This document shows, in pieces, positions 1-64,000 of a stretch of DNA of 64,000 nt. Source of the stretch: a bacterium (GTDB lineage: Bacteria > Verrucomicrobiota > Verrucomicrobiia > Verrucomicrobiales > Akkermansiaceae). The notes below the pieces were generated by a model that saw nothing but the letters and a program-made list of their open reading frames with translations, was not told where the DNA came from and searched no databases. Each line of letters begins with the position of its first letter. Positions within the stretch are counted from its first letter, which is position 1. A program made the translations under genes and the position numbers. The DNA lies in contig JAAEZT010000007.1 in the NCBI GenBank assembly GCA_018222765.1, forward strand, positions 1 to 64,000. Reading direction: 5' to 3'.

Positions 1-756
1 GTTTTCGATGGGGCAAATAGTTGGGTCGATGTTTTGGGCTACAATGGCATTGGAGGGTCGGGTGCCCGGACGGTCGCTTTTTGGTTCAAAGGACCGAGTG
101 TGCAGAATAATGCCAATGGAACACTGGTGGCGTGGGGGACGGGGGCGACTGGAACCCGTTATGATACCCGGGTGAATGCGAACGGCACTGGAATTATTAG
201 AACGGAAGTCGCCGGTTCGGGAAGCAACGGGACGGCGATCATGGCTGATGATACCTGGCATCATTGCGCGGTTGTTCTCAATCCAACAATTGGAACCACG
301 GTGGGAGATCTTCAGTTCTATATCGACGGAGTTCTCGATACTTTGTCGGTAGTCGGAGGAACGCCCATCAACTCATCTACTGCAAATAATGTCCGAATTG
401 GAGCGTCCCAGGGAATTGCCAATCGTTCCTTGACCGGTAAAATGGATGACATTCGAATTTACACCCGGGCCTTGTCTGCCACTGAGATTAGCGATTTGGT
501 GGCTCCGCTCGATATCCCTCTTGTAATTACCGATATCGAGCGTCAGGAGAACGGAAGCGTCGTCATTGGCTGGTCCGGTCCTCCGGGAGAATACTCGCTG
601 GAATACACCTCGGATCTTTCCAATCCAAATTGGTTTGAGCTGAGTGACAACGAAGTGATCGAAGCAGGCGAAACCACCGGAACATCGACGGATAGTTCTG
701 TCGCTACCAATCCCGTGAATACCAAGATCTTCTACCGCTTTCGGAAGATCGATTAA
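1..756 (+). CDS. Secreted LamG-domain protein, 3' part
   Basis: The frame is open from base 1, so the true start lies outside the window. About the first 165 residues form a LamG/concanavalin A-like jelly-roll domain: FWFKGPS strand, WHHCAVV, FYIDGVLD, the GKMDDIRIYTRAL strand and the ALSATEI end typical of LamG. After it comes a roughly 80-residue C-terminal module (ITDIERQENGSVVIGW, EYTSDLSNPNW, ending FYRFRKID) common at the ends of verrucomicrobial secreted proteins. Probably extracellular carbohydrate or adhesive binding. It converges with the mscS gene with no intergenic space. The upstream architecture cannot be known here. Confidence 0.85.
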   Translation, partial: VFDGANSWVDVLGYNGIGGSGARTVAFWFKGPSVQNNANGTLVAWGTGATGTRYDTRVNANGTGIIRTEVAGSGSNGTAIMADDTWHHCAVVLNPTIGTTVGDLQFYIDGVLDTLSVVGGTPINSSTANNVRIGASQGIANRSLTGKMDDIRIYTRALSATEISDLVAPLDIPLVITDIERQENGSVVIGWSGPPGEYSLEYTSDLSNPNWFELSDNEVIEAGETTGTSTDSSVATNPVNTKIFYRFRKID

Positions 757-1593
757 TTAAACTGATTCGACTCGAACTCTCGGGGATGCCAGGGCGATAT
801 TTTCGTTCTGACATGCTTTTGCGATGTTGGCGAGGACAACGGAACGGATCTTACTGCGATCGCGTACTTCGGCGATGCGGTAGCGTCCCTCGAGGAGGAT
901 GCCCGAGAGCATGTGGCCGCCGGATTCATCCCAAAGAGAACGGACGATGACCTCGGCGGTATCCGGAAGAACCCGCGGGCTTTCTTGAATTGCTTTTCGC
1001 GCGGTCTCACAGGCTTTGTCGAGATCGACGTTGTAGTTCACCTGAAAGCGAACCCGGACGCGGATGGGGTCTTCCTCGAAGGAGAAGTTGGTTATGACGG
1101 AGTTGGCGAGGAGGTTGTTGGGGTAGTTGACAATGACGCCGTCGGTGTTGCGGATGCGGGTGCGTCGGAGGCCGAGGTCGACGATGTCTCCCCAGGCCCC
1201 CCAATGGCGGCCGATGGAGTCGATTTTGACCCGGTCGCCCACGCGAATCGGTCGGTCGGCGATGAGGAAAACTCCGGCGAGGATATCGGCGAGAGTTTCC
1301 TTGGCGGCCATGCCGATGGCGATGCCGGCGATGCCGGCGCTGGCTAGGAAGGGCGTAATTTGGATTCCATGAATGCGCAGGCTGATGAGGAAAGCGACGA
1401 AGATGAGGACGATGACGTAGAAGCGTTGGAGGAAATGAACGAGGCGGTCATCGAGATCATTGTCAGTGCGCGAAGCCATTTGCTTCATGCCCCGAAGGAC
1501 GATGCGCGAGATGATGAGGTGGACGATGAAGGTAGCGACCAGAAGCATCCCGGTCTTGGGCCAGGCTTCGAGCGTATCAAAGAATTCGAACAT
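757..1593 (-). CDS. MscS-family mechanosensitive ion channel
   Basis: A 278-residue small-conductance mechanosensitive channel of the inner membrane, which releases solutes on hypo-osmotic shock. Three hydrophobic segments occur near residues 13-35, 57-75 and 80-110. The last carries the pore-helix pattern ASAGIAGIAIGMAAKETLAD, followed by the beta domain (VGDRVKI, GDIVDLGLRRTRIR, VNYPNN) and an alpha/beta C-terminal domain. Length matches E. coli MscS (286 aa). It is the last minus-strand gene after hslR, separated by 148 bases, so it may have its own promoter. The family assignment is firm; gating properties cannot be read from sequence. Confidence 0.93.
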   Translation of the reverse strand: MFEFFDTLEAWPKTGMLLVATFIVHLIISRIVLRGMKQMASRTDNDLDDRLVHFLQRFYVIVLIFVAFLISLRIHGIQITPFLASAGIAGIAIGMAAKETLADILAGVFLIADRPIRVGDRVKIDSIGRHWGAWGDIVDLGLRRTRIRNTDGVIVNYPNNLLANSVITNFSFEEDPIRVRVRFQVNYNVDLDKACETARKAIQESPRVLPDTAEVIVRSLWDESGGHMLSGILLEGRYRIAEVRDRSKIRSVVLANIAKACQNENIALASPRVRVESV

Positions 1594-1741
1594 GAAAGTG
1601 ATTCTATTGTGGCTCGCGTCTCATGGCCACGGCATTTTCGAGAAGTTCTGTTTCGGAAAAATTTCTGATGCCGGAGGGGTTGGAGGCGGTGATCTGTCAT
1701 CAGGCGACGAGTGACCTGATCGCGTTTGTGCGTTCTGCGAA

Positions 1742-2134
1742 TTAGAAAAATCCTCCGCTCTCGCCTTCTTCCCATTGGCGGCGTTTGCGTTTGGTGAGGC
1801 GGCCTTGATCGCCTTCCCGGCGTTGCTCGCGGTTTTCTTTATTAGCGAGACGACGGCGTTCGGCTTCAGCCAGGATTTCAGCTGGCGTATTGTCGTTGTA
1901 CGCTTCGCGGGCGAGGGGGGCCCCAACGCGTTTTTCAATGAGTTGGATCACCTCAATGATACTTTTGTAGGTACCGTCGGGCGAAGGGACTTCGATAGTG
2001 TCGCCAACTTTTAAGGCCGCGCTCGGCTTGAGGGCTTTGCCCGCACGTTTGATTTTTCCGGCCGAGCAATCGTGTGATGCCTGGCTGCGGGTTTTATAGA
2101 GCCGGACAGACCAAAGCCATTTGTCTACTCTCAT
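1742..2134 (-). CDS. hslR: S4-domain RNA-binding protein, Hsp15 family
   Basis: A 130-residue protein starting with the S4 fold (MRVDKWLWSVRLYKTRSQAS, then GKIKRAGKALKPS and VGDTIEV). The C-terminal half is highly charged and basic (ERRR, RREGDQGRLTKRKRRQW). E. coli Hsp15 rescues stalled 50S subunits carrying nascent chains, and the same role is likely here. Its ATG overlaps the rsmI stop by four bases (ATGA), which implies translational coupling within the bamD-lptE-rsmI-hslR unit. Confidence 0.9.
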   Translation of the reverse strand: MRVDKWLWSVRLYKTRSQASHDCSAGKIKRAGKALKPSAALKVGDTIEVPSPDGTYKSIIEVIQLIEKRVGAPLAREAYNDNTPAEILAEAERRRLANKENREQRREGDQGRLTKRKRRQWEEGESGGFF

Positions 2135-2823
2135 TTGTCCGAGTGGGGAGGAATGAGGAGGACGATTTCTCCCTTCACTTTTCGTTCGGAAAAGTAGGCG
2201 TCGAGTTCGGTAGAGGTGCCGTGGTGGAGCGTTTCGAAAGCCTTGGTTAATTCGCGGGCGACGCAGATCAGGGTGTCGGGTGCGAGTTCCTTAAGGATAG
2301 TCAGAGTCGAGGGGAGCCGGTGGGGGGATTCGAAGAAGAGAGTGGTCTCGGCTGAGTCGAGAGCGGCTTGGAGTTGCTTGCCGCGTTTGCCTTTTTTGAC
2401 GTGAAGGAACCCGTGAAAGGAAAAAGGGTGGGGTGGAAATCCGGAGGCAACGAGCGCGGTTGTGATGGCGGAGGGGCCGGGGAGGACGGTGAACTCGACG
2501 TCTTGATCGTGGCAGGCTTTGAGAAAGCGGTGCCCGGGATCGGAGAGGCAGGGAGTGCCGGCGTCGGAGATGATGGCGATTTTTTCGCCGCCCTGTGCGC
2601 GGGTGATGAGTTCGGGGATGCGATGTTGCTCGTTGTGATCGTGGAGCGAAATGAGAGGTCGGGAAATCTCAAGATGGTTGAGAAGGCGCAGAGAGTGGCG
2701 GGTGTCTTCGCAAGCGATGAGGTCGGCTTTGCGCAGGGTCTCGATGGCCCGCAGGGTGATGTCGCCGAGGTTTCCGATCGGAGTGGGGACAAAGGTGACT
2801 TGCGGAGAGTTTTTAGAATCCAT
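2131..2823 (-). CDS. rsmI: 16S rRNA (cytidine1402-2'-O)-methyltransferase
   Basis: A 230-residue SAM-dependent tetrapyrrole-methylase-fold enzyme that 2'-O-methylates C1402 in the 16S rRNA decoding centre. Diagnostic motifs: FVPTPIGNLGDIT at the N-terminus, ACEDTR, SDAGTPCLSDPG, VLPGPSAI, FFESPHR and VARELTK. I chose the ATG at 2823, which gives the usual start MDSKNSPQVTFVPTPIG. The longer frame to 2880 would add 19 atypical residues and overlap lptE more. With this start it overlaps the lptE 3' end by 11 bases and couples to hslR downstream. Confidence 0.93.
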   Translation of the reverse strand: MDSKNSPQVTFVPTPIGNLGDITLRAIETLRKADLIACEDTRHSLRLLNHLEISRPLISLHDHNEQHRIPELITRAQGGEKIAIISDAGTPCLSDPGHRFLKACHDQDVEFTVLPGPSAITTALVASGFPPHPFSFHGFLHVKKGKRGKQLQAALDSAETTLFFESPHRLPSTLTILKELAPDTLICVARELTKAFETLHHGTSTELDAYFSERKVKGEIVLLIPPHSDK

Positions 2824-3322
2824 CAGCGATGCGAGAGACAATGGATTGAGCGGCGCGTTGGAGGGCGTCGGGGAGAGCATTGGCCCGGGCGGTTTGCAGG
2901 TTGTCGTCGACGAAGAGACGGGTGCGGCCGCTATTGGAACCTTCTTCGAGCGGTTTCCCCGGACGTTTTGGGTCGACGAGTTGCCAGCTAATTTTCACTT
3001 CGAGGTTAAGTTCCTCCGAGCGGAGGGTGTCCCGTCGGTCCGAGCTTGTTTGGCGGTATGTGATTTCCTCGAGGGTGAGGAGCAATGTGGCGTCGGATTT
3101 GGATGCGGTGCCAATTTTGTATGTGCCATCCCGGGTGATGGCGTCGACGACGATGTTGGTGGTGAGGGCCTCCGAACGCGGGAACAAAGTGCGTGTTTCG
3201 ACTAGCGGTACGTAAAGAGAATTGATTGCGGCGAGATGCTTCGGCTTTTTACTGCCAATGCGATAGCCTGCGCAGGACGAGAGAAGGCCGAGGCAGCAGA
3301 GGGTGAGAAAGAATCGAATCAT
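2813..3322 (-). CDS. lptE: LPS-assembly lipoprotein LptE family
   Basis: A 169-residue lipoprotein with signal peptide and lipobox (LLSSC at about residue 16). The mature part begins AGYRIGSKKP, as in LptE/RlpB-type proteins, with IYVPLVETRT-like strands and a conserved SEALTTNIVVDAI region. LptE forms the plug of the LptD translocon that inserts lipopolysaccharide into the outer leaflet of the outer membrane. It lies seven bases after bamD, another outer-membrane assembly lipoprotein, which supports the assignment. The family diverges widely in sequence, so a generic DUF4136-like lipoprotein remains possible. Confidence 0.78.
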   Translation of the reverse strand: MIRFFLTLCCLGLLSSCAGYRIGSKKPKHLAAINSLYVPLVETRTLFPRSEALTTNIVVDAITRDGTYKIGTASKSDATLLLTLEEITYRQTSSDRRDTLRSEELNLEVKISWQLVDPKRPGKPLEEGSNSGRTRLFVDDNLQTARANALPDALQRAAQSIVSRIADGF

Positions 3323-3328
3323 GAGTGG

Positions 3329-4267
3329 TTAGGATCCCCCCAGTTCGGAAATTTTGGCCTGAGCCTTAGTGCGAAGTGTGCCTGGTTTGGAGGTGCGGAC
3401 GACCTCCTTGTAGTAGAGAATGGCTGACTTGTTTTGTCCTTTCTTGCGGTAGAATTCGGCAATGTCGTAGGACTGCTGGATATTTTCAGAGGAGATTTTG
3501 GCAATCTGGCGCTTGGCATCGGCTGCGCGCTTGCTGCCCGGGTGACGAATGAGGAGGTCCTCGAACGCGTTTCGGGCGCGGTCAAGGTTGGCGGCGTCCT
3601 GATTTCCGCCTTTTGCTTCATCGAGAAGCATGGCGCCGATTTGGTATTGCGCTTCGGGGGCGTATTGGGAAAGCGGGTAGTCCCGGGTGAGATTACGAAA
3701 GGCTTCGATAGCTTTCTGTGGATTCTTGCGGCTCCGATACATCGTGCCGATGGTAAACTGCGCTTTTTCGGCGGAGACGGAACGAGGGGCATTGTTGCGG
3801 ACCTTGGTGAGCATCTCGGCGGTGCGTTTGGCATCGATGCGCGATTTCCACCCGAGGAAGGAATTTTTTATCTGACCGTTGGCGACATTGTGGGCGATGA
3901 CTTCCTGTTGCTTCATCGCGTCGGCGTAGTGGGAAGAGGCGGGATAGTTTTTGAGGAAGCTGTCGTATGACTCGAACGCCTTGAGGAGTTCCCCATCGTT
4001 TTGCAGGAGACGGGAGACGCGGTATTGTGACTCGGCTGCGATAGGGGACATCGGGTAGAGGCGGTTGATCTTTTTGTAGCCTTTGACGGCGCTGCTGACT
4101 TCGCCTGCTTTTTCGGCGGCGAAGGAAGCGTTGTAGAGGCCCTGGGCGTGTCCATCGAGCGCGCGGGCTTCGCTGGATAGGCGTGCTTGCTCAGGGTCGG
4201 AACTGCAGGAAGGAAGAGCGAGAATTGCGACCAGAGGGATCAAGAGGCTTGTCTTGGAAAAGAGCAT
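3329..4267 (-). CDS. bamD: Outer membrane assembly lipoprotein BamD
   Basis: A 312-residue lipoprotein (lipobox ALPSC near residue 21) made of TPR-like helical repeats: AVKGYKKINRLYPMSP, AFESYDSFLKNYPASS, AIEAFRNLTRDYPLSQ, AFEDLLIRHPGSK and a final SAILYYKEVVR repeat. The repeat spacing and ...YP..P signatures are those of BamD/YfiO, the essential Bam-complex lipoprotein that recruits outer-membrane proteins to BamA. It is somewhat longer than the E. coli protein (245 aa). First gene of the minus-strand unit bamD-lptE-rsmI-hslR. Confidence 0.87.
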   Translation of the reverse strand: MLFSKTSLLIPLVAILALPSCSSDPEQARLSSEARALDGHAQGLYNASFAAEKAGEVSSAVKGYKKINRLYPMSPIAAESQYRVSRLLQNDGELLKAFESYDSFLKNYPASSHYADAMKQQEVIAHNVANGQIKNSFLGWKSRIDAKRTAEMLTKVRNNAPRSVSAEKAQFTIGTMYRSRKNPQKAIEAFRNLTRDYPLSQYAPEAQYQIGAMLLDEAKGGNQDAANLDRARNAFEDLLIRHPGSKRAADAKRQIAKISSENIQQSYDIAEFYRKKGQNKSAILYYKEVVRTSKPGTLRTKAQAKISELGGS

Positions 4268-4310
4268 GACGAAAATCTAGTGTTTTTGAGCGAAATGAAA
4301 AGAGAGCAAT

Positions 4311-4559
4311 TTAGGAAGGAGGATGAACGCCAATGAGGAGGTTGCGCAGGCGTTGGTGATAGCGGGAGGGGATTTCAGTGGAAAAGGAGACTTTTCCGGC
4401 TCCATCGATCCAAATTTCGCCCTTGAAAATACTGAGGTGTGAGAAGATATCCTGAAGCTCTCCGATCAGGCTGGGGGTGATTTTGCCTTTTTTACAGGTG
4501 ATATTGGATCCGGTGATGGAAATTGCGGTGACCGAAAAGAGGCGGGAAAACCATTTCAT
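4311..4559 (-). CDS. Small protein resembling DUF3634
   Basis: An 82-residue protein. The C-terminal half has the pattern KGEIWIDGAGKVSFSTEIP followed by RYHQRLRNLL, which recalls the DUF3634 pattern in planctomycete and verrucomicrobial small proteins (recollection, not searched). The N-terminus MKWFSRLFSVTAISITG is hydrophobic but has no clear transmembrane length. Function unknown. It sits alone between bamD (same strand) and the divergent MauE-like gene, 88 bases from the latter. Confidence 0.6.
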   Translation of the reverse strand: MKWFSRLFSVTAISITGSNITCKKGKITPSLIGELQDIFSHLSIFKGEIWIDGAGKVSFSTEIPSRYHQRLRNLLIGVHPPS

Positions 4560-4647
4560 GAGAGTCGCTCCATAATGAATCGCGGGGGAGAGAATCCAAC
4601 CTTTTTGGCAGGATTGTTGGGGGAGTCTGTGGTAGTTTCCGCGTGGG

Positions 4648-5088
4648 ATGACGAAGGGTAAAATATTGGAATGGCTGCTTCGATTGTGCTTGGGGGGATT
4701 GTTTGTTTGGAGTGGGGTGGTGAAATTGCAGGATCTACCGGCATTTTTGGAGTCGGTGGGGAATTACCAATTTGAGTTTTTGAATGAGCCTTACGATGCG
4801 GTGGTCACTTACACCTTGCCGTGGGTAGAGGTTTTTGCAGGCTTGGCGGTGATTAGTGGATTTGGGAAGTCGGGAGGGTTGGTGATTATTATGGGGATGT
4901 TGGCGTCCTTTTGTTGGGCACTTTCAGATGCTTGGTCCAAGGGGCTCAATATTAATTGCGGATGTTTTAGTAAGAACAGTGAGCCGGTGAATTATCCGCT
5001 AAAATTAGCCGAGAATGTCGGGATTTTTGTGGTGGCGCTGGTGTTATTGATCATGGCACTTCGGATGAGGCGGAAATCGGAGGGCTAG
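4648..5088 (+). CDS. MauE/DoxX-family redox-associated membrane protein
   Basis: A 146-residue protein with four hydrophobic segments (about residues 10-30, 50-70, 75-92 and 122-140). The pattern LRLCLGGLFVWSGVVKLQD at the start is typical of MauE/DoxX. A loop carrying INCGCF before the last helix matches the cysteine pair of the MauE subfamily, linked to thiol-disulfide chemistry. Probably an inner-membrane electron or thiol carrier; the partner is not evident. The next gene, pyrF, starts 38 bases later on the same strand but is probably functionally unrelated. Confidence 0.82.
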   Translation: MTKGKILEWLLRLCLGGLFVWSGVVKLQDLPAFLESVGNYQFEFLNEPYDAVVTYTLPWVEVFAGLAVISGFGKSGGLVIIMGMLASFCWALSDAWSKGLNINCGCFSKNSEPVNYPLKLAENVGIFVVALVLLIMALRMRRKSEG

Positions 5089-5126
5089 CGCTTGTGAAGA
5101 TGGGCGGAGGTGGTTAGAACATTTCC

Positions 5127-5906
5127 ATGACCTACGCTGATCGTCTCAAGAATCGTCTCGAAGTAACCGGGTCCGCCCTCTGTGTGGGGTTAGATCCTCG
5201 TCCGGATTCCACGGAAGGAGGAGTTGACGGTATTGCTGAGTTCTTGCGCCGGGTGGTAGGTGAAACCGCGGAATATGCCGCAGCCTTCAAACCGAACATG
5301 GCCTATTTCGAAGCGATGGGGCTCCACGGGATTGAGATTCTCGAACAACTGCTGGAGGAGATGCCGGATGAGGTCCCGGTTATTTTGGACGCCAAGCGGA
5401 GTGATATTGGAGAGACCCAAAAATACTACGCTCGGTCCTATTTTGAAAACTGGGGGGTTGATGCGGTGACGCTGAATCCATTTCTGGGATACGATACGCT
5501 CGAGCCATTTCTCGATTGGGATGGGAAGGGGGTGTATCTTCTGGCGGTGACCTCGAATTCCGGCAGTGTTGATTTTCAGCGCAGAGATTGTGAAGGAAAG
5601 GCGCTCTTCGAACGGGTCGGCGATCTTTGTGACCGGGCCGTAAGTGAGGGACGAAAAACAACGGCCGGACTGGTGGTTGGTCTGACCAATGCCGACGAAA
5701 ATGTTCTCGCGAATCTTCCCGATGTGCCTTTGCTCATTCCCGGGCTGGGGGCACAGGGTGGGAGTGTCGAGGCGCTCAAGGGAAGCGGTAGGCAGGCAGC
5801 CAGCGTGATCAATGTGTCGCGTGGAATCACCTATGCGGAGGGGAATACCGACTATGCGGGATTAGCGAAACATTGGGCGGAGGAAATTGCGTCGGGGATC
5901 GCCTAA
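5127..5906 (+). CDS. pyrF: Orotidine 5'-phosphate decarboxylase, type 2
   Basis: A 259-residue TIM-barrel enzyme that decarboxylates OMP to UMP in pyrimidine synthesis. The start region CVGLDPRPD, substrate Lys in AAFKPNMAYFE, the active-site motif ILDAKRSDIGET, VTLNPFLGYD, and phosphate loops VGLTNAD, IPGLGAQGG and NVSRGI identify the longer type 2 (COG0284 PyrF, Mycobacterium-like) subfamily. Other pyr genes are absent from the window. Confidence 0.95.
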   Translation: MTYADRLKNRLEVTGSALCVGLDPRPDSTEGGVDGIAEFLRRVVGETAEYAAAFKPNMAYFEAMGLHGIEILEQLLEEMPDEVPVILDAKRSDIGETQKYYARSYFENWGVDAVTLNPFLGYDTLEPFLDWDGKGVYLLAVTSNSGSVDFQRRDCEGKALFERVGDLCDRAVSEGRKTTAGLVVGLTNADENVLANLPDVPLLIPGLGAQGGSVEALKGSGRQAASVINVSRGITYAEGNTDYAGLAKHWAEEIASGIA

Positions 5907-6116
5907 GATAGCAGAAATGGCCAAAGAGTCTGAAAAAGGGTAGGGTATTCCAGAAACGATAATTACGCGCCGGCCAACCTTTCTTGGGCAGGACTCCGGC
6001 GTCATCGATTGATTCCGCAGCTGCTCAAGCTTACCTACTTCCACGGGGGAAGATACAAACAACTCAGCCAAACCGGTGGGGAGGTGATCTCAGAGATTAT
6101 TACCTGATTCCAGCCG

Positions 6117-6635
6117 TTAATATCCGGGTGGGTGGCGAACGACGTGGCCTACAGATTTTCGCGTCCATGGTTTCCACCGAGGGCCGGTTCGTCGGCTGGA
6201 GCCGCCCGTGTCAAGACGTAGGCCAGCTACGGTGATAAAGACGTGGCCATTGCGGGCGTAGACGGTGATCCATTTTCCGTAGCCTCTCTTGCCGTAGTTC
6301 AGAAAACCGCGCGAGGACATTTGACCGTTCATGAGTCCGGCTTCGCGGAGGACGTAGGAGACGGCGCCGGAGCAATCGTAGCCGGAGTCATTGAGTCGGG
6401 CGTGGCCACCGCCCCATTTGTAGGGCTTGTTTTGGAGGCGGTTTCCAGCGGCGATGGCCAGTTTGACCTTGGTGGGAGCCCCTCGTGGGGCGTAGGCCCA
6501 GCCGTTGTGGTAGGCGGCGGTGTGTTTCGCTGTTCCTCTGTAGGTGACTGGATCCCTGGCCTGGACCTGATTGCCGCAGGAAGAGAATAGGAGGGCGGTC
6601 GTGAGAGAGAGAAGCAACGCGAAAAATCGAATCAT
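6117..6635 (-). CDS. NlpC/P60-family lipoprotein, probable peptidoglycan hydrolase
   Basis: A 172-residue lipoprotein from the ATG at 6635 (MIRFFALLLSL..., lipobox LLFSSC). The longer frame to 6728 lacks a plausible signal sequence at its own start. The domain has the NlpC/P60 catalytic cysteine motif YDCSGAVSYVLREAG and a later histidine in GHVFITV, with a third polar residue near RTGPRW. Likely a cell-envelope cysteine peptidase cutting peptidoglycan stem peptides. Transcribed away from the lipoprotein at 6873; the 240-base spacer holds both promoters. The exact bond cleaved is unknown. Confidence 0.82.
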   Translation of the reverse strand: MIRFFALLLSLTTALLFSSCGNQVQARDPVTYRGTAKHTAAYHNGWAYAPRGAPTKVKLAIAAGNRLQNKPYKWGGGHARLNDSGYDCSGAVSYVLREAGLMNGQMSSRGFLNYGKRGYGKWITVYARNGHVFITVAGLRLDTGGSSRRTGPRWKPWTRKSVGHVVRHPPGY

Positions 6636-6872
6636 TAATATTTCTAAAGTATATTTAGCAAAAGAGCAACTCGGGAGAATCATGTGCTCTTTTCTCGGTG
6701 GAGAGGCGAATGATGGCTCCGGTTGCAATGCTCGCTTTTACGATTGCTCCAGAGGGCGTCGTCATCGTGACGATTCTTCCTTCGTGTGAGAAGAGAGCTT
6801 CGGCAGCGACATTACTGTCGCTTGAAAGATGAAAACTTGAGAAGTGGGGGAGGTGAACTAATTCTGAATAAA

Positions 6873-7421
6873 GTGATCCGCCCGTGCGTTCAATATTTTG
6901 TGCGTAGGTTTGTTGGTGCTATAAGTGGCTTTGTCCTCTTGTTGGTGAGCTGTTCGTCATCCCGAATGGTGGATGGGGATCAGGTGGCTGCGCCGGGTGT
7001 TCAGGTGAGTCGGACGGTCTTGCGCAGCAATGTGTTGGTGAAGAAGGGAAGTCATTTGGCAGTGGCGTATAGCTCTGGGAATCGCTTTTATGTGAGTAAG
7101 GGGGGCGTTCTCTCTGGTTTTCATCGGGGAGCAAGAGATACCACGATTTTTTCGGAAACGGGTGCGCACTTGCCGGAAAAGAAGTTCTTAAGCCGGATCA
7201 AGGTGGTGAGAGTGGACAATGCGGAGCTGGCTTATCAGCAGAGATTTCGTGAATTGCCGCCGCTGAAGAGGCTCTTGGGAGGGGGATCGTGGAGTGACGA
7301 GAATGATGATTACGAATATCATGATTACGAACATGATCATCACCAATATGATGATTGCGAATATGATCGCGGGATTCGTGCTGTCTCGGTGAGCCCAGAT
7401 TCCTATCGCAAGAAAGATTAG
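6873..7421 (+). CDS. Putative lipoprotein with Asp/His/Tyr-rich tail
   Basis: Unrecognised protein of about 182 residues. A hydrophobic segment ending in LLLVSCSSS looks like a lipoprotein signal. The last 45 residues are low complexity, rich in Asp, Tyr and His (ENDDYEYHDYEHDHHQYDD). The start is uncertain: a strong Shine-Dalgarno (GGGGGAGG, 6846-6853) sits 10 bases before a CTG at 6864, while the chosen GTG at 6873 is 19 bases away; the frame is open back to 6786. It is followed after 10 bases by the beta-barrel gene, so the two are probably cotranscribed. Confidence 0.6.
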   Translation: MIRPCVQYFVRRFVGAISGFVLLLVSCSSSRMVDGDQVAAPGVQVSRTVLRSNVLVKKGSHLAVAYSSGNRFYVSKGGVLSGFHRGARDTTIFSETGAHLPEKKFLSRIKVVRVDNAELAYQQRFRELPPLKRLLGGGSWSDENDDYEYHDYEHDHHQYDDCEYDRGIRAVSVSPDSYRKKD

Positions 7422-7431
7422 CTAAAAAAAG

Positions 7432-8025
7432 ATGAAAAATACGATAAAGAAAAACTGTCTGTTCACGGCCTTGGCCTTGATTTGTTCTGCCGCCATTTCG
7501 CAAGCGCAATTCGGCTCCTCCGGAGGAGCGGTGGTGATTGGAGGCGGATACTTGGATAAGCCCGGCACAGCCTATGGCTTTGGTCAGATTCGCGGAATAG
7601 TTTACGAGGACCATTCGGTAGCCCACTCGGTATTTTTGGATATCTTAGGTCATCGGGATGAAGCCATTCTTGAATTCGTGGAGCCTGGCGGGTTCAGGTT
7701 TTTCGAGAGTGGAGATATTTCTTTCGTCAATATCACCGCGAATTATGAGTTGGAGGCCAAACTGAGCGGTGCGCTTTCTTTCTATGCTGGAGGCGGAGCG
7801 GGAATCGAGCTGGTGAGTATCGATGATCGCTTTGATGATGTTCTTGATTCGGATGCAAATTTCGTGGCCCAGGCTTTTTGCGGGTTCCGGGCACACTACC
7901 CTAGTGGAGTAGTGGTCCAGGCTGGAGCTCGGTATATCTTCCGCGATGACTTCCAGCTTTTGGGTGACCAATTTATCACGGAGGACAGTGTGGCCTTTGA
8001 GGCTTCGATTGGATTTCGATTTTAG
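7432..8025 (+). CDS. Outer-membrane beta-barrel protein
   Basis: A 197-residue protein with a Sec signal peptide (MKNTIKKNCLFTALALICSA..., cleavage near SQA-QF). The body alternates glycine/aromatic strands (AYGFGQIRGI, ITANYELEAKL, LSFYAGGGAGIELV, AHYPSGVVVQAGARYIF) and ends with IGFRF, a C-terminal Phe as on many outer-membrane barrels. Overall similar to small OmpW/OprF-like eight-strand barrels. Probably cotranscribed with the preceding lipoprotein; function unknown. Confidence 0.7.
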   Translation: MKNTIKKNCLFTALALICSAAISQAQFGSSGGAVVIGGGYLDKPGTAYGFGQIRGIVYEDHSVAHSVFLDILGHRDEAILEFVEPGGFRFFESGDISFVNITANYELEAKLSGALSFYAGGGAGIELVSIDDRFDDVLDSDANFVAQAFCGFRAHYPSGVVVQAGARYIFRDDFQLLGDQFITEDSVAFEASIGFRF

Positions 8026-8193
8026 GACTGTCGGTTCAATTCCGGGTCTTTGTGAAGAGGGGTCGCTGGGGCCAATGAAACACTGATTCAGGAAATGGCG
8101 GTGCGTTTGGTGCAGGATACGGTCGTGTTGAACTTGTTGAAACAGGTGGCTCACCGTTTCAGGGCTGTCGGCGAAGGAGGATGCGGCGTGAGG

Positions 8194-8856
8194 CTAGAAA
8201 AGGCGAATGCTGGAGAGACCTCCGTCGGGGCGGAGGATTTGTCCGGTAGTGAACCGTGAAGCGTCTGAGAGAAGATAGCTGACTAGTTCCGCGCTGTGTT
8301 CTGCTTGTCCGATCATCTTAAGAGGATGGCGCTCGGCTGCGGCTTCGCGGCGTTTTTCGTCGGCCAAAATTCCGGCAGCTAAGGGAGTCTCAGTCAGCGA
8401 TGGAGCAATGGCATTCACGCGAATTTTCGGGGCCCACTCCGCGGCGAGGCTTCGGGTGAGCCCTTCGACCGCACCCTTGGCGGTGGCAATACTGGCGTGC
8501 ATGGGCATGCCGCATTTGACAGCGATAGTGCTGAAGAGAACAACGGAGGCTGAAGGCGCTTTTTTGAGGGAGGGGAGAGCAAGTCTCAGTGCGCGGGTAG
8601 CTCCCAGGAAATTGACTTCCCAGTCGGCGAGGAATTCCTGATCGGTAAGTCGATGGAAGGGTTTGAGGTTGATCGTGCCGGGGCAGTAAACCAAGCCATC
8701 AAGACTCTCGGGGATATTTAGGGTAGCTTGCGGGTTGGTGGCTTCGAAGGTGCTCCGGGAGGTGGCAATGACTTTGTTGCCTTGTGATTCCAAAAGGTTT
8801 TTTGCTGCTAATCCGATGCCGGAGGAGCCGCCAATGAGAAGAATGTTTCGCATCAT
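8194..8856 (-). CDS. SDR-family oxidoreductase lacking the catalytic Tyr
   Basis: A 220-residue Rossmann protein. The NAD(P) motif is GGSSGIGLAAKNL (residues 9-21), with the inner NNAG equivalent replaced by YCPGTIN. The catalytic serine region VVLFSTIAV is present, and the lysine is kept in TAKGAVEGLTR, but the residue four before the lysine, normally Tyr of YxxxK, is Ile (codon ATT). C-terminal PDGG and IRVNAIAPS motifs are normal. Similar atypical SDRs with SxxxK occur in other phyla (recollection). Last gene of the minus-strand unit with the DUF4130 and radical SAM genes, six bases downstream. Confidence 0.88.
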   Translation of the reverse strand: MMRNILLIGGSSGIGLAAKNLLESQGNKVIATSRSTFEATNPQATLNIPESLDGLVYCPGTINLKPFHRLTDQEFLADWEVNFLGATRALRLALPSLKKAPSASVVLFSTIAVKCGMPMHASIATAKGAVEGLTRSLAAEWAPKIRVNAIAPSLTETPLAAGILADEKRREAAAERHPLKMIGQAEHSAELVSYLLSDASRFTTGQILRPDGGLSSIRLF

Positions 8857-8862
8857 GGGGGA

Positions 8863-9729
8863 TTATGCCCGAGGAGGGGAATTTGTCTTCGGGTTTTTGT
8901 CCAGTTGGCGGAGTTTTTCGAGGTAGGTGTTATGGGGTGCTGGCTTTTCGGGGGAAGAGGGAGTTGCCAGCATTTCCTGAGTGGTGTCGCTGCTGGTGGC
9001 GATGAGTTCCTTGATGATTTCAGCTTCGGGCAGGTTCTTCCAGTATTTCTTTGGCATCTCGGACTGCATCGCTTTTACCTTGAGGCGGGCGGGGTTGAAG
9101 ATGTTGCGGTAGTAGGTTTTCCAAAGCTCATCGAGGGAGTCTGAGTCGGGGGCTTGGGTTTTGTCGACACCGTCGGTAAAGTGGATTTTCTGGCCGTCCC
9201 AGTGCATGCATTCGTCTGGGGTGAGAATAGACCAATCCATGCCGGTAAAGCGTTTGCGAAAGAAGGCAGAGGTCAGGCGCACGATGCGATGTTCGCTTTC
9301 GAACCAGGCCACGAATTGCTCGCGATTGGTTTTAGGTGAGTCATTGATTTTTCGGAAGCGGACAAAAGCGTGCATCTTATGAATGTCGCGGCCGATGTGC
9401 TTAGCCATCGTTCTGATGCGATGAATTTGAGAGTCCGTGGAAAGCGCGAGGAGATGGGCTTCGCCGTGGGTGAGTCGCCAAAGAAGGGAGTAGAGGAGTG
9501 ACCATTGATCTCCCGAGCGATGGCAGGAGACGGTGCGGGCGAGGTCGACAAAGGCCTTCGGGACTCTGGGGAGGTTACCGGTGCTTGGGGGGAGTGGTGC
9601 TTCGGAGAAAAGTCCGAACTGTTCGCGGCTCTGCCAAAGAAGATCCTCCGGCGGGATTTCAGCAGCGAGGAGGGATCGGGCGACCCGACGCCAGTCGTCG
9701 AAGTTTTCGGGATGAACAAGTGTTCTCAT
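8863..9729 (-). CDS. DUF4130/TIGR03915-type DNA metabolism protein
   Basis: A 288-residue protein of the family annotated as probable DNA metabolism protein, partner of the radical SAM gene upstream. Visible features: N-terminal DDWRRVARSLL, central MAKHIGRDIHKMHAFVRFR, HRIVRLTSAFFRKRF, MDWSILTPDECMHWDG, and a C-terminal DELWKTYYRNIFNPARLKVKAMQSEMPKKYW. The last blocks match the DUF4130 domain that is also fused to some uracil-DNA-glycosylase-like proteins. Only three bases separate its ATG from the radical SAM stop, so the pair is coupled. Biochemical role unestablished. Confidence 0.85.
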   Translation of the reverse strand: MRTLVHPENFDDWRRVARSLLAAEIPPEDLLWQSREQFGLFSEAPLPPSTGNLPRVPKAFVDLARTVSCHRSGDQWSLLYSLLWRLTHGEAHLLALSTDSQIHRIRTMAKHIGRDIHKMHAFVRFRKINDSPKTNREQFVAWFESEHRIVRLTSAFFRKRFTGMDWSILTPDECMHWDGQKIHFTDGVDKTQAPDSDSLDELWKTYYRNIFNPARLKVKAMQSEMPKKYWKNLPEAEIIKELIATSSDTTQEMLATPSSPEKPAPHNTYLEKLRQLDKNPKTNSPPRA

Positions 9730-9732
9730 CGT

Positions 9733-10995
9733 TTAGAATTCACCTCCGATAACTTCGCTTTTGGGGATAGGCACGGAGAAATCGAGTTCCAACTGTTGCG
9801 CGGGAGGGGCATGGAGAGCTCGGATTTTTTCGGAATCCAGTTCGAGTGAGGCGGGTTGATGATCGCCGGTGATCATGAAGGGGAGGCATTTTTTCAAATT
9901 GACCCGCATCTTGATGAGGTCGTTCACGCGGATGTGATGAAAGCGGCGGGCCGTGATGATCCGTTTGGCATTCCGCACTCCGAGGCCCGGGATGCGGAGG
10001 ATTACTTCGTAGTCGGCTTTGTTAAGATCGATGGGAAAGAAGTCGCGATTGCGCAGCGCCCAGGAAAGCTTTGGGTCGATATCCAGATCGAGGTTGGGTT
10101 GGCTTTTCGTGGTGATTTCATCGACTTCGTATCCATAGAAGCGCATGAGCCAATCAGCTTGGTAGAGACGGTGTTCACGGACCAAGGGAGGCGATTTTAG
10201 GGGGAGGCGAACCGAGGAATCCGGGATGGGGCTGAAGGCCGAGTAGTAGACGCGCCGGAGTTGAAAATTTCCGTAGAGATCACCGGCGCGTCTGAGAAAG
10301 TGGGCGTCGTGTGATTGGTCGGCCCCCACGATCATCTGGGTGCTTTGCCCGGTCGCGAAGGGCGATTTCTTACGACTCTTCTCGGCTTTGCTTTCGGCAA
10401 TCTTGTCACCGATTTTGTGCATCGCTTGTCGGGTGCGGGAGATGTTTTTTTCCGGAGCGAGATTCTTGAGGCTCTTTTGTTGGGGGAGTTCGATGTTGAT
10501 GCTGATGCGGTCGGCGTATTTTCCGGCCTGAGCGATGAGTTCGTCCGAGGCTTCCGGGATGGTCTTGAGATGGATATAGCCTCTGAAGTGATGGACCTCG
10601 CGGAGCGTCCGGGCGACTTGTACCACCTGCTCCATAGTGAAGTCGGCGCTGCGCACGATTCCCGAACTGAGGAAGAGGCCTTCGATGTAATTGCGTTTGT
10701 AGAAATCGAGAGTCAGAGAGACGACCTCCTCGGCGGTGAAGCGTGCCCTGCGGACGTTGCTTGAGCGACGGTTGATACAATAGTGACAATCGTAGAGGCA
10801 GACGTTGGTAAGAAGGATCTTGAGGAGCGAGACGCAGCGTCCATCGGGTGTGTAGGAATGACAAATGCCGACCCCACCGGTTGAGCCGACTCCTTTTCCG
10901 GCAGAGGAGTCTTTTCTAGTAGCGCCGGAGCTGGCACAGGAGGCATCATACTTGGCAGCGTCCGCGAGGATCTCTAATTTCTTTATAGTGTTAAT
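9733..10995 (-). CDS. Putative DNA modification/repair radical SAM protein
   Basis: About 420 residues. The TIGR03916-like N-terminus (KLEILADAAKYDASC, GICHSYTPDGRC), the radical-SAM cluster motif CLYDCHYC, and a C-terminal helix-hairpin-helix region (DLNKADYEVILRIPGLGV) for DNA binding are all in one uninterrupted frame. The frame is open from a TAA at 11011-11013, yet no ATG, GTG or TTG precedes the cysteine motifs; the first is the GTG at 10656, far downstream of them. Starting at ATT 10995 gives MNTIKKLEILADAAKYD, so an ATT (or ATA 10986) start or a sequence error is inferred. Probably acts with the DUF4130 protein. Confidence 0.85.
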   Translation of the reverse strand: MNTIKKLEILADAAKYDASCASSGATRKDSSAGKGVGSTGGVGICHSYTPDGRCVSLLKILLTNVCLYDCHYCINRRSSNVRRARFTAEEVVSLTLDFYKRNYIEGLFLSSGIVRSADFTMEQVVQVARTLREVHHFRGYIHLKTIPEASDELIAQAGKYADRISINIELPQQKSLKNLAPEKNISRTRQAMHKIGDKIAESKAEKSRKKSPFATGQSTQMIVGADQSHDAHFLRRAGDLYGNFQLRRVYYSAFSPIPDSSVRLPLKSPPLVREHRLYQADWLMRFYGYEVDEITTKSQPNLDLDIDPKLSWALRNRDFFPIDLNKADYEVILRIPGLGVRNAKRIITARRFHHIRVNDLIKMRVNLKKCLPFMITGDHQPASLELDSEKIRALHAPPAQQLELDFSVPIPKSEVIGGEF

Positions 10996-11164
10996 GTGAA
11001 CAATATGTTCTTATGAGTAATTTTTACAAGATTCTTTTGCTCGGAAAAACAAAACTTAGCGGAGTTGAGTGCCTGGTAATTATGGTCGCTCGAAATCTGT
11101 CCGTCAGGTTTGGTTTTCGGTGAGGAAAGTGAAATATCGGATTGTCGTGGTCTGTAACTTGGTG

Positions 11165-11178
11165 TGAAACACGTTTCA
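11165..11178. promoter_or_regulatory. Palindromic operator at the iclR start
   Basis: A perfect inverted repeat TGAAAC-AC-GTTTCA ends one base before the iclR ATG. IclR-family regulators bind such palindromes, and the arms equal those of the KdgR box of enterobacteria (TGAAAC..GTTTCA; established for KdgR). Position over the ribosome-binding region suggests autorepression, by inference. Confidence 0.6.
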
Positions 11179-11179
11179 A

Positions 11180-11977
11180 ATGGCAAACAAACTGCAAAAT
11201 GTTGACCGGAGTCGCTATCGGGTTCCTATTCTGGACCGCGCGCTGGCTTTGGTCGAATTGCTGGGGTCGTACCCTGAGGGCTTGAATGTGACCGAGTTGT
11301 GCGAGGCCCTCGCTATTCCCAAGAATAGTGCCTTCCGGATTGCGGTGACTTTGGAAGAGACAGGATACCTTGAGCGGCTGGAGCCGAGTAAGAAATATCG
11401 TCTGACCTCCAAGTTTGTCACGGTGGGCGCGTCCTCAGTGTCGGAGATGAATCTTTTTGAGAAGTCGCTTGATATCATGCGGACCCTGCGGGATCAGCTG
11501 AAGGAGACTGTTCTTTTGGGGACTTTGACGGGGAGTGAAGGCGTGGTGCTGGACCAGGTTCCGGGGCTTCACGCCTTCCAGTTTTCAGTGGATCCGGGAA
11601 CGCGCTTTGTGTTACACACGGCGGCGCCGGGGAAAGCGATTCTGGCTTATTTGCCTGATGAAGAATGTCGGAAGATTGTTGATCGCATGGAGTTTACTCA
11701 TTTTACCGAGAATACCATTTTGGATAAGGAGGAGTTTTTGGCTCATCTTGATGAGGTTCGGAAGAGAGGCTATGGCTTTGATTTATCGGAGGAGAGAGAA
11801 GGGCAGTATTGCGTGGGAGCTCCGATTTTTAATGGGAAGAATGACCCAATTGCGGCTTTGTGGATTACGGCACCGTCATCGCGTTTGCCGGACTGTGATT
11901 TGGACGGGGTGGCCCGAAAGATTCGGGCTGCAGCCGACGTGATTTCAAGTAGACTTGGATGGATTTCAGAAGGATGA
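11180..11977 (+). CDS. IclR-family transcriptional regulator
   Basis: A 265-residue one-component regulator. Residues 15-75 form the winged helix-turn-helix (PILDRALALVELLGSYPEGL, ELCEALAIPKNSAFRIAVTLEETGYL), and residues 85-262 the ligand-binding GAF-like domain (VLLGTLTGSEGVVLDQV, LHTAAPGKAILAYL, RGYGFDLSEEREGQYCVGAPIF). Its 3' end runs into the start region of the next gene: the stop at 11975-11977 lies two bases before the chosen ATG at 11980. It therefore probably heads, and controls, the PSCyt/DUF1501/propeller/sulfatase operon. Ligand unknown; sugar acids are common for relatives. Confidence 0.94.
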   Translation: MANKLQNVDRSRYRVPILDRALALVELLGSYPEGLNVTELCEALAIPKNSAFRIAVTLEETGYLERLEPSKKYRLTSKFVTVGASSVSEMNLFEKSLDIMRTLRDQLKETVLLGTLTGSEGVVLDQVPGLHAFQFSVDPGTRFVLHTAAPGKAILAYLPDEECRKIVDRMEFTHFTENTILDKEEFLAHLDEVRKRGYGFDLSEEREGQYCVGAPIFNGKNDPIAALWITAPSSRLPDCDLDGVARKIRAAADVISSRLGWISEG

Positions 11978-11979
11978 AG

Positions 11980-14946
11980 ATGAAGAAGCAACTATTAGGA
12001 ATGCTGATATGCGGATTTGTTCCGTGTCTGTCGGCTAAGGAATTCTCACAGGAGGATATCTCTTTTTTCACAAAGGAGGTTCGTCCATTGCTTGAGGAGA
12101 ATTGTTTTCGTTGTCATGGCGGCAAGGATTCTAAGGGTCATGCCAAAGTGAAATCCGGATTTCAGATGATTAGCCGGAAGGGGATTATTATCGGGGGAGA
12201 CCATGGTTCGGCCTTCAATGAGGCGGAACCGGAGAAGAGTCTTATTCTTCATGTGATCAGCTATGAAGACGAAAATCTTGAAATGCCGCCGAAAGGAAAG
12301 TTGTCTGAGGAGGCGCGCGGCGTTTTGGCGGACTGGGTAAAGCGGGGAATGCCCTGGACTCCGGAGGATGCGGATTTCCTCGTAGAGGTGGAAGAGGACG
12401 ACAAATCCATCACCACGATCAACGAGTTCAGCAAAAGCCGGTGGTCATACAAGCCAATGGCGCGCCCGGATGTTCCGGTTGTGGGCAATACCGAGTGGAA
12501 AGCTCCGATCGATGCCTTCATTTACGATGGGGTGAATAAGATGGGACTGAAGCCTAACGCGCCGGCTTCGCGGGCGGAGTTGATTCGTCGGGCCTACTAC
12601 AATTTGACCGGGCTTTCTCCCTCCCTTTCTGCAGTTCAGGAATTCGAAAATGACAAGTCTCCCGACGCATGGGAGAAGGTGATCGATCGCCTTTTGGCTT
12701 CACCCGCTTACGGGGAAAAGTGGGCACGTCATTGGTTGGACTTGGTTCGCTATGCCGAGACCAATGGTTTCGAGCGGGACAGCGACAAGCCCTTCGTTTG
12801 GCGTTATCGCGATTATGTCATCAAGGCTCTCAACGAGGACAAACCCTACACTCAATTTTTGACCGAGCAGTTGGCTGGAGATGAGTTGGCCAAGCCGACT
12901 TTCGATTCCATGTCGGCGACGGCCTATCATCATTTGATGCAGTGGGACGATGAGCCTGCGGATCGAAAGCAGGCCTATTACGATATTCTCGATGATAATG
13001 TTCGTACTACTACCGAGGTTGTATTGGGAATGACGGTGGGATGTGCCCGCTGTCATGATCACAAGGGCGATCCGATTTCGCAAGAAGACTACTATAGTTT
13101 CGTGTCCTTCTTCAGAGGGATCGTGCCATTTTCACGTGGCAAGGGTCCGGTGGAGAAAATGGTATTCGAGGGAGTTGATGACAACCACGAAGCGATCATG
13201 GAGGGCCACCGTCGTCACATTGAAAACCTTAAGAGGGAGCAAGCCAAAATCGAAAAGCAGCTTCTTACATCGCTTGGGAAAGGGACGGTCGGTAAGGATG
13301 GCGCTTCGGTGGAGCCCGCTCGCTGGCTGGTTTCTGATGCCCGGACAAAGACTCCCCAGGAATGGTATTACTCGACAAAGGCTGTCGACGGATGGTCCGA
13401 GGTAGGTTTTCGCGCTGAGAATCATCAGTGGAGGAAAGGGAAGGCCGGATTCGGAACGAAGGGGCCAAAGATGATTGTGCATACCAATTGGAATACTCCC
13501 GAGCTATGGTTGCAGACTTCATTTCTGCTTGAAGAGATTCCGAAGAGGCTGAACTTGAGTCTTCACCATGACGAGGATGTTGAGATTTTCGTTAACGGAC
13601 AACCGGTGATTGAGCGTAAGGGTTTCCGGGATGACTACGATGACTTTGCCGCAGATAAAAGATTTCTCGATGCGCTACAGGTAGGACGAAATGTCATCGC
13701 GGCGCATGTCACACAAACAAGCGGAGGACAGTTTTTTGATTTTGGGGCCGGTACTTCATCGGGCAGATCACTCTCTCTGGAAAAAGTGCTCAAGTCCAAG
13801 GAGGGAGCCAAGGCGGAGAAGGATCTTGTGAATCGCTGGAAGCGTTTAAAGAATGAGATTCGCAAAAAGGAAGCTGATCCACCCAAGCGGGGAGTCGAGA
13901 TCATGACGGCGAGGGAAACCGGCAAAGATCTTCCTCCGACCTACGTGCACATTCGCGGTAGTGCCAATGCCGAGGATAAGGAAAAGGAGGTGACCCCAAG
14001 AATTCCGGGGATTTTTGGAGGCGAAGAATTGAAAGCCGAGGCTCCGGAGAATGGGCGCAATTCCAGTGGGCGGCGGACCGCGCTGGCGAAGTGGATTTCC
14101 CGGGATGACAACCCAAGGACAGCTCGTGTGATGATGAATCGCGTGTGGCAGCATCACTTCGGACGTGGAATTTGTCGTAGCTCGAATGATTTTGGTTTCT
14201 TGGGCGAAGATCCCACTCACCCGGAGTTACTCGATTGGCTGGCGACGGAGTTTGTGGCGCAAGGATGGAGCCTGAAAAAGATGCACAAGTTGATCATGAT
14301 GTCGCGGACATTTCAAATGTCCTCAAAGGGGAACCCTGATGCTTTGGCGAAGGATCCTGACAATAATAGCTTTTGGCGCTTCGACATGCGTCGTCTGACG
14401 GCGGAGGAAGTCCGCGACTCGATATTGGCCGTTACCGGAACCCTGAATCGCAAAATGGGTGGGCCGGGTGTCTTTGTTCCGCTGCCCGAAGAGGTATTGG
14501 CGACCTCGTCAAAAAAGGGAGGCTCCTGGGGGAGATCGTCTCCTGAAGATGAAGTGCGCCGGACGATTTACGTGAAGGTGAAGCGTTCGATGGTGCCGCC
14601 GCAATTGGCAGATCTTGATGTCGCCGATACTGATACGAGTTGTCCGGTGAGGTTTGCTACGACGGTGCCGACTCAGGCGTTGGGCTTTCTGAACAGTAAG
14701 TTCATGAATGATCAGGCTAAGGTCTTCGCCGAGCGATTGCGGAAAGAAGCCGGGGATGATCGCAAAGCGCGGGTCCGGCTTGGCCTCGAGCTTGCTCTGG
14801 CGCGTCCGGCCAAAGAACGGGAGCTGGAATACAGTCACGAATTTTTTGATGCCATGCGTGATAAGCATGGTCTGAACGAAGAGGAGGCGCTCGATCGCTT
14901 TGCGCTGCTTGTATTAAACCTAAATGAATTTATCTTCTTAGACTAA
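11980..14946 (+). CDS. Exported PSCyt1-DUF1549-DUF1553 protein
   Basis: A 988-residue exported protein of the planctomycete-type cytochrome family. The start at 11980 is placed five to six bases after AGAAGGA and gives a clean signal peptide (MKKQLLGMLICGFVPCLSA). Order: PSCyt1 c-type-heme-like motif CFRCHGG near residue 43; DUF1549 with EKWARHWLDLVRYAET and GCARCHDHKGDP (second CxxCH); a central lectin-like insert with FVNGQPV; DUF1553 with RTARVMMNRVWQHHFGRG, LDWLATEFV and MSRTFQMSS. Always paired with DUF1501 proteins, as here. Role is unproven, though linked to polysaccharide degradation gene sets. Confidence 0.93.
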   Translation: MKKQLLGMLICGFVPCLSAKEFSQEDISFFTKEVRPLLEENCFRCHGGKDSKGHAKVKSGFQMISRKGIIIGGDHGSAFNEAEPEKSLILHVISYEDENLEMPPKGKLSEEARGVLADWVKRGMPWTPEDADFLVEVEEDDKSITTINEFSKSRWSYKPMARPDVPVVGNTEWKAPIDAFIYDGVNKMGLKPNAPASRAELIRRAYYNLTGLSPSLSAVQEFENDKSPDAWEKVIDRLLASPAYGEKWARHWLDLVRYAETNGFERDSDKPFVWRYRDYVIKALNEDKPYTQFLTEQLAGDELAKPTFDSMSATAYHHLMQWDDEPADRKQAYYDILDDNVRTTTEVVLGMTVGCARCHDHKGDPISQEDYYSFVSFFRGIVPFSRGKGPVEKMVFEGVDDNHEAIMEGHRRHIENLKREQAKIEKQLLTSLGKGTVGKDGASVEPARWLVSDARTKTPQEWYYSTKAVDGWSEVGFRAENHQWRKGKAGFGTKGPKMIVHTNWNTPELWLQTSFLLEEIPKRLNLSLHHDEDVEIFVNGQPVIERKGFRDDYDDFAADKRFLDALQVGRNVIAAHVTQTSGGQFFDFGAGTSSGRSLSLEKVLKSKEGAKAEKDLVNRWKRLKNEIRKKEADPPKRGVEIMTARETGKDLPPTYVHIRGSANAEDKEKEVTPRIPGIFGGEELKAEAPENGRNSSGRRTALAKWISRDDNPRTARVMMNRVWQHHFGRGICRSSNDFGFLGEDPTHPELLDWLATEFVAQGWSLKKMHKLIMMSRTFQMSSKGNPDALAKDPDNNSFWRFDMRRLTAEEVRDSILAVTGTLNRKMGGPGVFVPLPEEVLATSSKKGGSWGRSSPEDEVRRTIYVKVKRSMVPPQLADLDVADTDTSCPVRFATTVPTQALGFLNSKFMNDQAKVFAERLRKEAGDDRKARVRLGLELALARPAKERELEYSHEFFDAMRDKHGLNEEEALDRFALLVLNLNEFIFLD

Positions 14947-14950
14947 TCCT

Positions 14951-16414
14951 ATGAAACATCCACAGAACACTTTTTGCGGCCGGGTTGACCGGCGGGAATT
15001 TCTTCGCGATATCGGCGGTGGTTTCACTTCAGTGGCCCTCACCGGAATGTTGGCAAAGGAAGGGTTTTTCAACAAAGCACATGGAGCGACCTTGGATTCT
15101 TATGCCAATCCGCTGGCTCCCCAGGAGTCGATGATCGCGCCGAAGGCGAAGTCGGTCATTTTTCTCTTTATGTATGGCGGTCCGAGCCACATGGACACTT
15201 TTGACTATAAGCCGGAGCTTTATCCGCTCGATGGGAAAACGATTAAGCTGAAGACTTTCGGTCGTGGCGGGAAGAAGAACCAAGGCCGCGTAGTTGGGCC
15301 AAAGTGGAAATTTAAACAGTATGGGGAATGCGGAAAATACGTCTCCGATCTCTTCCCCAATTTGGGTGAGTGCGTCGATGACATGGCGTTCCTTCATTCC
15401 ATGACGGCGGATTCGCCGATTCATGGCTCGGCGATGTTGATGATGAACTCGGGTTCCCTGCTTGGCGGGAAGCCCTCAATGGGATCGTGGGTGAACTACG
15501 GTCTGGGGTCGACCAATGAAAACCTTCCCGGCTATGTCGTCATGTTGGACAAAACCGGTGGTCCGATTTCCGGCGCGAAGAATTGGTCCTCGGGCTACAT
15601 GCCGGCGAGTTACGCGGGAACGGTCTTTCGTTCGAAAGGGGATCCTATTCTCAATCTCAAGAACTCCCACGGTATGCCGCAGGATCAGCAGCGCACCTTG
15701 ATCGATCACATTAACCTAATGAACCGCGAGCATCTTGGAGTGCGTGGAAGCGAGAGTGATCTTGCGGCGCGGATTTCAAGTTATGAATTGGCCTATCGGA
15801 TGCAGTCCACTGCGCCTGAGGCCATTGAGTTGGAAGCCGAGCCCGAGCATGTCAAAGAACTGTATGGCATGAACGAAGGGAAGACGGAGGATTTCGGCCG
15901 CAAGTGTCTCATGGCGCGTCGCCTCGTTGAGCGGGGCGTGCGATTCATTCAGCTCTATTCCGGTGGCGCCCACAATGACGACAACTGGGATGCCCATGGT
16001 GATTTGGAAAAGAATCACAATCATCACGCCGGTCGGACCGACAAGCCGATTGCTGGTCTCCTGAAGGACCTCAAACAACGCGGGCTTCTCGATGAAACGC
16101 TCGTGGTTTGGGGCGGTGAGTTCGGTCGCCAGCCGACAGCGGAATACGCCAAGGGAACGGGACGGGATCACAACTCCTACGGTTTCACGATGTGGATGGC
16201 CGGAGGTGGTATTAAAGGTGGCGTGAGCTACGGCGAGACCGATGAGCTCGGTGGAACTGCGGTGACCAATCGTCTCCATGTCCGGAACCTCCACGCAACC
16301 GTTCTTGATCGCATGGGGCTGGATCCGAATCATCTGAGTTATTTTTATGGAGGTCTCGACCAGCGATTGGTCGGAGTGGGGGGCGCCGAGCCGATTCGCG
16401 AAATAATGGTTTAA
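14951..16414 (+). CDS. DUF1501 protein, Tat-exported, sulfatase-like fold
   Basis: A 487-residue protein starting four bases after the preceding stop. The N-terminus has a twin-arginine motif (DRREFLRDIGGGF) and a hydrophobic stretch. The DUF1501 core includes VIFLFMYGGPSHMDTFDYKP, DSPIHGSAMLMMNSG, GRKCLMARRLVERGVRFIQL, DNWDAHGD, and VVWGGEFGRQP with a later GRDHNSYGFTMWMAGGG. The family belongs to the alkaline-phosphatase-like superfamily; metal-ligand-like Asp and His residues are kept. The obligate pairing with the DUF1549/DUF1553 protein upstream suggests one complex or pathway. Substrate unknown. Confidence 0.93.
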   Translation: MKHPQNTFCGRVDRREFLRDIGGGFTSVALTGMLAKEGFFNKAHGATLDSYANPLAPQESMIAPKAKSVIFLFMYGGPSHMDTFDYKPELYPLDGKTIKLKTFGRGGKKNQGRVVGPKWKFKQYGECGKYVSDLFPNLGECVDDMAFLHSMTADSPIHGSAMLMMNSGSLLGGKPSMGSWVNYGLGSTNENLPGYVVMLDKTGGPISGAKNWSSGYMPASYAGTVFRSKGDPILNLKNSHGMPQDQQRTLIDHINLMNREHLGVRGSESDLAARISSYELAYRMQSTAPEAIELEAEPEHVKELYGMNEGKTEDFGRKCLMARRLVERGVRFIQLYSGGAHNDDNWDAHGDLEKNHNHHAGRTDKPIAGLLKDLKQRGLLDETLVVWGGEFGRQPTAEYAKGTGRDHNSYGFTMWMAGGGIKGGVSYGETDELGGTAVTNRLHVRNLHATVLDRMGLDPNHLSYFYGGLDQRLVGVGGAEPIREIMV

Positions 16415-16417
16415 AAA

Positions 16418-17359
16418 ATGATGATTAAAAAAATACTCACCCTAATGGGTTGTTGCGCTCTCTTACCGGTTTCAGCGAAGGAAGACCGCTTGGTGTTGGT
16501 TGGCGCATCTTATGGCAAAAATGTCCTCGCGATTTGCGAGGCTGATGGAACCGTTCTGTGGAAGCACGATACTGCTGGTCCTCAGAGAGGGCACACCGGA
16601 CACCACGATGTGCATTATTTGAAGAGTGGAAACATTCTCTTCCACGACACCTGGACTAAGACCCAGGAGATCACCTTAGGGAAAAAGGTGGTTTGGGAAT
16701 ACGAAAGCGCCAAGGCGAATGGCAACGAAGGCAAGCGCGTGGACGTGCATGCTTTCGCGCGTTTCCCAGATGGGAGCACTATGATTGCGGAGAGCGGGAT
16801 TGGTCGTTTCATTCACGTCGACAAGAAGGGGGCGACCCAGAAAGTCGTCAGCATGGGGGAGGGCGGTCGCAAGAGCACGCGTCTCGTTCGGATGTTGGGC
16901 AACGGGCACTATCTTGCCTGTGCCGAGAATCCCGGTGTGGTCACGGAATATGACAAAGACGGCAAGGTCGTATGGGAGTATCCGACCAACACCCGGGTTT
17001 ATGGTGCGATTCGTTTGAGAAACGGTAACACGTTGATTGCGACCGGCAGTGGCAACAGCGTGATTGAAGTGTCACCGGAGAAGAAGGTGGTGTGGGACAT
17101 CACCAAGAAAGTGCCGGATACCGAGATTGAATTGGGCTGGACCACCTGTCTTCAGGAGTTGGCCAACGGAAATCTCGTCATTGGAAACTGCCACGCGGGG
17201 GACGATGATCCGCAGATCTTCGAAATTACTAAGGAAAAGAAAGTTGTTTGGGAATTTGATGAATGGGACCTCGTTGGAAACGGCCTAGCTTGCTGGCAGA
17301 TTCTCGATGCCGAACAGTCGACTTTGGTTCGTAACCAGCTGAGGGAATTGAAGAAGTAA
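16418..17359 (+). CDS. Exported PQQ-like beta-propeller protein
   Basis: A 313-residue protein with a signal peptide (MMIKKILTLMGCCALLPVSA). The body is a six- to seven-bladed propeller of repeats shaped like DGTVLWKHD, KKVVWEYESA, DGKVVWEYPT, EKKVVWDITKK and EKKVVWEFDEW, with interblade LRNGNTLIA, LANGNLVIGN. It lacks the residues of a PQQ-dependent dehydrogenase and is too short, so it is better seen as a binding or scaffold propeller. Three bases after the DUF1501 stop, hence in the same operon. Confidence 0.85.
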   Translation: MMIKKILTLMGCCALLPVSAKEDRLVLVGASYGKNVLAICEADGTVLWKHDTAGPQRGHTGHHDVHYLKSGNILFHDTWTKTQEITLGKKVVWEYESAKANGNEGKRVDVHAFARFPDGSTMIAESGIGRFIHVDKKGATQKVVSMGEGGRKSTRLVRMLGNGHYLACAENPGVVTEYDKDGKVVWEYPTNTRVYGAIRLRNGNTLIATGSGNSVIEVSPEKKVVWDITKKVPDTEIELGWTTCLQELANGNLVIGNCHAGDDDPQIFEITKEKKVVWEFDEWDLVGNGLACWQILDAEQSTLVRNQLRELKK

Positions 17360-17406
17360 TCTATCGCATTGATTGATTCAGGAATTCATGCTCGTAGTAG
17401 AGCACG

Positions 17407-19266
17407 ATGAATTTCCGAGACAAAGTAATCACCGGACTCTTTCTCCTGAGCTCGACCCTGGAACCGGCCAACGCAGCGGAGAAACCTAACATTCTCTGGA
17501 TCACCAGCGAAGATAACGGGGTTTCCTGGATCAGTTGCTATGGCGGGAAGAATACCAAGACCCCGGCTATTGACCAATTGGCCAAGGAGGGGTTCCGCTA
17601 TCTGTATTGCTTCGATAATGCCGCGGTGTGTGCGCCGACCCGGTCGTGCTGGATCACGGGAATGTATGGTATTTCCAATGGCACCCAGCCGATGCGGAGC
17701 CGGAATGAGATCCCTCACGACAAGATTCCGTACTATCCGGATCTCTTGAAGAAAGCTGGATACCATACCTCCAACCCCGGAAAGACCGACTACAATATTG
17801 GAGGACGTGATGATTATGAGGCCTGGGATCTTGGAAAGAAAAAGGGGAATGGAAAGAGATCACCGTATGGGTGGAAGGCCCGCAAGGAAGGCCAGCCTTT
17901 CTTCTGCGTCTACAACACGACGACCAGCCATGAGAGCAAGGCGCATGGATCTGTGAATCAGGTGAAGAACGATCCCTCGAAGATGACTCTCTTTTCCTAT
18001 CATCCTGATCTTCCGGTAATTCGCCAAAACTACGCGAAGTATGCCGATGCGGTGGAGCGGATGGACGGCGATGTTGCCAGGTGCATCGCAACTTTGAAAG
18101 AAGACGGACTCTACGAGGACACCATCATTATTTACAATTCCGATCACGGCGGAGTGATGGCACGGAGTAAGCGCTTCCTCTATGCCAGCGGAGTGCATTG
18201 TCCCTTGATCGTGCGGATTCCTGAGAAATACAAGCATCTCTATCCCGCCGATAAGCCGGGCTCGACAGTGGAACGCCTCGTGAGTTTTGTGGACATGCCT
18301 AAGACCTGGTTGAGTCTCGCTGGTGCGGAAATTCCCGACACTTTCCAGGGGCGGGTCTTTTTAGGTAAAGGCGTGGAAGCCGAGCCGAAGCATCACTTGG
18401 GATTTCGTGAGCGGGCCGACGAACGTCTCGATCATGTCCGCCTGATGCGCGATAAGAGGTTCGCCTATCACAAAAATTACATGCCTTACGCTCCAGCGGG
18501 GCAGCACTTGGCCTATCTTTGGAAAGCTCCCGCCACGCCGGCCTGGGAGAAGCATCATCGTGACGGTAAGACCAATGAAGTGACCGGGCGCTTTTTCCGT
18601 CCGCGGGTTTCCGAGGAATTTTACGACAACGAAAGTGATTTCGATAATGTCGAAAATCTGATCAAGGATCCGAAGCACCAAGCGAGGATTTCTGAGTTGA
18701 AAGCTGCGCTTCGTAAAAAACAACTCGAGCTATTTGATTCCGGACTTCTTCCCGAAGGAATGCGGATGCGTCGAGCTAAAGAGAATTCCATGACGATCTA
18801 CGAGATGGTGAGGAACAAGAAACTTTACCCGCTCGAGTCTTATCTTGATGCCGCCGACAAGGCCTTGGTTCGTGATGCAAAGAATCTCGATGACTTTGTG
18901 AAGGCGATGAGCGATCAAGACGAAGGTGTTCGGTGGTGGGCGGTCGTGGGTCTTCATTTGCTTGAGAAGGATGCAGCCTCAGCCAAAGCAACTTTGAAGA
19001 AAGCTCTCAAGGACGACTGTCATGAAGTGCGCATGATGGCGGCCTGGAGTTTGGTCAAGTTGGGTGATTCCACGGATGCCATGGCCTGCTTGAATGATCT
19101 CCTTTTCAAATCCACCACAAACGAAATGATGCTTCACAACGTGCTCGATTGGATGGGGGAGCCGGCCTTCCCGCTGGTTAAAAAATTCCTCACGGATGGC
19201 GGTAGCACGAAAGGGAAATACGGCATTAGCATTCTTGGAAGAGTAGGGGAATTGCAGGGGTGGTAG
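17407..19266 (+). CDS. Type I sulfatase with C-terminal HEAT-like repeats
   Basis: A 619-residue exported sulfatase. The N-terminus has a signal-like segment (VITGLFLLSSTLEPANA). Metal-binding ITSEDNGVSW and the formylglycine motif CAPTRSCWITG (Cys of CxPxR, residue about 78) fit the S1 family, closest by eye to heparan-N-sulfatase-like enzymes; YNSDHGG carries another metal pair. Residues after about 500 look like HEAT repeats (DEGVRWWAVVGLHLL, CHEVRMMAAWSLVKLG). It is the fourth gene of the operon after the propeller (47 bases). Maturation needs a formylglycine enzyme not obviously present nearby. Confidence 0.92.
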   Translation: MNFRDKVITGLFLLSSTLEPANAAEKPNILWITSEDNGVSWISCYGGKNTKTPAIDQLAKEGFRYLYCFDNAAVCAPTRSCWITGMYGISNGTQPMRSRNEIPHDKIPYYPDLLKKAGYHTSNPGKTDYNIGGRDDYEAWDLGKKKGNGKRSPYGWKARKEGQPFFCVYNTTTSHESKAHGSVNQVKNDPSKMTLFSYHPDLPVIRQNYAKYADAVERMDGDVARCIATLKEDGLYEDTIIIYNSDHGGVMARSKRFLYASGVHCPLIVRIPEKYKHLYPADKPGSTVERLVSFVDMPKTWLSLAGAEIPDTFQGRVFLGKGVEAEPKHHLGFRERADERLDHVRLMRDKRFAYHKNYMPYAPAGQHLAYLWKAPATPAWEKHHRDGKTNEVTGRFFRPRVSEEFYDNESDFDNVENLIKDPKHQARISELKAALRKKQLELFDSGLLPEGMRMRRAKENSMTIYEMVRNKKLYPLESYLDAADKALVRDAKNLDDFVKAMSDQDEGVRWWAVVGLHLLEKDAASAKATLKKALKDDCHEVRMMAAWSLVKLGDSTDAMACLNDLLFKSTTNEMMLHNVLDWMGEPAFPLVKKFLTDGGSTKGKYGISILGRVGELQGW

Positions 19267-19359
19267 CAAAAATACCCTGATATTGCCTGATTTGCTCTGA
19301 AAGAGGGATTGCAGATCTCGGTCGGTCGCCATACCGTGCCGCCGATTTCAGCACATACG

Positions 19360-20937
19360 ATGAGCGAAAATTCAAAAGTCAGCATATACGATACGACTCT
19401 CCGCGATGGTACGCAGGGCGAAGGTTTTTTCCTCTCCGGCCTGGATAAGGTGCGAATTGCCAAGCGGCTCGACGAGTTTGGGGTCGATTACATCGAAGGT
19501 GGCTGGCCGGGATCGAACCCAAAAGATATCGAGTTTTTTAAAGCTGCGGCCAGGGAAACCTGGAATCACGCCAAGATCGCAGCCTTTGGCTCGACGCGTC
19601 GGGCGGATCTTACTGTCGAGGAAGATCCGCAGGTTCAGCTCCTCATCGATGCCGAGACACCGGTCATTACCATTTTCGGGAAAAGCTGGGAGCTTCAGGT
19701 GACCGAAGTTCTTCGGACCACCGCTGAGGAAAATCAGGCAATGATTCGTGACACCGTGCGTTATCTCAAGGCGGCAGGGCGCGAGGTCATTTATGATGCC
19801 GAGCACTTTTTTGACGGCTACAAGGACGGCGAAGAACATGCCATGGCGACTCTTCGCGCTGCGGTGGAAGGCGGAGCCGATTGGCTCGTTCTTTGCGACA
19901 CCAATGGCGGATGTCTCCCTGCGGAGATTGCGGAAATGAGTCGCGTGGTAATGGACGCTTTTCCCGATGTCCCACTTGGGATTCACACTCACAACGATTG
20001 TGAACTCGGAGTGGCCAACGCCATCGCATCGGTGAAAGCGGGAGCAACGCAGGTTCAAGGCACGATTAATGGCTACGGCGAGCGAACCGGTAACTGCAAT
20101 CTCACTTCGGTCATTCCAATCCTGGAGCTCAAGATGGGATTGAAGGCCGTCGACGATGTTTCCAAGATGCGTGATTTGTCATTCTTTGTGGATGATGTCG
20201 CAAACAACCCTCACTTTGCCCGCGCGGCTTTTGTTGGCCGGACCGCTTTTGCGCATAAGGGAGGAATGCATGTTAATGCGGTTCAGAAGCTGGCTAGGAC
20301 ATACGAGCACATCCGTCCCGAGCAGGTTGGAAACCAGCAGGAGATCCTCGTGAGCGAGCTGTCCGGTCAATCGAACATTCTCATGAAGGCCGAGCAGCTT
20401 GGGATTACTTTGGAGAAGGGGAGTGCCGAGGCGCTTTCGATTCTTACCAAAGTGAAGGAGCTGGAGCAGGACGGGTATTCTTTTGAGGCTGCCGGCGGAT
20501 CGCTGGAACTTCTCATCCGTCGCGAACTTGGAACCTGCGAGCGTCCCTGGACCCTCAACGAGTATCATTGCTCCTTCCGGCAGTATCGCGATGGGCACAA
20601 TCCGGTTTGTGAGGCCACGGTGAAACTCGATGTGAGTAACGAGACGAACTATACTGTTTCCGAAGGTCACGGGGTGGTGAATGCGCTCGATGGTGCCCTT
20701 CGAAAAGCGCTCGTGGCATTTTTCCCGGAGATTGAGCAGGTGCAATTGGTGGACTATAAAGTGCGGATCCTCGATGGGGAGGACGCCACCGCGGCCAGGA
20801 CCCGGGTTCTCATTGTGCATAGCGATGGGGAGAGCACTTGGGGAACAGTGGGAGTCTCTGACAGCATTATCGAGGCGAGCTGGATTGCGCTCAGCGATGG
20901 TATCGATCTCTTCCTGCAGCGGAGAAAAAACGCCTAA
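19360..20937 (+). CDS. cimA: (R)-citramalate synthase
   Basis: A 525-residue enzyme joining pyruvate and acetyl-CoA to citramalate on the alternative isoleucine pathway. The HMGL-like barrel has YDTTLRDGTQGEGF, a metal-binding GIHTHNDCELGVANA and NGYGERTGNCNL. The C-terminal regulatory LeuA domain follows (residues 390-520, ANETNYTVSEGHG-like region). The CimA_2 type (TIGR00977) is recognised from SGLDKVRIAKRLDEFGVDYIE. The ATG at 19360 is preferred over upstream frame extension because it places MSENSKVSIYDTTLRDG at the usual distance. A terminator overlaps the stop. Confidence 0.92.
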   Translation: MSENSKVSIYDTTLRDGTQGEGFFLSGLDKVRIAKRLDEFGVDYIEGGWPGSNPKDIEFFKAAARETWNHAKIAAFGSTRRADLTVEEDPQVQLLIDAETPVITIFGKSWELQVTEVLRTTAEENQAMIRDTVRYLKAAGREVIYDAEHFFDGYKDGEEHAMATLRAAVEGGADWLVLCDTNGGCLPAEIAEMSRVVMDAFPDVPLGIHTHNDCELGVANAIASVKAGATQVQGTINGYGERTGNCNLTSVIPILELKMGLKAVDDVSKMRDLSFFVDDVANNPHFARAAFVGRTAFAHKGGMHVNAVQKLARTYEHIRPEQVGNQQEILVSELSGQSNILMKAEQLGITLEKGSAEALSILTKVKELEQDGYSFEAAGGSLELLIRRELGTCERPWTLNEYHCSFRQYRDGHNPVCEATVKLDVSNETNYTVSEGHGVVNALDGALRKALVAFFPEIEQVQLVDYKVRILDGEDATAARTRVLIVHSDGESTWGTVGVSDSIIEASWIALSDGIDLFLQRRKNA

Positions 20938-20950
20938 AGGGGCTTTTTTG
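20925..20950 (+). terminator. Terminator overlapping the cimA stop
   Basis: Six A, a bulged C, GCC, a short loop, GGC and six T form an imperfect hairpin with a T-run, spanning the cimA stop codon. Only a moderate stem, so somewhat tentative. Confidence 0.5.
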
Positions 20951-21168
20951 CTTGTCGTTCCGTGGATTGCCGGGCAGTCTAACAGCAAGTTCATAATAGA
21001 CACCTACGAACTGTTCCAATCCCAGTAATGGGCTTAAAATATGGTTGCTACGGCGACCTGGTAGGACTCTTAGGGTCCTACCAAATTTGAACACCATCCG
21101 ATTCTGGCTAAGAGCCCCCGGATTGTGGTCTTTCCCCTAAAAGCAGGGCCCAAGTGGCCCTGCTTTTT
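20951..21168 (+). ncRNA. Candidate small RNA between two terminators
   Basis: A gene-less stretch of about 200 bases after the cimA terminator. It carries a perfect 8-bp hairpin GGTAGGAC/GTCCTACC (21060-21082) and ends in a perfect strong terminator (21139-21168). A weak promoter-like pair (TTGCCG 20967, CATAAT 20992, 19-base spacer) would start transcription near 21004. No 6S, SRP, RNase P or tmRNA signature was recognised. It could instead be a long 3' UTR. Confidence 0.3.
21139..21168 (+). terminator. Strong rho-independent terminator
   Basis: AAAAGCAGGGCC and GGCCCTGCTTTTT pair perfectly around a five-base loop, with a T-run. It lies 200 bases after cimA and ends 164 bases before the MFS gene. 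Confidence 0.9.
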
Positions 21169-21332
21169 GATTGGAAGCCTTAATCCGTGGAATTTCGGTG
21201 ATTTTGATTCTTGATAAAAATTGAAGAAATTTGAAAGAAATCACGACTTGCGAATCTGCGAATCAGTGCTTGCGGTGCTTTCCCCTGCTTGGGTAGTCTC
21301 CCCGTCAACCCCGATGGGTAAAAAATAGAACT

Positions 21333-22904
21333 ATGAGTAACGAAAAACCAAGCAAGGCGCTCTTTTGGGGCTGCTTCATTGCGTTGATTACCACGGCATT
21401 TGGCTTCATCACCCGGATGTTCCTGCTTGATGATCCTGCTATCACCGGTGACCTCCTTGGTCTCGACGAGGCTGAAGTTGGAATTTTTAAGGGAATCCAA
21501 GTCTGGCCATTTGCGATCAGTATCATTCTTTTTAGTCTGATCATCGACAAGGTTGGATACAAATTCGCCATGATCTTCGCCGCGGCGAGTCAGATCATTT
21601 GGGGAATCATGGGAATCTATGGCCTCTCTGTTGCTGACACCAATCCCGAGCTTGCTAAGGACCTTCTTTTTTGGGGTGGTCTGATTCTGGCTCTCGGAAA
21701 CGGAACGGTGGAGGCCTTCATTAATCCGGTCGTCGCAACGATATACGATAAGGAGAAAACCAAGTGGCTCAATATTCTTCACGCCGGTTGGCCCGGTGGT
21801 TTGGTCATCGCCGGTATCGCGGTGATCTTGATGGGAGGAGCCTCATGGGAAACCAAGCTGGGTCTCATTTTCATTCCGGCCATCATTTATCTCGTGATGT
21901 TGATTCGTTGCGAATTTCCGGTACAAGAGCGGGTAGCTGCCGGTGTGAGTTACCGCGATATGCTTGCTGAATTTGGATTCGGTGGCGCAGCGGTAGTGAG
22001 TGTTTTGATGTTCCTTCAGTTGGACAACGACTTTCCCGGTAACGAAGCTGCCTTCATGATCCTTTGTGGTGCAGCGGCTGTAGCCCTCGGAGTATACACC
22101 AAGAGTCTTGGACGCCCGTTGATGTTCGTTTTGATCCTTCTAATGACCCCTCTTGCGACTACCGAGATTGGCACAGACGGTTGGATTTCTGGAATTATGG
22201 CCAATGCCGTGACATTCCACGCTGGTTGGATTCTGGTTTACACCTCTGTCATTATGATGGTCTTGCGTTTCTATGCAGGACCAATTGTCCACCGTCTGCA
22301 GCCTCTTCCGCTGTTGATCCTCAGTTGTATTTTGGCAATTGCAGGCCTCTTTGCTCTCTCGGGAGCTTCTGGAGTTGGATTGATCTTTGCTGCAGCGACT
22401 CTTTATGCGCTCGGTAAGACCTTTTTCTGGCCAACCATGCTGGGGATAGTTTCCGAGCAAACGCCTAAAGGTGGCGCGCTGACCCTGAATTCGGTTTCAG
22501 GTATCGGTATGCTTGCCGTGGGTGTTCTTGGATTTCCATACATTGGTGCCCTTCAAGCACGCAAAGAGGTTTCCCAAGTTGCAAGTCTTCAACAGTCTCA
22601 GGACGTTCCAGGGTTGGTTGTAGACGGAAATGTTTCCGCTGACCTTCTCGAAGAGAAAAGTATTTATTATGGCACAATTGACTACCCCAGTCTCAAGGGA
22701 GAGGAAGTTGAGAAGCTTCTCGAGGGTCAGAGTAAAGAGACCAAAGAAGCCGTCGAAACTGCTCAGGCCGGTAGTGCCCAGAAAGCTCTCGCTAACATGA
22801 CAATCTTCCCATTGGTCATGTTGATCACATACATCCTGCTCTATCTCTACTTCAAGAGAAAGGGTGGCTATAAGCCGCTTGAACTTTCGGACGGAGCCCA
22901 TTAA
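21333..22904 (+). CDS. MFS transporter with soluble loop before the last helix
   Basis: A 523-residue inner-membrane transporter with about 12 hydrophobic segments. The loop 2-3 motif appears as IIDKVGYKFAMIF, and TLYALGKTFFWPTMLGI is characteristic of sugar-type MFS carriers. The segment from about residue 410 to 490 (SLQQSQDVPGL... KGEEVEKLLEGQSKETKEA) is hydrophilic, an unusual periplasmic or cytoplasmic insertion before the final helix. Single-gene transcript with its own terminator. Substrate unknown; no partner enzyme gives a clue. Confidence 0.87.
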   Translation: MSNEKPSKALFWGCFIALITTAFGFITRMFLLDDPAITGDLLGLDEAEVGIFKGIQVWPFAISIILFSLIIDKVGYKFAMIFAAASQIIWGIMGIYGLSVADTNPELAKDLLFWGGLILALGNGTVEAFINPVVATIYDKEKTKWLNILHAGWPGGLVIAGIAVILMGGASWETKLGLIFIPAIIYLVMLIRCEFPVQERVAAGVSYRDMLAEFGFGGAAVVSVLMFLQLDNDFPGNEAAFMILCGAAAVALGVYTKSLGRPLMFVLILLMTPLATTEIGTDGWISGIMANAVTFHAGWILVYTSVIMMVLRFYAGPIVHRLQPLPLLILSCILAIAGLFALSGASGVGLIFAAATLYALGKTFFWPTMLGIVSEQTPKGGALTLNSVSGIGMLAVGVLGFPYIGALQARKEVSQVASLQQSQDVPGLVVDGNVSADLLEEKSIYYGTIDYPSLKGEEVEKLLEGQSKETKEAVETAQAGSAQKALANMTIFPLVMLITYILLYLYFKRKGGYKPLELSDGAH

Positions 22905-22924
22905 TTGAGGCTCTAATGAATTTA

Positions 22925-22954
22925 AAAACGGCGGCCTACGGGTCGCCGTTTTTT
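22925..22954 (+). terminator. Terminator after the MFS gene
   Basis: ACGGCGGCC-TACG-GGTCGCCGT stem with one G-T wobble, followed by a T-run, 20 bases after the stop. Confidence 0.85.
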
Positions 22955-22958
22955 GTGT

Positions 22959-23326
22959 TCACATGCTCAGAATCTGAGTCGCTATTTTGACACGGCGGTC
23001 GCCGCCGGCTGGGAGCCTTGACGGGCGTCCTTTGGGGTATTCGCTAGAGCCTTGGAGTATCTCTTCGACCTGCTCAACGGTGGAGAAGGCGTGAAGGCGA
23101 CCGGTGCCTTGTTTGATTTCTCAAGCGGTTTGAACTCTGCGAAGGAAAAGGATCGTGATATTGGCGTTTGTGGCGGAGGTGAGTTCAACGATCTCAGGGA
23201 GCACATGTTCGTATTTGGGAACACGCGACCTAGAGACGTGCATAACGAGGTCTTTGCCTTTCTTGCGTGGATACCTTCTGCAACTTCCTCGTCACTCAGT
23301 TTGGTGACGAGGTAGCGGTTAGAAGA
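22959..23326 (-). pseudogene. Decayed gene fragment with frameshift and stop
   Basis: Two pieces of protein-like sequence lie in different minus-strand frames. The first (23326 to about 23260) reads RYLVTKLSDEEVAEGIHARK, bounded upstream by TAA; adding one base restores a second, longer piece reading GKDLVMHVSRSRVPKYEHVL and onward, with one in-frame TGA (23121-23123), ending HAFSTVEQVEEILQGSSEYP...QILSM. I do not recognise the family. The coding-like codon pattern and single-base shift suggest a recent remnant, or a sequence error plus stop. Confidence 0.5.
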
Positions 23327-23412
23327 TTAGTTAGCCGCAGCCTCCAAGCTGTTCGCGGTCTTGGGGTTATGTCGATAAGCTAAGCCGGAAAGTGATGACA
23401 GGCTGCGGATTT

Positions 23413-24726
23413 CTATCCCTTGATTTCCCAGCCTTTGCGGTAGCTTTTGGTGAGGAGCTTGTTGGCGGCCTCGTCGTTGGTGAACTTAAAGTTCTTGGCA
23501 TCCCACTTGAGGGCTTTGCCGGCTCGGTGGGCCACGTTGCCGAGGAGATTGTGCTCGATGAGCGTTCCGGAGTAATCGAAGTTGCAGAGCGATTTTCCTT
23601 CGCCACGGCAGGCTGCGAGCCATTCGTTGTAGTGCCCGAGGGATTTCTCGATGCTTTGTTCGGGGCGTTTGTAGTCCTTGAACTTATCGGACGGGCTGAG
23701 GATGTTCTTTCCGTAGTCGGAAACGAGGACGCCGTCTTCTCCGACAAAGGCGACCCCGATGCCCCATTTGCTGATCTTGGTATCTCCACCGACGAGGGGT
23801 TGGATGAGGTCGCTACGCCGTCTCATGCCTTCAGGTCCGTGATACCATTTAACGGTAACATCATTAGGGTGCTGCCAGGTAACTTCCTGCCACGGCGGGG
23901 CGGCAATAGGATCGGCGGCAGGGCCTTCGGATTTGACCGCGGTTGGATGGCGGAGGTCGAGGGCCCACCAGGCGAGGTCGATGAGGTGGCTTCCCATGTC
24001 GCCAAGCACGCCGTTACCAAATTCCCAGCGGCGATTCCAGTTGAGGTTACCGCCTTTCCAGTAGCCTTGGTTGTAGGCGCGGTCTGCGGCGGGTCCGAGC
24101 CAGACATCCCAATCGATGAAGTCATCGGCCGGTTTGGATTCGAGGACAGATGGATTGACCGCATTGATCGAGCGGCTGCACCAAACGTGGGCTTCTTTGA
24201 CTTTTCCAATCGCACCCGCCTTGATCAGCTCCACGGCGCGACGGTAGCTGCCTCCGGCGTGAATTTGCGTTCCCATTTGGGTAGCGACTTTTCCTTTGGC
24301 GTATTCCTCCTGCATCCAGCGGGCTTCTTGCACGGTATGGGCGAGCGGTTTTTCGCAGTAGACGTGCTTTCCGGCCCGCATCGCGGCGATGGCGGCTGGG
24401 GCGTGATGGTGATCGGCAGTACTAATGACGACGGCGTCGATTTTGGGGTCGGCGACCACTTCCCGCCAATCAGTGGTGGTTTTGGCATCTTTGAATCGCT
24501 TTTGAACGGCTGCGAGGGTGTTGCGGTTGATGTCACAGAGAGTGTGGATGTGCTCTCCCTTGACTCCGTTGAGATTGGCTCCTCCGCGACCGCCGGATCC
24601 GATGATGCCCATGCTGAGTTTGCTGTTGGGTGATTGGGCGCGTGAGCTTGTTGTTCCTGCTGCCACAGCAGCGAGGCCGAAGCCGACGAATTTACGACGA
24701 GAGAGGTGGGATGATTCTGGGTTCAT
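23413..24726 (-). CDS. Tat-exported Gfo/Idh/MocA-family oxidoreductase
   Basis: A 437-residue NAD(P)-dependent oxidoreductase of the sugar-dehydrogenase superfamily. It begins MNPESSHLSRRKFVGFGLAA with a twin-arginine motif; the ATG at 24726 is chosen for that. Rossmann motif GIIGSGGRGGANLNG (residues about 41-55), ISTADHHHAPAAIAAMRAGK, the catalytic CEKPLAHTVQEA lysine, and the C-terminal WEFGNGVLGDMGSHLIDLAWWAL are typical of planctomycete/verrucomicrobial Gfo/Idh proteins. Exported members may carry NADH tightly bound. No operon partner; substrate probably a sugar. Confidence 0.92.
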   Translation of the reverse strand: MNPESSHLSRRKFVGFGLAAVAAGTTSSRAQSPNSKLSMGIIGSGGRGGANLNGVKGEHIHTLCDINRNTLAAVQKRFKDAKTTTDWREVVADPKIDAVVISTADHHHAPAAIAAMRAGKHVYCEKPLAHTVQEARWMQEEYAKGKVATQMGTQIHAGGSYRRAVELIKAGAIGKVKEAHVWCSRSINAVNPSVLESKPADDFIDWDVWLGPAADRAYNQGYWKGGNLNWNRRWEFGNGVLGDMGSHLIDLAWWALDLRHPTAVKSEGPAADPIAAPPWQEVTWQHPNDVTVKWYHGPEGMRRRSDLIQPLVGGDTKISKWGIGVAFVGEDGVLVSDYGKNILSPSDKFKDYKRPEQSIEKSLGHYNEWLAACRGEGKSLCNFDYSGTLIEHNLLGNVAHRAGKALKWDAKNFKFTNDEAANKLLTKSYRKGWEIKG

Positions 24727-24845
24727 GGATTTTAGTGGTTTGAGAGTGAATTCTGCGAAGCATTGGCTATTTTCCATGCCTCGACAAGATCATGATTATG
24801 AAAAGGCTCTCTGCTTGTTCACTTTTTAGGAAGGGGACTGACTCT

Positions 24846-24883
24846 AGGAGGAAAACGTGAATATTGTCATCGCACTCTTTTAA
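24846..24883 (+). promoter_or_regulatory. Possible leader peptide with strong RBS
   Basis: A perfect Shine-Dalgarno AGGAGG (24846-24851) is spaced for a GTG (24857) that opens an eight-codon frame MNIVIALF ending TAA four bases before the next gene's ATG. It may couple translation of that gene; an alternative start of the gene is TTG 24864. Confidence 0.35.
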
Positions 24884-24887
24884 TCTT

Positions 24888-25610
24888 ATGAAAAAATACC
24901 TCCAGATCATATTCTACCTTTGCCTCCTTAGTAATGTTGCGGTCGCTGAAGAGAGGACTCGAATTCTGTTCGTTGGGAATAGCTATACCGGGCAGATTCG
25001 GGGTACATTGATAAAGTTGTTTGCGGCCTCTCCGGAAGGGAAGGCTACCGAGCTTGAATTCGTGACGCCGGGGGGCAAGACGCTGGCGTTCCACTTGGGG
25101 AATGAGGCCACCACGAAAAAGATTAAGGAAGGTAAGTGGGATTTTGTGGTCCTGCAGGACCAAAGCCAGACTCCGGCAGTCTTTCCGAAGAAGTTTGAGG
25201 AGGCGGCGGTGAAGCTTGATAAGCTGATCGATGTTAGCGGAGCGAAGACGGTCTTTTATCAAACGTGGGGACGACGGGATGGCGACAAAGCGAATCCCAA
25301 ATTGTTTCCGACTTATGAGTCCATGCAGAAGAAGTTAAGTAAGAATTACCTCTCGGCGGCAAAACGCTGCAAGGCACGATTGGCCCCGGTGGGCGACACT
25401 TGGTCGCTGGTGAGAAAAGAGAATCCTAAATTGGGAAAGGAACTTTATAAAAGAGACGGAAGTCATCCGTCAGCCAAAGGAGCTTATCTGGCAGCGTGTG
25501 TTTTCTACGCTACGATTTTTGAAAAATCTCCCGGGAAGGTCGGGTTCACCGGTGGGCTTTCAGAGGATGAGAGACGGGTGATTATGCAAGCTCTAAAGAA
25601 AGCTCTTTAG
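24888..25610 (+). CDS. Exported SGNH-type hydrolase (DUF4886-like)
   Basis: A 240-residue protein with a signal peptide (MKKYLQIIFYLCLLSNVAVA). The SGNH blocks are block I ILFVGNSYTGQ, block III-like WDFVVLQDQSQTP, and the catalytic Asp/His pair in RDGSHPSAKGAYLAACVF. Likely an esterase on carbohydrate acetyl groups, by family. ATG 24888 lacks its own ribosome-binding site; see the upstream leader. Its last 18 bases overlap the convergent phosphatase gene. Confidence 0.82.
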   Translation: MKKYLQIIFYLCLLSNVAVAEERTRILFVGNSYTGQIRGTLIKLFAASPEGKATELEFVTPGGKTLAFHLGNEATTKKIKEGKWDFVVLQDQSQTPAVFPKKFEEAAVKLDKLIDVSGAKTVFYQTWGRRDGDKANPKLFPTYESMQKKLSKNYLSAAKRCKARLAPVGDTWSLVRKENPKLGKELYKRDGSHPSAKGAYLAACVFYATIFEKSPGKVGFTGGLSEDERRVIMQALKKAL

Positions 25611-26249
25611 GTCCTCGGCCTTGTGAAGAAGGGGAGTGTTTTCGGGCGTTCCGTATCCCCAGGAGAAAATAAGCGGGACCATGTCGCCGGCGTGGGCGGT
25701 GGCGAGGTCTACGGTGGAGTCTCCGACATAGGCAACCTCGCTTGGTTTGAGATTCCACTTGTCGATGATGTGGTGAGCCATGGTGGGGTCGGGTTTCTTA
25801 GGGAAGCTTTCCTGATGACCCATGACTTGATCGAAGAGATGGTCAGGAAAAAGCTCCGCGACGATTTTTGAGGTATGCTGGTGCGGTTTGTTCGAGAGGA
25901 CCGCGAGAGGGTATTCGTTGGCATGAAGGTCTCCGAGAAGCTCAAGCATCCCGGGGTAAACCAGGGTGCCGGACTTCCAGTCCTCGGCGTAGTGTCGGTG
26001 GAAAGAGGCGAGAATGTCCTCGGTGCGATCTCGCTTGTCCCCCAGAGCCAGTTCCACGAGTGTCCTTGCTCCATTGCCGATGAAGCTCTCGATAGTTGCT
26101 TGGGAGTGGGTTGGTAAATTAGCTTCGTTCAGTGCGTTATTGATGCTGGTGGCGATCCCGGGGAGGGAATCGACGAGGGTTCCGTCGAGGTCGAAAATGA
26201 GTCCGCGAATCACGTGAGGAGCGATAACGTGGGATGGTGAGAGATGCAC
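25593..26249 (-). CDS. gph: HAD phosphatase, phosphoglycolate phosphatase-like
   Basis: A 218-residue haloacid-dehalogenase enzyme. Motif I LIFDLDGTLVDSLPGI, motif II LAVLSNKPH, motif III lysine in FPKKPDP, motif IV VGDSTVDLATAHAG. The small cap domain fits Gph, which removes 2-phosphoglycolate formed in DNA repair. Start uncertain: GTG at 26213 would give the common MIRGLIFDLDG; ATG 26249 is retained as the longest. The gene converges with, and overlaps, the SGNH gene by 18 bases. Confidence 0.87.
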   Translation of the reverse strand: MHLSPSHVIAPHVIRGLIFDLDGTLVDSLPGIATSINNALNEANLPTHSQATIESFIGNGARTLVELALGDKRDRTEDILASFHRHYAEDWKSGTLVYPGMLELLGDLHANEYPLAVLSNKPHQHTSKIVAELFPDHLFDQVMGHQESFPKKPDPTMAHHIIDKWNLKPSEVAYVGDSTVDLATAHAGDMVPLIFSWGYGTPENTPLLHKAEDLKSFL

Positions 26250-26311
26250 GCCTGAAGATTTTCAAGGGAAGTTTTGACAGATGGGAGGCGTTGAGCCAGT
26301 AGTTCCCCGTT

Positions 26312-26731
26312 ATGAAATTCAATTTCTCGATTAAGACTTTGGCCGTCGCATTTGTGATGGGTATGGCAACGATGACTCCAGTTGTTGGGGACGATACTCC
26401 TCTCGGTAAAGAAATGGACGAATTGAGCGGATCCTTGAAAGGCTTGCGTAAAGCTGAGACTTGGGCCGACAAAGTGGCACTGGCCCAGAAGGGACAGGTT
26501 GCAACTCTGAACTCCCTCAAACATCTCCCCGTGATCTTCAAGGACATCAAGGATGAAGCAGAAAAGAAAAAGGCCACCGCAGACTACAAGCGTCTGATGG
26601 GCCTGACCTATGTTGGTCTCTGTGAGTTGGAAATGGCTTTCCTTGCGGAAGACGAAGACAAGGCGGATGCCGCGATTGACAAACTCAAGGAACTCAAGAA
26701 AGAAGGTCACCGCGCATACACTGAGGATTAA
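26312..26731 (+). CDS. Exported small helical protein, cytochrome b562-like
   Basis: A 139-residue protein with signal peptide (MKFNFSIKTLAVAFVMGMAT..., cleavage near VVG-DD). The mature 110 residues are helical and lysine/glutamate-rich, arranged like the four-helix cytochrome b562 fold: an N-terminal KEMDELSGSLKGLRKA helix with a methionine and a C-terminal KKEGHRAYTED with a histidine could be the two heme ligands. That alignment is by eye and modest. Single gene with a strong terminator, implying a discrete, possibly abundant product. Confidence 0.6.
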   Translation: MKFNFSIKTLAVAFVMGMATMTPVVGDDTPLGKEMDELSGSLKGLRKAETWADKVALAQKGQVATLNSLKHLPVIFKDIKDEAEKKKATADYKRLMGLTYVGLCELEMAFLAEDEDKADAAIDKLKELKKEGHRAYTED

Positions 26732-26753
26732 TCTTCAGCTCGATTATTTTAGG

Positions 26754-26784
26754 AACGTCCGGTGGAAACACCGGGCGTTTTTTG
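26754..26784 (+). terminator. Terminator after the b562-like gene
   Basis: ACGTCCGGTG-GAAA-CACCGGGCGT stem (one wobble) with GNRA-type loop and T6 tail. Confidence 0.9.
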
Positions 26785-26844
26785 TGTCTGTGTGTATGAA
26801 CCGCGGAGCAAACCCAGCAGCTTCGCAACAATCTCGTGATTCCG

Positions 26845-26991
26845 CTACTGGCAGCAGTGCAGGCGGTTGGCCTGATCGGGACGCGGGAGCCGATTCTCTT
26901 CGTTCTCGGGATCTGATTGATTTGTTTTCTCTCGAGTGCCTGCAAGTTCGTTTTCATCTATTAGATGACGGATGAAGCGGACGAGATTCAT
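26845..26991 (-). CDS. Possible 48-residue small protein
   Basis: A minus-strand frame opening at an ATG 12 bases after the RDD-gene stop, reading MNLVRFIRHLIDENELAG and a charged, proline-containing tail to TAG. No visible ribosome-binding site and no recognised family. The opposite strand is also open here, so chance is likely. Confidence 0.2.
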   Translation of the reverse strand: MNLVRFIRHLIDENELAGTREKTNQSDPENEENRLPRPDQANRLHCCQ

Positions 26992-27002
26992 TTACAAAAT
27001 TA

Positions 27003-27584
27003 CTAATCAACGTTGATCACCTTGGTTTTGGCAAAGTCGTCGCCCAGGCGGCGGCCTGATTCGGGTTTGTCTTTTCGGACAATCAGGACGAGGGGCTCGA
27101 CAAAGGGGAGGAGCATCCAGACATTTCGAATGGCGCCGGTTTTGAAGTCGCCGGTGAGGGGAGTGCCGTCTTCGCGGACGGCCTTGGTGCCAACGACTTT
27201 CTTGCCGATACTCTGGCCATCGAGAAAGGGAAGACTGTCCCTGAGAAGGAAGTAGGGGATCCAGAGCAACCGAGCGAGACCATCCAGAAATCCGGGTAGG
27301 ATCAGGGTGAGTAGGAGAATGACCACTCCGCAGAGGAATCCGTCGATGAGACCGCCGAGGATGCGATTTCCGAGCTCGGCTTCTTCGCCGATGGCATTTT
27401 CAGATTCGACGAAGATTTTATCGGTGGATTCAGCATCTCTTGCTTCCTCCTTGTTTTTGTGTTCCGGAGCTGCGTCTACCGTAGTGGTTGGCGGCTTTGC
27501 CGGAGGGTTTTTTTTGATGGTTGGAGGCGGGACGGTCTTTTTTTCCTTCTCTCTTTCTCGTTCTTCCATACCGCATGGCATCAT
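27003..27584 (-). CDS. RDD-family membrane protein
   Basis: A 193-residue protein with a charged, proline-rich N-terminus (about 60 residues, PPPTIKKNPPAKPPTTTV) and an RDD domain. The domain begins GNRILGGLIDGFLCG, where the canonical Arg is followed by GG instead of the usual residues and the helix Asp is kept, then a second hydrophobic stretch, and LDGQSIGKKVVGTKAVREDG as in many RDD proteins. Some RDD proteins act as Na+/H+ antiporters; this one's function is unknown. Stands alone. Confidence 0.78.
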   Translation of the reverse strand: MMPCGMEEREREKEKKTVPPPTIKKNPPAKPPTTTVDAAPEHKNKEEARDAESTDKIFVESENAIGEEAELGNRILGGLIDGFLCGVVILLLTLILPGFLDGLARLLWIPYFLLRDSLPFLDGQSIGKKVVGTKAVREDGTPLTGDFKTGAIRNVWMLLPFVEPLVLIVRKDKPESGRRLGDDFAKTKVINVD

Positions 27585-27626
27585 AAGGCGGGGGTCGCGG
27601 TCCAGTCTGATTGTAATGGGAGGACG

Positions 27627-28835
27627 CTAGAATGGACGTCCCGGACCGGTGTTCCAGAGGAGGTGGACTTCTTCGACGGTTGGAGTAGCGGCCGGGCGGA
27701 TGACGCGGAAGCCGAGCCAGTGGGTGTCAGTGTGATACCAGATGGATTTGGGTTGTTGGGGATCAGTCATCTTCCAGTTGATTTCCGAGGCCAGACGGGC
27801 GGCGGAGCGAAGGTCTTGGGGGTCTGAGTCCCAATGTCCACCGCGAGTGACCCGAGGGTAACGTTTGGAAGTCAGGGCAAGAGGTGAAGTTGAGCCATCG
27901 GCGATCGCCTGATAGTTCGGTTGGTAGGCGTCAAGGGTCCATTCGCAGACGTTGCCGTGCATATCGAAAAGGCCCCAAGGGTTGGGCTTCTTTTTACCGA
28001 CGGGCTGATAGGAGAAGTCTGAGTTGTCGATATACCAGGCGTATTCGTCGAGCTTGTTGGCGTCGTCGCCAAAGGAGTAGGCGGTAGTGGTGCCGGCGCG
28101 GCAGGCGTATTCCCATTCGGCTTCGGTGGGGAGACGGTAGTAGTGGCCGGTTTGGAGGGTGAGCCATTCACAAAACTTGGAAGCGGCGTGTTGGGTCATC
28201 GCAATGGCGGGGTAGTTGGGATCGTAACCGGCGTTGTCTCCCATATCAAAGTGCATCGGCATGTAGGGCGGAGTGGGTTGGGAGATGGCGTCGATGAGTT
28301 CTGGGTTGCTGGCAAGGGGAGGCTCGGGAGACATGATGTCGCTGTCGAGATTCAGGGTGCCGTCCTTGTTGCGGGCTGCGCCATTTTCCATGAAGGAACG
28401 GTAGAGTCCCCAGGTGGTTTCGGTGGTGGCCATCCAGAAAGGCTCGATCTTTATTTCACGCTGGGGTCCTTCGTCATCGGCGCGGTCTGCTTCGCTGTTG
28501 GGAGAGCCGAGGGTCAGGGTTCCGCCGGGGATGGGGACGAGGTCGAACTTTGCACCATCGGATTTCGGGACGGTTTCGGTGTAGGGTTTCATCTCGCCGG
28601 AATGTGGCTTGATGAGAGCGTGGATTTTTTTAGTGAGAGGGAGAATGTGTTTTTGCGGATTGGGGATCTCTCCGAGGATGGTCATAGACCTTTCAGAGGA
28701 AGACCTTTCGGAGGGGGTTGTGACGACATCCTCCAGTGTTTCATCTGGCTGTTTGATCGGGTAGGATTTGCGCTCGCAGCAGGAGATGGCAAGAAGGGAG
28801 AGCGGGAGAATGGAAAAGGCTTTTAAAATCTGCAT
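27627..28835 (-). CDS. SUMF1/FGE-like lipoprotein
   Basis: A 402-residue lipoprotein (MQILKAFSILPLSLLAISCCE). From residue about 95 it has the formylglycine-generating-enzyme fold: FDLVPIPGGTLTLGSP, EVTW-like TETTWGLYRSFMENG, RLPTEAEWEYACRAGT, PWGLFDMHGNVCEWT, RVTRGGHWDSDP. The paired active-site cysteines of true aerobic FGE (RGGSxxCxxxxC region) are absent, being replaced by WDSDPQDLRSA. So it is probably a binding or enzyme-scaffold SUMF1 relative, not a sulfatase activator. Same strand as the RDD gene; 42 bases upstream of its start. Confidence 0.85.
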   Translation of the reverse strand: MQILKAFSILPLSLLAISCCERKSYPIKQPDETLEDVVTTPSERSSSERSMTILGEIPNPQKHILPLTKKIHALIKPHSGEMKPYTETVPKSDGAKFDLVPIPGGTLTLGSPNSEADRADDEGPQREIKIEPFWMATTETTWGLYRSFMENGAARNKDGTLNLDSDIMSPEPPLASNPELIDAISQPTPPYMPMHFDMGDNAGYDPNYPAIAMTQHAASKFCEWLTLQTGHYYRLPTEAEWEYACRAGTTTAYSFGDDANKLDEYAWYIDNSDFSYQPVGKKKPNPWGLFDMHGNVCEWTLDAYQPNYQAIADGSTSPLALTSKRYPRVTRGGHWDSDPQDLRSAARLASEINWKMTDPQQPKSIWYHTDTHWLGFRVIRPAATPTVEEVHLLWNTGPGRPF

Positions 28836-28948
28836 ATGACGCCGTGAGGTTGAGGAGCGCCCTACGGTTTTTGAAGTCTGAATATTGCAGAAAAAGGAAA
28901 AATCTTCGGAGTTGACGGGAGGTGAATCGAAGTCAGGTTTGGCCTTTC

Positions 28949-31021
28949 ATGAAACAAGTCAGTTTTTATTTAAGTGCATTGTTGTTTGGTTCTGTGGCGA
29001 TGGCCCAAGAGGTTCTGGAGCCTTTGGTAGTGACGGGCGAGCGGGAGTCCGAGGGGAAAACGCCGGAATTGGTGAAGATTTCCCAACCGGAGCAGGTGAG
29101 TCAGCTCCAAGGTGCCTTGCCGGGCTTTGGTGCGATTAGTTCTGATACGGCCGGCTATGGTGACATCCTGTCGATTCGCGGGACGAGCAACACGACCTTC
29201 TTCGGCCCTGCGGGCTTGGCGATGATTGTGGATGATGTTCCGTTTGGCGATGTTTACGGATATCCCACCGAGTTTTTTGATCTGGAGCAGATGACGCTTC
29301 ACCGTGGTCCGCAGGGGAGCCGTTTTGGCCGCAATGGAGCCGGTGGCGTTCTTGAGATGCGCACGGCGGGACCGACTGATGAGCCGAACTATAAGTTGAG
29401 TGCGGAATATGGCAGCTACGACAGCCAGAATTATCGTTTAAGTGCAAGTGGGCCCATCAATGACAAATGGAGCTACACCTTGCAGAGTTATTTCAAGCGC
29501 CGGGATAGCTTTAACGACAACACCTTTGATTCCGGCAATGTCGATAAACGCGAGCAGTTCGGAGCATTGGGGACTCTTTATTACCGTCCGGGTGCTGATT
29601 TCGAATTGCGCTTTCGGGCGATGGTGGAGACCAATCGCGATGGTGCTCAGCGCCTGACTGCTCTTCCGGGGGTGAGCAGTCAATTTGGACCGGGAATCGA
29701 TTTCCTTCGGAGCCAGGATCTCTTCACTAACAACAGTGATTTTGAGGGGCGGACCGACTTGGATCGCCTGCAACTTTCCCTTCACACTAATCAAGATTTG
29801 GGATGGGCCAATTTTAAATCCATCAGTTCCTTTCAAAAATGGGAACTTGACCCGAGTACGGCGGATTTGGATTTGACTTTCCAACCAGTGACGACATCGA
29901 TAATAGCTCAGGAGCAGGAGATGTTTACTCAAGAGCTTCGTCTGGAGTCGGATCAGGATGCGGATGTTCGATGGAGTGGGGGAGTGTTCTATTTAAATAA
30001 AGACAGCGGCGGATCTGCGGATCGCTTCTTTGTCACGAGCGAATTTGGTACCTTTGAAACCCAAACGACGAATTTCTCGCTGGATGAGGAAAGTGTTTCC
30101 TTGTTTGGAAACATGGAATGGGATGCTAACGACGCACTTACCCTGAGCGCTGGAGGGCGCCTGCAATACACCGAAACCGAGTTGGGACGTAACAAGTCGA
30201 TCTTTGGTGTCCGGAATCCAATTTTACCTCCGGGGGTTCTTGTTGGGCCTCCAGCTAACAGCGCTGAGAGCGAAGGCTGGTATTTCTCGCCCACACTCGG
30301 AGCGACTTATCAGCTCAATGACGAGACCTCATGGTTTGCTAGAACATCGATTGGTGTCAAACCCGAGGGGTATACCGCATTCAGCGATAATCCGAATACC
30401 TCTTCTTTTGACGAGGAAACATCTTGGGAAAGTGAAGTTGGACTTCGCTATGAAAGTGCGGATTCCTCCGTGGGGGCAGAGCTCCGAGGCTATTTCAAGC
30501 GAATTGACGACTATCAATTTAATGCCTCCGTTCCGGGAACCACGGATTTCATCATAGTAAATGCCGAGCGGGTGACGGCTCTTGGGTTGGAGTTGGAGGC
30601 AAACTGGCGTCCGGTTGACAATCTCACGCTGAGTGCCTCGGCGGGAATTAGTGAGATTGAGTTCGATGATTACACCGATCTTGGTGGGGTGAATCGCGAT
30701 GGTAGTCAGGTGCCATTTCTCCCGGAATTCACGGCAGCCGTGGGCTTCCGTTATGATGTTACGGAGAAAATTTACCTTCAGTCCTCTGTTCGGTCCATCG
30801 GGACGACCTACTACGACGCGGCGAATTCGGCCAATTTCAAGCAGGGGGCGTACGAAATCTGGGATGCCGAGATTGGATACAATGGCGATGGCTGGAATGC
30901 GGCTGTATTCGGGCGTAATATGCTCGACGAAGAATATTACAGTTTCATTAACGATGCAATCGCCGCTGGATCCCCTGGAGACCCCGGAATGGTCGGTGTT
31001 CGGGTCGGATTAGAGTTTTAA
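28949..31021 (+). CDS. TonB-dependent outer-membrane receptor
   Basis: A 690-residue receptor with signal peptide (MKQVSFYLSALLFGSVAMAQ) from ATG 28949. A TonB-box-like EPLVVTG follows the cleavage site; the plug has ILSIRGTSNTTFFG, VDDVPFGD and LHRGPQGSRFGRNGAGGVL. The rest is a 22-strand barrel with aromatic girdles (NLTLSASAGISEIEF, FLPEFTAAVGFRYDV), ending GVRVGLEF. Imports an unknown metal complex, vitamin or glycan. No co-located SusD or other partner, so a siderophore/vitamin-type receptor is as likely as a glycan one. Confidence 0.92.
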   Translation: MKQVSFYLSALLFGSVAMAQEVLEPLVVTGERESEGKTPELVKISQPEQVSQLQGALPGFGAISSDTAGYGDILSIRGTSNTTFFGPAGLAMIVDDVPFGDVYGYPTEFFDLEQMTLHRGPQGSRFGRNGAGGVLEMRTAGPTDEPNYKLSAEYGSYDSQNYRLSASGPINDKWSYTLQSYFKRRDSFNDNTFDSGNVDKREQFGALGTLYYRPGADFELRFRAMVETNRDGAQRLTALPGVSSQFGPGIDFLRSQDLFTNNSDFEGRTDLDRLQLSLHTNQDLGWANFKSISSFQKWELDPSTADLDLTFQPVTTSIIAQEQEMFTQELRLESDQDADVRWSGGVFYLNKDSGGSADRFFVTSEFGTFETQTTNFSLDEESVSLFGNMEWDANDALTLSAGGRLQYTETELGRNKSIFGVRNPILPPGVLVGPPANSAESEGWYFSPTLGATYQLNDETSWFARTSIGVKPEGYTAFSDNPNTSSFDEETSWESEVGLRYESADSSVGAELRGYFKRIDDYQFNASVPGTTDFIIVNAERVTALGLELEANWRPVDNLTLSASAGISEIEFDDYTDLGGVNRDGSQVPFLPEFTAAVGFRYDVTEKIYLQSSVRSIGTTYYDAANSANFKQGAYEIWDAEIGYNGDGWNAAVFGRNMLDEEYYSFINDAIAAGSPGDPGMVGVRVGLEF

Positions 31022-31032
31022 TGGCAATTTCG

Positions 31033-31074
31033 AGGTGACTGACTGACTTTGCGCTTGTCAGTCACCTTGTTTTG
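31033..31074 (+). terminator. Terminator after the TonB receptor
   Basis: An 11-bp perfect stem AGGTGACTGAC/GTCAGTCACCT followed by TTGTTTTG. Confidence 0.85.
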
Positions 31075-31194
31075 TGGTTTTCCACTCCGCTCGCGGGTGA
31101 TTCCTTCGCTCGCAATATTTCCGGAGAGATGTCTGCTGATAATATAATTCCATTTGAAGACCAGCCGCCCCCTCCACGATCCAGTGCGATACCT

Positions 31195-31395
31195 ATGAAA
31201 AGTGATCTTGTCGAACAGGCTGCCGAAATTGTCCCCGATCCTCTCGTCCTAGTCAACCTCGTGTCAAAACGGGTGGCTCAGTTGAATCAAGGTCGTTCTC
31301 CGCTTATCAATGCCGTTCCCAGTATGGGATTTGCCGATATTGCGCTGACTGAGATTATCGAGGGTAAAATCAAGCTGATCGAGACCGAGGCTTAA
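31195..31395 (+). CDS. rpoZ: RNA polymerase subunit omega
   Basis: A 66-residue omega subunit: VLVNLVSKRVAQLNQGRSPLI with conserved Arg and Gly-x-x-Pro-hydrophobic, then ADIALTEIIEGKIKL. It stabilises RNA polymerase assembly at the beta-prime subunit. ATG 31195 is preferred because MKSDLVEQAAEI matches family starts; upstream in-frame ATG 31129 would add an unrelated segment. The gene lies 41 bases before smpB and is likely cotranscribed with it. Confidence 0.87.
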   Translation: MKSDLVEQAAEIVPDPLVLVNLVSKRVAQLNQGRSPLINAVPSMGFADIALTEIIEGKIKLIETEA

Positions 31396-31436
31396 TTGCC
31401 CGGGGCGGTTTGCGGTAGCTCTCTCTGTCTAGTCCC

Positions 31437-31895
31437 ATGTCTGGAGATGTTGCCAATAACAAACGCGCGAACCGTGAATTTCACATCACGGACAAATTTG
31501 AGGCCGGATTGGTCTTGAAGGGAACCGAAGTGAAGTCGATTCGCGATGGGAAGGTGAATATCCGCGATGCTTTCGCCCGCTTGGACCGCAACGAATTGTG
31601 GCTCTATGGCTGTGATATCCAGCCGTGGCAGACTGCTGGCTCGTATTTTCAGCACGAGGCAAAGCGGCCCCGCAAGTTACTCGTTCACAAGAGCGAAATT
31701 CTCAAACTCTCCCAGGCAACTTTGCAGAAGGGTTTCACGATTGTTTGTCTGAGGCTTTATTTCAAAGGCCGTCGGGTGAAGGTGGAATTGGGGCTGGCCA
31801 AAGGAAAGAGTCATAGTGACCAGCGTCACGATCTCAAGAAGAAGACCGAGCTGCGCGAAGCCCAACGCGAGGTCGCGAGGTTCAATAAGCGATAG
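31437..31895 (+). CDS. smpB: SsrA-binding protein
   Basis: A 152-residue tmRNA partner for trans-translation. Signature NKRANREFHITDKFEAGLVLKGTE in the N-terminal barrel, DGKVNIRDAFARL, and the basic C-terminal tail with KKKTELREAQREVARFNKR that enters the decoding site. The tmRNA gene is not in the window. It converges with the SHD1-hydrolase gene, five bases apart. Confidence 0.95.
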   Translation: MSGDVANNKRANREFHITDKFEAGLVLKGTEVKSIRDGKVNIRDAFARLDRNELWLYGCDIQPWQTAGSYFQHEAKRPRKLLVHKSEILKLSQATLQKGFTIVCLRLYFKGRRVKVELGLAKGKSHSDQRHDLKKKTELREAQREVARFNKR

Positions 31896-31900
31896 GGAGC

Positions 31901-33172
31901 TTATCCGCCGGTCGGGTTGGTGAGGTCCTCGGTGATCCGATCCAGTTCCGGTAGTTCCCCATATTTCTTTTTGAGACGTTTGGCGGACATTTCGATCTTG
32001 GGGGTAATGTGGTTCTTCATGACCTCGAATTGAATCCCAAAGCCCGAAAGTTGGTCGTCGGAATACTCAATCGTGGCTTTCCGGCCTTTGACGTATTTTA
32101 GGGCCCCGACGTTGGCATTGAGTTTGTATTGTATCCCTTCCATAGTTTCCTTGATTTCTCCGCTGAGGGGGCATTCCTCCAGGAGGTGATTGACGAAGAA
32201 CAGCCCTTCTCCCGGTGAGATTTCAATCAGGCTTTTGAGCCACGGCAAAAATCGTTTTTCAAATTGTGTCTTTTCCTCCTGACCGGCGGCGATTTCGCCG
32301 TAGAGGTGTGAAGCGTAGATCCAGAGGAGGCCAAGGTCGGTGATGTCTTGATGTCCAGTGCCGTTCTCTCCCGGGAACATCCAGTGCATCGCGGTCGGCC
32401 CCAGCGTGACTGCGGCATGAGCGGTGAGGTAACGGCTGGAGCATCGGGCCGGACCGGCCATGAAATGGTGTCCTTTGGTGGAGCCATCGCTCCACCGTGA
32501 AATGTAGCCCGAAATGGTGATTGTTCCGGCTGAGCCCATTTTGAAGGCGTTGTGGATGGCGACGGCTCCTCCGCCTTTCTGGCCGCCATAAAAGATGGAT
32601 TCGGAGTCCACCGGCGTGGTTCGGGTGATGTGACGAACACAATCCTTGCAGTGAGCAAGGCTGACGGGCCATTGATCTTCACCGCCTTCCTTGGCTTCAA
32701 CGGAGACGGCGAGAATCATCCCGATTATTTCCGCTCCATTGATTAGGCGTTTTAAGTCTTCGCTTTTTCCTCCCCCGCCTCCGGTCCAGAGAAGCAAGGG
32801 GGCTTCGACTCCATTGGTGAGACTCTCGGGAATATACAGGTAGTAGCTGGAATCCCGATCAGCCTCGATGGGGCCGAGGATTTTTCCAGTGACGAGATTC
32901 GCATCGGGTTTGGGTCCCTTGCGCGGATCTCTGTCGTGTTTTTTGCTGAAGTGGGCCTCAAGGAATTTCTGGTCCGCTTCGACCAGCTTGCGAATGGAAA
33001 GGGTGATTCGTTTTCCACTTTTGGTCTCCAGAGTGACTTGTCCGTTGGTCAGGCTGGAAGCTTCCGCTGTGACTTTCGATCCCGAGGTCGAGGTCCAGAC
33101 TCGCATTTCGGTCCACTCGGCACCGTGCATCGCGCCCATTAGAATGAGGAGAGAGCAGAAAAACGCTTTCAT
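31901..33172 (-). CDS. SHD1-domain plus alpha/beta-hydrolase-like protein
   Basis: A 423-residue exported protein. Signal peptide MKAFFCSLLILMGAMHGA, then SHD1 (SLA1 homology domain 1) WTSTSGSKVTAEASSL to KRITLSIRKLVEADQKFLE, common in planctomycete/verrucomicrobial secreted proteins. Residues about 105-330 resemble an alpha/beta-hydrolase: APLLLWTGGGGG and the nucleophile-elbow position FYGGQKGGGAV, where the usual G-x-S-x-G serine is Gln. The His candidate GTGHQDI remains. Probably non-catalytic or mechanistically different. Function unknown. Confidence 0.8.
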   Translation of the reverse strand: MKAFFCSLLILMGAMHGAEWTEMRVWTSTSGSKVTAEASSLTNGQVTLETKSGKRITLSIRKLVEADQKFLEAHFSKKHDRDPRKGPKPDANLVTGKILGPIEADRDSSYYLYIPESLTNGVEAPLLLWTGGGGGKSEDLKRLINGAEIIGMILAVSVEAKEGGEDQWPVSLAHCKDCVRHITRTTPVDSESIFYGGQKGGGAVAIHNAFKMGSAGTITISGYISRWSDGSTKGHHFMAGPARCSSRYLTAHAAVTLGPTAMHWMFPGENGTGHQDITDLGLLWIYASHLYGEIAAGQEEKTQFEKRFLPWLKSLIEISPGEGLFFVNHLLEECPLSGEIKETMEGIQYKLNANVGALKYVKGRKATIEYSDDQLSGFGIQFEVMKNHITPKIEMSAKRLKKKYGELPELDRITEDLTNPTGG

Positions 33173-33184
33173 CTAAGCATCCTA

Positions 33185-33895
33185 TCAAGGGGCCTCCTCC
33201 GGGGCAATCTGGCTTTTGCGGATCCGGGAGACGGCTTCCTTCATATCGGGAGCATTGAAAGTCGATGAGCCGGCAACCAAGGCGTTGGCGCCGGCGGCAA
33301 TGGCAATCGGGGCCGTTTCGGCTCCGATTCCTCCGTCGACTTCGATATGATAAGCTAATTCGTGTTCTGTGCGGAATGCGACGGCCTCTTCGATCTTGGG
33401 CATGACTTCGGGCATGAACGACTGGCCGCCGAAACCTGGAACAACGGTCATGGCGAGGAGGAGGTCGATATCCTGGAGGTGGGGAACCACTGCCTCAAAT
33501 GGGGTGGCGGGATTGAGTGCCAGTCCGGCCTGGCATCCGGCTTCGCGAATTGCTTTCAAAGTGAGGGCAACATCGTGATCTGCTTCGGGCTCGATGTGAA
33601 CGGTGATCATATCGGCTCCGGCGGCGACGAAGCGGGGGAGAAAGTGATCTGGGCGCGTGATCATCAAGTGAACGTCCAGGAAGACGTCGTTGGTTTCGTG
33701 GATGGCCTGGATCAGGGCGGGTCCGAAGGAAATATTATCGACGAAATGTCCGTCCATGACATCGAGGTGAAGCCAATCCGCTCCGCTGTTGATCGCGCGG
33801 GTAGTTTCATCTGCGACCCGGCCAAAGTCGGCAGCGAGGAGGGAGGGGGCGATGATCCGGTCTTGAAAATTCCACTTCTTCACGAAGAGAGCCAT
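33185..33895 (-). CDS. rpe: Ribulose-phosphate 3-epimerase
   Basis: A 236-residue TIM barrel interconverting ribulose-5-P and xylulose-5-P in the pentose phosphate pathway. IIAPSLLAADFGRV, metal-site motif WLHLDVMDGHFVDNISFGP, FLDVHLMITRPD, MTVVPGFGGQSF and EVDGGI are diagnostic. ATG 33895 is preferred because it gives a 12-residue lead to the strand-1 motif. Twelve bases after its stop comes the SHD1-hydrolase start. Confidence 0.95.
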   Translation of the reverse strand: MALFVKKWNFQDRIIAPSLLAADFGRVADETTRAINSGADWLHLDVMDGHFVDNISFGPALIQAIHETNDVFLDVHLMITRPDHFLPRFVAAGADMITVHIEPEADHDVALTLKAIREAGCQAGLALNPATPFEAVVPHLQDIDLLLAMTVVPGFGGQSFMPEVMPKIEEAVAFRTEHELAYHIEVDGGIGAETAPIAIAAGANALVAGSSTFNAPDMKEAVSRIRKSQIAPEEAP

Positions 33896-33948
33896 AGGGA
33901 AAAATCTTCCCCATGGCTCGCAAAAAATCAACGGTGTGACTGCGGTCG

Positions 33949-34482
33949 CTAGTTTGGCCTAATCACGGTGGCGTGTTCGTCATAGCGCGCCCGGGCTCCC
34001 GTTTGATCGAGGACATACTTGAGGGCCGCCGCTAGCGGGATGTTTCGCATGTTGAGGTTCACTTGTTTTTTAGTGAGTTTTCCGGCGGGGTCCTGGATGA
34101 TGAAATTCGGTGTGAATTTTTTATCGGTAGCCTTGGTCGTCAGGAAATTGAGGACTTCAAGCGCCTCTTGAAGCGAGGCGTCCTTGAGGTCAACTTGCTC
34201 GAGTTTTGTTGTTTTGAATCGAGCAACGCGCTGCTTTTCGAGGACTTGTTTGACGTTCAATTGGAGGCGATTCAATTGGTGTCGTGCCGGTCCATGCCCT
34301 GGTTGGAGTTGGAGGACCTGTTGGAATGAGGCCTTGGCTCTTGCGGCGTCCCCCCGTTTGACGGCGGTCATTCCGGTATTGTAGAGCGCGGCAATTTTAT
34401 TGGCGCGCTCTTTGAACTCATCGGCATGGGCACAGGTCGCTAGCGACAGACCCACCATCAGTGTGGCTTTTAGTCGTTTCAT
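33949..34482 (-). CDS. Exported TPR/secretin-N-terminal-like protein
   Basis: A 177-residue protein with signal peptide (MKRLKATLMVGLSLATCAHA). A TPR-like pair (YNTGMTAVKRGDAARAKASF, QQVLQLQPGHGPARHQLNRL) precedes an STN/secretin-N0-like module: DLKDASLQEALEVLNFL and VNLNMRNIPLAAALKYVLDQTG, ending VIRPN. This module usually precedes type II secretins, yet no barrel domain follows. Possibly a stand-alone gating or assembly factor. Upstream of rpe by 53 bases, same strand. Confidence 0.65.
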   Translation of the reverse strand: MKRLKATLMVGLSLATCAHADEFKERANKIAALYNTGMTAVKRGDAARAKASFQQVLQLQPGHGPARHQLNRLQLNVKQVLEKQRVARFKTTKLEQVDLKDASLQEALEVLNFLTTKATDKKFTPNFIIQDPAGKLTKKQVNLNMRNIPLAAALKYVLDQTGARARYDEHATVIRPN

Positions 34483-34670
34483 TGTTTTCGGATTGTAGGT
34501 GTTGTGGAGTGGCCAACGGAATATCAGCAACATCCAGCTAATAATTTAGCTGACCTGGGAGAGTCGGTCAAGATCGCAGGTCAGGGTAAATTGAAATTGA
34601 GAGAAGCGTCACAGGGCTTGGCGGAAAAAGAGGCTTCCCATGAAGCCGAGATTCGTTTTGAAGTAGAGGC

Positions 34671-35735
34671 ATGAATCGTATTGCAGCGTCTCTGTTGGTC
34701 CTCGGATGTGGAGTGAGTGTGAGTTTCTCCAAGACCCACAAAGCGTGGACTTTGGCGAGCGAGGTCTTTGCGGCAGTCAAGCCTGCGGAATCGGACCGGT
34801 CTCCTAAAGCAAGGGTGGCGGCGGCGAATGCCTTGATTGCAATGCTCTCGGCCGATGAGAAAAAGCAGCTGCTTTTGCCTTTCAATGATCCCGAAAAACA
34901 GAAGTGGACCAATGTGCCGACCAAGGCGGATGACGGAGGTCTGCGATTGGGAGATTTGAAGAAGCCTCAATTGGAAGCAGCTTGTGCTTTTCTCTCCACC
35001 GTGATGAGCGAATCGGGTTACTTGAAATCCCGAAACATCATGATGGCGGATGACTTGCTTATCAGGAACGAGGCGCGCGCTGTGAAGCGGGGAGGGTTTG
35101 GTTCGGCCAATTATTGGATCGCAATCTTTGGGACTCCCTCGGAAACGGAGCCCTGGGGAGTGCAGTGGGATGGTCATCATGTCGCAGTGAACCTGACCAT
35201 AGTGGGTGATAAAATGACGAATTCTCCCTCATTTATCGGAACGCAGCCCCATGTCTTTTATCTTGGCAAGGAGGAGATCGTTCCGATGGAAAACGAAATC
35301 GCCTATGCTTATGAGTTCATGAAGAGCCTCGACGAAAAGCAGCGCAAGCAAGCTGTCGTGGCTGCGAAGCGTGGCAGGATGCAAGCGGGACCAGGTCGCG
35401 ATGGAGTGACTCCCGAAGGGAAGGGCTTGAAGTGCGACTCACTGACTAAGGCGCAACACGCGATTCTGCTGAAACTGGCTGGTCTTTGGGTGGCGGATCT
35501 CCCCGCTGAGGCGGCCAAGTTGCGCATGAAGGAAATTGACGAGCACTTGAAGCAAGCCCACTTCGCCTGGCATGGGCCATTTATTCCTGGAAGCGATGCT
35601 TCGTATCACATTATGGCCCCCGAGTTGATTATCGAATACACCGGACAGGATCTTGGTGGAGATCCCCTCGATCACATTCACTCGATCTATCGTAATCCCA
35701 AAAACGAATACGGAGCGAAGTGGCTCAAGAAGTAG
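34671..35735 (+). CDS. DUF3500 exported protein
   Basis: A 354-residue protein with a lipoprotein-like N-terminus (MNRIAASLLVLGCGVSVSF). The DUF3500 core includes NYWIAIFGTPSETEPWGVQWDGHHVAVNLTI, PHVFYLGKEEI, and a C-terminal WHGPFIPGSDASYHIMAPELIIEYTGQDLGGDPLDHIHSIYRNP, with many histidines, suggesting metal binding. The family is common in soil and marine bacteria but has no proven function. It overlaps the convergent glgA gene by 11 bases at the 3' end. Confidence 0.85.
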   Translation: MNRIAASLLVLGCGVSVSFSKTHKAWTLASEVFAAVKPAESDRSPKARVAAANALIAMLSADEKKQLLLPFNDPEKQKWTNVPTKADDGGLRLGDLKKPQLEAACAFLSTVMSESGYLKSRNIMMADDLLIRNEARAVKRGGFGSANYWIAIFGTPSETEPWGVQWDGHHVAVNLTIVGDKMTNSPSFIGTQPHVFYLGKEEIVPMENEIAYAYEFMKSLDEKQRKQAVVAAKRGRMQAGPGRDGVTPEGKGLKCDSLTKAQHAILLKLAGLWVADLPAEAAKLRMKEIDEHLKQAHFAWHGPFIPGSDASYHIMAPELIIEYTGQDLGGDPLDHIHSIYRNPKNEYGAKWLKK

Positions 35736-37224
35736 GCCGTCGGTCGAGCTTTTGATAAAGCTCCATGTAGTCGGCGACGACGCGCTTGTCGGAGAAAGCT
35801 TCTTTGGACTCGACCATAACGCGGGCGATTTGTGGATTCCGGACTTCGTCGGGCAGTTGGTAGAATTCCATGGCCTGATCAACAGCCCAGCGGAGGCCTT
35901 CGGCACTGAAGTGCTCGAAGAGGAATCCGTTACCGGAGCTTTCCCCGACGTTCAAGTGCTTCACCGTGTCGATGAGTCCGCCGGTAGCGTGAGCGATGGG
36001 CAGGGCTCCGTAGCGTGTTCCGATCATTTGAGGGAGACCGCAGGGCTCGAAAGATGATGGCATGAAGACAAAGTCCGAACCCCCATAGCCGATGTGGGAA
36101 AGCGTTTCCGAGAAGGGGTGGATGGCGACGCGGTCGGAGAGACTATGTTCGTTCACGATATTCTGAAAATTCTGTTGGTAAGGACCATCGGCGATCATCA
36201 CGACCTGAAGGCCGAGGTGGCTGTAATCGTGCGTGATTTGATAAAGGATTTCAGCGAGGAGTGAGCAACCTTTTTGGATGGGATCGAGACGTGAAGGCCA
36301 AAAGAGAACAGGAGCCTTTGAATCGACCTTGAGCATCATCCGCTGCTGGAGGTCTTTCTTGAGCTCTGGTTTGGCGGTGTGGTGACGGCGCGGACCGTAT
36401 TCGACAGGGATGTATTTATCGACCTGTGGGTCAAAAGAACGGTCCGGGGCGTTGACGATTCCTGAAGCCCAACCGGCAGCGTGTTTTTCGTAAAGGAGGT
36501 GGCTAATGTTACCCGGAATTTTTGAATGCTGGCCGGTAATGATTTCATCGAGGAAAGTCGGACTGACGACATTGACGTGGTCGGAGGCCATGATGCCACT
36601 GGCGAGGAGATCGATGGGATTGGTCCAGAAGGATTCGTCGAAGCTCTGGGGATAGTTTTCGAAATAGAGTTCATCCCAAAAGTCGCCTCCTGAAACTCCG
36701 GCATCTTCCAGATCGGCCAGGGTGGCTTTCTGGGTGTGGATATTGTGGATGGTGAAGAGAGTGGGGATGCCAAGTTTTTTGGCTTCGGCCGGGATGAGGC
36801 CAGTCATCCAGTCGTTGCAGTGGATGATGTCCGGTTGGACGCGGGGGATGATATGGTTGACGAGGTCGCGAGTGAAGGCGAGGGCTGACTTGAGCAGGTC
36901 GTCTGCGCTAGCCTGGTAGACACCTCCGCGGCGGTAGAATTTACAATCCTCGGCCAAGTGGATGCGATTGCCTACGGAAATTCGGGAACGCTTACCCGGG
37001 TGCATGCGGCTGCCTTCGTCCTGAAAGAGATTACGGTAGTGGGGGACGGCCAGGTGGATGTCCTGGTGCGTGCTGCTCAAGCCGTGAACAAGGAGGGCTG
37101 AGACATCGGCAAGGCCGCCAGCTTTGGCGCGAAGTCGTTCGGCATCAACGCTGAGTCTTTTGGAGACGTAGGAGATCTCAGGAGTGACGAAGAGGATCCG
37201 TGGTCCTTTTTTTGATTTAGCCAT
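35725..37224 (-). CDS. glgA: Glycogen (starch) synthase
   Basis: A 499-residue GT5 enzyme adding ADP-glucose units to glycogen. KxGGL appears as RAKAGGLADVSALLVHGL (residues 34-50), the GT5 domain includes IIHCNDWMTGLIPA, and the C-terminal SSFEPCGLPQMIGTRYGALPIAHATGGLIDTV carries the retaining-GT ExxxxxxxE motif. ATG 37224 is chosen because MAKSKKGPRILFVTPEIS is the family-like start; the longer frame begins with an unrelated proline-rich stretch. No other glg genes nearby. Confidence 0.93.
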   Translation of the reverse strand: MAKSKKGPRILFVTPEISYVSKRLSVDAERLRAKAGGLADVSALLVHGLSSTHQDIHLAVPHYRNLFQDEGSRMHPGKRSRISVGNRIHLAEDCKFYRRGGVYQASADDLLKSALAFTRDLVNHIIPRVQPDIIHCNDWMTGLIPAEAKKLGIPTLFTIHNIHTQKATLADLEDAGVSGGDFWDELYFENYPQSFDESFWTNPIDLLASGIMASDHVNVVSPTFLDEIITGQHSKIPGNISHLLYEKHAAGWASGIVNAPDRSFDPQVDKYIPVEYGPRRHHTAKPELKKDLQQRMMLKVDSKAPVLFWPSRLDPIQKGCSLLAEILYQITHDYSHLGLQVVMIADGPYQQNFQNIVNEHSLSDRVAIHPFSETLSHIGYGGSDFVFMPSSFEPCGLPQMIGTRYGALPIAHATGGLIDTVKHLNVGESSGNGFLFEHFSAEGLRWAVDQAMEFYQLPDEVRNPQIARVMVESKEAFSDKRVVADYMELYQKLDRRPTS

Positions 37225-37376
37225 TTTTAGAGGTGGGTGACAAACTGAGGGAGCTTTTCCGGGAGGGTTGGGGGACAGTGGTGGCACCGGGATTGGCTAG
37301 CCGCAGATTCAGTGCCAAGAGCGGGGTGATTTTGATTGATGTTAGAGTCAAGAAATATTCCAAATCGATTTGAGCA

Positions 37377-37991
37377 TTAGCGTTTCTTGGTTCGCTTGCT
37401 CTTTTTGTTGTCGCGGCCTCCGTTTCTGAGCTTGGGCTTTTTGTGCTGGAGGGGTTTGGAGACGTTCTTTTTGGCCCTCTTGGTTTTTGGGGCCGTTCCG
37501 CTGGCTGCGTAGGCGAAACTTTCCGACTCCAAGCGAAGGAGCTTTTCGGCGGCGAGATCTTCGAGTTTTTTCAGGAGGTTCTTCTCTTTCGTTGTGACGA
37601 AGGTAGCGATGCTTCCCTGCGATTTCCGCACGGTATCCAGACGGTGGAGGTAGTCGGCGGCGACTTCGTAGAAATCAAATTGCAGAATATGGCGGACGCC
37701 GTCGAGATTGCTGACACGGGCGACAGCCTCGGTTGCGACGAGGGCCCTGAGCCTGCCTTCTTTGAAATCCCGTAGCGCGCGGTCGCGGAGTTCGGTCTTT
37801 TTGGTCCCGTGAAGGGATTGGAAAGGAAGTCCGGCTTGGCTGAGCGCCGCGGTGACGGCGTGAAGGGCTTCTTTAGTGCGTAAAATGACAATTAGGGAAG
37901 CCAAGTCAGCCTCAGTCTGAAGGAGGTGGATGAGAAGGTCCGTCTTTTGGTGTTCGAGGACTTCGTAGATGAATTGAGAGCTGCTGGGCAT
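37377..37991 (-). CDS. Orphan helicase C-terminal domain, degenerate motif VI
   Basis: A 204-residue protein equal to the second RecA domain of a DEAD-box helicase. SLIVILRTKEALHAVTAAL and PFQSLHGTKKTELRDRALRDFKEGRLRALVATEAVARVSNLDGV are recognisable, but motif VI is HRLDTVRK rather than HRxGRxGR, lacking the ATP-hydrolysis arginines. No N-terminal domain precedes: an in-frame TAA lies seven codons upstream of the ATG. The tail is Lys/Arg-rich (KTKRAKKNVSKPLQHKKPK), probably RNA binding. Function unknown. Confidence 0.7.
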   Translation of the reverse strand: MPSSSQFIYEVLEHQKTDLLIHLLQTEADLASLIVILRTKEALHAVTAALSQAGLPFQSLHGTKKTELRDRALRDFKEGRLRALVATEAVARVSNLDGVRHILQFDFYEVAADYLHRLDTVRKSQGSIATFVTTKEKNLLKKLEDLAAEKLLRLESESFAYAASGTAPKTKRAKKNVSKPLQHKKPKLRNGGRDNKKSKRTKKR

Positions 37992-38340
37992 GGCGATCTG
38001 CAGGAGATTAACTTACCTAGGCGGCAAGTGCGCCTCTTTTATTCTCGCAGCGCGGCATCTAATTGACAGGACGACGTATTCCTTTTCAGGTGGGTGGGCG
38101 AGTGATCCGTTTTGGAAGAAGGTTTTTGCACCTTGGCCATTCAAGCGGGCCTTTAAAATGCGGCAGGCTGATGCGTGAGTTTTTTTGTGAATCGGATGAG
38201 GATCCTGAGTGCTATGTCGCGGTGTTGTTCGGGAGTCAGGTGCTTGTTAATGAGGTTTGGAAGTTTCCAATCAAGCGCTAAGATTGGTGCAGTGGCCAGC
38301 GTATCCTTCGTGCGGTCTGCACTAGGGCCTTTCTGAAATC
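37992..38340. other. Spacer without a clear gene
   Basis: Between the helicase-domain gene and the DUF1080 gene. Only short open frames occur, the best being a 36-codon one from ATG 38171 (MREFFCESDEDPECY...) of unknown merit. No terminator seen. A TTGACA at 38063 lacks a good -10 partner. Confidence 0.4.
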
Positions 38341-39000
38341 ATGAAGTTCACCGCTAAGATTCTCTCTCTCGCTTTTGTTGCTAGCTCCTTGTCAGCCGGG
38401 GATATAGTAACTCTTCCGAAACCTGATGCCGGTGGGTGGATCTCGCTGTTTAATGGGAAAGACCTAACCGGCTGGAATGGCGACCCCAAGGTTTGGCGGG
38501 TGAGGGATGGTTATATTTCCGGGGAAATCGAGAAGCTGGAGGGAGGGAATACTTTCCTGATTTTCAAAAAACCCTTCTCAGACTACGTGCTTGAGCTGGA
38601 CTGCTTATTGGTCGGTAGGAAGGGAAACAGCGGAATTCAATATCGATCTAAGCATTCCGAGCGCGGCGCCAATAAGTGGGTCGTGAAAGGCTATCAGGCT
38701 GATTTTGCAAACGGCTGTTGGGGGAAGCTCTACGAAGAAGGGGGACGCGGAACGTTGGTCTGGAAATACAAGGACAAGGCTCCTGTGATTAAGCCGGGTG
38801 ACCAGTGGAACCGTTATCGCATCACGACCAAAGGATCGAAGTTGACGCAGGAACTGAACGGAACGGTGACGATCGAACTCGATGACAAAAATCCAGCCAA
38901 GTCCGCCAAGGAGGGAGTAATCGCCTTACAGTATCATTCTCCAGGAGGGTTCGAAGTTCGCTTCCGAAATATCCGGATCAAATTACTGGGAGATAATTAG
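38341..39000 (+). CDS. DUF1080 exported protein
   Basis: A 219-residue protein with signal peptide (MKFTAKILSLAFVASSLSA). DUF1080 (3-keto-disaccharide hydrolase-like) lectin-fold features: GGWISLFNGKDLTGWNGDPKVWRVRDGYI, GNSGIQYRSKH, GYQADFANGCWGKLYEEG, and the closing ALQYHSPGGFEVRFRNIRIK. In related bacteria such proteins bind or cleave carbohydrates. Stands alone, 28 bases from the convergent VCBS-sialidase gene end. Confidence 0.93.
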   Translation: MKFTAKILSLAFVASSLSAGDIVTLPKPDAGGWISLFNGKDLTGWNGDPKVWRVRDGYISGEIEKLEGGNTFLIFKKPFSDYVLELDCLLVGRKGNSGIQYRSKHSERGANKWVVKGYQADFANGCWGKLYEEGGRGTLVWKYKDKAPVIKPGDQWNRYRITTKGSKLTQELNGTVTIELDDKNPAKSAKEGVIALQYHSPGGFEVRFRNIRIKLLGDN

Positions 39001-39028
39001 TCGGATTTAAGGTCGGAACTGGATACCC

Positions 39029-41863
39029 TTATTCTGGCCAAGGCGCGTCGCTGAGGGCGGGGCCTGTTTTGAGTTTGGCTGGATCGATGACGAGGTGGCG
39101 GACGCGTTTTCGGTGCCATGTGTAGGTGAGATGGACTTTACCGTCTTTGGTCTGGATCATGGCGGGGTATGAGAATTCTCCTTTGTCAGCTTTCTCGATG
39201 ATCGCGGCGCTATGCCAGCTTTTACCGTCCTTGCTGATGGCGAGGTGAATCGCTTGGCGTCCTCTGGTGAGGTGGTTGTAGAGGAGGAGATGGCGACCGT
39301 CATTTAGGGTGAGGGCTTCGATGCCGGCGTTGTTGTTGGGGAGTCCAGATTTTTCGAGAGGGGTCCAGGTGATGCCGCCGTCCTTGGAGAAGTTTTGCAT
39401 GATGGCTTTGTGCTTCGAGCGATAGAGTGCCTGAACACAACCGTCGGTGTGGGTGAGAAGAGAAGGTTGGATGACCTGAAAGTCTTGTTTCTTTGGCTCG
39501 ACGCGCTTCCAGTTGTTGTTTTTGAGTCGTTCGAAATGAAAGCGCCAGTTGCCACCGTGCTCGGTTGAAGATGGGCAAAGGAGGGTTCCATCGGCGAGAA
39601 GGAGTGGCTTCGACCGCACGGGGCCGTTGATGCCCTCGGGGAGGCGTTTACGATCGCGGAATGAGCGTCCGCGATCGTAGCTGGTCATCACCTCGCCCCA
39701 CCAAGTCTGCGGATTGGGGCCGACTTTGAAGAAGAGGGAGAGCGGAGCGTCCCCCGTTGGCTGATAGAGGACGGGATTCCAAGTGGGGTAGCGGAGGTCA
39801 GCGTGTTGAATACCGTTGGCCCACTCGACTCCCTTGCTCCAACCTTTGCCGTCGTTATAGCTAGACCAGATCCCGACGTCTTTGTGTTTTTCGTGCGTGC
39901 CACCGAACCAGGCGACGACGAGGCCGCGGCTTGTTTCGGCAATAGTGGAAGCGTGACAGGAGAGATGAGGCGCCTTGGTAAAGATGAAGTCTTCGCTGAG
40001 GAGTCCAGGAAAACGCGGTGGCGGAACCTTGGCGGGAGGATTGGCTTTGAGGGCTTCGGGAGGGTAGCTAAGGCAGTTTTCGTGTTTGATGAAGTAGAGC
40101 CGCCCGTTCTCAGCGCCGACGATGAGGTCGGGTTTCCCGTTTTTATCGAAGTCACAAACGGTCGGGCTGCTGGTGTGTCCGGCGACGTTACGTTTGGCGA
40201 GGTTGCCGATTTTTTTTAAGATGACTTTCCCGTTTCCGGCGCTTTCGCAGTTGCGCCACCAAGTGGCGTTTTCTGAATTGGTGAGGATGTCGTTGCGTCC
40301 ATCGCCATCCCAATCGACAACGGCTATTTTGGCGCGGCCCGAGCGACCGGCGGTTTGACTGTTGAGGCGAATCGTCTTGAGATTTTCGTCAAGGAAGATG
40401 CGGGCGCTATTGCAGGTGAGATAGCCTTCGTGATCGAGAATGACGAGGTCGAGTTTTCCATCTTTATCGAAATCGGTGGCGAGTGGGGTCGTACGCCATT
40501 GAGTTTTAATTTTTCGATTGAGCGGTTCTTCCCTGAGGCCCTCGGCTGTGTTGCGAAGGATTTTGATTTCGGGGCGAATCGAGTTGTAGAGAATGTCGTA
40601 GCGCCCGTCGCCATCCCAGTCCGCGACGGAGAGAGTGGTATAACCCCACTTGGCTTCGGCGGGGCCTTGAATGGATCCGTTTTCTCCGGCAAGGACGCGG
40701 AAAGTTTTGCCGTCGGCTTCTAGCAGTTTAGGGGCGGCCCATTTGTTGCCTTTGCCGTCGAGGTTTTTGAAGAGAGCGATGTTTCCGGCAGTGTTGCCGC
40801 AGAGGATATCCTCGTCGCCGTCCTGATCCCAGTCGTGGGCGAAGGGCGTGGAGAGGGCCCCGAATTTGAGGGTGTCGGCCTCTTGCTGGAAATAAACCGG
40901 TTGAGCAAATACCGGCGTGGAGGCTTTTTTCGGGGTGAGGTTTTCGATGAAAGCGACGCGACCGTCTTCGTCACCTATGATGAGATCAATGTCGCCATCG
41001 CGATCCCAATCGAGAGCGGTGGGTGTGATCATTTGGACATACATGACGAGAGGATTATGATCGCTGCCCCTGAGTTTGATGCCCGCGGCATACTTTGGTT
41101 TCGAACGAGTACCGGTGTTTTGGAAGTAGGTGAAGCCATCAAGGAATTCTCCGCAGAGGAGGTCGAGGTCGCCATCGCTATCGAAGTCTGCGAAGTTGGG
41201 AGACGGCCAACCGTAGACGTCGACGGGAGAACCTCCGGCTTCCACTTTGACGGGAGTATTGGAGTAGCCGTTTGGTTTGTTTTTGATGAGGTAGATCCAG
41301 CCATGAAGCGGGCCGTTTTGCCAGCGGCCTTGGGCGTCATAAGCGTGGTCCCAAACGTAGTCGGACCAATCGCCGATACCAGCGATGAGATCTTGGTCGC
41401 CGTCGCCTTCCCAATCGACATAACGCCACATGCGGGCGCGAGTTTTGTTTAGGCCTTCTAATCTGTTGGTGGGGTAGATCTTTTCCTTTTTTGAGAAATT
41501 GTTATCACGGAAGTCAACGAACTCGTAGTTCTCGCGAAGGATGCGGGCTTTGCCATCAACGTAGCTGACCTGCGTGTTGTGGTTGGTCCTCGCGATGTGG
41601 ACTCCGGGTTTAAATGTGGGAAGTTTGACTGTGGGATCTTGAGTTGGATTTTCGAAAAAGTAGATTCCGTTGCTGGGTTTGTCGGGGCAGGAGACAAGGA
41701 GGTCGTAGTCGCCGTCATTATCGAAGTCCATCGGCATGGGCCAGGCCCAGAGTCCGACACCGAGATCGACCGAGAGTCCGGGGTTATTGTATTTGAGGGC
41801 ACGGAGTTTCCAATCTTCGGCTAGGAGAAAGGTTGGCAGAAAGAGGAGTAAAAAAAGGCGCAT
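39029..41863 (-). CDS. Exported VCBS/FG-GAP propeller fused to sialidase domain
   Basis: A 944-residue protein from ATG 41863 (MRLFLLLFLPTFLLA). About the first 610 residues are FG-GAP/VCBS repeats with calcium-binding D-x-D-x-D loops (DFDNDGDYDLL, DWEGDGDQDLI, DFDSDGDLDLL, DWDQDGDEDIL, DFDKDGKLDLV, DFDKNGKPDLI), together a propeller. Residues about 625 onward form a BNR/sialidase-like six-blade propeller (SYDRGRSFRD, SKDGGITWTP, SKDGKSWH Asp-box repeats). Likely an exo-alpha-sialidase family glycosidase or a binding protein. Convergent with DUF1080. Confidence 0.85.
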   Translation of the reverse strand: MRLFLLLFLPTFLLAEDWKLRALKYNNPGLSVDLGVGLWAWPMPMDFDNDGDYDLLVSCPDKPSNGIYFFENPTQDPTVKLPTFKPGVHIARTNHNTQVSYVDGKARILRENYEFVDFRDNNFSKKEKIYPTNRLEGLNKTRARMWRYVDWEGDGDQDLIAGIGDWSDYVWDHAYDAQGRWQNGPLHGWIYLIKNKPNGYSNTPVKVEAGGSPVDVYGWPSPNFADFDSDGDLDLLCGEFLDGFTYFQNTGTRSKPKYAAGIKLRGSDHNPLVMYVQMITPTALDWDRDGDIDLIIGDEDGRVAFIENLTPKKASTPVFAQPVYFQQEADTLKFGALSTPFAHDWDQDGDEDILCGNTAGNIALFKNLDGKGNKWAAPKLLEADGKTFRVLAGENGSIQGPAEAKWGYTTLSVADWDGDGRYDILYNSIRPEIKILRNTAEGLREEPLNRKIKTQWRTTPLATDFDKDGKLDLVILDHEGYLTCNSARIFLDENLKTIRLNSQTAGRSGRAKIAVVDWDGDGRNDILTNSENATWWRNCESAGNGKVILKKIGNLAKRNVAGHTSSPTVCDFDKNGKPDLIVGAENGRLYFIKHENCLSYPPEALKANPPAKVPPPRFPGLLSEDFIFTKAPHLSCHASTIAETSRGLVVAWFGGTHEKHKDVGIWSSYNDGKGWSKGVEWANGIQHADLRYPTWNPVLYQPTGDAPLSLFFKVGPNPQTWWGEVMTSYDRGRSFRDRKRLPEGINGPVRSKPLLLADGTLLCPSSTEHGGNWRFHFERLKNNNWKRVEPKKQDFQVIQPSLLTHTDGCVQALYRSKHKAIMQNFSKDGGITWTPLEKSGLPNNNAGIEALTLNDGRHLLLYNHLTRGRQAIHLAISKDGKSWHSAAIIEKADKGEFSYPAMIQTKDGKVHLTYTWHRKRVRHLVIDPAKLKTGPALSDAPWPE

Positions 41864-42104
41864 GACTCTAGGAAGGGATACCGCCTGAGGTGCAAAGGGT
41901 TTTCGAAGAGTTCGATTTTTTTTGGAGAGAGGAGGACTTGCTCTGATTTTGAGTGCGGCGTTATCGGCCTCCCGAAGATAGTGATGAACAAGTTGTAAAC
42001 CGCCGCAAAACGGAGGAGAATGCAGCCACGTCAACCCCAAACAAAGTTAGATCAACGCCATAACCCCGAAAAAACGAAACGGTTCGCTGCATACAGCACC
42101 ACCG
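41864..42104. other. Spacer before sulfotransferase remnant
   Basis: Upstream region of the VCBS-sialidase gene. Contains no confident gene. It probably includes that gene's promoter and may hold further, unrecognisable remnant of the decayed sulfotransferase that begins downstream. Confidence 0.4.
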
Positions 42105-42456
42105 CACCGGCTACCCCTGTTTCAACGCAGGGCATCATCAATACCCCGCATCATTTTCATGGGGTGAAATCTGGAGGAGGCCACCGCCTCGCAACGGAGC
42201 ATGCTTGATCGTCATGGTCGCATGGGGTGAGAGTTCGGACAAACCCGCGTGCCCGAGATTTTTGGGGAGCAATTGCAAAAAATTGGCGTAGCTACCGCGG
42301 ACCGAGGGATTCCCTGCCTTACCTTGCGATACTCGGCTGCAATTCTAGGTTCGCAATCTGTGGTCGATCGCGTCAGTCTGTTCTCCGACGGATCGCTCGA
42401 TGCCCCCGGCGATGGTTGCCGCGGTGGATCCGACACTCTATCGTGAGAAATCATGA
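42105..42456 (+). pseudogene. Decayed copy of a sulfotransferase C-terminus
   Basis: Reading one plus-strand frame through stops gives an ungapped match to the C-terminus of the 44288-47266 protein: IIFMG*NLEEATASQRSMLDR against IVFMERALEEVVSSQRVMLDR, then VPEIFGEQLQKI, ADRGIPC, and after a one-base shift near 42412, AAVDPTLYRE. Two in-frame TGA codons lie at 42165 and 42228 (the first from CGA). It lies 25 bases before the FAD-enzyme start, in the same direction as that gene and opposite to the intact relative. Confidence 0.8.
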
Positions 42457-42481
42457 ATAAACTAAACTTCATTTACCCGAG

Positions 42482-44080
42482 ATGACCGCAATCAATTCAA
42501 GTTATGACGTCGCGATTATCGGAAGCGGGCACAACGGTCTCGTGTCGGCCTGTTATCTCGCCAAGGCAGGCTTGTCAGTCCTGGTGTTGGAACGCAATGC
42601 GGAAATTGGTGGTGCCACCAAATCGAAAATGGCATTTGAAGGAGTGGAGGCCCGCCTCTCTGTTTATTCCTATCTGGTGAGCCTGTTTCCGGAGAAGATC
42701 GTCTCGGATCTCGGACTCGATCTGGAGTTGCGCTCTCGAAAAACTGCCTCCTGGACGCCCACATTCGAAAATGGAACGCGTCGCGAACTACTTCTTCGTT
42801 ACGGTGATCCTGAATCGGATCGAGTCGCGTTCAAGGGGCTCACTGGCAGTGATGATGACTACCGGGGTTACCTCGCGCTGCAGGAGATGCAAGAGCGCTT
42901 GGCCGCAATCATCTGGCCGAGTCTGACCGAGCCATTGGTGAGTCGTGATCAAATGCGGGCACGTCTGGATAGCGAAGGAAAAGAAGCGTGGCAGGCTCTT
43001 ATCGAGGAGCCGCTGGGCAAGGTGATTGAGGAGCTGATTTCGGATGACCTGGTGCGCGGGATGGTGTTCACTGATGCCCGGATTGGTGTGCCAACCTACC
43101 CGCATGACCCGACCTTGTTGCAGAACCGGTCGTTTCTTTATCATGTCATCGGCAGGGGGACGGGTGAGTGGCGTGTCCCGGTGGGTGGGATGGGTTCACT
43201 TGTCCATGAGTTGGTTAAGGTAGCGGAGTCCACGGGGAGAGTGACCTTTCAAACGGGAGCCAAGGTTTCCAAGCTTAACCCGGGCGCACCCCGCTCCTCG
43301 ATTGCGTATGAGATGGATGGCGATGAATGCGAGGTCCATGCTCGCTTCGTCCTGTGTAATGCCTCCGCCCAAGTTCTCGATCGCTTGACCGGCGTTAGTA
43401 GCAGCGTCGGGACGGATGTTGTCGAAGGAGCTGGATTCAAGATTAACATGTTGCTGGAGAAACTTCCGCAGCTCCGTTCTGATCTTTATCCTGCTAGCGA
43501 GGCCTTCGCGGGAACTGTTCATATCGACGAAGGCTATGAGCAGATGATTGAAAGCTATCGGCAGAGTATGTCTGGTAAGGTTCCCGAGAGGCCCCCGGGG
43601 GAGATCTACTGCCACACCTTGACCGACGATTCCATTTTATCCGATGATTTGAAGCAGCGTGGTTTTCACACCTTGACCTTATTCGGGCTCGATATGCCCT
43701 ACCGTCTTTTTGAGGAAGACAACGAGCGCGTGCGGGGAGAGGTGGTGGCGAAATATTTATCGGGCATCAACCAACACTTGGACGAGCCGATCGAATCCTG
43801 TCTGGCGAAAGACGCCAATGGCGATCTTTGCATTGAGGCGATGAGCCCGGTCGATCTCGAAAAGGCAATCCACTTGCCCAAAGGTAATATTTTCCACGGC
43901 GATCTGACTTGGCCATTTGCCGACGCCGAGGATGAGGTCGGTACTTGGGGAGTGGAGACTGTTCATCCACAGATCTACATTTGTGGCTCGTCCGCGAAGC
44001 GCGGAGGTGCGGTGAGCGGGGTCCCCGGCCACAATGCGGCCAAGAAAGTTTTAGAGGTCCTATCAGGAAGGCGAACTTAA
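42482..44080 (+). CDS. Phytoene-dehydrogenase-like FAD oxidoreductase
   Basis: A 532-residue COG1233-type flavoenzyme. The FAD dinucleotide motif DVAIIGSGHNGLVSACYLAKAGLSVLVLE is at the start; AEIGGATKS, VPVGGMGSLVHELVKVAESTGRV and the C-terminal PQIYICGSSAKRGGAVSGVPGHNAA are family hallmarks. Substrate unknown (carotenoid-, lipid- or retinoid-like). It is preceded by the sulfotransferase remnant and followed by the convergent PDE-TPR-sulfotransferase gene, suggesting an old link of FAD enzyme and sulfotransferase. Confidence 0.92.
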   Translation: MTAINSSYDVAIIGSGHNGLVSACYLAKAGLSVLVLERNAEIGGATKSKMAFEGVEARLSVYSYLVSLFPEKIVSDLGLDLELRSRKTASWTPTFENGTRRELLLRYGDPESDRVAFKGLTGSDDDYRGYLALQEMQERLAAIIWPSLTEPLVSRDQMRARLDSEGKEAWQALIEEPLGKVIEELISDDLVRGMVFTDARIGVPTYPHDPTLLQNRSFLYHVIGRGTGEWRVPVGGMGSLVHELVKVAESTGRVTFQTGAKVSKLNPGAPRSSIAYEMDGDECEVHARFVLCNASAQVLDRLTGVSSSVGTDVVEGAGFKINMLLEKLPQLRSDLYPASEAFAGTVHIDEGYEQMIESYRQSMSGKVPERPPGEIYCHTLTDDSILSDDLKQRGFHTLTLFGLDMPYRLFEEDNERVRGEVVAKYLSGINQHLDEPIESCLAKDANGDLCIEAMSPVDLEKAIHLPKGNIFHGDLTWPFADAEDEVGTWGVETVHPQIYICGSSAKRGGAVSGVPGHNAAKKVLEVLSGRRT

Positions 44081-44196
44081 TACCCCGATCTGCTCACCGC
44101 TATGCCCCGAACCCAGTGAAAAACTCGAAGCCCAAAAAGAGGGTGGTCCTTGTGCTTGATAATACGGATTGAGCCTATCGCTGTAACATGGACGGT

Positions 44197-44290
44197 CTAG
44201 TTAGCTGCCAGCAGTTCGCTGCGGAAGCTGGATGGGGGTTTCTCCAGCGCAATTTCGCCAAAGGCATCGGCGGGGGCATGCGTCGCGTTA
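44197..44290 (-). other. Coding-like tail beyond the fusion gene stop
   Basis: Just after the stop of the 44288-47266 gene, a one-base-shifted minus-strand frame reads PADAFGEIALEKPPSS-FRSELLAAN to a TAG (44197-44199). It looks like the natural C-terminus of a protein. Removal of a single base after the GKD codons would join it to the sulfotransferase. Alternatively it is a stray fragment. Confidence 0.35.
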
Positions 44291-47266
44291 GTCTTTTCCT
44301 TGTTCCCGGTAGAGGGTCGGGTCGACGGCGGTGGCCAATGCGGTCGTGTCGAGCGATTTGTCAAAGAAGCGGTTCAGTTGATTCGCCACGGAGAGAGGAT
44401 CGCGGATTGCCTCTGCGTGCTGGACTCTAATGCAGGGGATTCCGCGATCTGTAATGACGGTCTGGATTTTTTGTATTTGTCCGAAGAAGATCTCGGCAAG
44501 GCGGGTTTGATCGAGTGCGGCACCTTTGCGTTGCTGGCGGTCGAGCATGACGCGCTGTGAGGAGACGACTTCCTCGAGAGCTCGCTCCATGAACACGATA
44601 CGATAGTGAGCGGGCGCGCCGTCAATTTTTCTTGGGAGCAGCGGAAGGAGCTGCGCAACAATCTTGACGACCTTGCCCTTTCCCTCGCTGATCCAATCCG
44701 CGTCGCTACCAAGCTGCTTCGCTTTGTCATATTCATAGTAGCCCCTGGGGTTTGAGATGTCGGCTTCGCGAATTCCATCGGTGAGCGGAGGAAGGCCTCC
44801 TGCGACCAACATCTGCATCATCATCGAGGTCCCCGATCGCGGCAGACCTGTTACAATGTTGATGACCTCGCTTGGATCGACCGATAATCCGGGCTCGGAA
44901 GATATCGCTACCGTATTCACGGTCGGCTTCGGGTGGGACGACGGTGAATTTTCCGGTTTGGCAGCAGGATTACGACCCGTTCTCTTCTGATCCTGTAGCA
45001 TCTTGAGCTTGAAGGAATGTGTCGACGCAAGATCCCGGCGTCCAAGCTTGGTGCGATAGAGCATCGCGAGGTAGCGATGAGCTGTGGGCGTGTTCGGTGC
45101 CAATTTGAGGCAGGTTTGGAATGCCTCTACGGCCTTTTCGTATAGGCCAAGTCTTGTCAGTGTCGCACCGAGTCGAAGGTGTGCTCGGGGCATGTTGTGG
45201 ATCAGTTCCACCGCGCTCAGGGCGTGGTTGGCGGCCTCCTCGTGGCGCTTCAGGCGCGCTAGGACGGCCGCCAGCACCTCGTGGGCCTGAGCATTGTCAG
45301 GGTCGATTTCGAGGGCTTTTTCGCAGGCCCGTATTGCTTCATCGTTTCTACGTATGCGGAGATAAGTTTGGGCGAGCTGTAGATGCAATCCGGGCAGTCG
45401 TGGCTCGGCTTGCTCCGCTTTGCCCAGGTAAGTGAGGGCTTTTTTGAAATTGCCATCCATTGCCTCCAAGCGTCCAAGCAGCAAGCAGACTGTCGGGGCG
45501 GCGCGCACGTTGTAATGGCGGAGTATATCGACTGTTTTTTGCAATTGACCTCTGCGTTGCGCGAGAAATTCCTCCTTCTTAAGGAAGGTGAGAGGCTCGA
45601 TGTTTCGCGCTTCATGCTTCTTCTTCGTGGTTTGGGCCTCCTCGGCGTCTACTTGTTTACGGTGCCTCTTTTCCTGTTTCTCTCTCACGGTGGCGATGAC
45701 CTCCTCGGGCTGCTCATCAATTTTGCGCAAGGCCTCGTTGAGCTGTTTGATTTTTATGAGATTTCTCTTCTCAATCATTGTGAGCAAGCCCTCGGCCACC
45801 GAGCGGGTTTCCTCGAATCGACCTTGCTTCAGATAGACCCGGGAAAGGTCGAGGCCAAAACGAGTTTGTTCGGGGGAGTCCCGGTAGAGTTTCTCCAGAT
45901 GACCGGCGGCCTTCTCCAGCAACCCTCCGTCTTGATAGGCACGGGCGAGGTTGTAGTTGGCTTCGCGTGAAGCATCTCTGGCTGCCTTTTCCTCGTTCTC
46001 GTCGGGCTCCTGAATGTATCCCAGTTCTACCAGTTGGCGTAAGGCTTCTCGTGTTGCGAAGGGGTCCTGTTGTTCGCCCTTTGGATGCATTCCCGCTTCG
46101 CCGGGCACGTCTTCCCAGCTGGAGATCATCTTCGGGGGATGCCACCACTGTTCGCCGATCACGTGCGCCATCGGCTTCCCATCCATGTCCTCTCCCGCAG
46201 GAAGCCCAAGCAAATTGAGAACAGTAGGAGCGATGTCGAGTAAGTTGGCACCGTAGATTTTCTCGCCCTTTTTGATGCCAGGACCGGCCATGGCGATGAT
46301 TCCCTGATCCCGGTGCCAGACGGCCGGACCGCCAGATTCTTTTGGCGTTTCCCTTGGCCGAAGATGGTCGCAATGATATCCGTGATCCGAACAGAGAATG
46401 AGGGTAGTATCCTCCCCGGCAAGCTCCATCAACCGCCCCAGCATAAGGTCGTGGAACTTGTAGCAAGCCGCCATCACGTCCCGATAGATTTCAAACTCCT
46501 TCCCGCTAACGTGGGCCATGCGCGGCGGGTGATATTCCATGAATCCGTGGCCGAAGTGATCGATGGAATCGTAATAGACTCCCATAAAGTCCCAGTCGTT
46601 CTGTTGGATGGTATAGGTTGCAGCGTTGTGGACGCTGAGCATCTCTGCGTAGAGCTTCGCGAACATTTTCAATCGCGGGTCTTTTTCCTGGTCAATTTTC
46701 GTGGCTTGGGGGATGAAGAATTTAATGGCCTCTGCGCTCACTTCTAATGGGTGAACCCTTAGTTTTGCCAATTTCTCGCGCTGTGACGCGGGGAATATAC
46801 AGCCATCGGATAAGGGCGGGAGAGAGCAATGTTGAGGATTTTTTTTGTCGAGGGGGACTTTTTGAAAAAGGTCGGAGATACAGATCCCGTTGATCGGTTC
46901 CGCGGGATGTCCGACGAACCAAGAGACGACGTTGGTGGTCATTCCCTCCTGAGTCAGGATATTCCAAAGCGCCTTGCATTTTCGAGTGGTGCTAGAAGAA
47001 GGGCGCACTCCCTTGCCATCCGGCATCGGTTCGGTGAACCCATGGATTCCGTGTTTATACGCCCGTTTCCCGGTTCCGATCGAATTCCAAAGCATCGGAC
47101 TGAGAACGGGCTTGAGCGTCGCTAGATTTCCCCGGACTCCTCGATCCAGAAATCTCCGCATGTTCGGCATTGCCCCCTCGGCGAGGTATTTATCGATGAG
47201 CTTCCAGTCCGCGGCGTCCCACCCGATCAATAGGACGCGTTTGGCGAGGCGTTTTGGTTCGATCAT
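44288..47266 (-). CDS. Phosphodiesterase-TPR-sulfotransferase fusion
   Basis: A 992-residue protein without signal peptide. Residues 8-400: type I phosphodiesterase/nucleotide-pyrophosphatase fold with metal ligands in LIGWDAADWK, PVLSPMLWNSIGTG, DSIDHFGHGF, CSDHGYHCDH and AVWHRDQG. Residues about 430-780: TPRs (ANYNLARAYQDGGLLEKAAGHLEK, LHLQLAQTYLRIRRNDEAI, AHEVLAAVLARLKRHEEAA, AHLRLGATLTRLGLYEKAVEAF). Residues about 800-992: P-loop sulfotransferase (IVTGLPRSGTSMMMQM at 805, NPRGYYEYDKAK, DRGIPCIRVQ). Inferred cytoplasmic or membrane-associated. A sulfate-transfer plus hydrolase function on one substrate is plausible but unproved. Confidence 0.9.
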   Translation of the reverse strand: MIEPKRLAKRVLLIGWDAADWKLIDKYLAEGAMPNMRRFLDRGVRGNLATLKPVLSPMLWNSIGTGKRAYKHGIHGFTEPMPDGKGVRPSSSTTRKCKALWNILTQEGMTTNVVSWFVGHPAEPINGICISDLFQKVPLDKKNPQHCSLPPLSDGCIFPASQREKLAKLRVHPLEVSAEAIKFFIPQATKIDQEKDPRLKMFAKLYAEMLSVHNAATYTIQQNDWDFMGVYYDSIDHFGHGFMEYHPPRMAHVSGKEFEIYRDVMAACYKFHDLMLGRLMELAGEDTTLILCSDHGYHCDHLRPRETPKESGGPAVWHRDQGIIAMAGPGIKKGEKIYGANLLDIAPTVLNLLGLPAGEDMDGKPMAHVIGEQWWHPPKMISSWEDVPGEAGMHPKGEQQDPFATREALRQLVELGYIQEPDENEEKAARDASREANYNLARAYQDGGLLEKAAGHLEKLYRDSPEQTRFGLDLSRVYLKQGRFEETRSVAEGLLTMIEKRNLIKIKQLNEALRKIDEQPEEVIATVREKQEKRHRKQVDAEEAQTTKKKHEARNIEPLTFLKKEEFLAQRRGQLQKTVDILRHYNVRAAPTVCLLLGRLEAMDGNFKKALTYLGKAEQAEPRLPGLHLQLAQTYLRIRRNDEAIRACEKALEIDPDNAQAHEVLAAVLARLKRHEEAANHALSAVELIHNMPRAHLRLGATLTRLGLYEKAVEAFQTCLKLAPNTPTAHRYLAMLYRTKLGRRDLASTHSFKLKMLQDQKRTGRNPAAKPENSPSSHPKPTVNTVAISSEPGLSVDPSEVINIVTGLPRSGTSMMMQMLVAGGLPPLTDGIREADISNPRGYYEYDKAKQLGSDADWISEGKGKVVKIVAQLLPLLPRKIDGAPAHYRIVFMERALEEVVSSQRVMLDRQQRKGAALDQTRLAEIFFGQIQKIQTVITDRGIPCIRVQHAEAIRDPLSVANQLNRFFDKSLDTTALATAVDPTLYREQGKD

Positions 47267-47393
47267 CGGTTGATCTGATTAAAAAACGAGAGAGTGATGA
47301 CTGATAATCGACACACCGTGTGAGTGCTCCGGTTAGGTTGTGAATGTTATCAGGCAGGGAAACAAGATAAGTGATTTCCCGGGGAGTTTCAAA

Positions 47394-48269
47394 TTAGATT
47401 TCTTCTTCGATACGGAAAAAGAGATCAGGTTCTTCTGTCAGATTTTCGAACAAGGTGAAGGTCACTGTGATGTGATCTGCATCTTCGGGATTCTCGTCAT
47501 CGGCTGCGGTGATGCCGTCATCCAGATCCTGACTCCAGTCGCTCATGTCGGTCGAGTATTTGAGGATGTAGGATGTGGCGGTAGTTTTCCGCCAGGTCAG
47601 GGTCACCGTGTTGGCATCTGTGTCGTGTTCAAATTTGGTGATGGTCAGTGGTGCAGGAGCTGAATCGGTGGGGGGAGCAGATGCGGCCTCGGGGGTGTCA
47701 TTGTAGCCAAAGGCGTGAAGCGTTGCGGTATTCACGGCGTCATTGTAAGTGATGTCGGCCCAGCCGTAGTGGGTGGCATCGTCGAGTTTAAAACGAATTC
47801 CAACAAATCCCCGGGTGCCCTCCGGGTTCCAGTTGTCCAAGTTCGCATAGTTGCCAATCGAAGGGTAGTCGGCGTTCCCGCCGAAGGTTTGGCTCTCGCC
47901 GATTTGGGTACCGGCTGCAAGCAGGATAGCGTCTGACCCAACACCCACGAAGGCGCCGAAAGTACTTGAGGCGGGAGTGTAGATATAAGCTCTGCCAAAA
48001 CCTGCCAGGGCAGCGTAATTGCCGATCAAACGCATCGAGCCTGAGGTTACGTTTCCATCATCGTTGGCGGCGCTGGCGGTTTCGCCAGTTACCATGTTGA
48101 ACAGAAGACCAGGATCATCCCCGACTACGATGTCGGGAATATCCCATATTACCTCGGCAGCCCCGGCTATATCGGCCACCGAGGCGGTCGCTGCGGCGAC
48201 AGCCGAGTAGGCACCGAGACGTTTTGCTAAATTGAAACTATTGCAGGGCACTATTTGGTGTTCTTTCAT
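47394..48269 (-). CDS. Exported protein of unknown function
   Basis: A 291-residue protein. The N-terminus NLAKRLGAYSAVAAATASVAD resembles an export signal with AGAAEV cleavage. The body (NYAALAGFGRAYIYTPASSTFGAFVGVGSDAIL) is rich in Gly and Asn, as in structural secreted proteins, with WADITYNDAVNTATLHAFGY near the middle. The last 85 residues form a fibronectin-like module (ITKFEHDTDANTVTLTWRK, YILKYSTDMSDWSQ, ending LFFRIEEEI), matching in layout the C-terminus of the 1-756 protein. No recognised enzymatic domain. 127 bases from the fusion gene, same strand. Confidence 0.7.
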   Translation of the reverse strand: MKEHQIVPCNSFNLAKRLGAYSAVAAATASVADIAGAAEVIWDIPDIVVGDDPGLLFNMVTGETASAANDDGNVTSGSMRLIGNYAALAGFGRAYIYTPASSTFGAFVGVGSDAILLAAGTQIGESQTFGGNADYPSIGNYANLDNWNPEGTRGFVGIRFKLDDATHYGWADITYNDAVNTATLHAFGYNDTPEAASAPPTDSAPAPLTITKFEHDTDANTVTLTWRKTTATSYILKYSTDMSDWSQDLDDGITAADDENPEDADHITVTFTLFENLTEEPDLFFRIEEEI

Positions 48270-48557
48270 TTGGATTATTGATTGCTTCGCCTGAAAAAAT
48301 GCAAGTGTCAGTTGCTACAGAATCTGATTATAGGCAAAACCTATCGAATAGGTGTTCGGTTGTCTAGATTTCGATACGACAATCACCCTCCCTTTTGCGC
48401 CGTGTTGACGGTCATTTGCTGCGAGGACAGCTTCAGCCTTGTAAAGGTCTGCGACTGCCGTCCAAAATACATTGGTGTTTGAGATTCGTTCTATCTCACT
48501 GCCAAAATGGAGTAACTCCAGCCGGCGGCAGGATTTGTTGGCTTGAGGACAAAAGGT

Positions 48558-50387
48558 ATGAGTAAGATCACAAGAAGAGATTTTGTTAATGGATCCCTGT
48601 TGGCTGCAGGAGCTTCCCTGTTGTCCAATGAAGCGGTCGCACGGCGCGCGCTTGATCCATCATATTACCCTCCTTTGCGGACGGGGCTGAGAGGCAGTCA
48701 CCCGGGTTCAAATGAGCACGCGCATAGCCGGGCATGGGGGCCGCAATCTGACTGGGGAAAAGTCAGTGAGTTGGCGGAGGTCTACGATCTGATCGTTGTT
48801 GGTGGAGGTCTCAGTGGGCTTTCAGCGGCCTACTTTTATCAGCAGAAACATGGGCGGGATAAGAAGGTCTTGATTCTAGATAACCACGATGATTTTGGAG
48901 GGCACGCCAAGCGTAACGAACATACCATAAATGGGAATACCCGAATCACCTACGGCGGTTCGCAAACTCTGGTCAAGCCTCACGAAGGTGGTGAAGTTGT
49001 GCTCCAGCTTTTCAAGGAGATCGGGGTTGATCTTGAGTTGTTTAAAACGGCCTATGATCGAGATTTTTTTAAGAGGCACGATCTTGGGGCCGTGACTTAT
49101 TTTAACAAGCAGGTTTTCGGGCGAGACAAGGTGGTTAGGCATCCGTATTGCAATTACCCGAACTACATCGAAGGTTTGCAGGGTTCCCGGCTGTCGAGTG
49201 CCGAAGCTGCCCGGGAGGCAGCTTTAAGTGATCGGGGGAAAGAGCAATTACTTCGTGTTCTCAACAGTGGGTTGCATTCAATCAAGGTCCCCAAGGGTGA
49301 GTTGGAAGACTATCTCGATGATACATCGTACTTTGATTATTTGAAAAACGTCCTGGGTGTTGATGATCCCGGTGTACTAAGGATGGCTAGGAATTCCGGA
49401 CTCGACTGGGCCAGCACGGGAACCGACTTGATGAGCATCCGGGCCGCCAAGAATTGCGGAGCACTGGGATTCTCGCCGGTGGCAGTATACGATAAGGAAA
49501 ATCCATATATTCATCATTTTCCAGATGGTAATGCAGGGGTTGCCCGGGCCTTGGTTAAGAAAATGATTCCCACGGTGGGAAAGGGGAAGAATGCCGAAGA
49601 GCTACTGCTTTCGCGGTTCGATTACTCTGAATTGGACCAATCCGGGAATGCCGTACGAATCAGGCTGAATAGTACTGTGATTGAGGTGCGACATGGTGGT
49701 GTCCCCAAAGATTCCAGTGAGGTGTTCGTGACTTATATCCAGAGCGATAGGCTCTTCCGGGTGAAGGCTGGAGCTGTCGTTCTGGCTTGCCATAACAAGA
49801 TGATCCCACACATCGTGCCGGACCTTCCGGAGAGACAGGCGTCGGCATTAAGGCTGCAGGAGAAGAGTCCGTTGCAGTATACCACGGTGGGATTGCGGAA
49901 TTGGAGAGCGATGAAAGAGCGGGGTATTGGTTTGGCCATGTCGCCCGGGAACATGCACCAGGCAGTTCTCATGGATTTCCCGGTAAGTATGGGGGGTTAT
50001 CAATTCACGAATTCACCGGATGACCCTTGCGTGATTCAGATGATCAGCTGTCCCTACGGAGAAAAATATGGGACGCCCCGAATCGAGCAGTATCGAGAAG
50101 CCCGATATCGGATGCTTGGTTTAAAATTTAGCGATTACGAAGAAGAGATTCGGAATCACCTTGGCGGAATGCTTAACGGGGAATTATTTGATTTCGACAG
50201 AGATGTTGAGAGTATATCGGTGAATCGTTGGGCGCATGGCTATACCACCGGAGGTCCGGGGAATTCGACAAGGATTGGTCGCCAACCATTTGGTCGAATT
50301 GCTATCGCCAATGCCGACTCCGCTCCGGAAGCCGACGCGAAAGCCGCAATCCTTATGGCACATCGGGCGGTCAAGGAATTGGGGTGA
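48558..50387 (+). CDS. Tat-exported FAD oxidoreductase, spermidine-dehydrogenase-like
   Basis: A 609-residue enzyme from ATG 48558 (MSKITRRDFVNGSLLAAGAS), with a twin-arginine-type signal. FAD motif YDLIVVGGGLSGLSAAYFYQ (residues about 80-98), DNHDDFGGHAKRNEH and ITYGGSQTLVKP match the SpdH-type NAD(P)-binding amine dehydrogenase family; the C-terminus has RWAHGYTTGGPG and GRIAIANADSAPEAD. Periplasmic oxidation of polyamines or related amines is likely by family. Stands between the exported protein and gpmI, both separated by about 180-290 bases. Confidence 0.87.
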   Translation: MSKITRRDFVNGSLLAAGASLLSNEAVARRALDPSYYPPLRTGLRGSHPGSNEHAHSRAWGPQSDWGKVSELAEVYDLIVVGGGLSGLSAAYFYQQKHGRDKKVLILDNHDDFGGHAKRNEHTINGNTRITYGGSQTLVKPHEGGEVVLQLFKEIGVDLELFKTAYDRDFFKRHDLGAVTYFNKQVFGRDKVVRHPYCNYPNYIEGLQGSRLSSAEAAREAALSDRGKEQLLRVLNSGLHSIKVPKGELEDYLDDTSYFDYLKNVLGVDDPGVLRMARNSGLDWASTGTDLMSIRAAKNCGALGFSPVAVYDKENPYIHHFPDGNAGVARALVKKMIPTVGKGKNAEELLLSRFDYSELDQSGNAVRIRLNSTVIEVRHGGVPKDSSEVFVTYIQSDRLFRVKAGAVVLACHNKMIPHIVPDLPERQASALRLQEKSPLQYTTVGLRNWRAMKERGIGLAMSPGNMHQAVLMDFPVSMGGYQFTNSPDDPCVIQMISCPYGEKYGTPRIEQYREARYRMLGLKFSDYEEEIRNHLGGMLNGELFDFDRDVESISVNRWAHGYTTGGPGNSTRIGRQPFGRIAIANADSAPEADAKAAILMAHRAVKELG

Positions 50388-50569
50388 GTGGTAACGCCAT
50401 TGGCGGAGTTGTTGTTTTAGATGATTGATGTGATTTGGGTGCAAGATCGGGTGGTGCAAAAATTTCATCAGAAATGGACTCGGTGAATTTGGTAAATTAG
50501 GGTCAGAAGACCGAGGGGAAAGGGATTTAGCTTTTAGTCGCTGGCTGATCGGCTTAACACGGTCTTGCA

Positions 50570-52105
50570 ATGGCCAAAAAACCTGTAGTTTTGATTATTC
50601 GTGACGGTTGGGGTGTGAATCCCGGTGGCAAGAGGACGGCGAAGAAAGACGGAAATGCCGTGGAGTTGGCAGCCACGCCATTTCACGACGAAATGGAGAA
50701 ACTTTACCCGAAAGGTTCGCTCTCGGCGTCCGGACTGGATGTGGGGCTTCCCGACGGGCAGATGGGGAACTCCGAAGTGGGGCATTTGAATCTCGGCGCG
50801 GGACGGATCGTTTATCAGGACCTGACCCGGATCAATAAATCGATCGAGGAGGATACTTTGAAGGATATCGAAACTCTCAAAGCTGCCTTTAATAAGGCGA
50901 AAGGGAAGCGGATTCACTTTATCGGTTTGGTTTCCGATGGCGGAGTGCACAGTCACCAAGACCAGTTGATTGCCCTGGCCAAAGCGGCTCGTGAAAGCGG
51001 CTGCGAGGACATGATGGTGCATGCCATCACCGATGGACGGGACACCTCGCCGACCGGTGGACAGGGATATGTGAGTTATGTTGAGGATGAATTGGCGAAG
51101 TATAATGCCCGTATCGCCACCGTGATTGGTCGTTACTACGCGATGGACCGTGATCGTCGCTGGGAGCGGACGAAATTGGCTTGGGATGCCATCGTCTGGG
51201 GAAAAGGGGAGAAGCACGATATTTTGGCCAGCGAGGCGATCGCGCAAAAATACTCGCAGGATAAGACCGACGAATTTCTCATGCCGATGATCTTTTTCAG
51301 CCACGAGCAAAAGCGTGTGCGTGATGAGGATGTCGTAATATTCTTCAACTTCCGGGCCGACCGAGCGCGTCAACTTTGCGAGGTATTCCTGACTCGTCCG
51401 ACCTTCAAGGAATTCAAGGCGGGACGGCGCCCCAAAGTGGATTTTTTGACGCTGACGGAATATGACGAGACTTACGACTGTCCGGTGGTATTCCCGCCGG
51501 AGACTATCAAGATGACGCTCGGCGAAGCGGTGTCGAAGGCAGGCAAGACGCAGCTGCGGATTGCCGAAACCGAGAAATACCCGCATGTGTCGTATTTCTT
51601 CAACGGCGGCTTGGAGAAAAATTACAAGGGGGAGGATCGCAAGGTCGTTCCTTCGCCCAAGGACGTCGCGACTTATGACCTTAAGCCGGAGATGAGTTCG
51701 GAGGAGGTCGAAGAATACGTCGTATCGCACCTCAAGGATTACGATCTGGTCATTATCAACTTCGCCAATCCTGATATGGTGGGGCACACCGGCGTGGTGG
51801 AGGCTGCCAAAAAAGCAGTGACACGAATTGATGACGCAGTAAGGGCCGTGACTGAAGAGACTTTGCGTTTGGGAGGAAAGCTTCTCATCACGGCGGATCA
51901 TGGCAATTGCGAATTCATGCGCAATGCCGATGGCTCGCCTCACACCGCGCACACCACCAATTTGGTGCATCTTTGGTATGTCGCCGAAGATGACAAGAAC
52001 CGGAAGGTCGCCGACGGAATCCTTGCGGATGTCGCTCCGACTCTCCTTGACATGCTTGGGGTCAAGACTCCCAAAGAGATGACCGGGAAGAGTTTGCTGA
52101 AGTAG
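50570..52105 (+). CDS. gpmI: 2,3-bisphosphoglycerate-independent phosphoglycerate mutase
   Basis: A 511-residue manganese enzyme of glycolysis converting 3-PGA to 2-PGA. VVLIIRDGWG at the start with the metal Asp, catalytic serine motif GNSEVGHLNLGAG (residues about 67), LVSDGGVHSHQDQL, HAITDGRDTSPTGG, FNFRADRARQL, and the C-terminal ITADHGNCE and NFANPDMVGHTG. Full length. It converges with the BamE-like gene, two bases apart at their 3' ends. Confidence 0.96.
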   Translation: MAKKPVVLIIRDGWGVNPGGKRTAKKDGNAVELAATPFHDEMEKLYPKGSLSASGLDVGLPDGQMGNSEVGHLNLGAGRIVYQDLTRINKSIEEDTLKDIETLKAAFNKAKGKRIHFIGLVSDGGVHSHQDQLIALAKAARESGCEDMMVHAITDGRDTSPTGGQGYVSYVEDELAKYNARIATVIGRYYAMDRDRRWERTKLAWDAIVWGKGEKHDILASEAIAQKYSQDKTDEFLMPMIFFSHEQKRVRDEDVVIFFNFRADRARQLCEVFLTRPTFKEFKAGRRPKVDFLTLTEYDETYDCPVVFPPETIKMTLGEAVSKAGKTQLRIAETEKYPHVSYFFNGGLEKNYKGEDRKVVPSPKDVATYDLKPEMSSEEVEEYVVSHLKDYDLVIINFANPDMVGHTGVVEAAKKAVTRIDDAVRAVTEETLRLGGKLLITADHGNCEFMRNADGSPHTAHTTNLVHLWYVAEDDKNRKVADGILADVAPTLLDMLGVKTPKEMTGKSLLK

Positions 52106-52107
52106 AC

Positions 52108-52548
52108 TTAGCGGCTGCTGCCCCGGGTCCACCGGACGACGCGATCGTTTTCAAAATCGACGCGGGCCGAGGGATAGGGGACGTAAGAGACGCCCAGTCC
52201 CAGGCCGCTTCCGTAATACCCGTAGTTGTAGTGGCGCCGGCCGTAGCCCGAGGCTCCGAAGACGGACTGGGTGTAAATAGGGCGATAGTTGCGGTAGATC
52301 CATTGCTCGGTGCGAGTGCTGCCGTCCTGACCGTAATTTTTGGCGTCTGGCTCTCCCCAGGCGAGCCAGACGGATGATTTGGACATGCCGTTTTCGATTT
52401 GGCCGGTTTTGACCATGAATTGCTCACGATCGTCGAGTGAGTTGTAGAATTGGGGGTTCTTGCTGATGCGTGCCTCAGGCGTGCCGCTGGTGTGCGTGCA
52501 GCTCATGGCGAAAAAAGCGACCAAGGGAAGTAGGAGAAAAAATTTCAT
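52108..52548 (-). CDS. BamE/SmpA-OmlA-like lipoprotein
   Basis: A 146-residue lipoprotein (MKFFLLLPLVAFFAMSC, ATG 52548). A SmpA/OmlA-type motif, GQIENGMSKSSVWLAWGEPD, matches the alpha-beta core of BamE. The tail is rich in Tyr, Gly and Arg (GYGRRHYNYGYYGSGLGLG). BamE helps the Bam complex in the outer membrane; this protein is larger than BamE and distinct, so only BamE-like. Distant from bamD. Confidence 0.65.
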   Translation of the reverse strand: MKFFLLLPLVAFFAMSCTHTSGTPEARISKNPQFYNSLDDREQFMVKTGQIENGMSKSSVWLAWGEPDAKNYGQDGSTRTEQWIYRNYRPIYTQSVFGASGYGRRHYNYGYYGSGLGLGVSYVPYPSARVDFENDRVVRWTRGSSR

Positions 52549-52594
52549 GGGTGATTTAGAGATATTAGGGGCGATTTCGTGAGGCCGCAAATAG

Positions 52595-52825
52595 AATCAA
52601 TTGTTGGGTTGGTGGTGGGCCGTGTGGCTGTTTTCCGGAGTCATGACCCGGGTTTCAACAAAAGCCTACATGAAGACTGAGAGCATTACCGAATACCAGA
52701 AAGCATCAAACCTCTCGATCATAGATGAGGGTGTTTCGATCGTCCTTATCATCGTGGCCGGAACTCTTGTGAAGACAATTGCGAGGAACCAGGAGAACTT
52801 GGTGAGAAACGTGCGAGGGGAATGA
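52595..52825 (+). pseudogene. Truncated C-terminal remnant of a DUF4328 protein
   Basis: A frame with an in-frame TAG just upstream (52592) reads NQLLGWWWAVWLFSGVMTR and on to RNQENLVRNVRGE. The LGWWWAxWL pattern and final helix resemble the end of DUF4328 membrane proteins, whose N-terminal half is missing. No alternative start resembles a complete gene. Confidence 0.5.
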
Positions 52826-52881
52826 ACATTCCTCATTTCAAATGATTGCTTCACGGCTGTATTTAGAGCATTGTCGAGGCG

Positions 52882-53694
52882 ATGCGTTTTGCAGTTCTCG
52901 GAAGTGGTAGCGGTGGAAATTCGACCGTGGTGGAAAGTGAGGGGAAGTATCTTCTCGTCGATGCCGGACTGAGCGCGAAGCAACTGGGGTTACGTCTGGA
53001 GGCGCTGGGAGTGAGTCCGGAAAAGCTAACCGGGATATTATTGACGCATGAACATGGCGATCATGTTCGGGGGCTGGATGTCTTTTTGCGGAAATGGCGG
53101 GTGCCGATTGTGGCGAGCGTGATGACCGGGCGGGTAGTTCAAGAGGGGCTGAACCAGCAAGCTGAATGGGTCGCTTTTGAGGCCGGACAGCAATTTTCGT
53201 GGGAGGGATTTGAGATCGGGACCTTTCCGCTGCCACATGATGCGGTGGAACCGGTTGGGTATGTTATTTCGAAGGGGGAATGCCGGGTGGGCGTGGCGAC
53301 GGATTTGGGGCATGTCGATACGCAGGTCTTGCGGGCTCTGAAAGGAGTTGAAGGCCTGGTGTTGGAAGCTAATTACGAGTGGAGGATGTTGGAGGCTGAC
53401 ACCAAGCGACCTTTTAGCACAAAGCAGCGGATTTCCTCACAGCATGGGCATTTGTCGAATGACCAAGCAGCTGATTTAATTGCTGAATTGGTCCCAGAGG
53501 GCCTAAAACGTGTGGTGCTGGGGCATCTGAGCAGCGATTGTAACTGCCCGGTAAAGGCGTGTGAGGTCGTGCGGGAAAGGATTTCCGGTCATGAGCTCGA
53601 GATTTGTGCCGCGAGCCAAAACGAGGTGACGGCCTGGCAGTCACTGGAGCCCGAGGTCGATCCGGCATTTTACGGAGAGTTGTTCGGAGGTTAG
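52882..53694 (+). CDS. MBL-fold hydrolase, YycJ/WalJ type
   Basis: A 270-residue metallo-beta-lactamase-fold protein. Starts MRFAVLGSGSGGNSTVVES as in YycJ family members; zinc-binding LLTHEHGDHVRGL is at about residue 54, then FPLPHDAVEPVGYV, TDLGHVDTQVLRAL, and VLEANYEWRML and HGHLSNDQAADL. Members are thought to be 5'-3' exonucleases coupled to cell-wall homeostasis in Gram-positives; role here uncertain. trpE follows after 45 bases. Confidence 0.88.
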   Translation: MRFAVLGSGSGGNSTVVESEGKYLLVDAGLSAKQLGLRLEALGVSPEKLTGILLTHEHGDHVRGLDVFLRKWRVPIVASVMTGRVVQEGLNQQAEWVAFEAGQQFSWEGFEIGTFPLPHDAVEPVGYVISKGECRVGVATDLGHVDTQVLRALKGVEGLVLEANYEWRMLEADTKRPFSTKQRISSQHGHLSNDQAADLIAELVPEGLKRVVLGHLSSDCNCPVKACEVVRERISGHELEICAASQNEVTAWQSLEPEVDPAFYGELFGG

Positions 53695-53739
53695 ATTCAG
53701 GGTTGCCAGCGTCGTGATGTTGAGCAAACTACGCCTCGA

Positions 53740-55245
53740 GTGAATCAGGTCCCCGTCAAGCCAAGTGCAGAGGAGTTTGCTGAGTTGTCACAGGCCGGAA
53801 ACGTCGTGCCTGTGTATGCTCAGCTTGCTGCTGACTTCGAGACTCCGGTCTCGGCTTTCCTGAAACTCCGCGATGGCAAAAACGCCTTTCTCTTTGAGAG
53901 TGCGGAGAGCACAGATGCCAGCGGACGATGGTCCATCGTTGGCAGCCAGCCGCGCTGGGTATTCATCTCACGGGGGAATGAAGTTACCATCGAACGTGGT
54001 GGCCAGGTGGAGACGCGTGAACGTGAAGGTGATGTCCTTGATGAAATACAGCGTCTCATGGACGGCTATCGTCCTGTGACTCATGGCAATGCCCCACCTT
54101 TCTTTGGCGGGGCGGTGGGCTATGTGGGTTACGATGCGGTGCAGCAATTCGAGCCTTCGGTTTCGCAAACGCCGGACGACGACTTGGGCTTGCCGGAATC
54201 GATTTTCTTTCTCGCGGATACTCTTGTTGTTTTTGATCACAAGTTGCGTCGCCTTCTCTTGATTGCCAATGCCATGCTCGATGAAGCGGATTCGCCGGAG
54301 GAAGCTTATGCTGATGCCCGTGGCCGGATCGAAGCGGTGGTCGAGATGCTGGATCGTCCGCTGCACATGTCTCCGCTCAATGGTTTGGCTGACATCGAAG
54401 CTCCCGAACCGCGGAGCAATACGACTCAGGAGGAATACGAGGGCATGGTGGTACAGGCCAAGGAATACATCACGGCCGGTGATGCCTTTCAAATCGTGCC
54501 GAGCCAGAGATTTGAAGCAGACTTTGATGGAGCGCCGATTGATCTTTATCGCGCGCTGAGGCACATCAATCCCTCGCCTTACATGTTCGTGTATGAAACG
54601 CCTGATTTTTCTTTGGTAGGAAGTTCCCCCGAAGTTCATGTGCGGGCGATTGATGGTAGGATTGATATTCGTCCCATTGCGGGAACGCGTTGGAGAGGAA
54701 AGACGAAGGAAGAAGACGATGCTTTAGCTGCGGAACTTCTCGCCGATGAAAAGGAATGCGCGGAGCATGTCATGTTGATTGATCTTGCGCGTAATGACGT
54801 GGGCCGGATTTCCGAGCACGGCTCGGTATCAGTCGATGATCAGATGATTGTCGAGCGATACAGTCACGTGATGCATATCGTTTCCAATGTCAGCGGGCGT
54901 CTTTCGCCGGAGCATAGTTCCTACGACGTCTTGCGTTCGACCTTCCCGGCGGGGACGGTGAGTGGTGCGCCCAAGATTCGTGCGATGCAGATCATCAACT
55001 CGATGGAGAAGAACAAACGCGGCTCCTACTCGGGTGCGGTTGGTTATTTTGGGTGGGATGGAAATCACGATTCCTGTATCGCCTTGCGGACCTGTCTTGT
55101 GAAAGACGATAAGGTGTATGTCCAAGCCGGTGCCGGTGTCGTAGCCGACAGTGTGCCGACCTACGAATACAACGAAACCGTTAATAAGGCTGCTGCCATG
55201 ATGCGGGCAGTTGGATTGGCCAAAACTCTCGCTCCGAAAGTATGA
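53740..55245 (+). CDS. trpE: Anthranilate synthase component I
   Basis: A 501-residue chorismate-binding enzyme, first step of tryptophan synthesis. GTG start at 53740 gives MNQVPVKPSAEEFAELSQAG. TrpE core: DAFQIVPSQRFEADF, VGSSPEVHVRAIDGRI, IAGTRWRGKT, AGTVSGAPKIRAM, and the late QAGAGVVADSVPTYEYNET. Its stop overlaps by four bases (ATGA) a small frame; trpG follows 313 bases later. Confidence 0.95.
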   Translation: MNQVPVKPSAEEFAELSQAGNVVPVYAQLAADFETPVSAFLKLRDGKNAFLFESAESTDASGRWSIVGSQPRWVFISRGNEVTIERGGQVETREREGDVLDEIQRLMDGYRPVTHGNAPPFFGGAVGYVGYDAVQQFEPSVSQTPDDDLGLPESIFFLADTLVVFDHKLRRLLLIANAMLDEADSPEEAYADARGRIEAVVEMLDRPLHMSPLNGLADIEAPEPRSNTTQEEYEGMVVQAKEYITAGDAFQIVPSQRFEADFDGAPIDLYRALRHINPSPYMFVYETPDFSLVGSSPEVHVRAIDGRIDIRPIAGTRWRGKTKEEDDALAAELLADEKECAEHVMLIDLARNDVGRISEHGSVSVDDQMIVERYSHVMHIVSNVSGRLSPEHSSYDVLRSTFPAGTVSGAPKIRAMQIINSMEKNKRGSYSGAVGYFGWDGNHDSCIALRTCLVKDDKVYVQAGAGVVADSVPTYEYNETVNKAAAMMRAVGLAKTLAPKV

Positions 55246-55565
55246 AGGAAATCTTTAGACATCGCGAGTGGCATCAAGTGACCCGCTCTATAAATATTCC
55301 TGAGAATGTCGGAATTGAGACCTTACCTCGAAACGAGAATCTTAGCGTCACCGACGCGCTCATCCCGGGGTTTTTCCCAAACCTCTGTGTTTTTAATGAC
55401 GAGAAATTCTCCAAGGGGGTGAAGCTTTTTGGCGAACACGGTAAGAAAGTTGGCAAGGTTGCGGAGGTTCAGCTAAGGCGCCCTTCTTGTGGTAAAATGA
55501 ACCCCGGTAACTTTGATGTCTGTTTTGCCTCCGAGGAACCTCTTACCCAATCACTGTCATGCTAG
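55242..55565 (+). CDS. Hypothetical small frame between trpE and trpG
   Basis: A 107-codon frame that overlaps the trpE stop by four bases (ATGA) and the trpG start by seven. It starts [16 protein letters not shown] and contains no recognised motif or signal. The coupling geometry at both ends is suggestive of a translated gene, but codon pattern looks ordinary and the space could be plain spacer. No homology seen by eye. Confidence 0.35.
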
Positions 55566-56122
55566 TTGTTATCGATAACTACGATTCGTTTACCTATAAC
55601 CTGGTGCAGTATTTTGGTGAACTCGGAGCCCAGATGAAGGTCTTACGCAATGATGCTGTAACGGTGGATGAATTGCGGCATTTGAATCCCTCGAGAATCT
55701 GTATTTCACCTGGACCGTGTACTCCGAACGAAGCGGGAATTTCCTGTGATGTGATCAAAGCTTTTGGTGCTGAATTGCCGGTGTTCGGAGTGTGTTTAGG
55801 TCACCAATCCATCGGTCAGGTTTATGGCGGGGAAGTGGTGCGGGCGGAGACGCTGATGCATGGGAAGACTTCGCTGATTCATCACGAAGGCCAGAGTGTT
55901 TTCAAGGGCCTGGAGAATCCCTTTGAGGCGACGCGTTATCACTCGTTGATTGTGAAGAAGGAGACGCTGCCTGACTGTCTTGAAGTCACCGCTATGACTG
56001 AAGATGGCATCATCATGGGTCTCAAGCACAAGGATCTCAATGTACACGGGGTGCAGTTTCACCCGGAGTCAATTCTGACGAACTCAGGAAAGCAGTTGTT
56101 GAAGAACTTCCTAGATCTTTAG
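55559..56122 (+). CDS. trpG: Anthranilate synthase component II (glutamine amidotransferase)
   Basis: A 187-residue class I amidotransferase supplying ammonia to Trp[36 protein letters not shown], nucleophile [16 protein letters not shown] and the His/Glu of [13 protein letters not shown]. Serves tryptophan and possibly p-aminobenzoate synthesis (PabA-like). Ends convergently with the dehydrogenase-YgfZ fusion, overlapping by four bases. Confidence 0.95.
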
Positions 56123-57666
56123 TCGCTGGTGCGGACCCTGGCGGTTCCGATGACTTCCTCTGATGTGGGAGAGTGGACCTCGAGTTCGTTGGATTCTATG
56201 AATTTGCGCAGGCGATAGCCTAGGGCGATATCCTGTCCGCTTTCCAACGTAGCGACTGAGGTGATCCATCCGGCCTCTTTTCCATCAACGATGAGTTTGG
56301 CGTTGGTGGGGATGAGCGGCTTGTTTAGGGTGAGTCGGACGAGGTGTTTGTTTGTTTTTCCGGCACGCTTCATGCGGGAGATGACTTCTTGTCCGGTGTA
56401 GCATCCCTTGGTGTAGGAGATGGCAGTTTCCTCGAGTCCGGCGTCGGGTGGAAGAAGGCCGGGGAAGAGCTCGTTGGGCCACTTTGGGATTCCATCGAGA
56501 ATGCGGCGGGTTTCGTTGGGGTAGAGCGCGTAAGCGGAGTCGTCTTCACTTTCGTCGATGAGTTCCACGTCGTCGGCGATGAGGTATTTGTCGAGGCGGG
56601 CGAGAAGTTCGGCGGACTGTTCGTAGGGACCTTCGATGATGAAGTCCGCTCCGTCGCGGTGGACTTGCACGAAATGTTCGAGTTGTCCCTTGGCATTGAG
56701 GAGGCAGGCGTCGATGAGTTCGTCCTCGCTGGCGAGTTTGACGTCATTGGAGAGCTGGCCGTTGAGATAGCGTTCGGCATCGGGTCCGGTGACGCGAATG
56801 CGGCAGCATGATTTTTCGACAGGTTCGTCGAGGTCGGCGTCGAGAGTGTGGTGTTGGCGGGCGGTGGCGGAAAAGTCTTCCGAAGCATCGCGCATTTCTG
56901 CTTCGAAGAGATTGTTCCAGGTAACCTGGTTGCCATTGGCGGTGACTCCGGCGGCATCGGCAAGTTGCAGGGCATAGAGGGTGTCCTTGGCCATATTCTC
57001 GGTGGAGAAATGCGGGGAGAAATCGCTTTCGAGAAGCGTTGGGATTTTCATCCCCATGACGGGGGCATAGCAACCGTTTAGTTGGGCCGCCTTGTGCCAG
57101 TCGCGGGGATCGACTCCATGACGGCGGGCGATTTCGAGTGCCTCGGTGAGTGCTTGCACTGCGGAGGCCGTGGCAAGGTTGGTCGTGATCTTGACGACGG
57201 TAGCGGCGGGAGGGGCCCCCATGAAGAGAATTTCCTTTGATGTGATTCCTAGGAGGTCGCGGTGTTGCTCGAGGATTTCGGGTTTGCCGGAAACGTAGTA
57301 GACGAGATTGCCTCCAGCGGCGGCATCGCGCGAGCCAGTGAAAGGAGCATCGAGGAAGTGGCAACCCGCTTCCTGGCACTGTTGATCAAGCCAAACCGTG
57401 GTATCAGGATCAATGGTGGAATGGTTGATGACGGCTGTTCCTTCGGTCAGCTCGGGGAGGATGTTTGTAAAGATCTCTCGTACGGCGTCGTCGTCGCGGA
57501 GGTAGGAAATAATGACGTCGCTTTTACGAGCAGCCTCGATGGGATCGTCGACCGATTCGGGACGATCCTTGGGGGTGCGGTTCCAGGTCTTGAGGGAATG
57601 TCCGGCGGCGATGAGCTGGTCTGCGCTGCGGGAGCCGATGATACCGAGTCCAAGAAGAAGAGTCAT
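56119..57666 (-). CDS. Beta-hydroxyacid-dehydrogenase/YgfZ fusion
   Basis: A 515-residue two-domain protein. Residues 1-285: 6PGDH/3-hydroxyisobutyrate-dehydrogenase-type NAD domain, with [10 protein letters not shown] (2-11), [14 protein letters not shown], and the catalytic Lys in [11 protein letters not shown]. Residues about 286-515: GcvT/YgfZ fold with folate-binding [23 protein letters not shown] and the hallmark [17 protein letters not shown] (about 419). YgfZ acts in iron-sulfur cluster enzyme maintenance with folate. The joining of the two is unusual. Adjacent genes do not explain it: convergent to trpG, with an exported protein upstream. Confidence 0.88.
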
Positions 57667-57678
57667 GAATGCGAGGAT

Positions 57679-58482
57679 TTATTTTCGAGCGATTTCGGCA
57701 AGCTGTTTGGCCACGCCGGAGATTTCTTTGACTTCTTCCACCGTCGGATTTTTGCGAGGCGTGAGGGTCATGGCATTGCGGAGGCCTTGAAGGAGGATGC
57801 GCATTTTGAGGATGTGCGCTTGCTCGCTGATTTTTGGGTTCAGGGAGCCGATTGACTCGGCATAGTAGTCGGCGACATCTTCGCGGAAGAGGATTTTAGC
57901 CTTTTCGGGGGTGAATTTGACCTCGACGGCACTGGATGAGGCTTCGAGAGCCTGAAGCCAACCTCCGAGAGAGATCAGGATGGAGAGATCGGGGTCGCGA
58001 AGGCCGATGAGCTCTCGCTCGACATCGCGCTGGGTGGCGGCGAGGGCTTTCTTGAGTTCCGGAAGATCCTTGGCTTTTGCGTGGTCCAGAAGTGCGGCGG
58101 CATGGCGTTTGATGCGATGTCCGGCACCGAGGGCCTTGGCGTAGCGAGAGAGATGCGAAGCGATATCAGGGACATCTTCGGAATTTCCGGTCTGCACGGC
58201 GATGAATCCATCTGCGATCAGACTTCCGAGGCGGAGGGCAAGGCGGGAGCGGTCGAGGGGGAGAATTTCGTGTTTTTTGAGGTGGTTATTGGTGTAGGTA
58301 AGAGGAGGTATTTTCTCTAACTCACTGAACACCTTGACAATAGAGGGAACGGTGAACTCGTTGAGGCCACTTTCATTTCGGAAATGTTCGTCGTCGAGGA
58401 GGTCTTCGGGGATTTCTGGTCGTTCCTGGCCCAGGGAGATCCCGAGGCCGAGGGTGACAATCAGGGCAAGTGAAGCTTTCAT
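57679..58482 (-). CDS. Exported helical protein of unknown function
   Basis: A 267-residue protein from ATG 58482 (MKASLALIVTLGLGISLGQ) with a signal peptide. The remainder is helical, charged and free of cysteine (KALAATQRDVERELIGL, EEVKEISGVAKQLAEI). No family recognised. It shares the strand of the YgfZ fusion and starts 12 bases upstream of it, so they may be cotranscribed. Confidence 0.65.
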   Translation of the reverse strand: MKASLALIVTLGLGISLGQERPEIPEDLLDDEHFRNESGLNEFTVPSIVKVFSELEKIPPLTYTNNHLKKHEILPLDRSRLALRLGSLIADGFIAVQTGNSEDVPDIASHLSRYAKALGAGHRIKRHAAALLDHAKAKDLPELKKALAATQRDVERELIGLRDPDLSILISLGGWLQALEASSSAVEVKFTPEKAKILFREDVADYYAESIGSLNPKISEQAHILKMRILLQGLRNAMTLTPRKNPTVEEVKEISGVAKQLAEIARK

Positions 58483-58542
58483 GGGCAAAGCATCCCACAT
58501 GTGGGGGATTTGCGCGACGGGAATTTTTTCGAAGACTGGAAC

Positions 58543-58570
58543 TTGACAGTGGGTCGGGAATCCCTATTTT
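58543..58570 (+). promoter_or_regulatory. Sigma70-type promoter of rpsT
   Basis: TTGACA (58543-58548), a 16-base spacer and TATTTT (58565-58570), ending 30 bases before the rpsT ATG. Confidence 0.65.
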
Positions 58571-58600
58571 CCCGCTCCGCCCAAACAGCGGCAACGACCT

Positions 58601-58861
58601 ATGGCCAACAGCAAGTCAGCAGAAAAACGTGTGCGTCAGATTGAGAAGCGCACCGAAAATAACCGTGCAGCCAAGAGCCGCATCAAAACTCTTCAGAAAA
58701 AAGCATTCGCTGCTGCGGAAGCCGGGGACAACGAGGGAGCCCGTAAGATCTTCGTGGAATTTACCTCCGCTGTCGATAAGGCGGCCAAGAAGAACATTTT
58801 CCAAAAGAACAAGGCGGCCAACCTTAAGAGCCGCACGAACAAGGCGATTAAACCTGCCTAA
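58601..58861 (+). CDS. rpsT: 30S ribosomal protein S20
   Basis: An 86-residue basic helical protein: MANSKSAEKRVRQIEKRTENN, RAAKSRIKTLQKKAF, then the C-terminal NKAANLKSRTNKAIKPA typical of S20. Full length. Preceded by its own promoter and followed by a terminator, so it is a single-gene unit. Confidence 0.97.
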   Translation: MANSKSAEKRVRQIEKRTENNRAAKSRIKTLQKKAFAAAEAGDNEGARKIFVEFTSAVDKAAKKNIFQKNKAANLKSRTNKAIKPA

Positions 58862-58884
58862 AGAATTCTCTTGAACGATTTGTC

Positions 58885-58918
58885 GGGCCGAGAGGATAAT
58901 CCTCTTGGCCCTTTTTTT
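58885..58918 (+). terminator. Terminator after rpsT
   Basis: GGGCCGAGAGG/CCTCTTGGCCC stem (one wobble) and T7 tail. Confidence 0.9.
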
Positions 58919-58922
58919 GTCT

Positions 58923-59153
58923 ATGCCTGATGTGACCCAACAAGCCCGTCTCGCGAAAGCGAAGGAGATCGCAAACAATCCTGTCGGATACAAGGTTTGC
59001 GAAGGTTGTGATTCGATTGTGACGGCCGAGGTGGTTATTTGCCCCAATTGCCATGGATATCGCTTCGACGACGATCCCGACCGAGTGGTGGACCAGGCGG
59101 TGGAGCTGGGAACCCGTGAGCAACGGAGCGTCACGGCTGAGGATTTGACGTAG
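58923..59153 (+). CDS. Small zinc-ribbon protein
   Basis: A 76-residue protein from ATG 58923 (MPDVTQQARLAKAKEIANN). CEGC and CPNC pairs spaced by 13 residues form a zinc ribbon (VCEGCDSIVTAEVVICPNCHGY). Its acidic C-terminus follows. Function unknown; a nucleic-acid-binding or adaptor role is possible. The ATG lies just 4 bases after the rpsT terminator, hence transcription probably begins within, or reads through, it. Confidence 0.65.
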   Translation: MPDVTQQARLAKAKEIANNPVGYKVCEGCDSIVTAEVVICPNCHGYRFDDDPDRVVDQAVELGTREQRSVTAEDLT

Positions 59154-59171
59154 ACCGTAGCTCCGGACTCG

Positions 59172-59208
59172 AAAAAACCACCGTTCCTCGCGGAACCGGT
59201 GGTTTTTC
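59172..59208. terminator. Bidirectional terminator
   Basis: AAAAACCACCG...CGGTGGTTTTT with an inner TTCC/GGAA extension. A-run and T-run on both sides let it serve the plus-strand zinc-ribbon gene and the minus-strand glnB. Confidence 0.85.
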
Positions 59209-59232
59209 ATGGCTTGATGGAAGTGGGCGGAG

Positions 59233-60121
<889 letters not shown>

Positions 60122-63100
60122 GTGAATTGGGGTTTCACCTACGCCATATCCGTTGCCATTATTCATGCAAGTTTCGCTGAGATTCGAATCAACGAATTTA
60201 TGTCTTCGAATACTCGGGCCTATCCCGATATCACCGATTTCGAAGACTATCCGGATTGGATTGAATTGCACAATACGAGTGCTGAAGATCGGTCCCTGAG
60301 GGGATATCATCTGAGTGATGATCCGGAGGTTCCTTTGAGGTGGTCTTTTCCCAAAGAGGCAATGATTCCGGCGGGTGGCTTTCTGGTGGTGATTGCAGAC
60401 GGGTATGACACGTATGCCGGGGTGAAATTGCGCCGGACCTCCCATGGTCGTCCCAGGTATACGACCGAGAAACACCATACCAACTTTTCTCTTTCATCTG
60501 CGGGCGAAACTATTTTGCTTACTGAGGTTGTTCGTGAAAATGCGGTCCATATCGGGATGGGGGATACCTGGAAATATCTCGACGATGGTTCCGATCTCGG
60601 GCTTTCCTGGAGAGAGCCGGATTTTGATGATGGAGCCTGGAGTTCGGGTGAAGCTCCTCTGGGCTACGGGGACCCGGTCTCGACAGTTCTCTCCTCTGGA
60701 GCGGATGACGAAAATCGCCACATCACGTCCTTTTATCGGAAAAAATTCCAGGTTGTGAATTTGGCTGACTTTGAAGAAATGACGCTCGATATAGTCGTGG
60801 ATGATGGAGCCCTAGTTTATTTGAATGGCAGCCTGATCGCCAGTCAGAACATGTCCGGTGGCTTTGTCAATTTTCTCACGCCAGCGCTCTTGCCAGTGAC
60901 TCAGGATGAGGAAGAACTCGTGAGTTCATATACTCTTCCTCAGGGCTTGTTAGTTGAGGGGGAAAATGTCGTGGCGGTGGAGGTGCACCAGATCAACAAT
61001 CTCTCAGCGGATCTGCGTTTTGATTTGTCTCTCACGAGCATAAAGATTGTAGGCCCGGAGTTGCGTGAATCGGTGAGCTACTCCCAACAGGTGACAGATG
61101 TGTCCTGCGGTCGTGATGAAAATGATCCGGACGTGTGGGTTTACTTTTCGGAGTCAACTCCGGGAGCGCCCAATACCGGGGGCCTCGTATCTGATCTTCG
61201 TCTGGAGAGTGGTGAGGTTGAAATATCGCCTGCGGGGGGCTTGCTCGATGGGCCCATAAACGTTGAGTTGAGCGCTCCAGAGGGAGATATTTACTTTTCT
61301 CTGGATGGAAGTAATCCATCGCCTACTTCACCCGATTCATATCTATATTCAGAGCCGATTGAAATTTTTGAAACGACGGTCGTGCGCTCTCGTTGTTATG
61401 TAGCCGGGAAAGTTCCCGGTCCGATTTCGACAAAGACTTACTTTATCGGTGAGTCATTTGGCGGACTGCCATATCTCTCGGTAGTTGCTGACCCAGAGAC
61501 CTTGTTCGGAGACGAAATTGGAATCTATTACAATCTGCATGAGGCGAAGGTCGGGGTGGGGCCATCCGTATATAAAGGGAAGGATGCTCCGGGACACTTG
61601 GAGTTTTTTCCTGAAGATGGAGGCGAGGGATTTGGGGTGAACGGCGGATTCAGGATTGGGGGAGAAAATAATTGGTCCACTCACTTTCAGCGGGCATTAA
61701 ATTTCACTACCCGGAGTAAATATGGAGATGATGGAATTGATTATGACATCTTCCCTGGTTCCGGAATTCCGAAATTTACCGCTCTCACTTTGAGAGAAGG
61801 GGGTGACGACTGGGGAAGGGCACATCTTACGGATGCCCTCTTTGATTCCATGGTGCGTGATCGATTGGAGGTGGAGACCAATAGATTCCGTCCGGCGGTT
61901 CTCTTCATTAATGGAGAATACTGGGGGATGTACAATATCAGGGATCGATGGGACGACAATTGGCTCTTTCAGCATTATGGCACCAATGACGGTGAGTATG
62001 ACCGGATCGATCTTGGGAACGGTGGGGTTGCGGATAATGGGACCGTTGATGAATTTAGCGACTTAATTGCGTTTTTAAACGGAGCAGATTTGAGTGACCC
62101 GACGGATTGGGCGGAGGTTGAGCGCCGGATCGATATCGTGAGTGCGGTGGACTTTGTGATTGCGGAGGGATATGGGCGGAATTCCAGTTGGAGAGGGAAT
62201 CGGGAAATATGGCGTGACCATCGTCCGGGTAGCAAGTGGCGCTACTTCATTCCCGATATGGATCGAACATTTGGAAATACCACCCTTGCGCTGAGTATGG
62301 GAGCCCTGATGGCAGGTGATCAAATTATTAGCCGAATACGTGGGGCAAGCGAGTTCAGGAGGCTCTTGGCACAACGTTATGCCGCCCATCTGGTCACGAC
62401 TTTTGATGAGACAAGAATGCATGATCTAATTGATCACTTCAGTGGATTGATGATCCCTGAGCTTCCGCGGCAGCGTGCTCGTTGGGATAATGTGCCGACC
62501 GAGCATTACTACCCAGCATCGATTGAAAGGATGAGGAATTTTGCAACGGCTCGAAGCGGAGATGTAATTGCAGAAATTGAATCGGTCCTGGGATTAGATC
62601 CCGCTGTAGATTTGGTTCTGGTAGCTGATGGCATGGGAAGTTTTGAGATCGAGGGAGTGCCGATCGAGCAGGGAACGCTCAAAGTTTTTCCGAATATTGG
62701 ATTGAAGCTCTCCGCTAGTCCCTCACCCGGGTTTCGATTCGAGGAGTGGCAAGGCCAGGAGGGTGGAGCGGAGATGGAGGTGATGCTTACCGATACGACG
62801 GTTTTGACAGCACGCTTTGTGCCGGATTCAGGATCGGCGGTCAGTGGAACTCTCGTTGGTGACACTGCCTATACCTTGGCGGGATCACCTTATACGATTG
62901 TGGATGATTTGACCGTGCCGAATGGAACGACTCTCACTGTTGAAGAAGGCGTATCGATTATCATGTCCAAGGGCGCGCAACTCCGTGTGCAGGGTAGCTT
63001 GAATATTGAAGGGACAGAAGAATTGCCGGTGAGTATCTCAGGACAAAGGGGAGCGCGATGGGGTGGTATTTCCTTTGAGCAAACCTCGACCACCTCTACT

Positions 63101-64000
63101 TTATCGTATCTGACCGTGAGGGATTCTGGGCGGGGCTTTGATCCGGTGACCTATCCGGCCGGAATCTCTGGCCTCGATTCCGATGTCGTGATTGAATTTC
63201 TCAATATCGATGAAGGCTTGGCTCCACTGTTTTTCCGCGGTGGAAGTTTGATCTTACGGGATAGCTTCATTCACATTCCGGTTACGGGTGATGGCTTGAA
63301 TGTGAAGCAAGGTCAGGCGCAAACTTTGCGGTGTGTTTTTTTAGGGAACAATGCTCCGGATACCGATGCCATCGATTACGATGGGGTCGTCAACGGGGTC
63401 ATCAGGGATTGCCAAATCTATCGCTTCTATGGATTTAATAGCGATGGAATCGATACTGGTGAGCAATGCGTCAACGTAATCATCGAGGGGAATCAGATTT
63501 ATTACAATTCCGACAAAGGGATTTCGGTGGGACAGGGGTCTACAGTGATCTCCCGTAATAACCTCATCGTAGGTTGTCCTCTTGGGATTGGAGTGAAAGA
63601 TCAGGGGTCAAAAATTACGGTGGATCAGAATACCTTTGTGGATTGTGGAATTGGAGTGTCGGTCTATGAGAAAAATTTTGGCGCTGGGGGAAGTGAGGCT
63701 GTGATCACCAATTCCATCTTCTCCAACTCATCGGTGGCTCCGGTTGATTGGGATTCCCTTTCGACGGTTTCGATTAGTTATAGCCTGAGCGATACCGATG
63801 AGTTGCTCGGAGTGAATAATTTGTTGGGCTTTCCTGGATTTGTTGAACCATCAAAATTGAATTTCTCTTTGCGGGGTGATTCCATTGCGAAAGATAGCGG
63901 GGACCCTTTTCATACGCTCGATCCCGACGCCACCATTGCGGATCGGGGGGCGTATTATCTTTTCGATTCAGATCATTACCCCTTCCTTATTGAAAACATG
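60122..64000 (+). CDS. Giant secreted lamin-tail/CotH/beta-helix protein, 5' part
   Basis: An uninterrupted frame of 1,293 codons, running off the window. GTG 60122 is the first start after an in-frame TAA (60116) and gives a signal peptide MNWGFTYAISVAIIHASFA. Order: lamin-tail-like domain (EIRINEFMSSNTRAYPD); a lectin-like insert; CHB_HEX_C-like bridge (DIYFSLDGSNPSPTS); CotH kinase-like domain (PYLSVVADPETLFGDEIGIY, RPAVLFINGEYWGMYNIRDRWD, IPDMDRTFGN); an InlB-like repeat (GFRFEEWQGQ, TTVLTARFVPD); then from about residue 920 right-handed beta-helix repeats (VIEGNQIYYN, VDQNTFVDCG). CotH acts as a spore-coat protein kinase in Bacillus. Confidence 0.9.
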   Translation, partial: MNWGFTYAISVAIIHASFAEIRINEFMSSNTRAYPDITDFEDYPDWIELHNTSAEDRSLRGYHLSDDPEVPLRWSFPKEAMIPAGGFLVVIADGYDTYAGVKLRRTSHGRPRYTTEKHHTNFSLSSAGETILLTEVVRENAVHIGMGDTWKYLDDGSDLGLSWREPDFDDGAWSSGEAPLGYGDPVSTVLSSGADDENRHITSFYRKKFQVVNLADFEEMTLDIVVDDGALVYLNGSLIASQNMSGGFVNFLTPALLPVTQDEEELVSSYTLPQGLLVEGENVVAVEVHQINNLSADLRFDLSLTSIKIVGPELRESVSYSQQVTDVSCGRDENDPDVWVYFSESTPGAPNTGGLVSDLRLESGEVEISPAGGLLDGPINVELSAPEGDIYFSLDGSNPSPTSPDSYLYSEPIEIFETTVVRSRCYVAGKVPGPISTKTYFIGESFGGLPYLSVVADPETLFGDEIGIYYNLHEAKVGVGPSVYKGKDAPGHLEFFPEDGGEGFGVNGGFRIGGENNWSTHFQRALNFTTRSKYGDDGIDYDIFPGSGIPKFTALTLREGGDDWGRAHLTDALFDSMVRDRLEVETNRFRPAVLFINGEYWGMYNIRDRWDDNWLFQHYGTNDGEYDRIDLGNGGVADNGTVDEFSDLIAFLNGADLSDPTDWAEVERRIDIVSAVDFVIAEGYGRNSSWRGNREIWRDHRPGSKWRYFIPDMDRTFGNTTLALSMGALMAGDQIISRIRGASEFRRLLAQRYAAHLVTTFDETRMHDLIDHFSGLMIPELPRQRARWDNVPTEHYYPASIERMRNFATARSGDVIAEIESVLGLDPAVDLVLVADGMGSFEIEGVPIEQGTLKVFPNIGLKLSASPSPGFRFEEWQGQEGGAEMEVMLTDTTVLTARFVPDSGSAVSGTLVGDTAYTLAGSPYTIVDDLTVPNGTTLTVEEGVSIIMSKGAQLRVQGSLNIEGTEELPVSISGQRGARWGGISFEQTSTTSTLSYLTVRDSGRGFDPVTYPAGISGLDSDVVIEFLNIDEGLAPLFFRGGSLILRDSFIHIPVTGDGLNVKQGQAQTLRCVFLGNNAPDTDAIDYDGVVNGVIRDCQIYRFYGFNSDGIDTGEQCVNVIIEGNQIYYNSDKGISVGQGSTVISRNNLIVGCPLGIGVKDQGSKITVDQNTFVDCGIGVSVYEKNFGAGGSEAVITNSIFSNSSVAPVDWDSLSTVSISYSLSDTDELLGVNNLLGFPGFVEPSKLNFSLRGDSIAKDSGDPFHTLDPDATIADRGAYYLFDSDHYPFLIENM

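Follow-up and report, generated by a model that had tools for sequence, protein, structure and literature searches.

A phosphodiesterase-TPR-sulfotransferase protein of Akkermansiaceae and its secreted-looking partner: gene pairing and an N-terminal tag suggest dedicated processing of surface proteins ahead of export

What might a single polypeptide do with a phosphodiesterase at one end and a sulfotransferase at the other? The question is raised by a gene of an Akkermansiaceae bacterium that lies within the 64,000-nucleotide stretch of contig JAAEZT010000007.1 analysed here (the window). A preliminary description had proposed one 992-residue protein that joins a phosphodiesterase domain, a TPR array and a P-loop sulfotransferase, and this organisation is borne out by the open reading frame, Pfam, a PDB-sequence profile and structure matches (Table 1).

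Table 1. Coordinates of the enzyme gene, its domains and neighbouring features in the window
Feature	Position	Strand	Remarks
Phosphodiesterase-TPR-sulfotransferase protein	44288..47266	-	ORF from ATG, 992 aa
AlkP-superfamily type I phosphodiesterase domain	46148..47242	-	About residues 9-373; Pfam, structure alignment, site residues
Helical/TPR region	44975..45994	-	About residues 425-764; Pfam, model, structure matches
Sulfotransferase domain	44297..44878	-	About residues 797-990; P-loop GLPRSGTS, R895...S903; profiles, conservation
Partner protein, secreted-looking, 291 aa	47394..48269	-	127 bp upstream of the enzyme gene; motif FVGIRF...YGW...GY
N-terminal tag LAKRLGAY of the partner	48207..48230	-	Directly ahead of the hydrophobic part of the signal peptide
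Remnant (3' end) of a second sulfotransferase domain	42102..42404	+	46% identity to enzyme residues 871-974

The Pfam Phosphodiest model (PF01663) matches residues 11-297 with 86.5 bits against a cut-off of 23, and an AlphaFold2 model of the enzyme (pLDDT 89.1, pTM 0.73) has an NPP/ENPP-like N-terminal part, in which residues ~8-373 match NPP/ENPP structures at Z about 25, ENPP and Xac NPP align over about 270 residues, and the best match reaches Z 25.9 (rmsd 2.8, 278 residues, 16% identity). TPR_1, TPR_2, TPR_8 and TPR_14 exceed their cut-offs around residues 597-740; these matches and the helical array of the model correspond to tandem 34-residue helical hairpins, and residues 589-764 match MamA (3vty_A, Z 23.5). 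Sulfotransfer_3 exceeds its cut-off of 27 only when the C-terminal domain is scanned by itself (27.6 bits, as against 16.9 for the whole enzyme). Within an alignment of this domain, Sulfotransfer_3 is matched by 68/68 rows and Sulfotransfer_1 by 59/68 at E<=0.01, and the top PDB-sequence matches of the domain profile are cytosolic sulfotransferases (best 4.7e-6). Sulfotransferase structures were absent among the best 50 matches in each of two comparisons with the whole-enzyme model, the rows being filled by the other domains.

The impression that the active-site motifs are intact at both ends has held up, in that 21 of the 22 site positions counted are invariant across 84 aligned homologs, all of them single-ORF proteins running from residue <=30 to residue >=950, with L009 and the same-genome repeats L088-L091 omitted. 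At the phosphodiesterase end the two-metal site, with a Ser/Thr nucleophile and six D/H ligands, is kept at all seven positions (D17, S56, D236, H240, D294, H295 and H318) in 84/84 rows. The 5'-PSB P-loop and the 3'-PB R...S of PAPS-dependent sulfotransferases are likewise present, with G807, R810, G812, T813, S814, R895 and S903 in 84/84 rows and position 811 as the sole varying site (S in 79, T in 4, A in 1). Neither was the C-terminus assigned to another P-loop family, nor were N-terminal metal ligands missing. As judged by sequence and model, the N-terminal domain is an AlkP-superfamily type I phosphodiesterase with intact site residues and predicted phosphoesterase activity, and the C-terminal domain is probably of the PAPS-dependent sulfotransferase type, with the corresponding activity predicted. 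Inspection of the enzyme sequence by eye revealed no signal peptide, and the location of the enzyme is probably cytoplasmic. An APS kinase is encoded in the same genome (E 4.9e-60), consistent with synthesis of the sulfate donor; this gene is present in 46/58 relatives, too common to inform as a marker, and was not found in 4/17 of the enzyme-bearing relatives, three of those four being <90% complete.

The preliminary description overlooked the wide spread of the architecture. On sequence evidence the combination is not odd; it is widespread, with full-length relatives in at least eight phyla (as read off record titles) and a large enzyme group that spans Planctomycetota, Verrucomicrobiota, Nitrospirota and others. 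The phosphodiesterase and sulfotransferase domains are sometimes encoded by neighbouring same-strand genes (loci L015, L064, L085, L102 and L174), and the fusion thus appears to join cooperating functions. Because the 84-row alignment demands a span from residue 30 to residue 950, split and sulfotransferase-less forms (L015, L048, L064, L085, L102 and others) fall outside it. Distant matches to the enzyme occur in 53 plasmid records, none of them spanning 80% of the query, and those listed (20 of the 53 records) all lie at the phosphodiesterase end.

Also overlooked was the best clue to the role of the enzyme, a conserved secreted-looking partner encoded upstream. With a profile trained on members from the very loci counted, 43 of the 61 enzyme genes whose flanks were long enough (L009-L011, three of these genes, are near-identical) had a partner no more than 2 kb away, 37 had one upstream on the same strand, and 18 had none at fixed criteria. 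The two genes adjoin far more often than chance would allow: across 79 loci, 58 partner-family members lie in 258 kb near the enzyme against 9 in 489 kb farther out, and single enzymes can have partner arrays (four in L022, five in L056). In whole-genome checks, 288 genomes contained 18 enzyme places, 12 with a core match alongside and 6 lacking a partner; in 58 relatives there were 22 such places, 12 with a core match and 10 lacking a partner. We regard it as well supported that the enzyme and the secreted-looking partner form a pair. Genomes were counted as enzyme-less if they had no long phosphodiesterase match, in the 288-genome set at E<=1e-60; eight of the 273 enzyme-less genomes have a sulfotransferase-only match, and G022, so counted, may bear the enzyme, as a 61%-identical fragment lies at the end of one of its contigs.

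The partners are mostly surface-type proteins of 200-340 aa, with a core that neither Pfam nor NCBIfam covers. A sorting tail is recognisable at E<=0.01 in many of them (PEP-CTERM in 23/60, IPTL-CTERM in 7/60), and no tail model matched the window partner at that threshold. The fold was poorly modelled (pLDDT 61.6), and a Foldseek search with this model gave no match at E<=0.001, which given the poor model is uninformative on the fold. Membership of the flocculation protein PepA in the partner family found no support, as 10 proteins scanned singly gave only sub-cut-off matches, several of them confined to the sorting tail. Conserved core tyrosines found no support as sulfation sites, since unlinked members keep them equally well: Y occupies the YGW position in 11/17 linked (6 have F) and 12/13 unlinked members of enzyme genomes, in 21/26 members of enzyme-less genomes and in 61/67 of those in named loci. 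Comparison of linked with unlinked members revealed no linked-specific acceptor residue in the partner core.

An N-terminal tag, L..RL..Y or, with lysine also allowed, L..[RK]L..Y, precedes the signal-peptide core in about half of the linked partners. The pattern was picked after inspecting the sequences, and with rows of <35 N-terminal residues and some near-duplicates excluded its strict form is present in 35/71 linked and 1/34 unlinked members (~2/71 expected from shuffles); a looser form separates less well (37/71 versus 7/34). In a set of 114 rows, the pattern applied there leaves 29/70 linked members without the tag, and some linked partners of Methylococcaceae and Planctomycetes have a tyrosine-less variant. 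The tag alignment consists of 24 rows selected for having the tyrosine, which is thus invariant by construction, and matches at those rows are not independent. At E<=0.001 a 39-position tag profile matched none of the enzyme-less Verrucomicrobiota genomes (0/41 and 0/273), all matches in these two sets being in enzyme-bearing genomes; two weaker matches (E 0.007 and 0.009) occur in the enzyme-less G032. The 58 relatives yielded 15 strong matches, 14 of them beside an enzyme or sulfotransferase ORF; 7 are training rows, and of the remaining 8 all but one are adjacent. All 4/4 matches in the 288 genomes lie beside an enzyme, most being training rows, and in another phylum 7/8 genomes with a match have one next to an enzyme end, two of them from outside the training set. 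Among 48 enzyme-bearing genomes, 25/46 tag matches are adjacent to the enzyme gene and 21/46 lie away from it, which agrees with action in trans and also with a looser linkage.

Parts of this arrangement recall known systems. The enzyme shares its fold and all seven metal/nucleophile positions with the NPP/ENPP nucleotide pyrophosphatase-phosphodiesterases (AlkP superfamily, PF01663), although the nucleophile of these is Thr, whereas the enzyme has Ser, is fused to TPR and sulfotransferase parts and reads as cytoplasmic. With PAPS-dependent sulfotransferases (PF13469/PF00685) it has in common the P-loop, an R-8-S pair and Pfam and PDB profile matches, but its domain of about 190 residues terminates a TPR array. 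A TPR superhelix also adjoins the transferase in O-GlcNAc transferase and SPINDLY, and OGT and SPY are among the best structure matches; in the enzyme, however, a P-loop sulfotransferase takes the place of the glycosyltransferase, and a phosphodiesterase is added. In RaxST/RaxX tyrosine sulfation the gene of a cytoplasmic bacterial sulfotransferase adjoins that of a secreted protein, much as the putatively cytoplasmic enzyme is encoded next to its partner, although the partner is mostly a surface-type protein of 200-340 aa with a separate tag, and its core tyrosines are shared with unlinked members. YSIRK-type signal peptides have a short conserved motif in or ahead of the signal peptide, as does the partner, but the tag differs in sequence, in its diderm hosts and in its tie to one enzyme gene. 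These signal peptides of Firmicutes are named in PMC1569441. Many partners resemble PEP-CTERM/exosortase surface proteins in ending in PEP-CTERM or IPTL-CTERM tails, but the link to the enzyme runs through the core and the N-terminal tag, while the tails vary and none is recognisable in the window copy.

Gene pairing and tag together suggest a dedicated, so far undescribed processing of surface proteins ahead of export, with the enzyme as half of a two-gene system. Before export, the TPR groove would bind the partner's tag; the sulfotransferase domain would transfer sulfate from PAPS to the partner or to something that it carries, and the phosphodiesterase domain would remove the inhibitory product PAP or hydrolyse a different phosphoester of this cycle. 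The tag would be lost along with the signal peptide, and the partner, now modified, would be fixed at the surface by the anchor of its own lineage. In our judgement this reading, in which an enzyme of the cytoplasm modifies tagged surface proteins before export, probably by sulfate transfer and with its phosphodiesterase half on the PAP/PAPS side, has close to an even chance of being correct; that the sulfotransferase modifies the partner covalently falls a little further short of even, and that the phosphodiesterase domain serves PAP/PAPS is doubtful. Protein sulfation is, to our knowledge, hardly known in bacteria, and we advance only tentatively, with more doubt than confidence, an undescribed and widespread bacterial system of protein sulfation (or related chemistry) in which a private tag ahead of the signal peptide recruits a cytoplasmic enzyme with built-in PAP/PAPS handling, which modifies surface proteins prior to their export. 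Tag, enzyme and client family, found together in different phyla, would make up a directly testable system and offer a first handle on the large enzyme group and on a secreted family whose core lacks a model.

The substrate of the sulfotransferase could instead be a glycan, a lipid or a small molecule, with the partner using or binding the sulfated product at the cell surface and being co-inherited and co-expressed without being the substrate. The lack of a linked-specific acceptor residue in the partner core agrees with this, as does the sulfatase gene that adjoins standalone relatives of the sulfotransferase domain in 3/8 loci (L170, L171 and L172; one neighbouring ORF scanned per locus), an arrangement usual where glycans or metabolites are sulfated. 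We nonetheless consider a non-protein substrate rather unlikely, as it leaves unexplained the TPR array and a cytoplasm-facing N-terminal tag, common among linked partners, that is seldom or never met where the enzyme is missing.

The tag might also be no more than the mark of a lineage, a partner subfamily that moves together with the enzyme gene, and go unrecognised by the enzyme. Linked and unlinked members do largely resemble different subfamilies, and a tree-aware test of tag against linkage, with 4-5 supported pairs and with tagged unlinked rows drawn from loci retrieved via the tag search, was underpowered and could not separate shared descent. Neighbours of a paralogous enzyme clade (L137, L147/L225 and L148/L222) match the core weakly in a sensitive comparison (L137 15.9, L225 15.8 and L222 12.0 bits) and so may be divergent partner members rather than independent cases. 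However, the tag is also found on two kinds of secreted-looking neighbour without a detectable core (L138/L213 and, by pattern, L072), those of L138 and L072 having no core similarity in the sensitive comparison, and it lies well ahead of the hydrophobic stretch in partners of L022, L055 and L074; a mere lineage mark thus seems improbable to us. The preliminary description suggested that such proteins may load and edit sulfate or phospho groups on one substrate. Both sites are indeed intact and fused in one protein, the AlkP fold includes sulfatases, a choline sulfatase (7ptj_C, Z 23.7) is among the structure matches, and in some sulfatases serine can be matured to formylglycine. With Ser at the nucleophile position in every aligned row and an NPP-like fold, however, the domain reads as a phosphoesterase, and we give loading and editing very little credence.

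The neighbouring FAD oxidoreductase (42482-44080) found no support as a conserved partner, its matches at E<=1e-4 being confined to loci of near relatives. The decayed sulfotransferase end at 42102..42404 is a relic outside the working pair; it carries two in-frame TGA codons, and its final part is shifted to another frame.

The gene for the phosphodiesterase-TPR-sulfotransferase protein (here the enzyme) is preceded in the window by one for a secreted-looking protein (the partner), and iterative profiles from this copy define a partner family with common motifs resembling GfrF...YGW...WAY. Scans of 60 members found no Pfam or NCBIfam model for the conserved region that they share (the core), the matches being essentially to the tails themselves, PEP-CTERM in 23 and IPTL-CTERM in seven. 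With a tail-free profile, a partner member lies within 2 kb of 43 of the 61 enzyme genes having at least 1.5 kb of upstream sequence, and is upstream on the same strand at 37; looser limits bring in partners at loci L026, L040, L062 and L079. Across 79 loci there are 58 members in 258 kb near the enzyme versus nine in 489 kb elsewhere. Because the partner profile was trained on these same loci, whole genomes were checked, and a core match adjoins 12 of 22 enzyme places in 58 relatives and 12 of 18 in a second set of 288 Verrucomicrobiota genomes. Counted per genome, 13 relatives have both enzyme and core, four the enzyme only, seven the core only and 34 neither (p 3e-5, descent ignored); the corresponding numbers among the 288 are 11, four, 28 and 245 (p 7e-8, descent again ignored).

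Features of the enzyme, its partner and related loci
Feature	Position	Strand	Remark
Enzyme ORF, 992 residues	44288-47266	-	ORF translation
Type I phosphodiesterase, AlkP superfamily	enzyme residues about 9-373		Pfam and structure comparison
Helical TPR region	enzyme residues about 425-764		
Linker	enzyme residues 765-792		low confidence
Sulfotransferase	enzyme residues about 797-990		
Partner gene, secreted-looking protein of 291 residues	47394-48269	-	127 bp upstream of enzyme gene
FG-GAP repeats and BNR_2 (sialidase-like) domain	39029-42040		one 1003-residue protein
Decayed end of second sulfotransferase domain	42102-42404		upstream of FAD oxidoreductase
FAD-dependent oxidoreductases	42482-44080 and 48543-50387		one each side of enzyme-partner pair
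Four partner genes in array	L022, 119-4359		adjoining one enzyme gene
Five partner genes in array	L056, 812-6824		adjoining one enzyme gene

The preliminary description had placed the three domains in one 992-residue chain, and Pfam, structure comparison and a domain profile bear this out. Sulfotransfer_3 scores 16.9 bits on the complete enzyme, below the Pfam cut-off of 27, and 27.6 bits, above it, when the sulfotransferase domain is scanned alone; all 68 of 68 aligned sulfotransferase domains match this model at E<=0.01, and cytosolic sulfotransferases head the solved structures ranked by the domain profile. The active-site motifs are also intact at both catalytic ends, as had been proposed: apart from position 811, 84 of 84 full-length homologs keep the seven AlkP site residues, the sulfotransferase P-loop and the R...S pair unchanged. 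O-GlcNAc transferase structures are among the best rows of the structure comparison with the enzyme, and no signal peptide was seen in it by eye.

Partner members near an enzyme gene (linked) often start with L..[RKQ][LI]..Y, ahead of the signal peptide's hydrophobic stretch, and we refer to this motif, LAKRLGAY in the window partner, as the tag. A strict pattern, set only after the sequences had been inspected, occurs in 35 of 71 linked versus one of 34 unlinked members (shuffles give about two of 71); a looser pattern matches 37 and seven of them, respectively. Some linked members have a variant without the tyrosine. Among 114 core sequences the tag is carried, in raw counts, by 41 of 70 linked members versus two of 25 whose genomes lack the enzyme, and a tree-aware test, underpowered at 4-5 supported pairs, gave means of 0.9 versus 0.1 for linkage and 1.5 versus 0.2 for enzyme presence.

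Searches of whole genomes with a 39-position tag profile point the same way. The 58 relatives hold 15 strong matches (E<1e-6), seven of which are training rows of the profile, and thus not independent, with several others near orthologs of those. Fourteen adjoin an enzyme or sulfotransferase ORF and the remaining one is near a contig end; they fall in nine of 17 enzyme-bearing versus none of 41 other genomes (p 2e-6), and the enzyme-less G032 supplies the sole further matches, a weak pair at E 0.007 and 0.009. The 288 genomes yield four matches in three genomes, every one adjoining an enzyme and one (G069:C9) clearly outside the training rows. No match occurs in the 273 genomes other than the enzyme-bearing ones, and sensitivity is low, 12 of the 15 enzyme genomes having no match. 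A set of 295 genomes from the phylum to which a Nitrospirae genome belongs yields 14 matches in eight genomes, five of which gave training rows. In these eight, where the enzyme was looked for, a match adjoins a phosphodiesterase or sulfotransferase ORF in seven, and the eighth has matches at contig ends only. Finally, 48 enzyme-bearing genomes reached via named loci contain 46 matches, spread over 29 of them. An enzyme place lies within 3 kb of 25 matches, many being training rows; the other 21 are elsewhere, with the same core in most distant matches inspected.

The tag accompanies the enzyme somewhat beyond one family, albeit in few cases, since tag-like motifs occur on neighbours that have no core. 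Proteins at L138/L213, near a related enzyme, and a relative at L215 start NKLATYLAV.AG or similar, with no core detected by sequence comparison, and the core-less upstream protein of the Acidobacterial locus L072 carries SLDRRLDAY. At the loci of a paralogous clade of enzymes (L137, L147/L225, L148/L222), adjoining PEP-CTERM proteins start NKLGSYL.V.AG, laid out as in the tag; weakly similar to the core, they may be divergent partner members.

TPR arrays bind peptides and guide their modification, as in O-GlcNAc transferase, and from this parallel we infer a sequence of docking, sulfate transfer and export. The enzyme has no visible signal peptide, and the tag of a partner awaiting export would be on the cytoplasmic side, which would allow them to meet in that compartment. 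The partner's tag would dock on the enzyme, the enzyme would move sulfate from PAPS, and export would follow. Of the candidate acceptor residues in the partner, the conserved core tyrosines are equally kept in unlinked members, and the tag tyrosine is absent from some linked partners. The phosphodiesterase domain may plausibly play a part in a PAP/PAPS cycle. An inhibitory effect of PAP on sulfotransferases has been reported, as has a type I phosphodiesterase gene within the PAPS gene cluster of Pyrococcus yayanosii, for which the authors speculate on PPi degradation (PMC8268124). PMC1569441 likewise suggests a role for TPR proteins in directing covalent modification, as a possibility; its main text contains neither 'sulfotransferase' nor 'phosphodiesterase'. 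The literature searched, a scope without most subscription journals and preprints, gave no description of the pairing in titles or passages; the main text of PMC8205485 contains none of the terms sought, and PMC8776678 is unrelated.

A scan of bacterial and archaeal species genomes with the enzyme confirmed at least 574 stretches, from which at least 79 distinct loci were kept, and most relatives among the loci listed align over nearly their full length. Record labels, which may individually be wrong because these are mostly metagenome bins, assign them to Verrucomicrobiota, Planctomycetota, Nitrospirota, Acidobacteriota, Pseudomonadota, deltaproteobacterial groups, Bacteroidota, Cyanobacteriota and Armatimonadota. 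Of the 288 genomes, 15 have phosphodiesterase-bearing members (18 places) at E<=1e-60, and eight more have matches to the sulfotransferase alone. The phosphodiesterase-TPR part and the sulfotransferase are two adjacent genes at L015, L064, L085, L102 and L174. The sulfotransferase is absent from the enzyme at L048, whose genome has one elsewhere, and from the G195 gene (L162), and it is mostly gone in G189 (L157), leaving a C-terminal remnant; G189's two partner genes (L202) lack the tag, a single case of this kind. Standalone relatives of the sulfotransferase domain at L170, L171 and L172 adjoin sulfatase genes.

A remnant similar to the decayed sulfotransferase end in the window lies on the enzyme's contig in the near relative G008 (C49:21616-21921). 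The source genome contains a second broken copy, a 117-residue frame with 56% identity to enzyme residues 13-103 (G000:C15:150400-150672, L002). The two flanking FAD-dependent oxidoreductases weakly resemble carotenoid enzymes and PigB in NCBIfam comparisons, with matches only in loci of near relatives.
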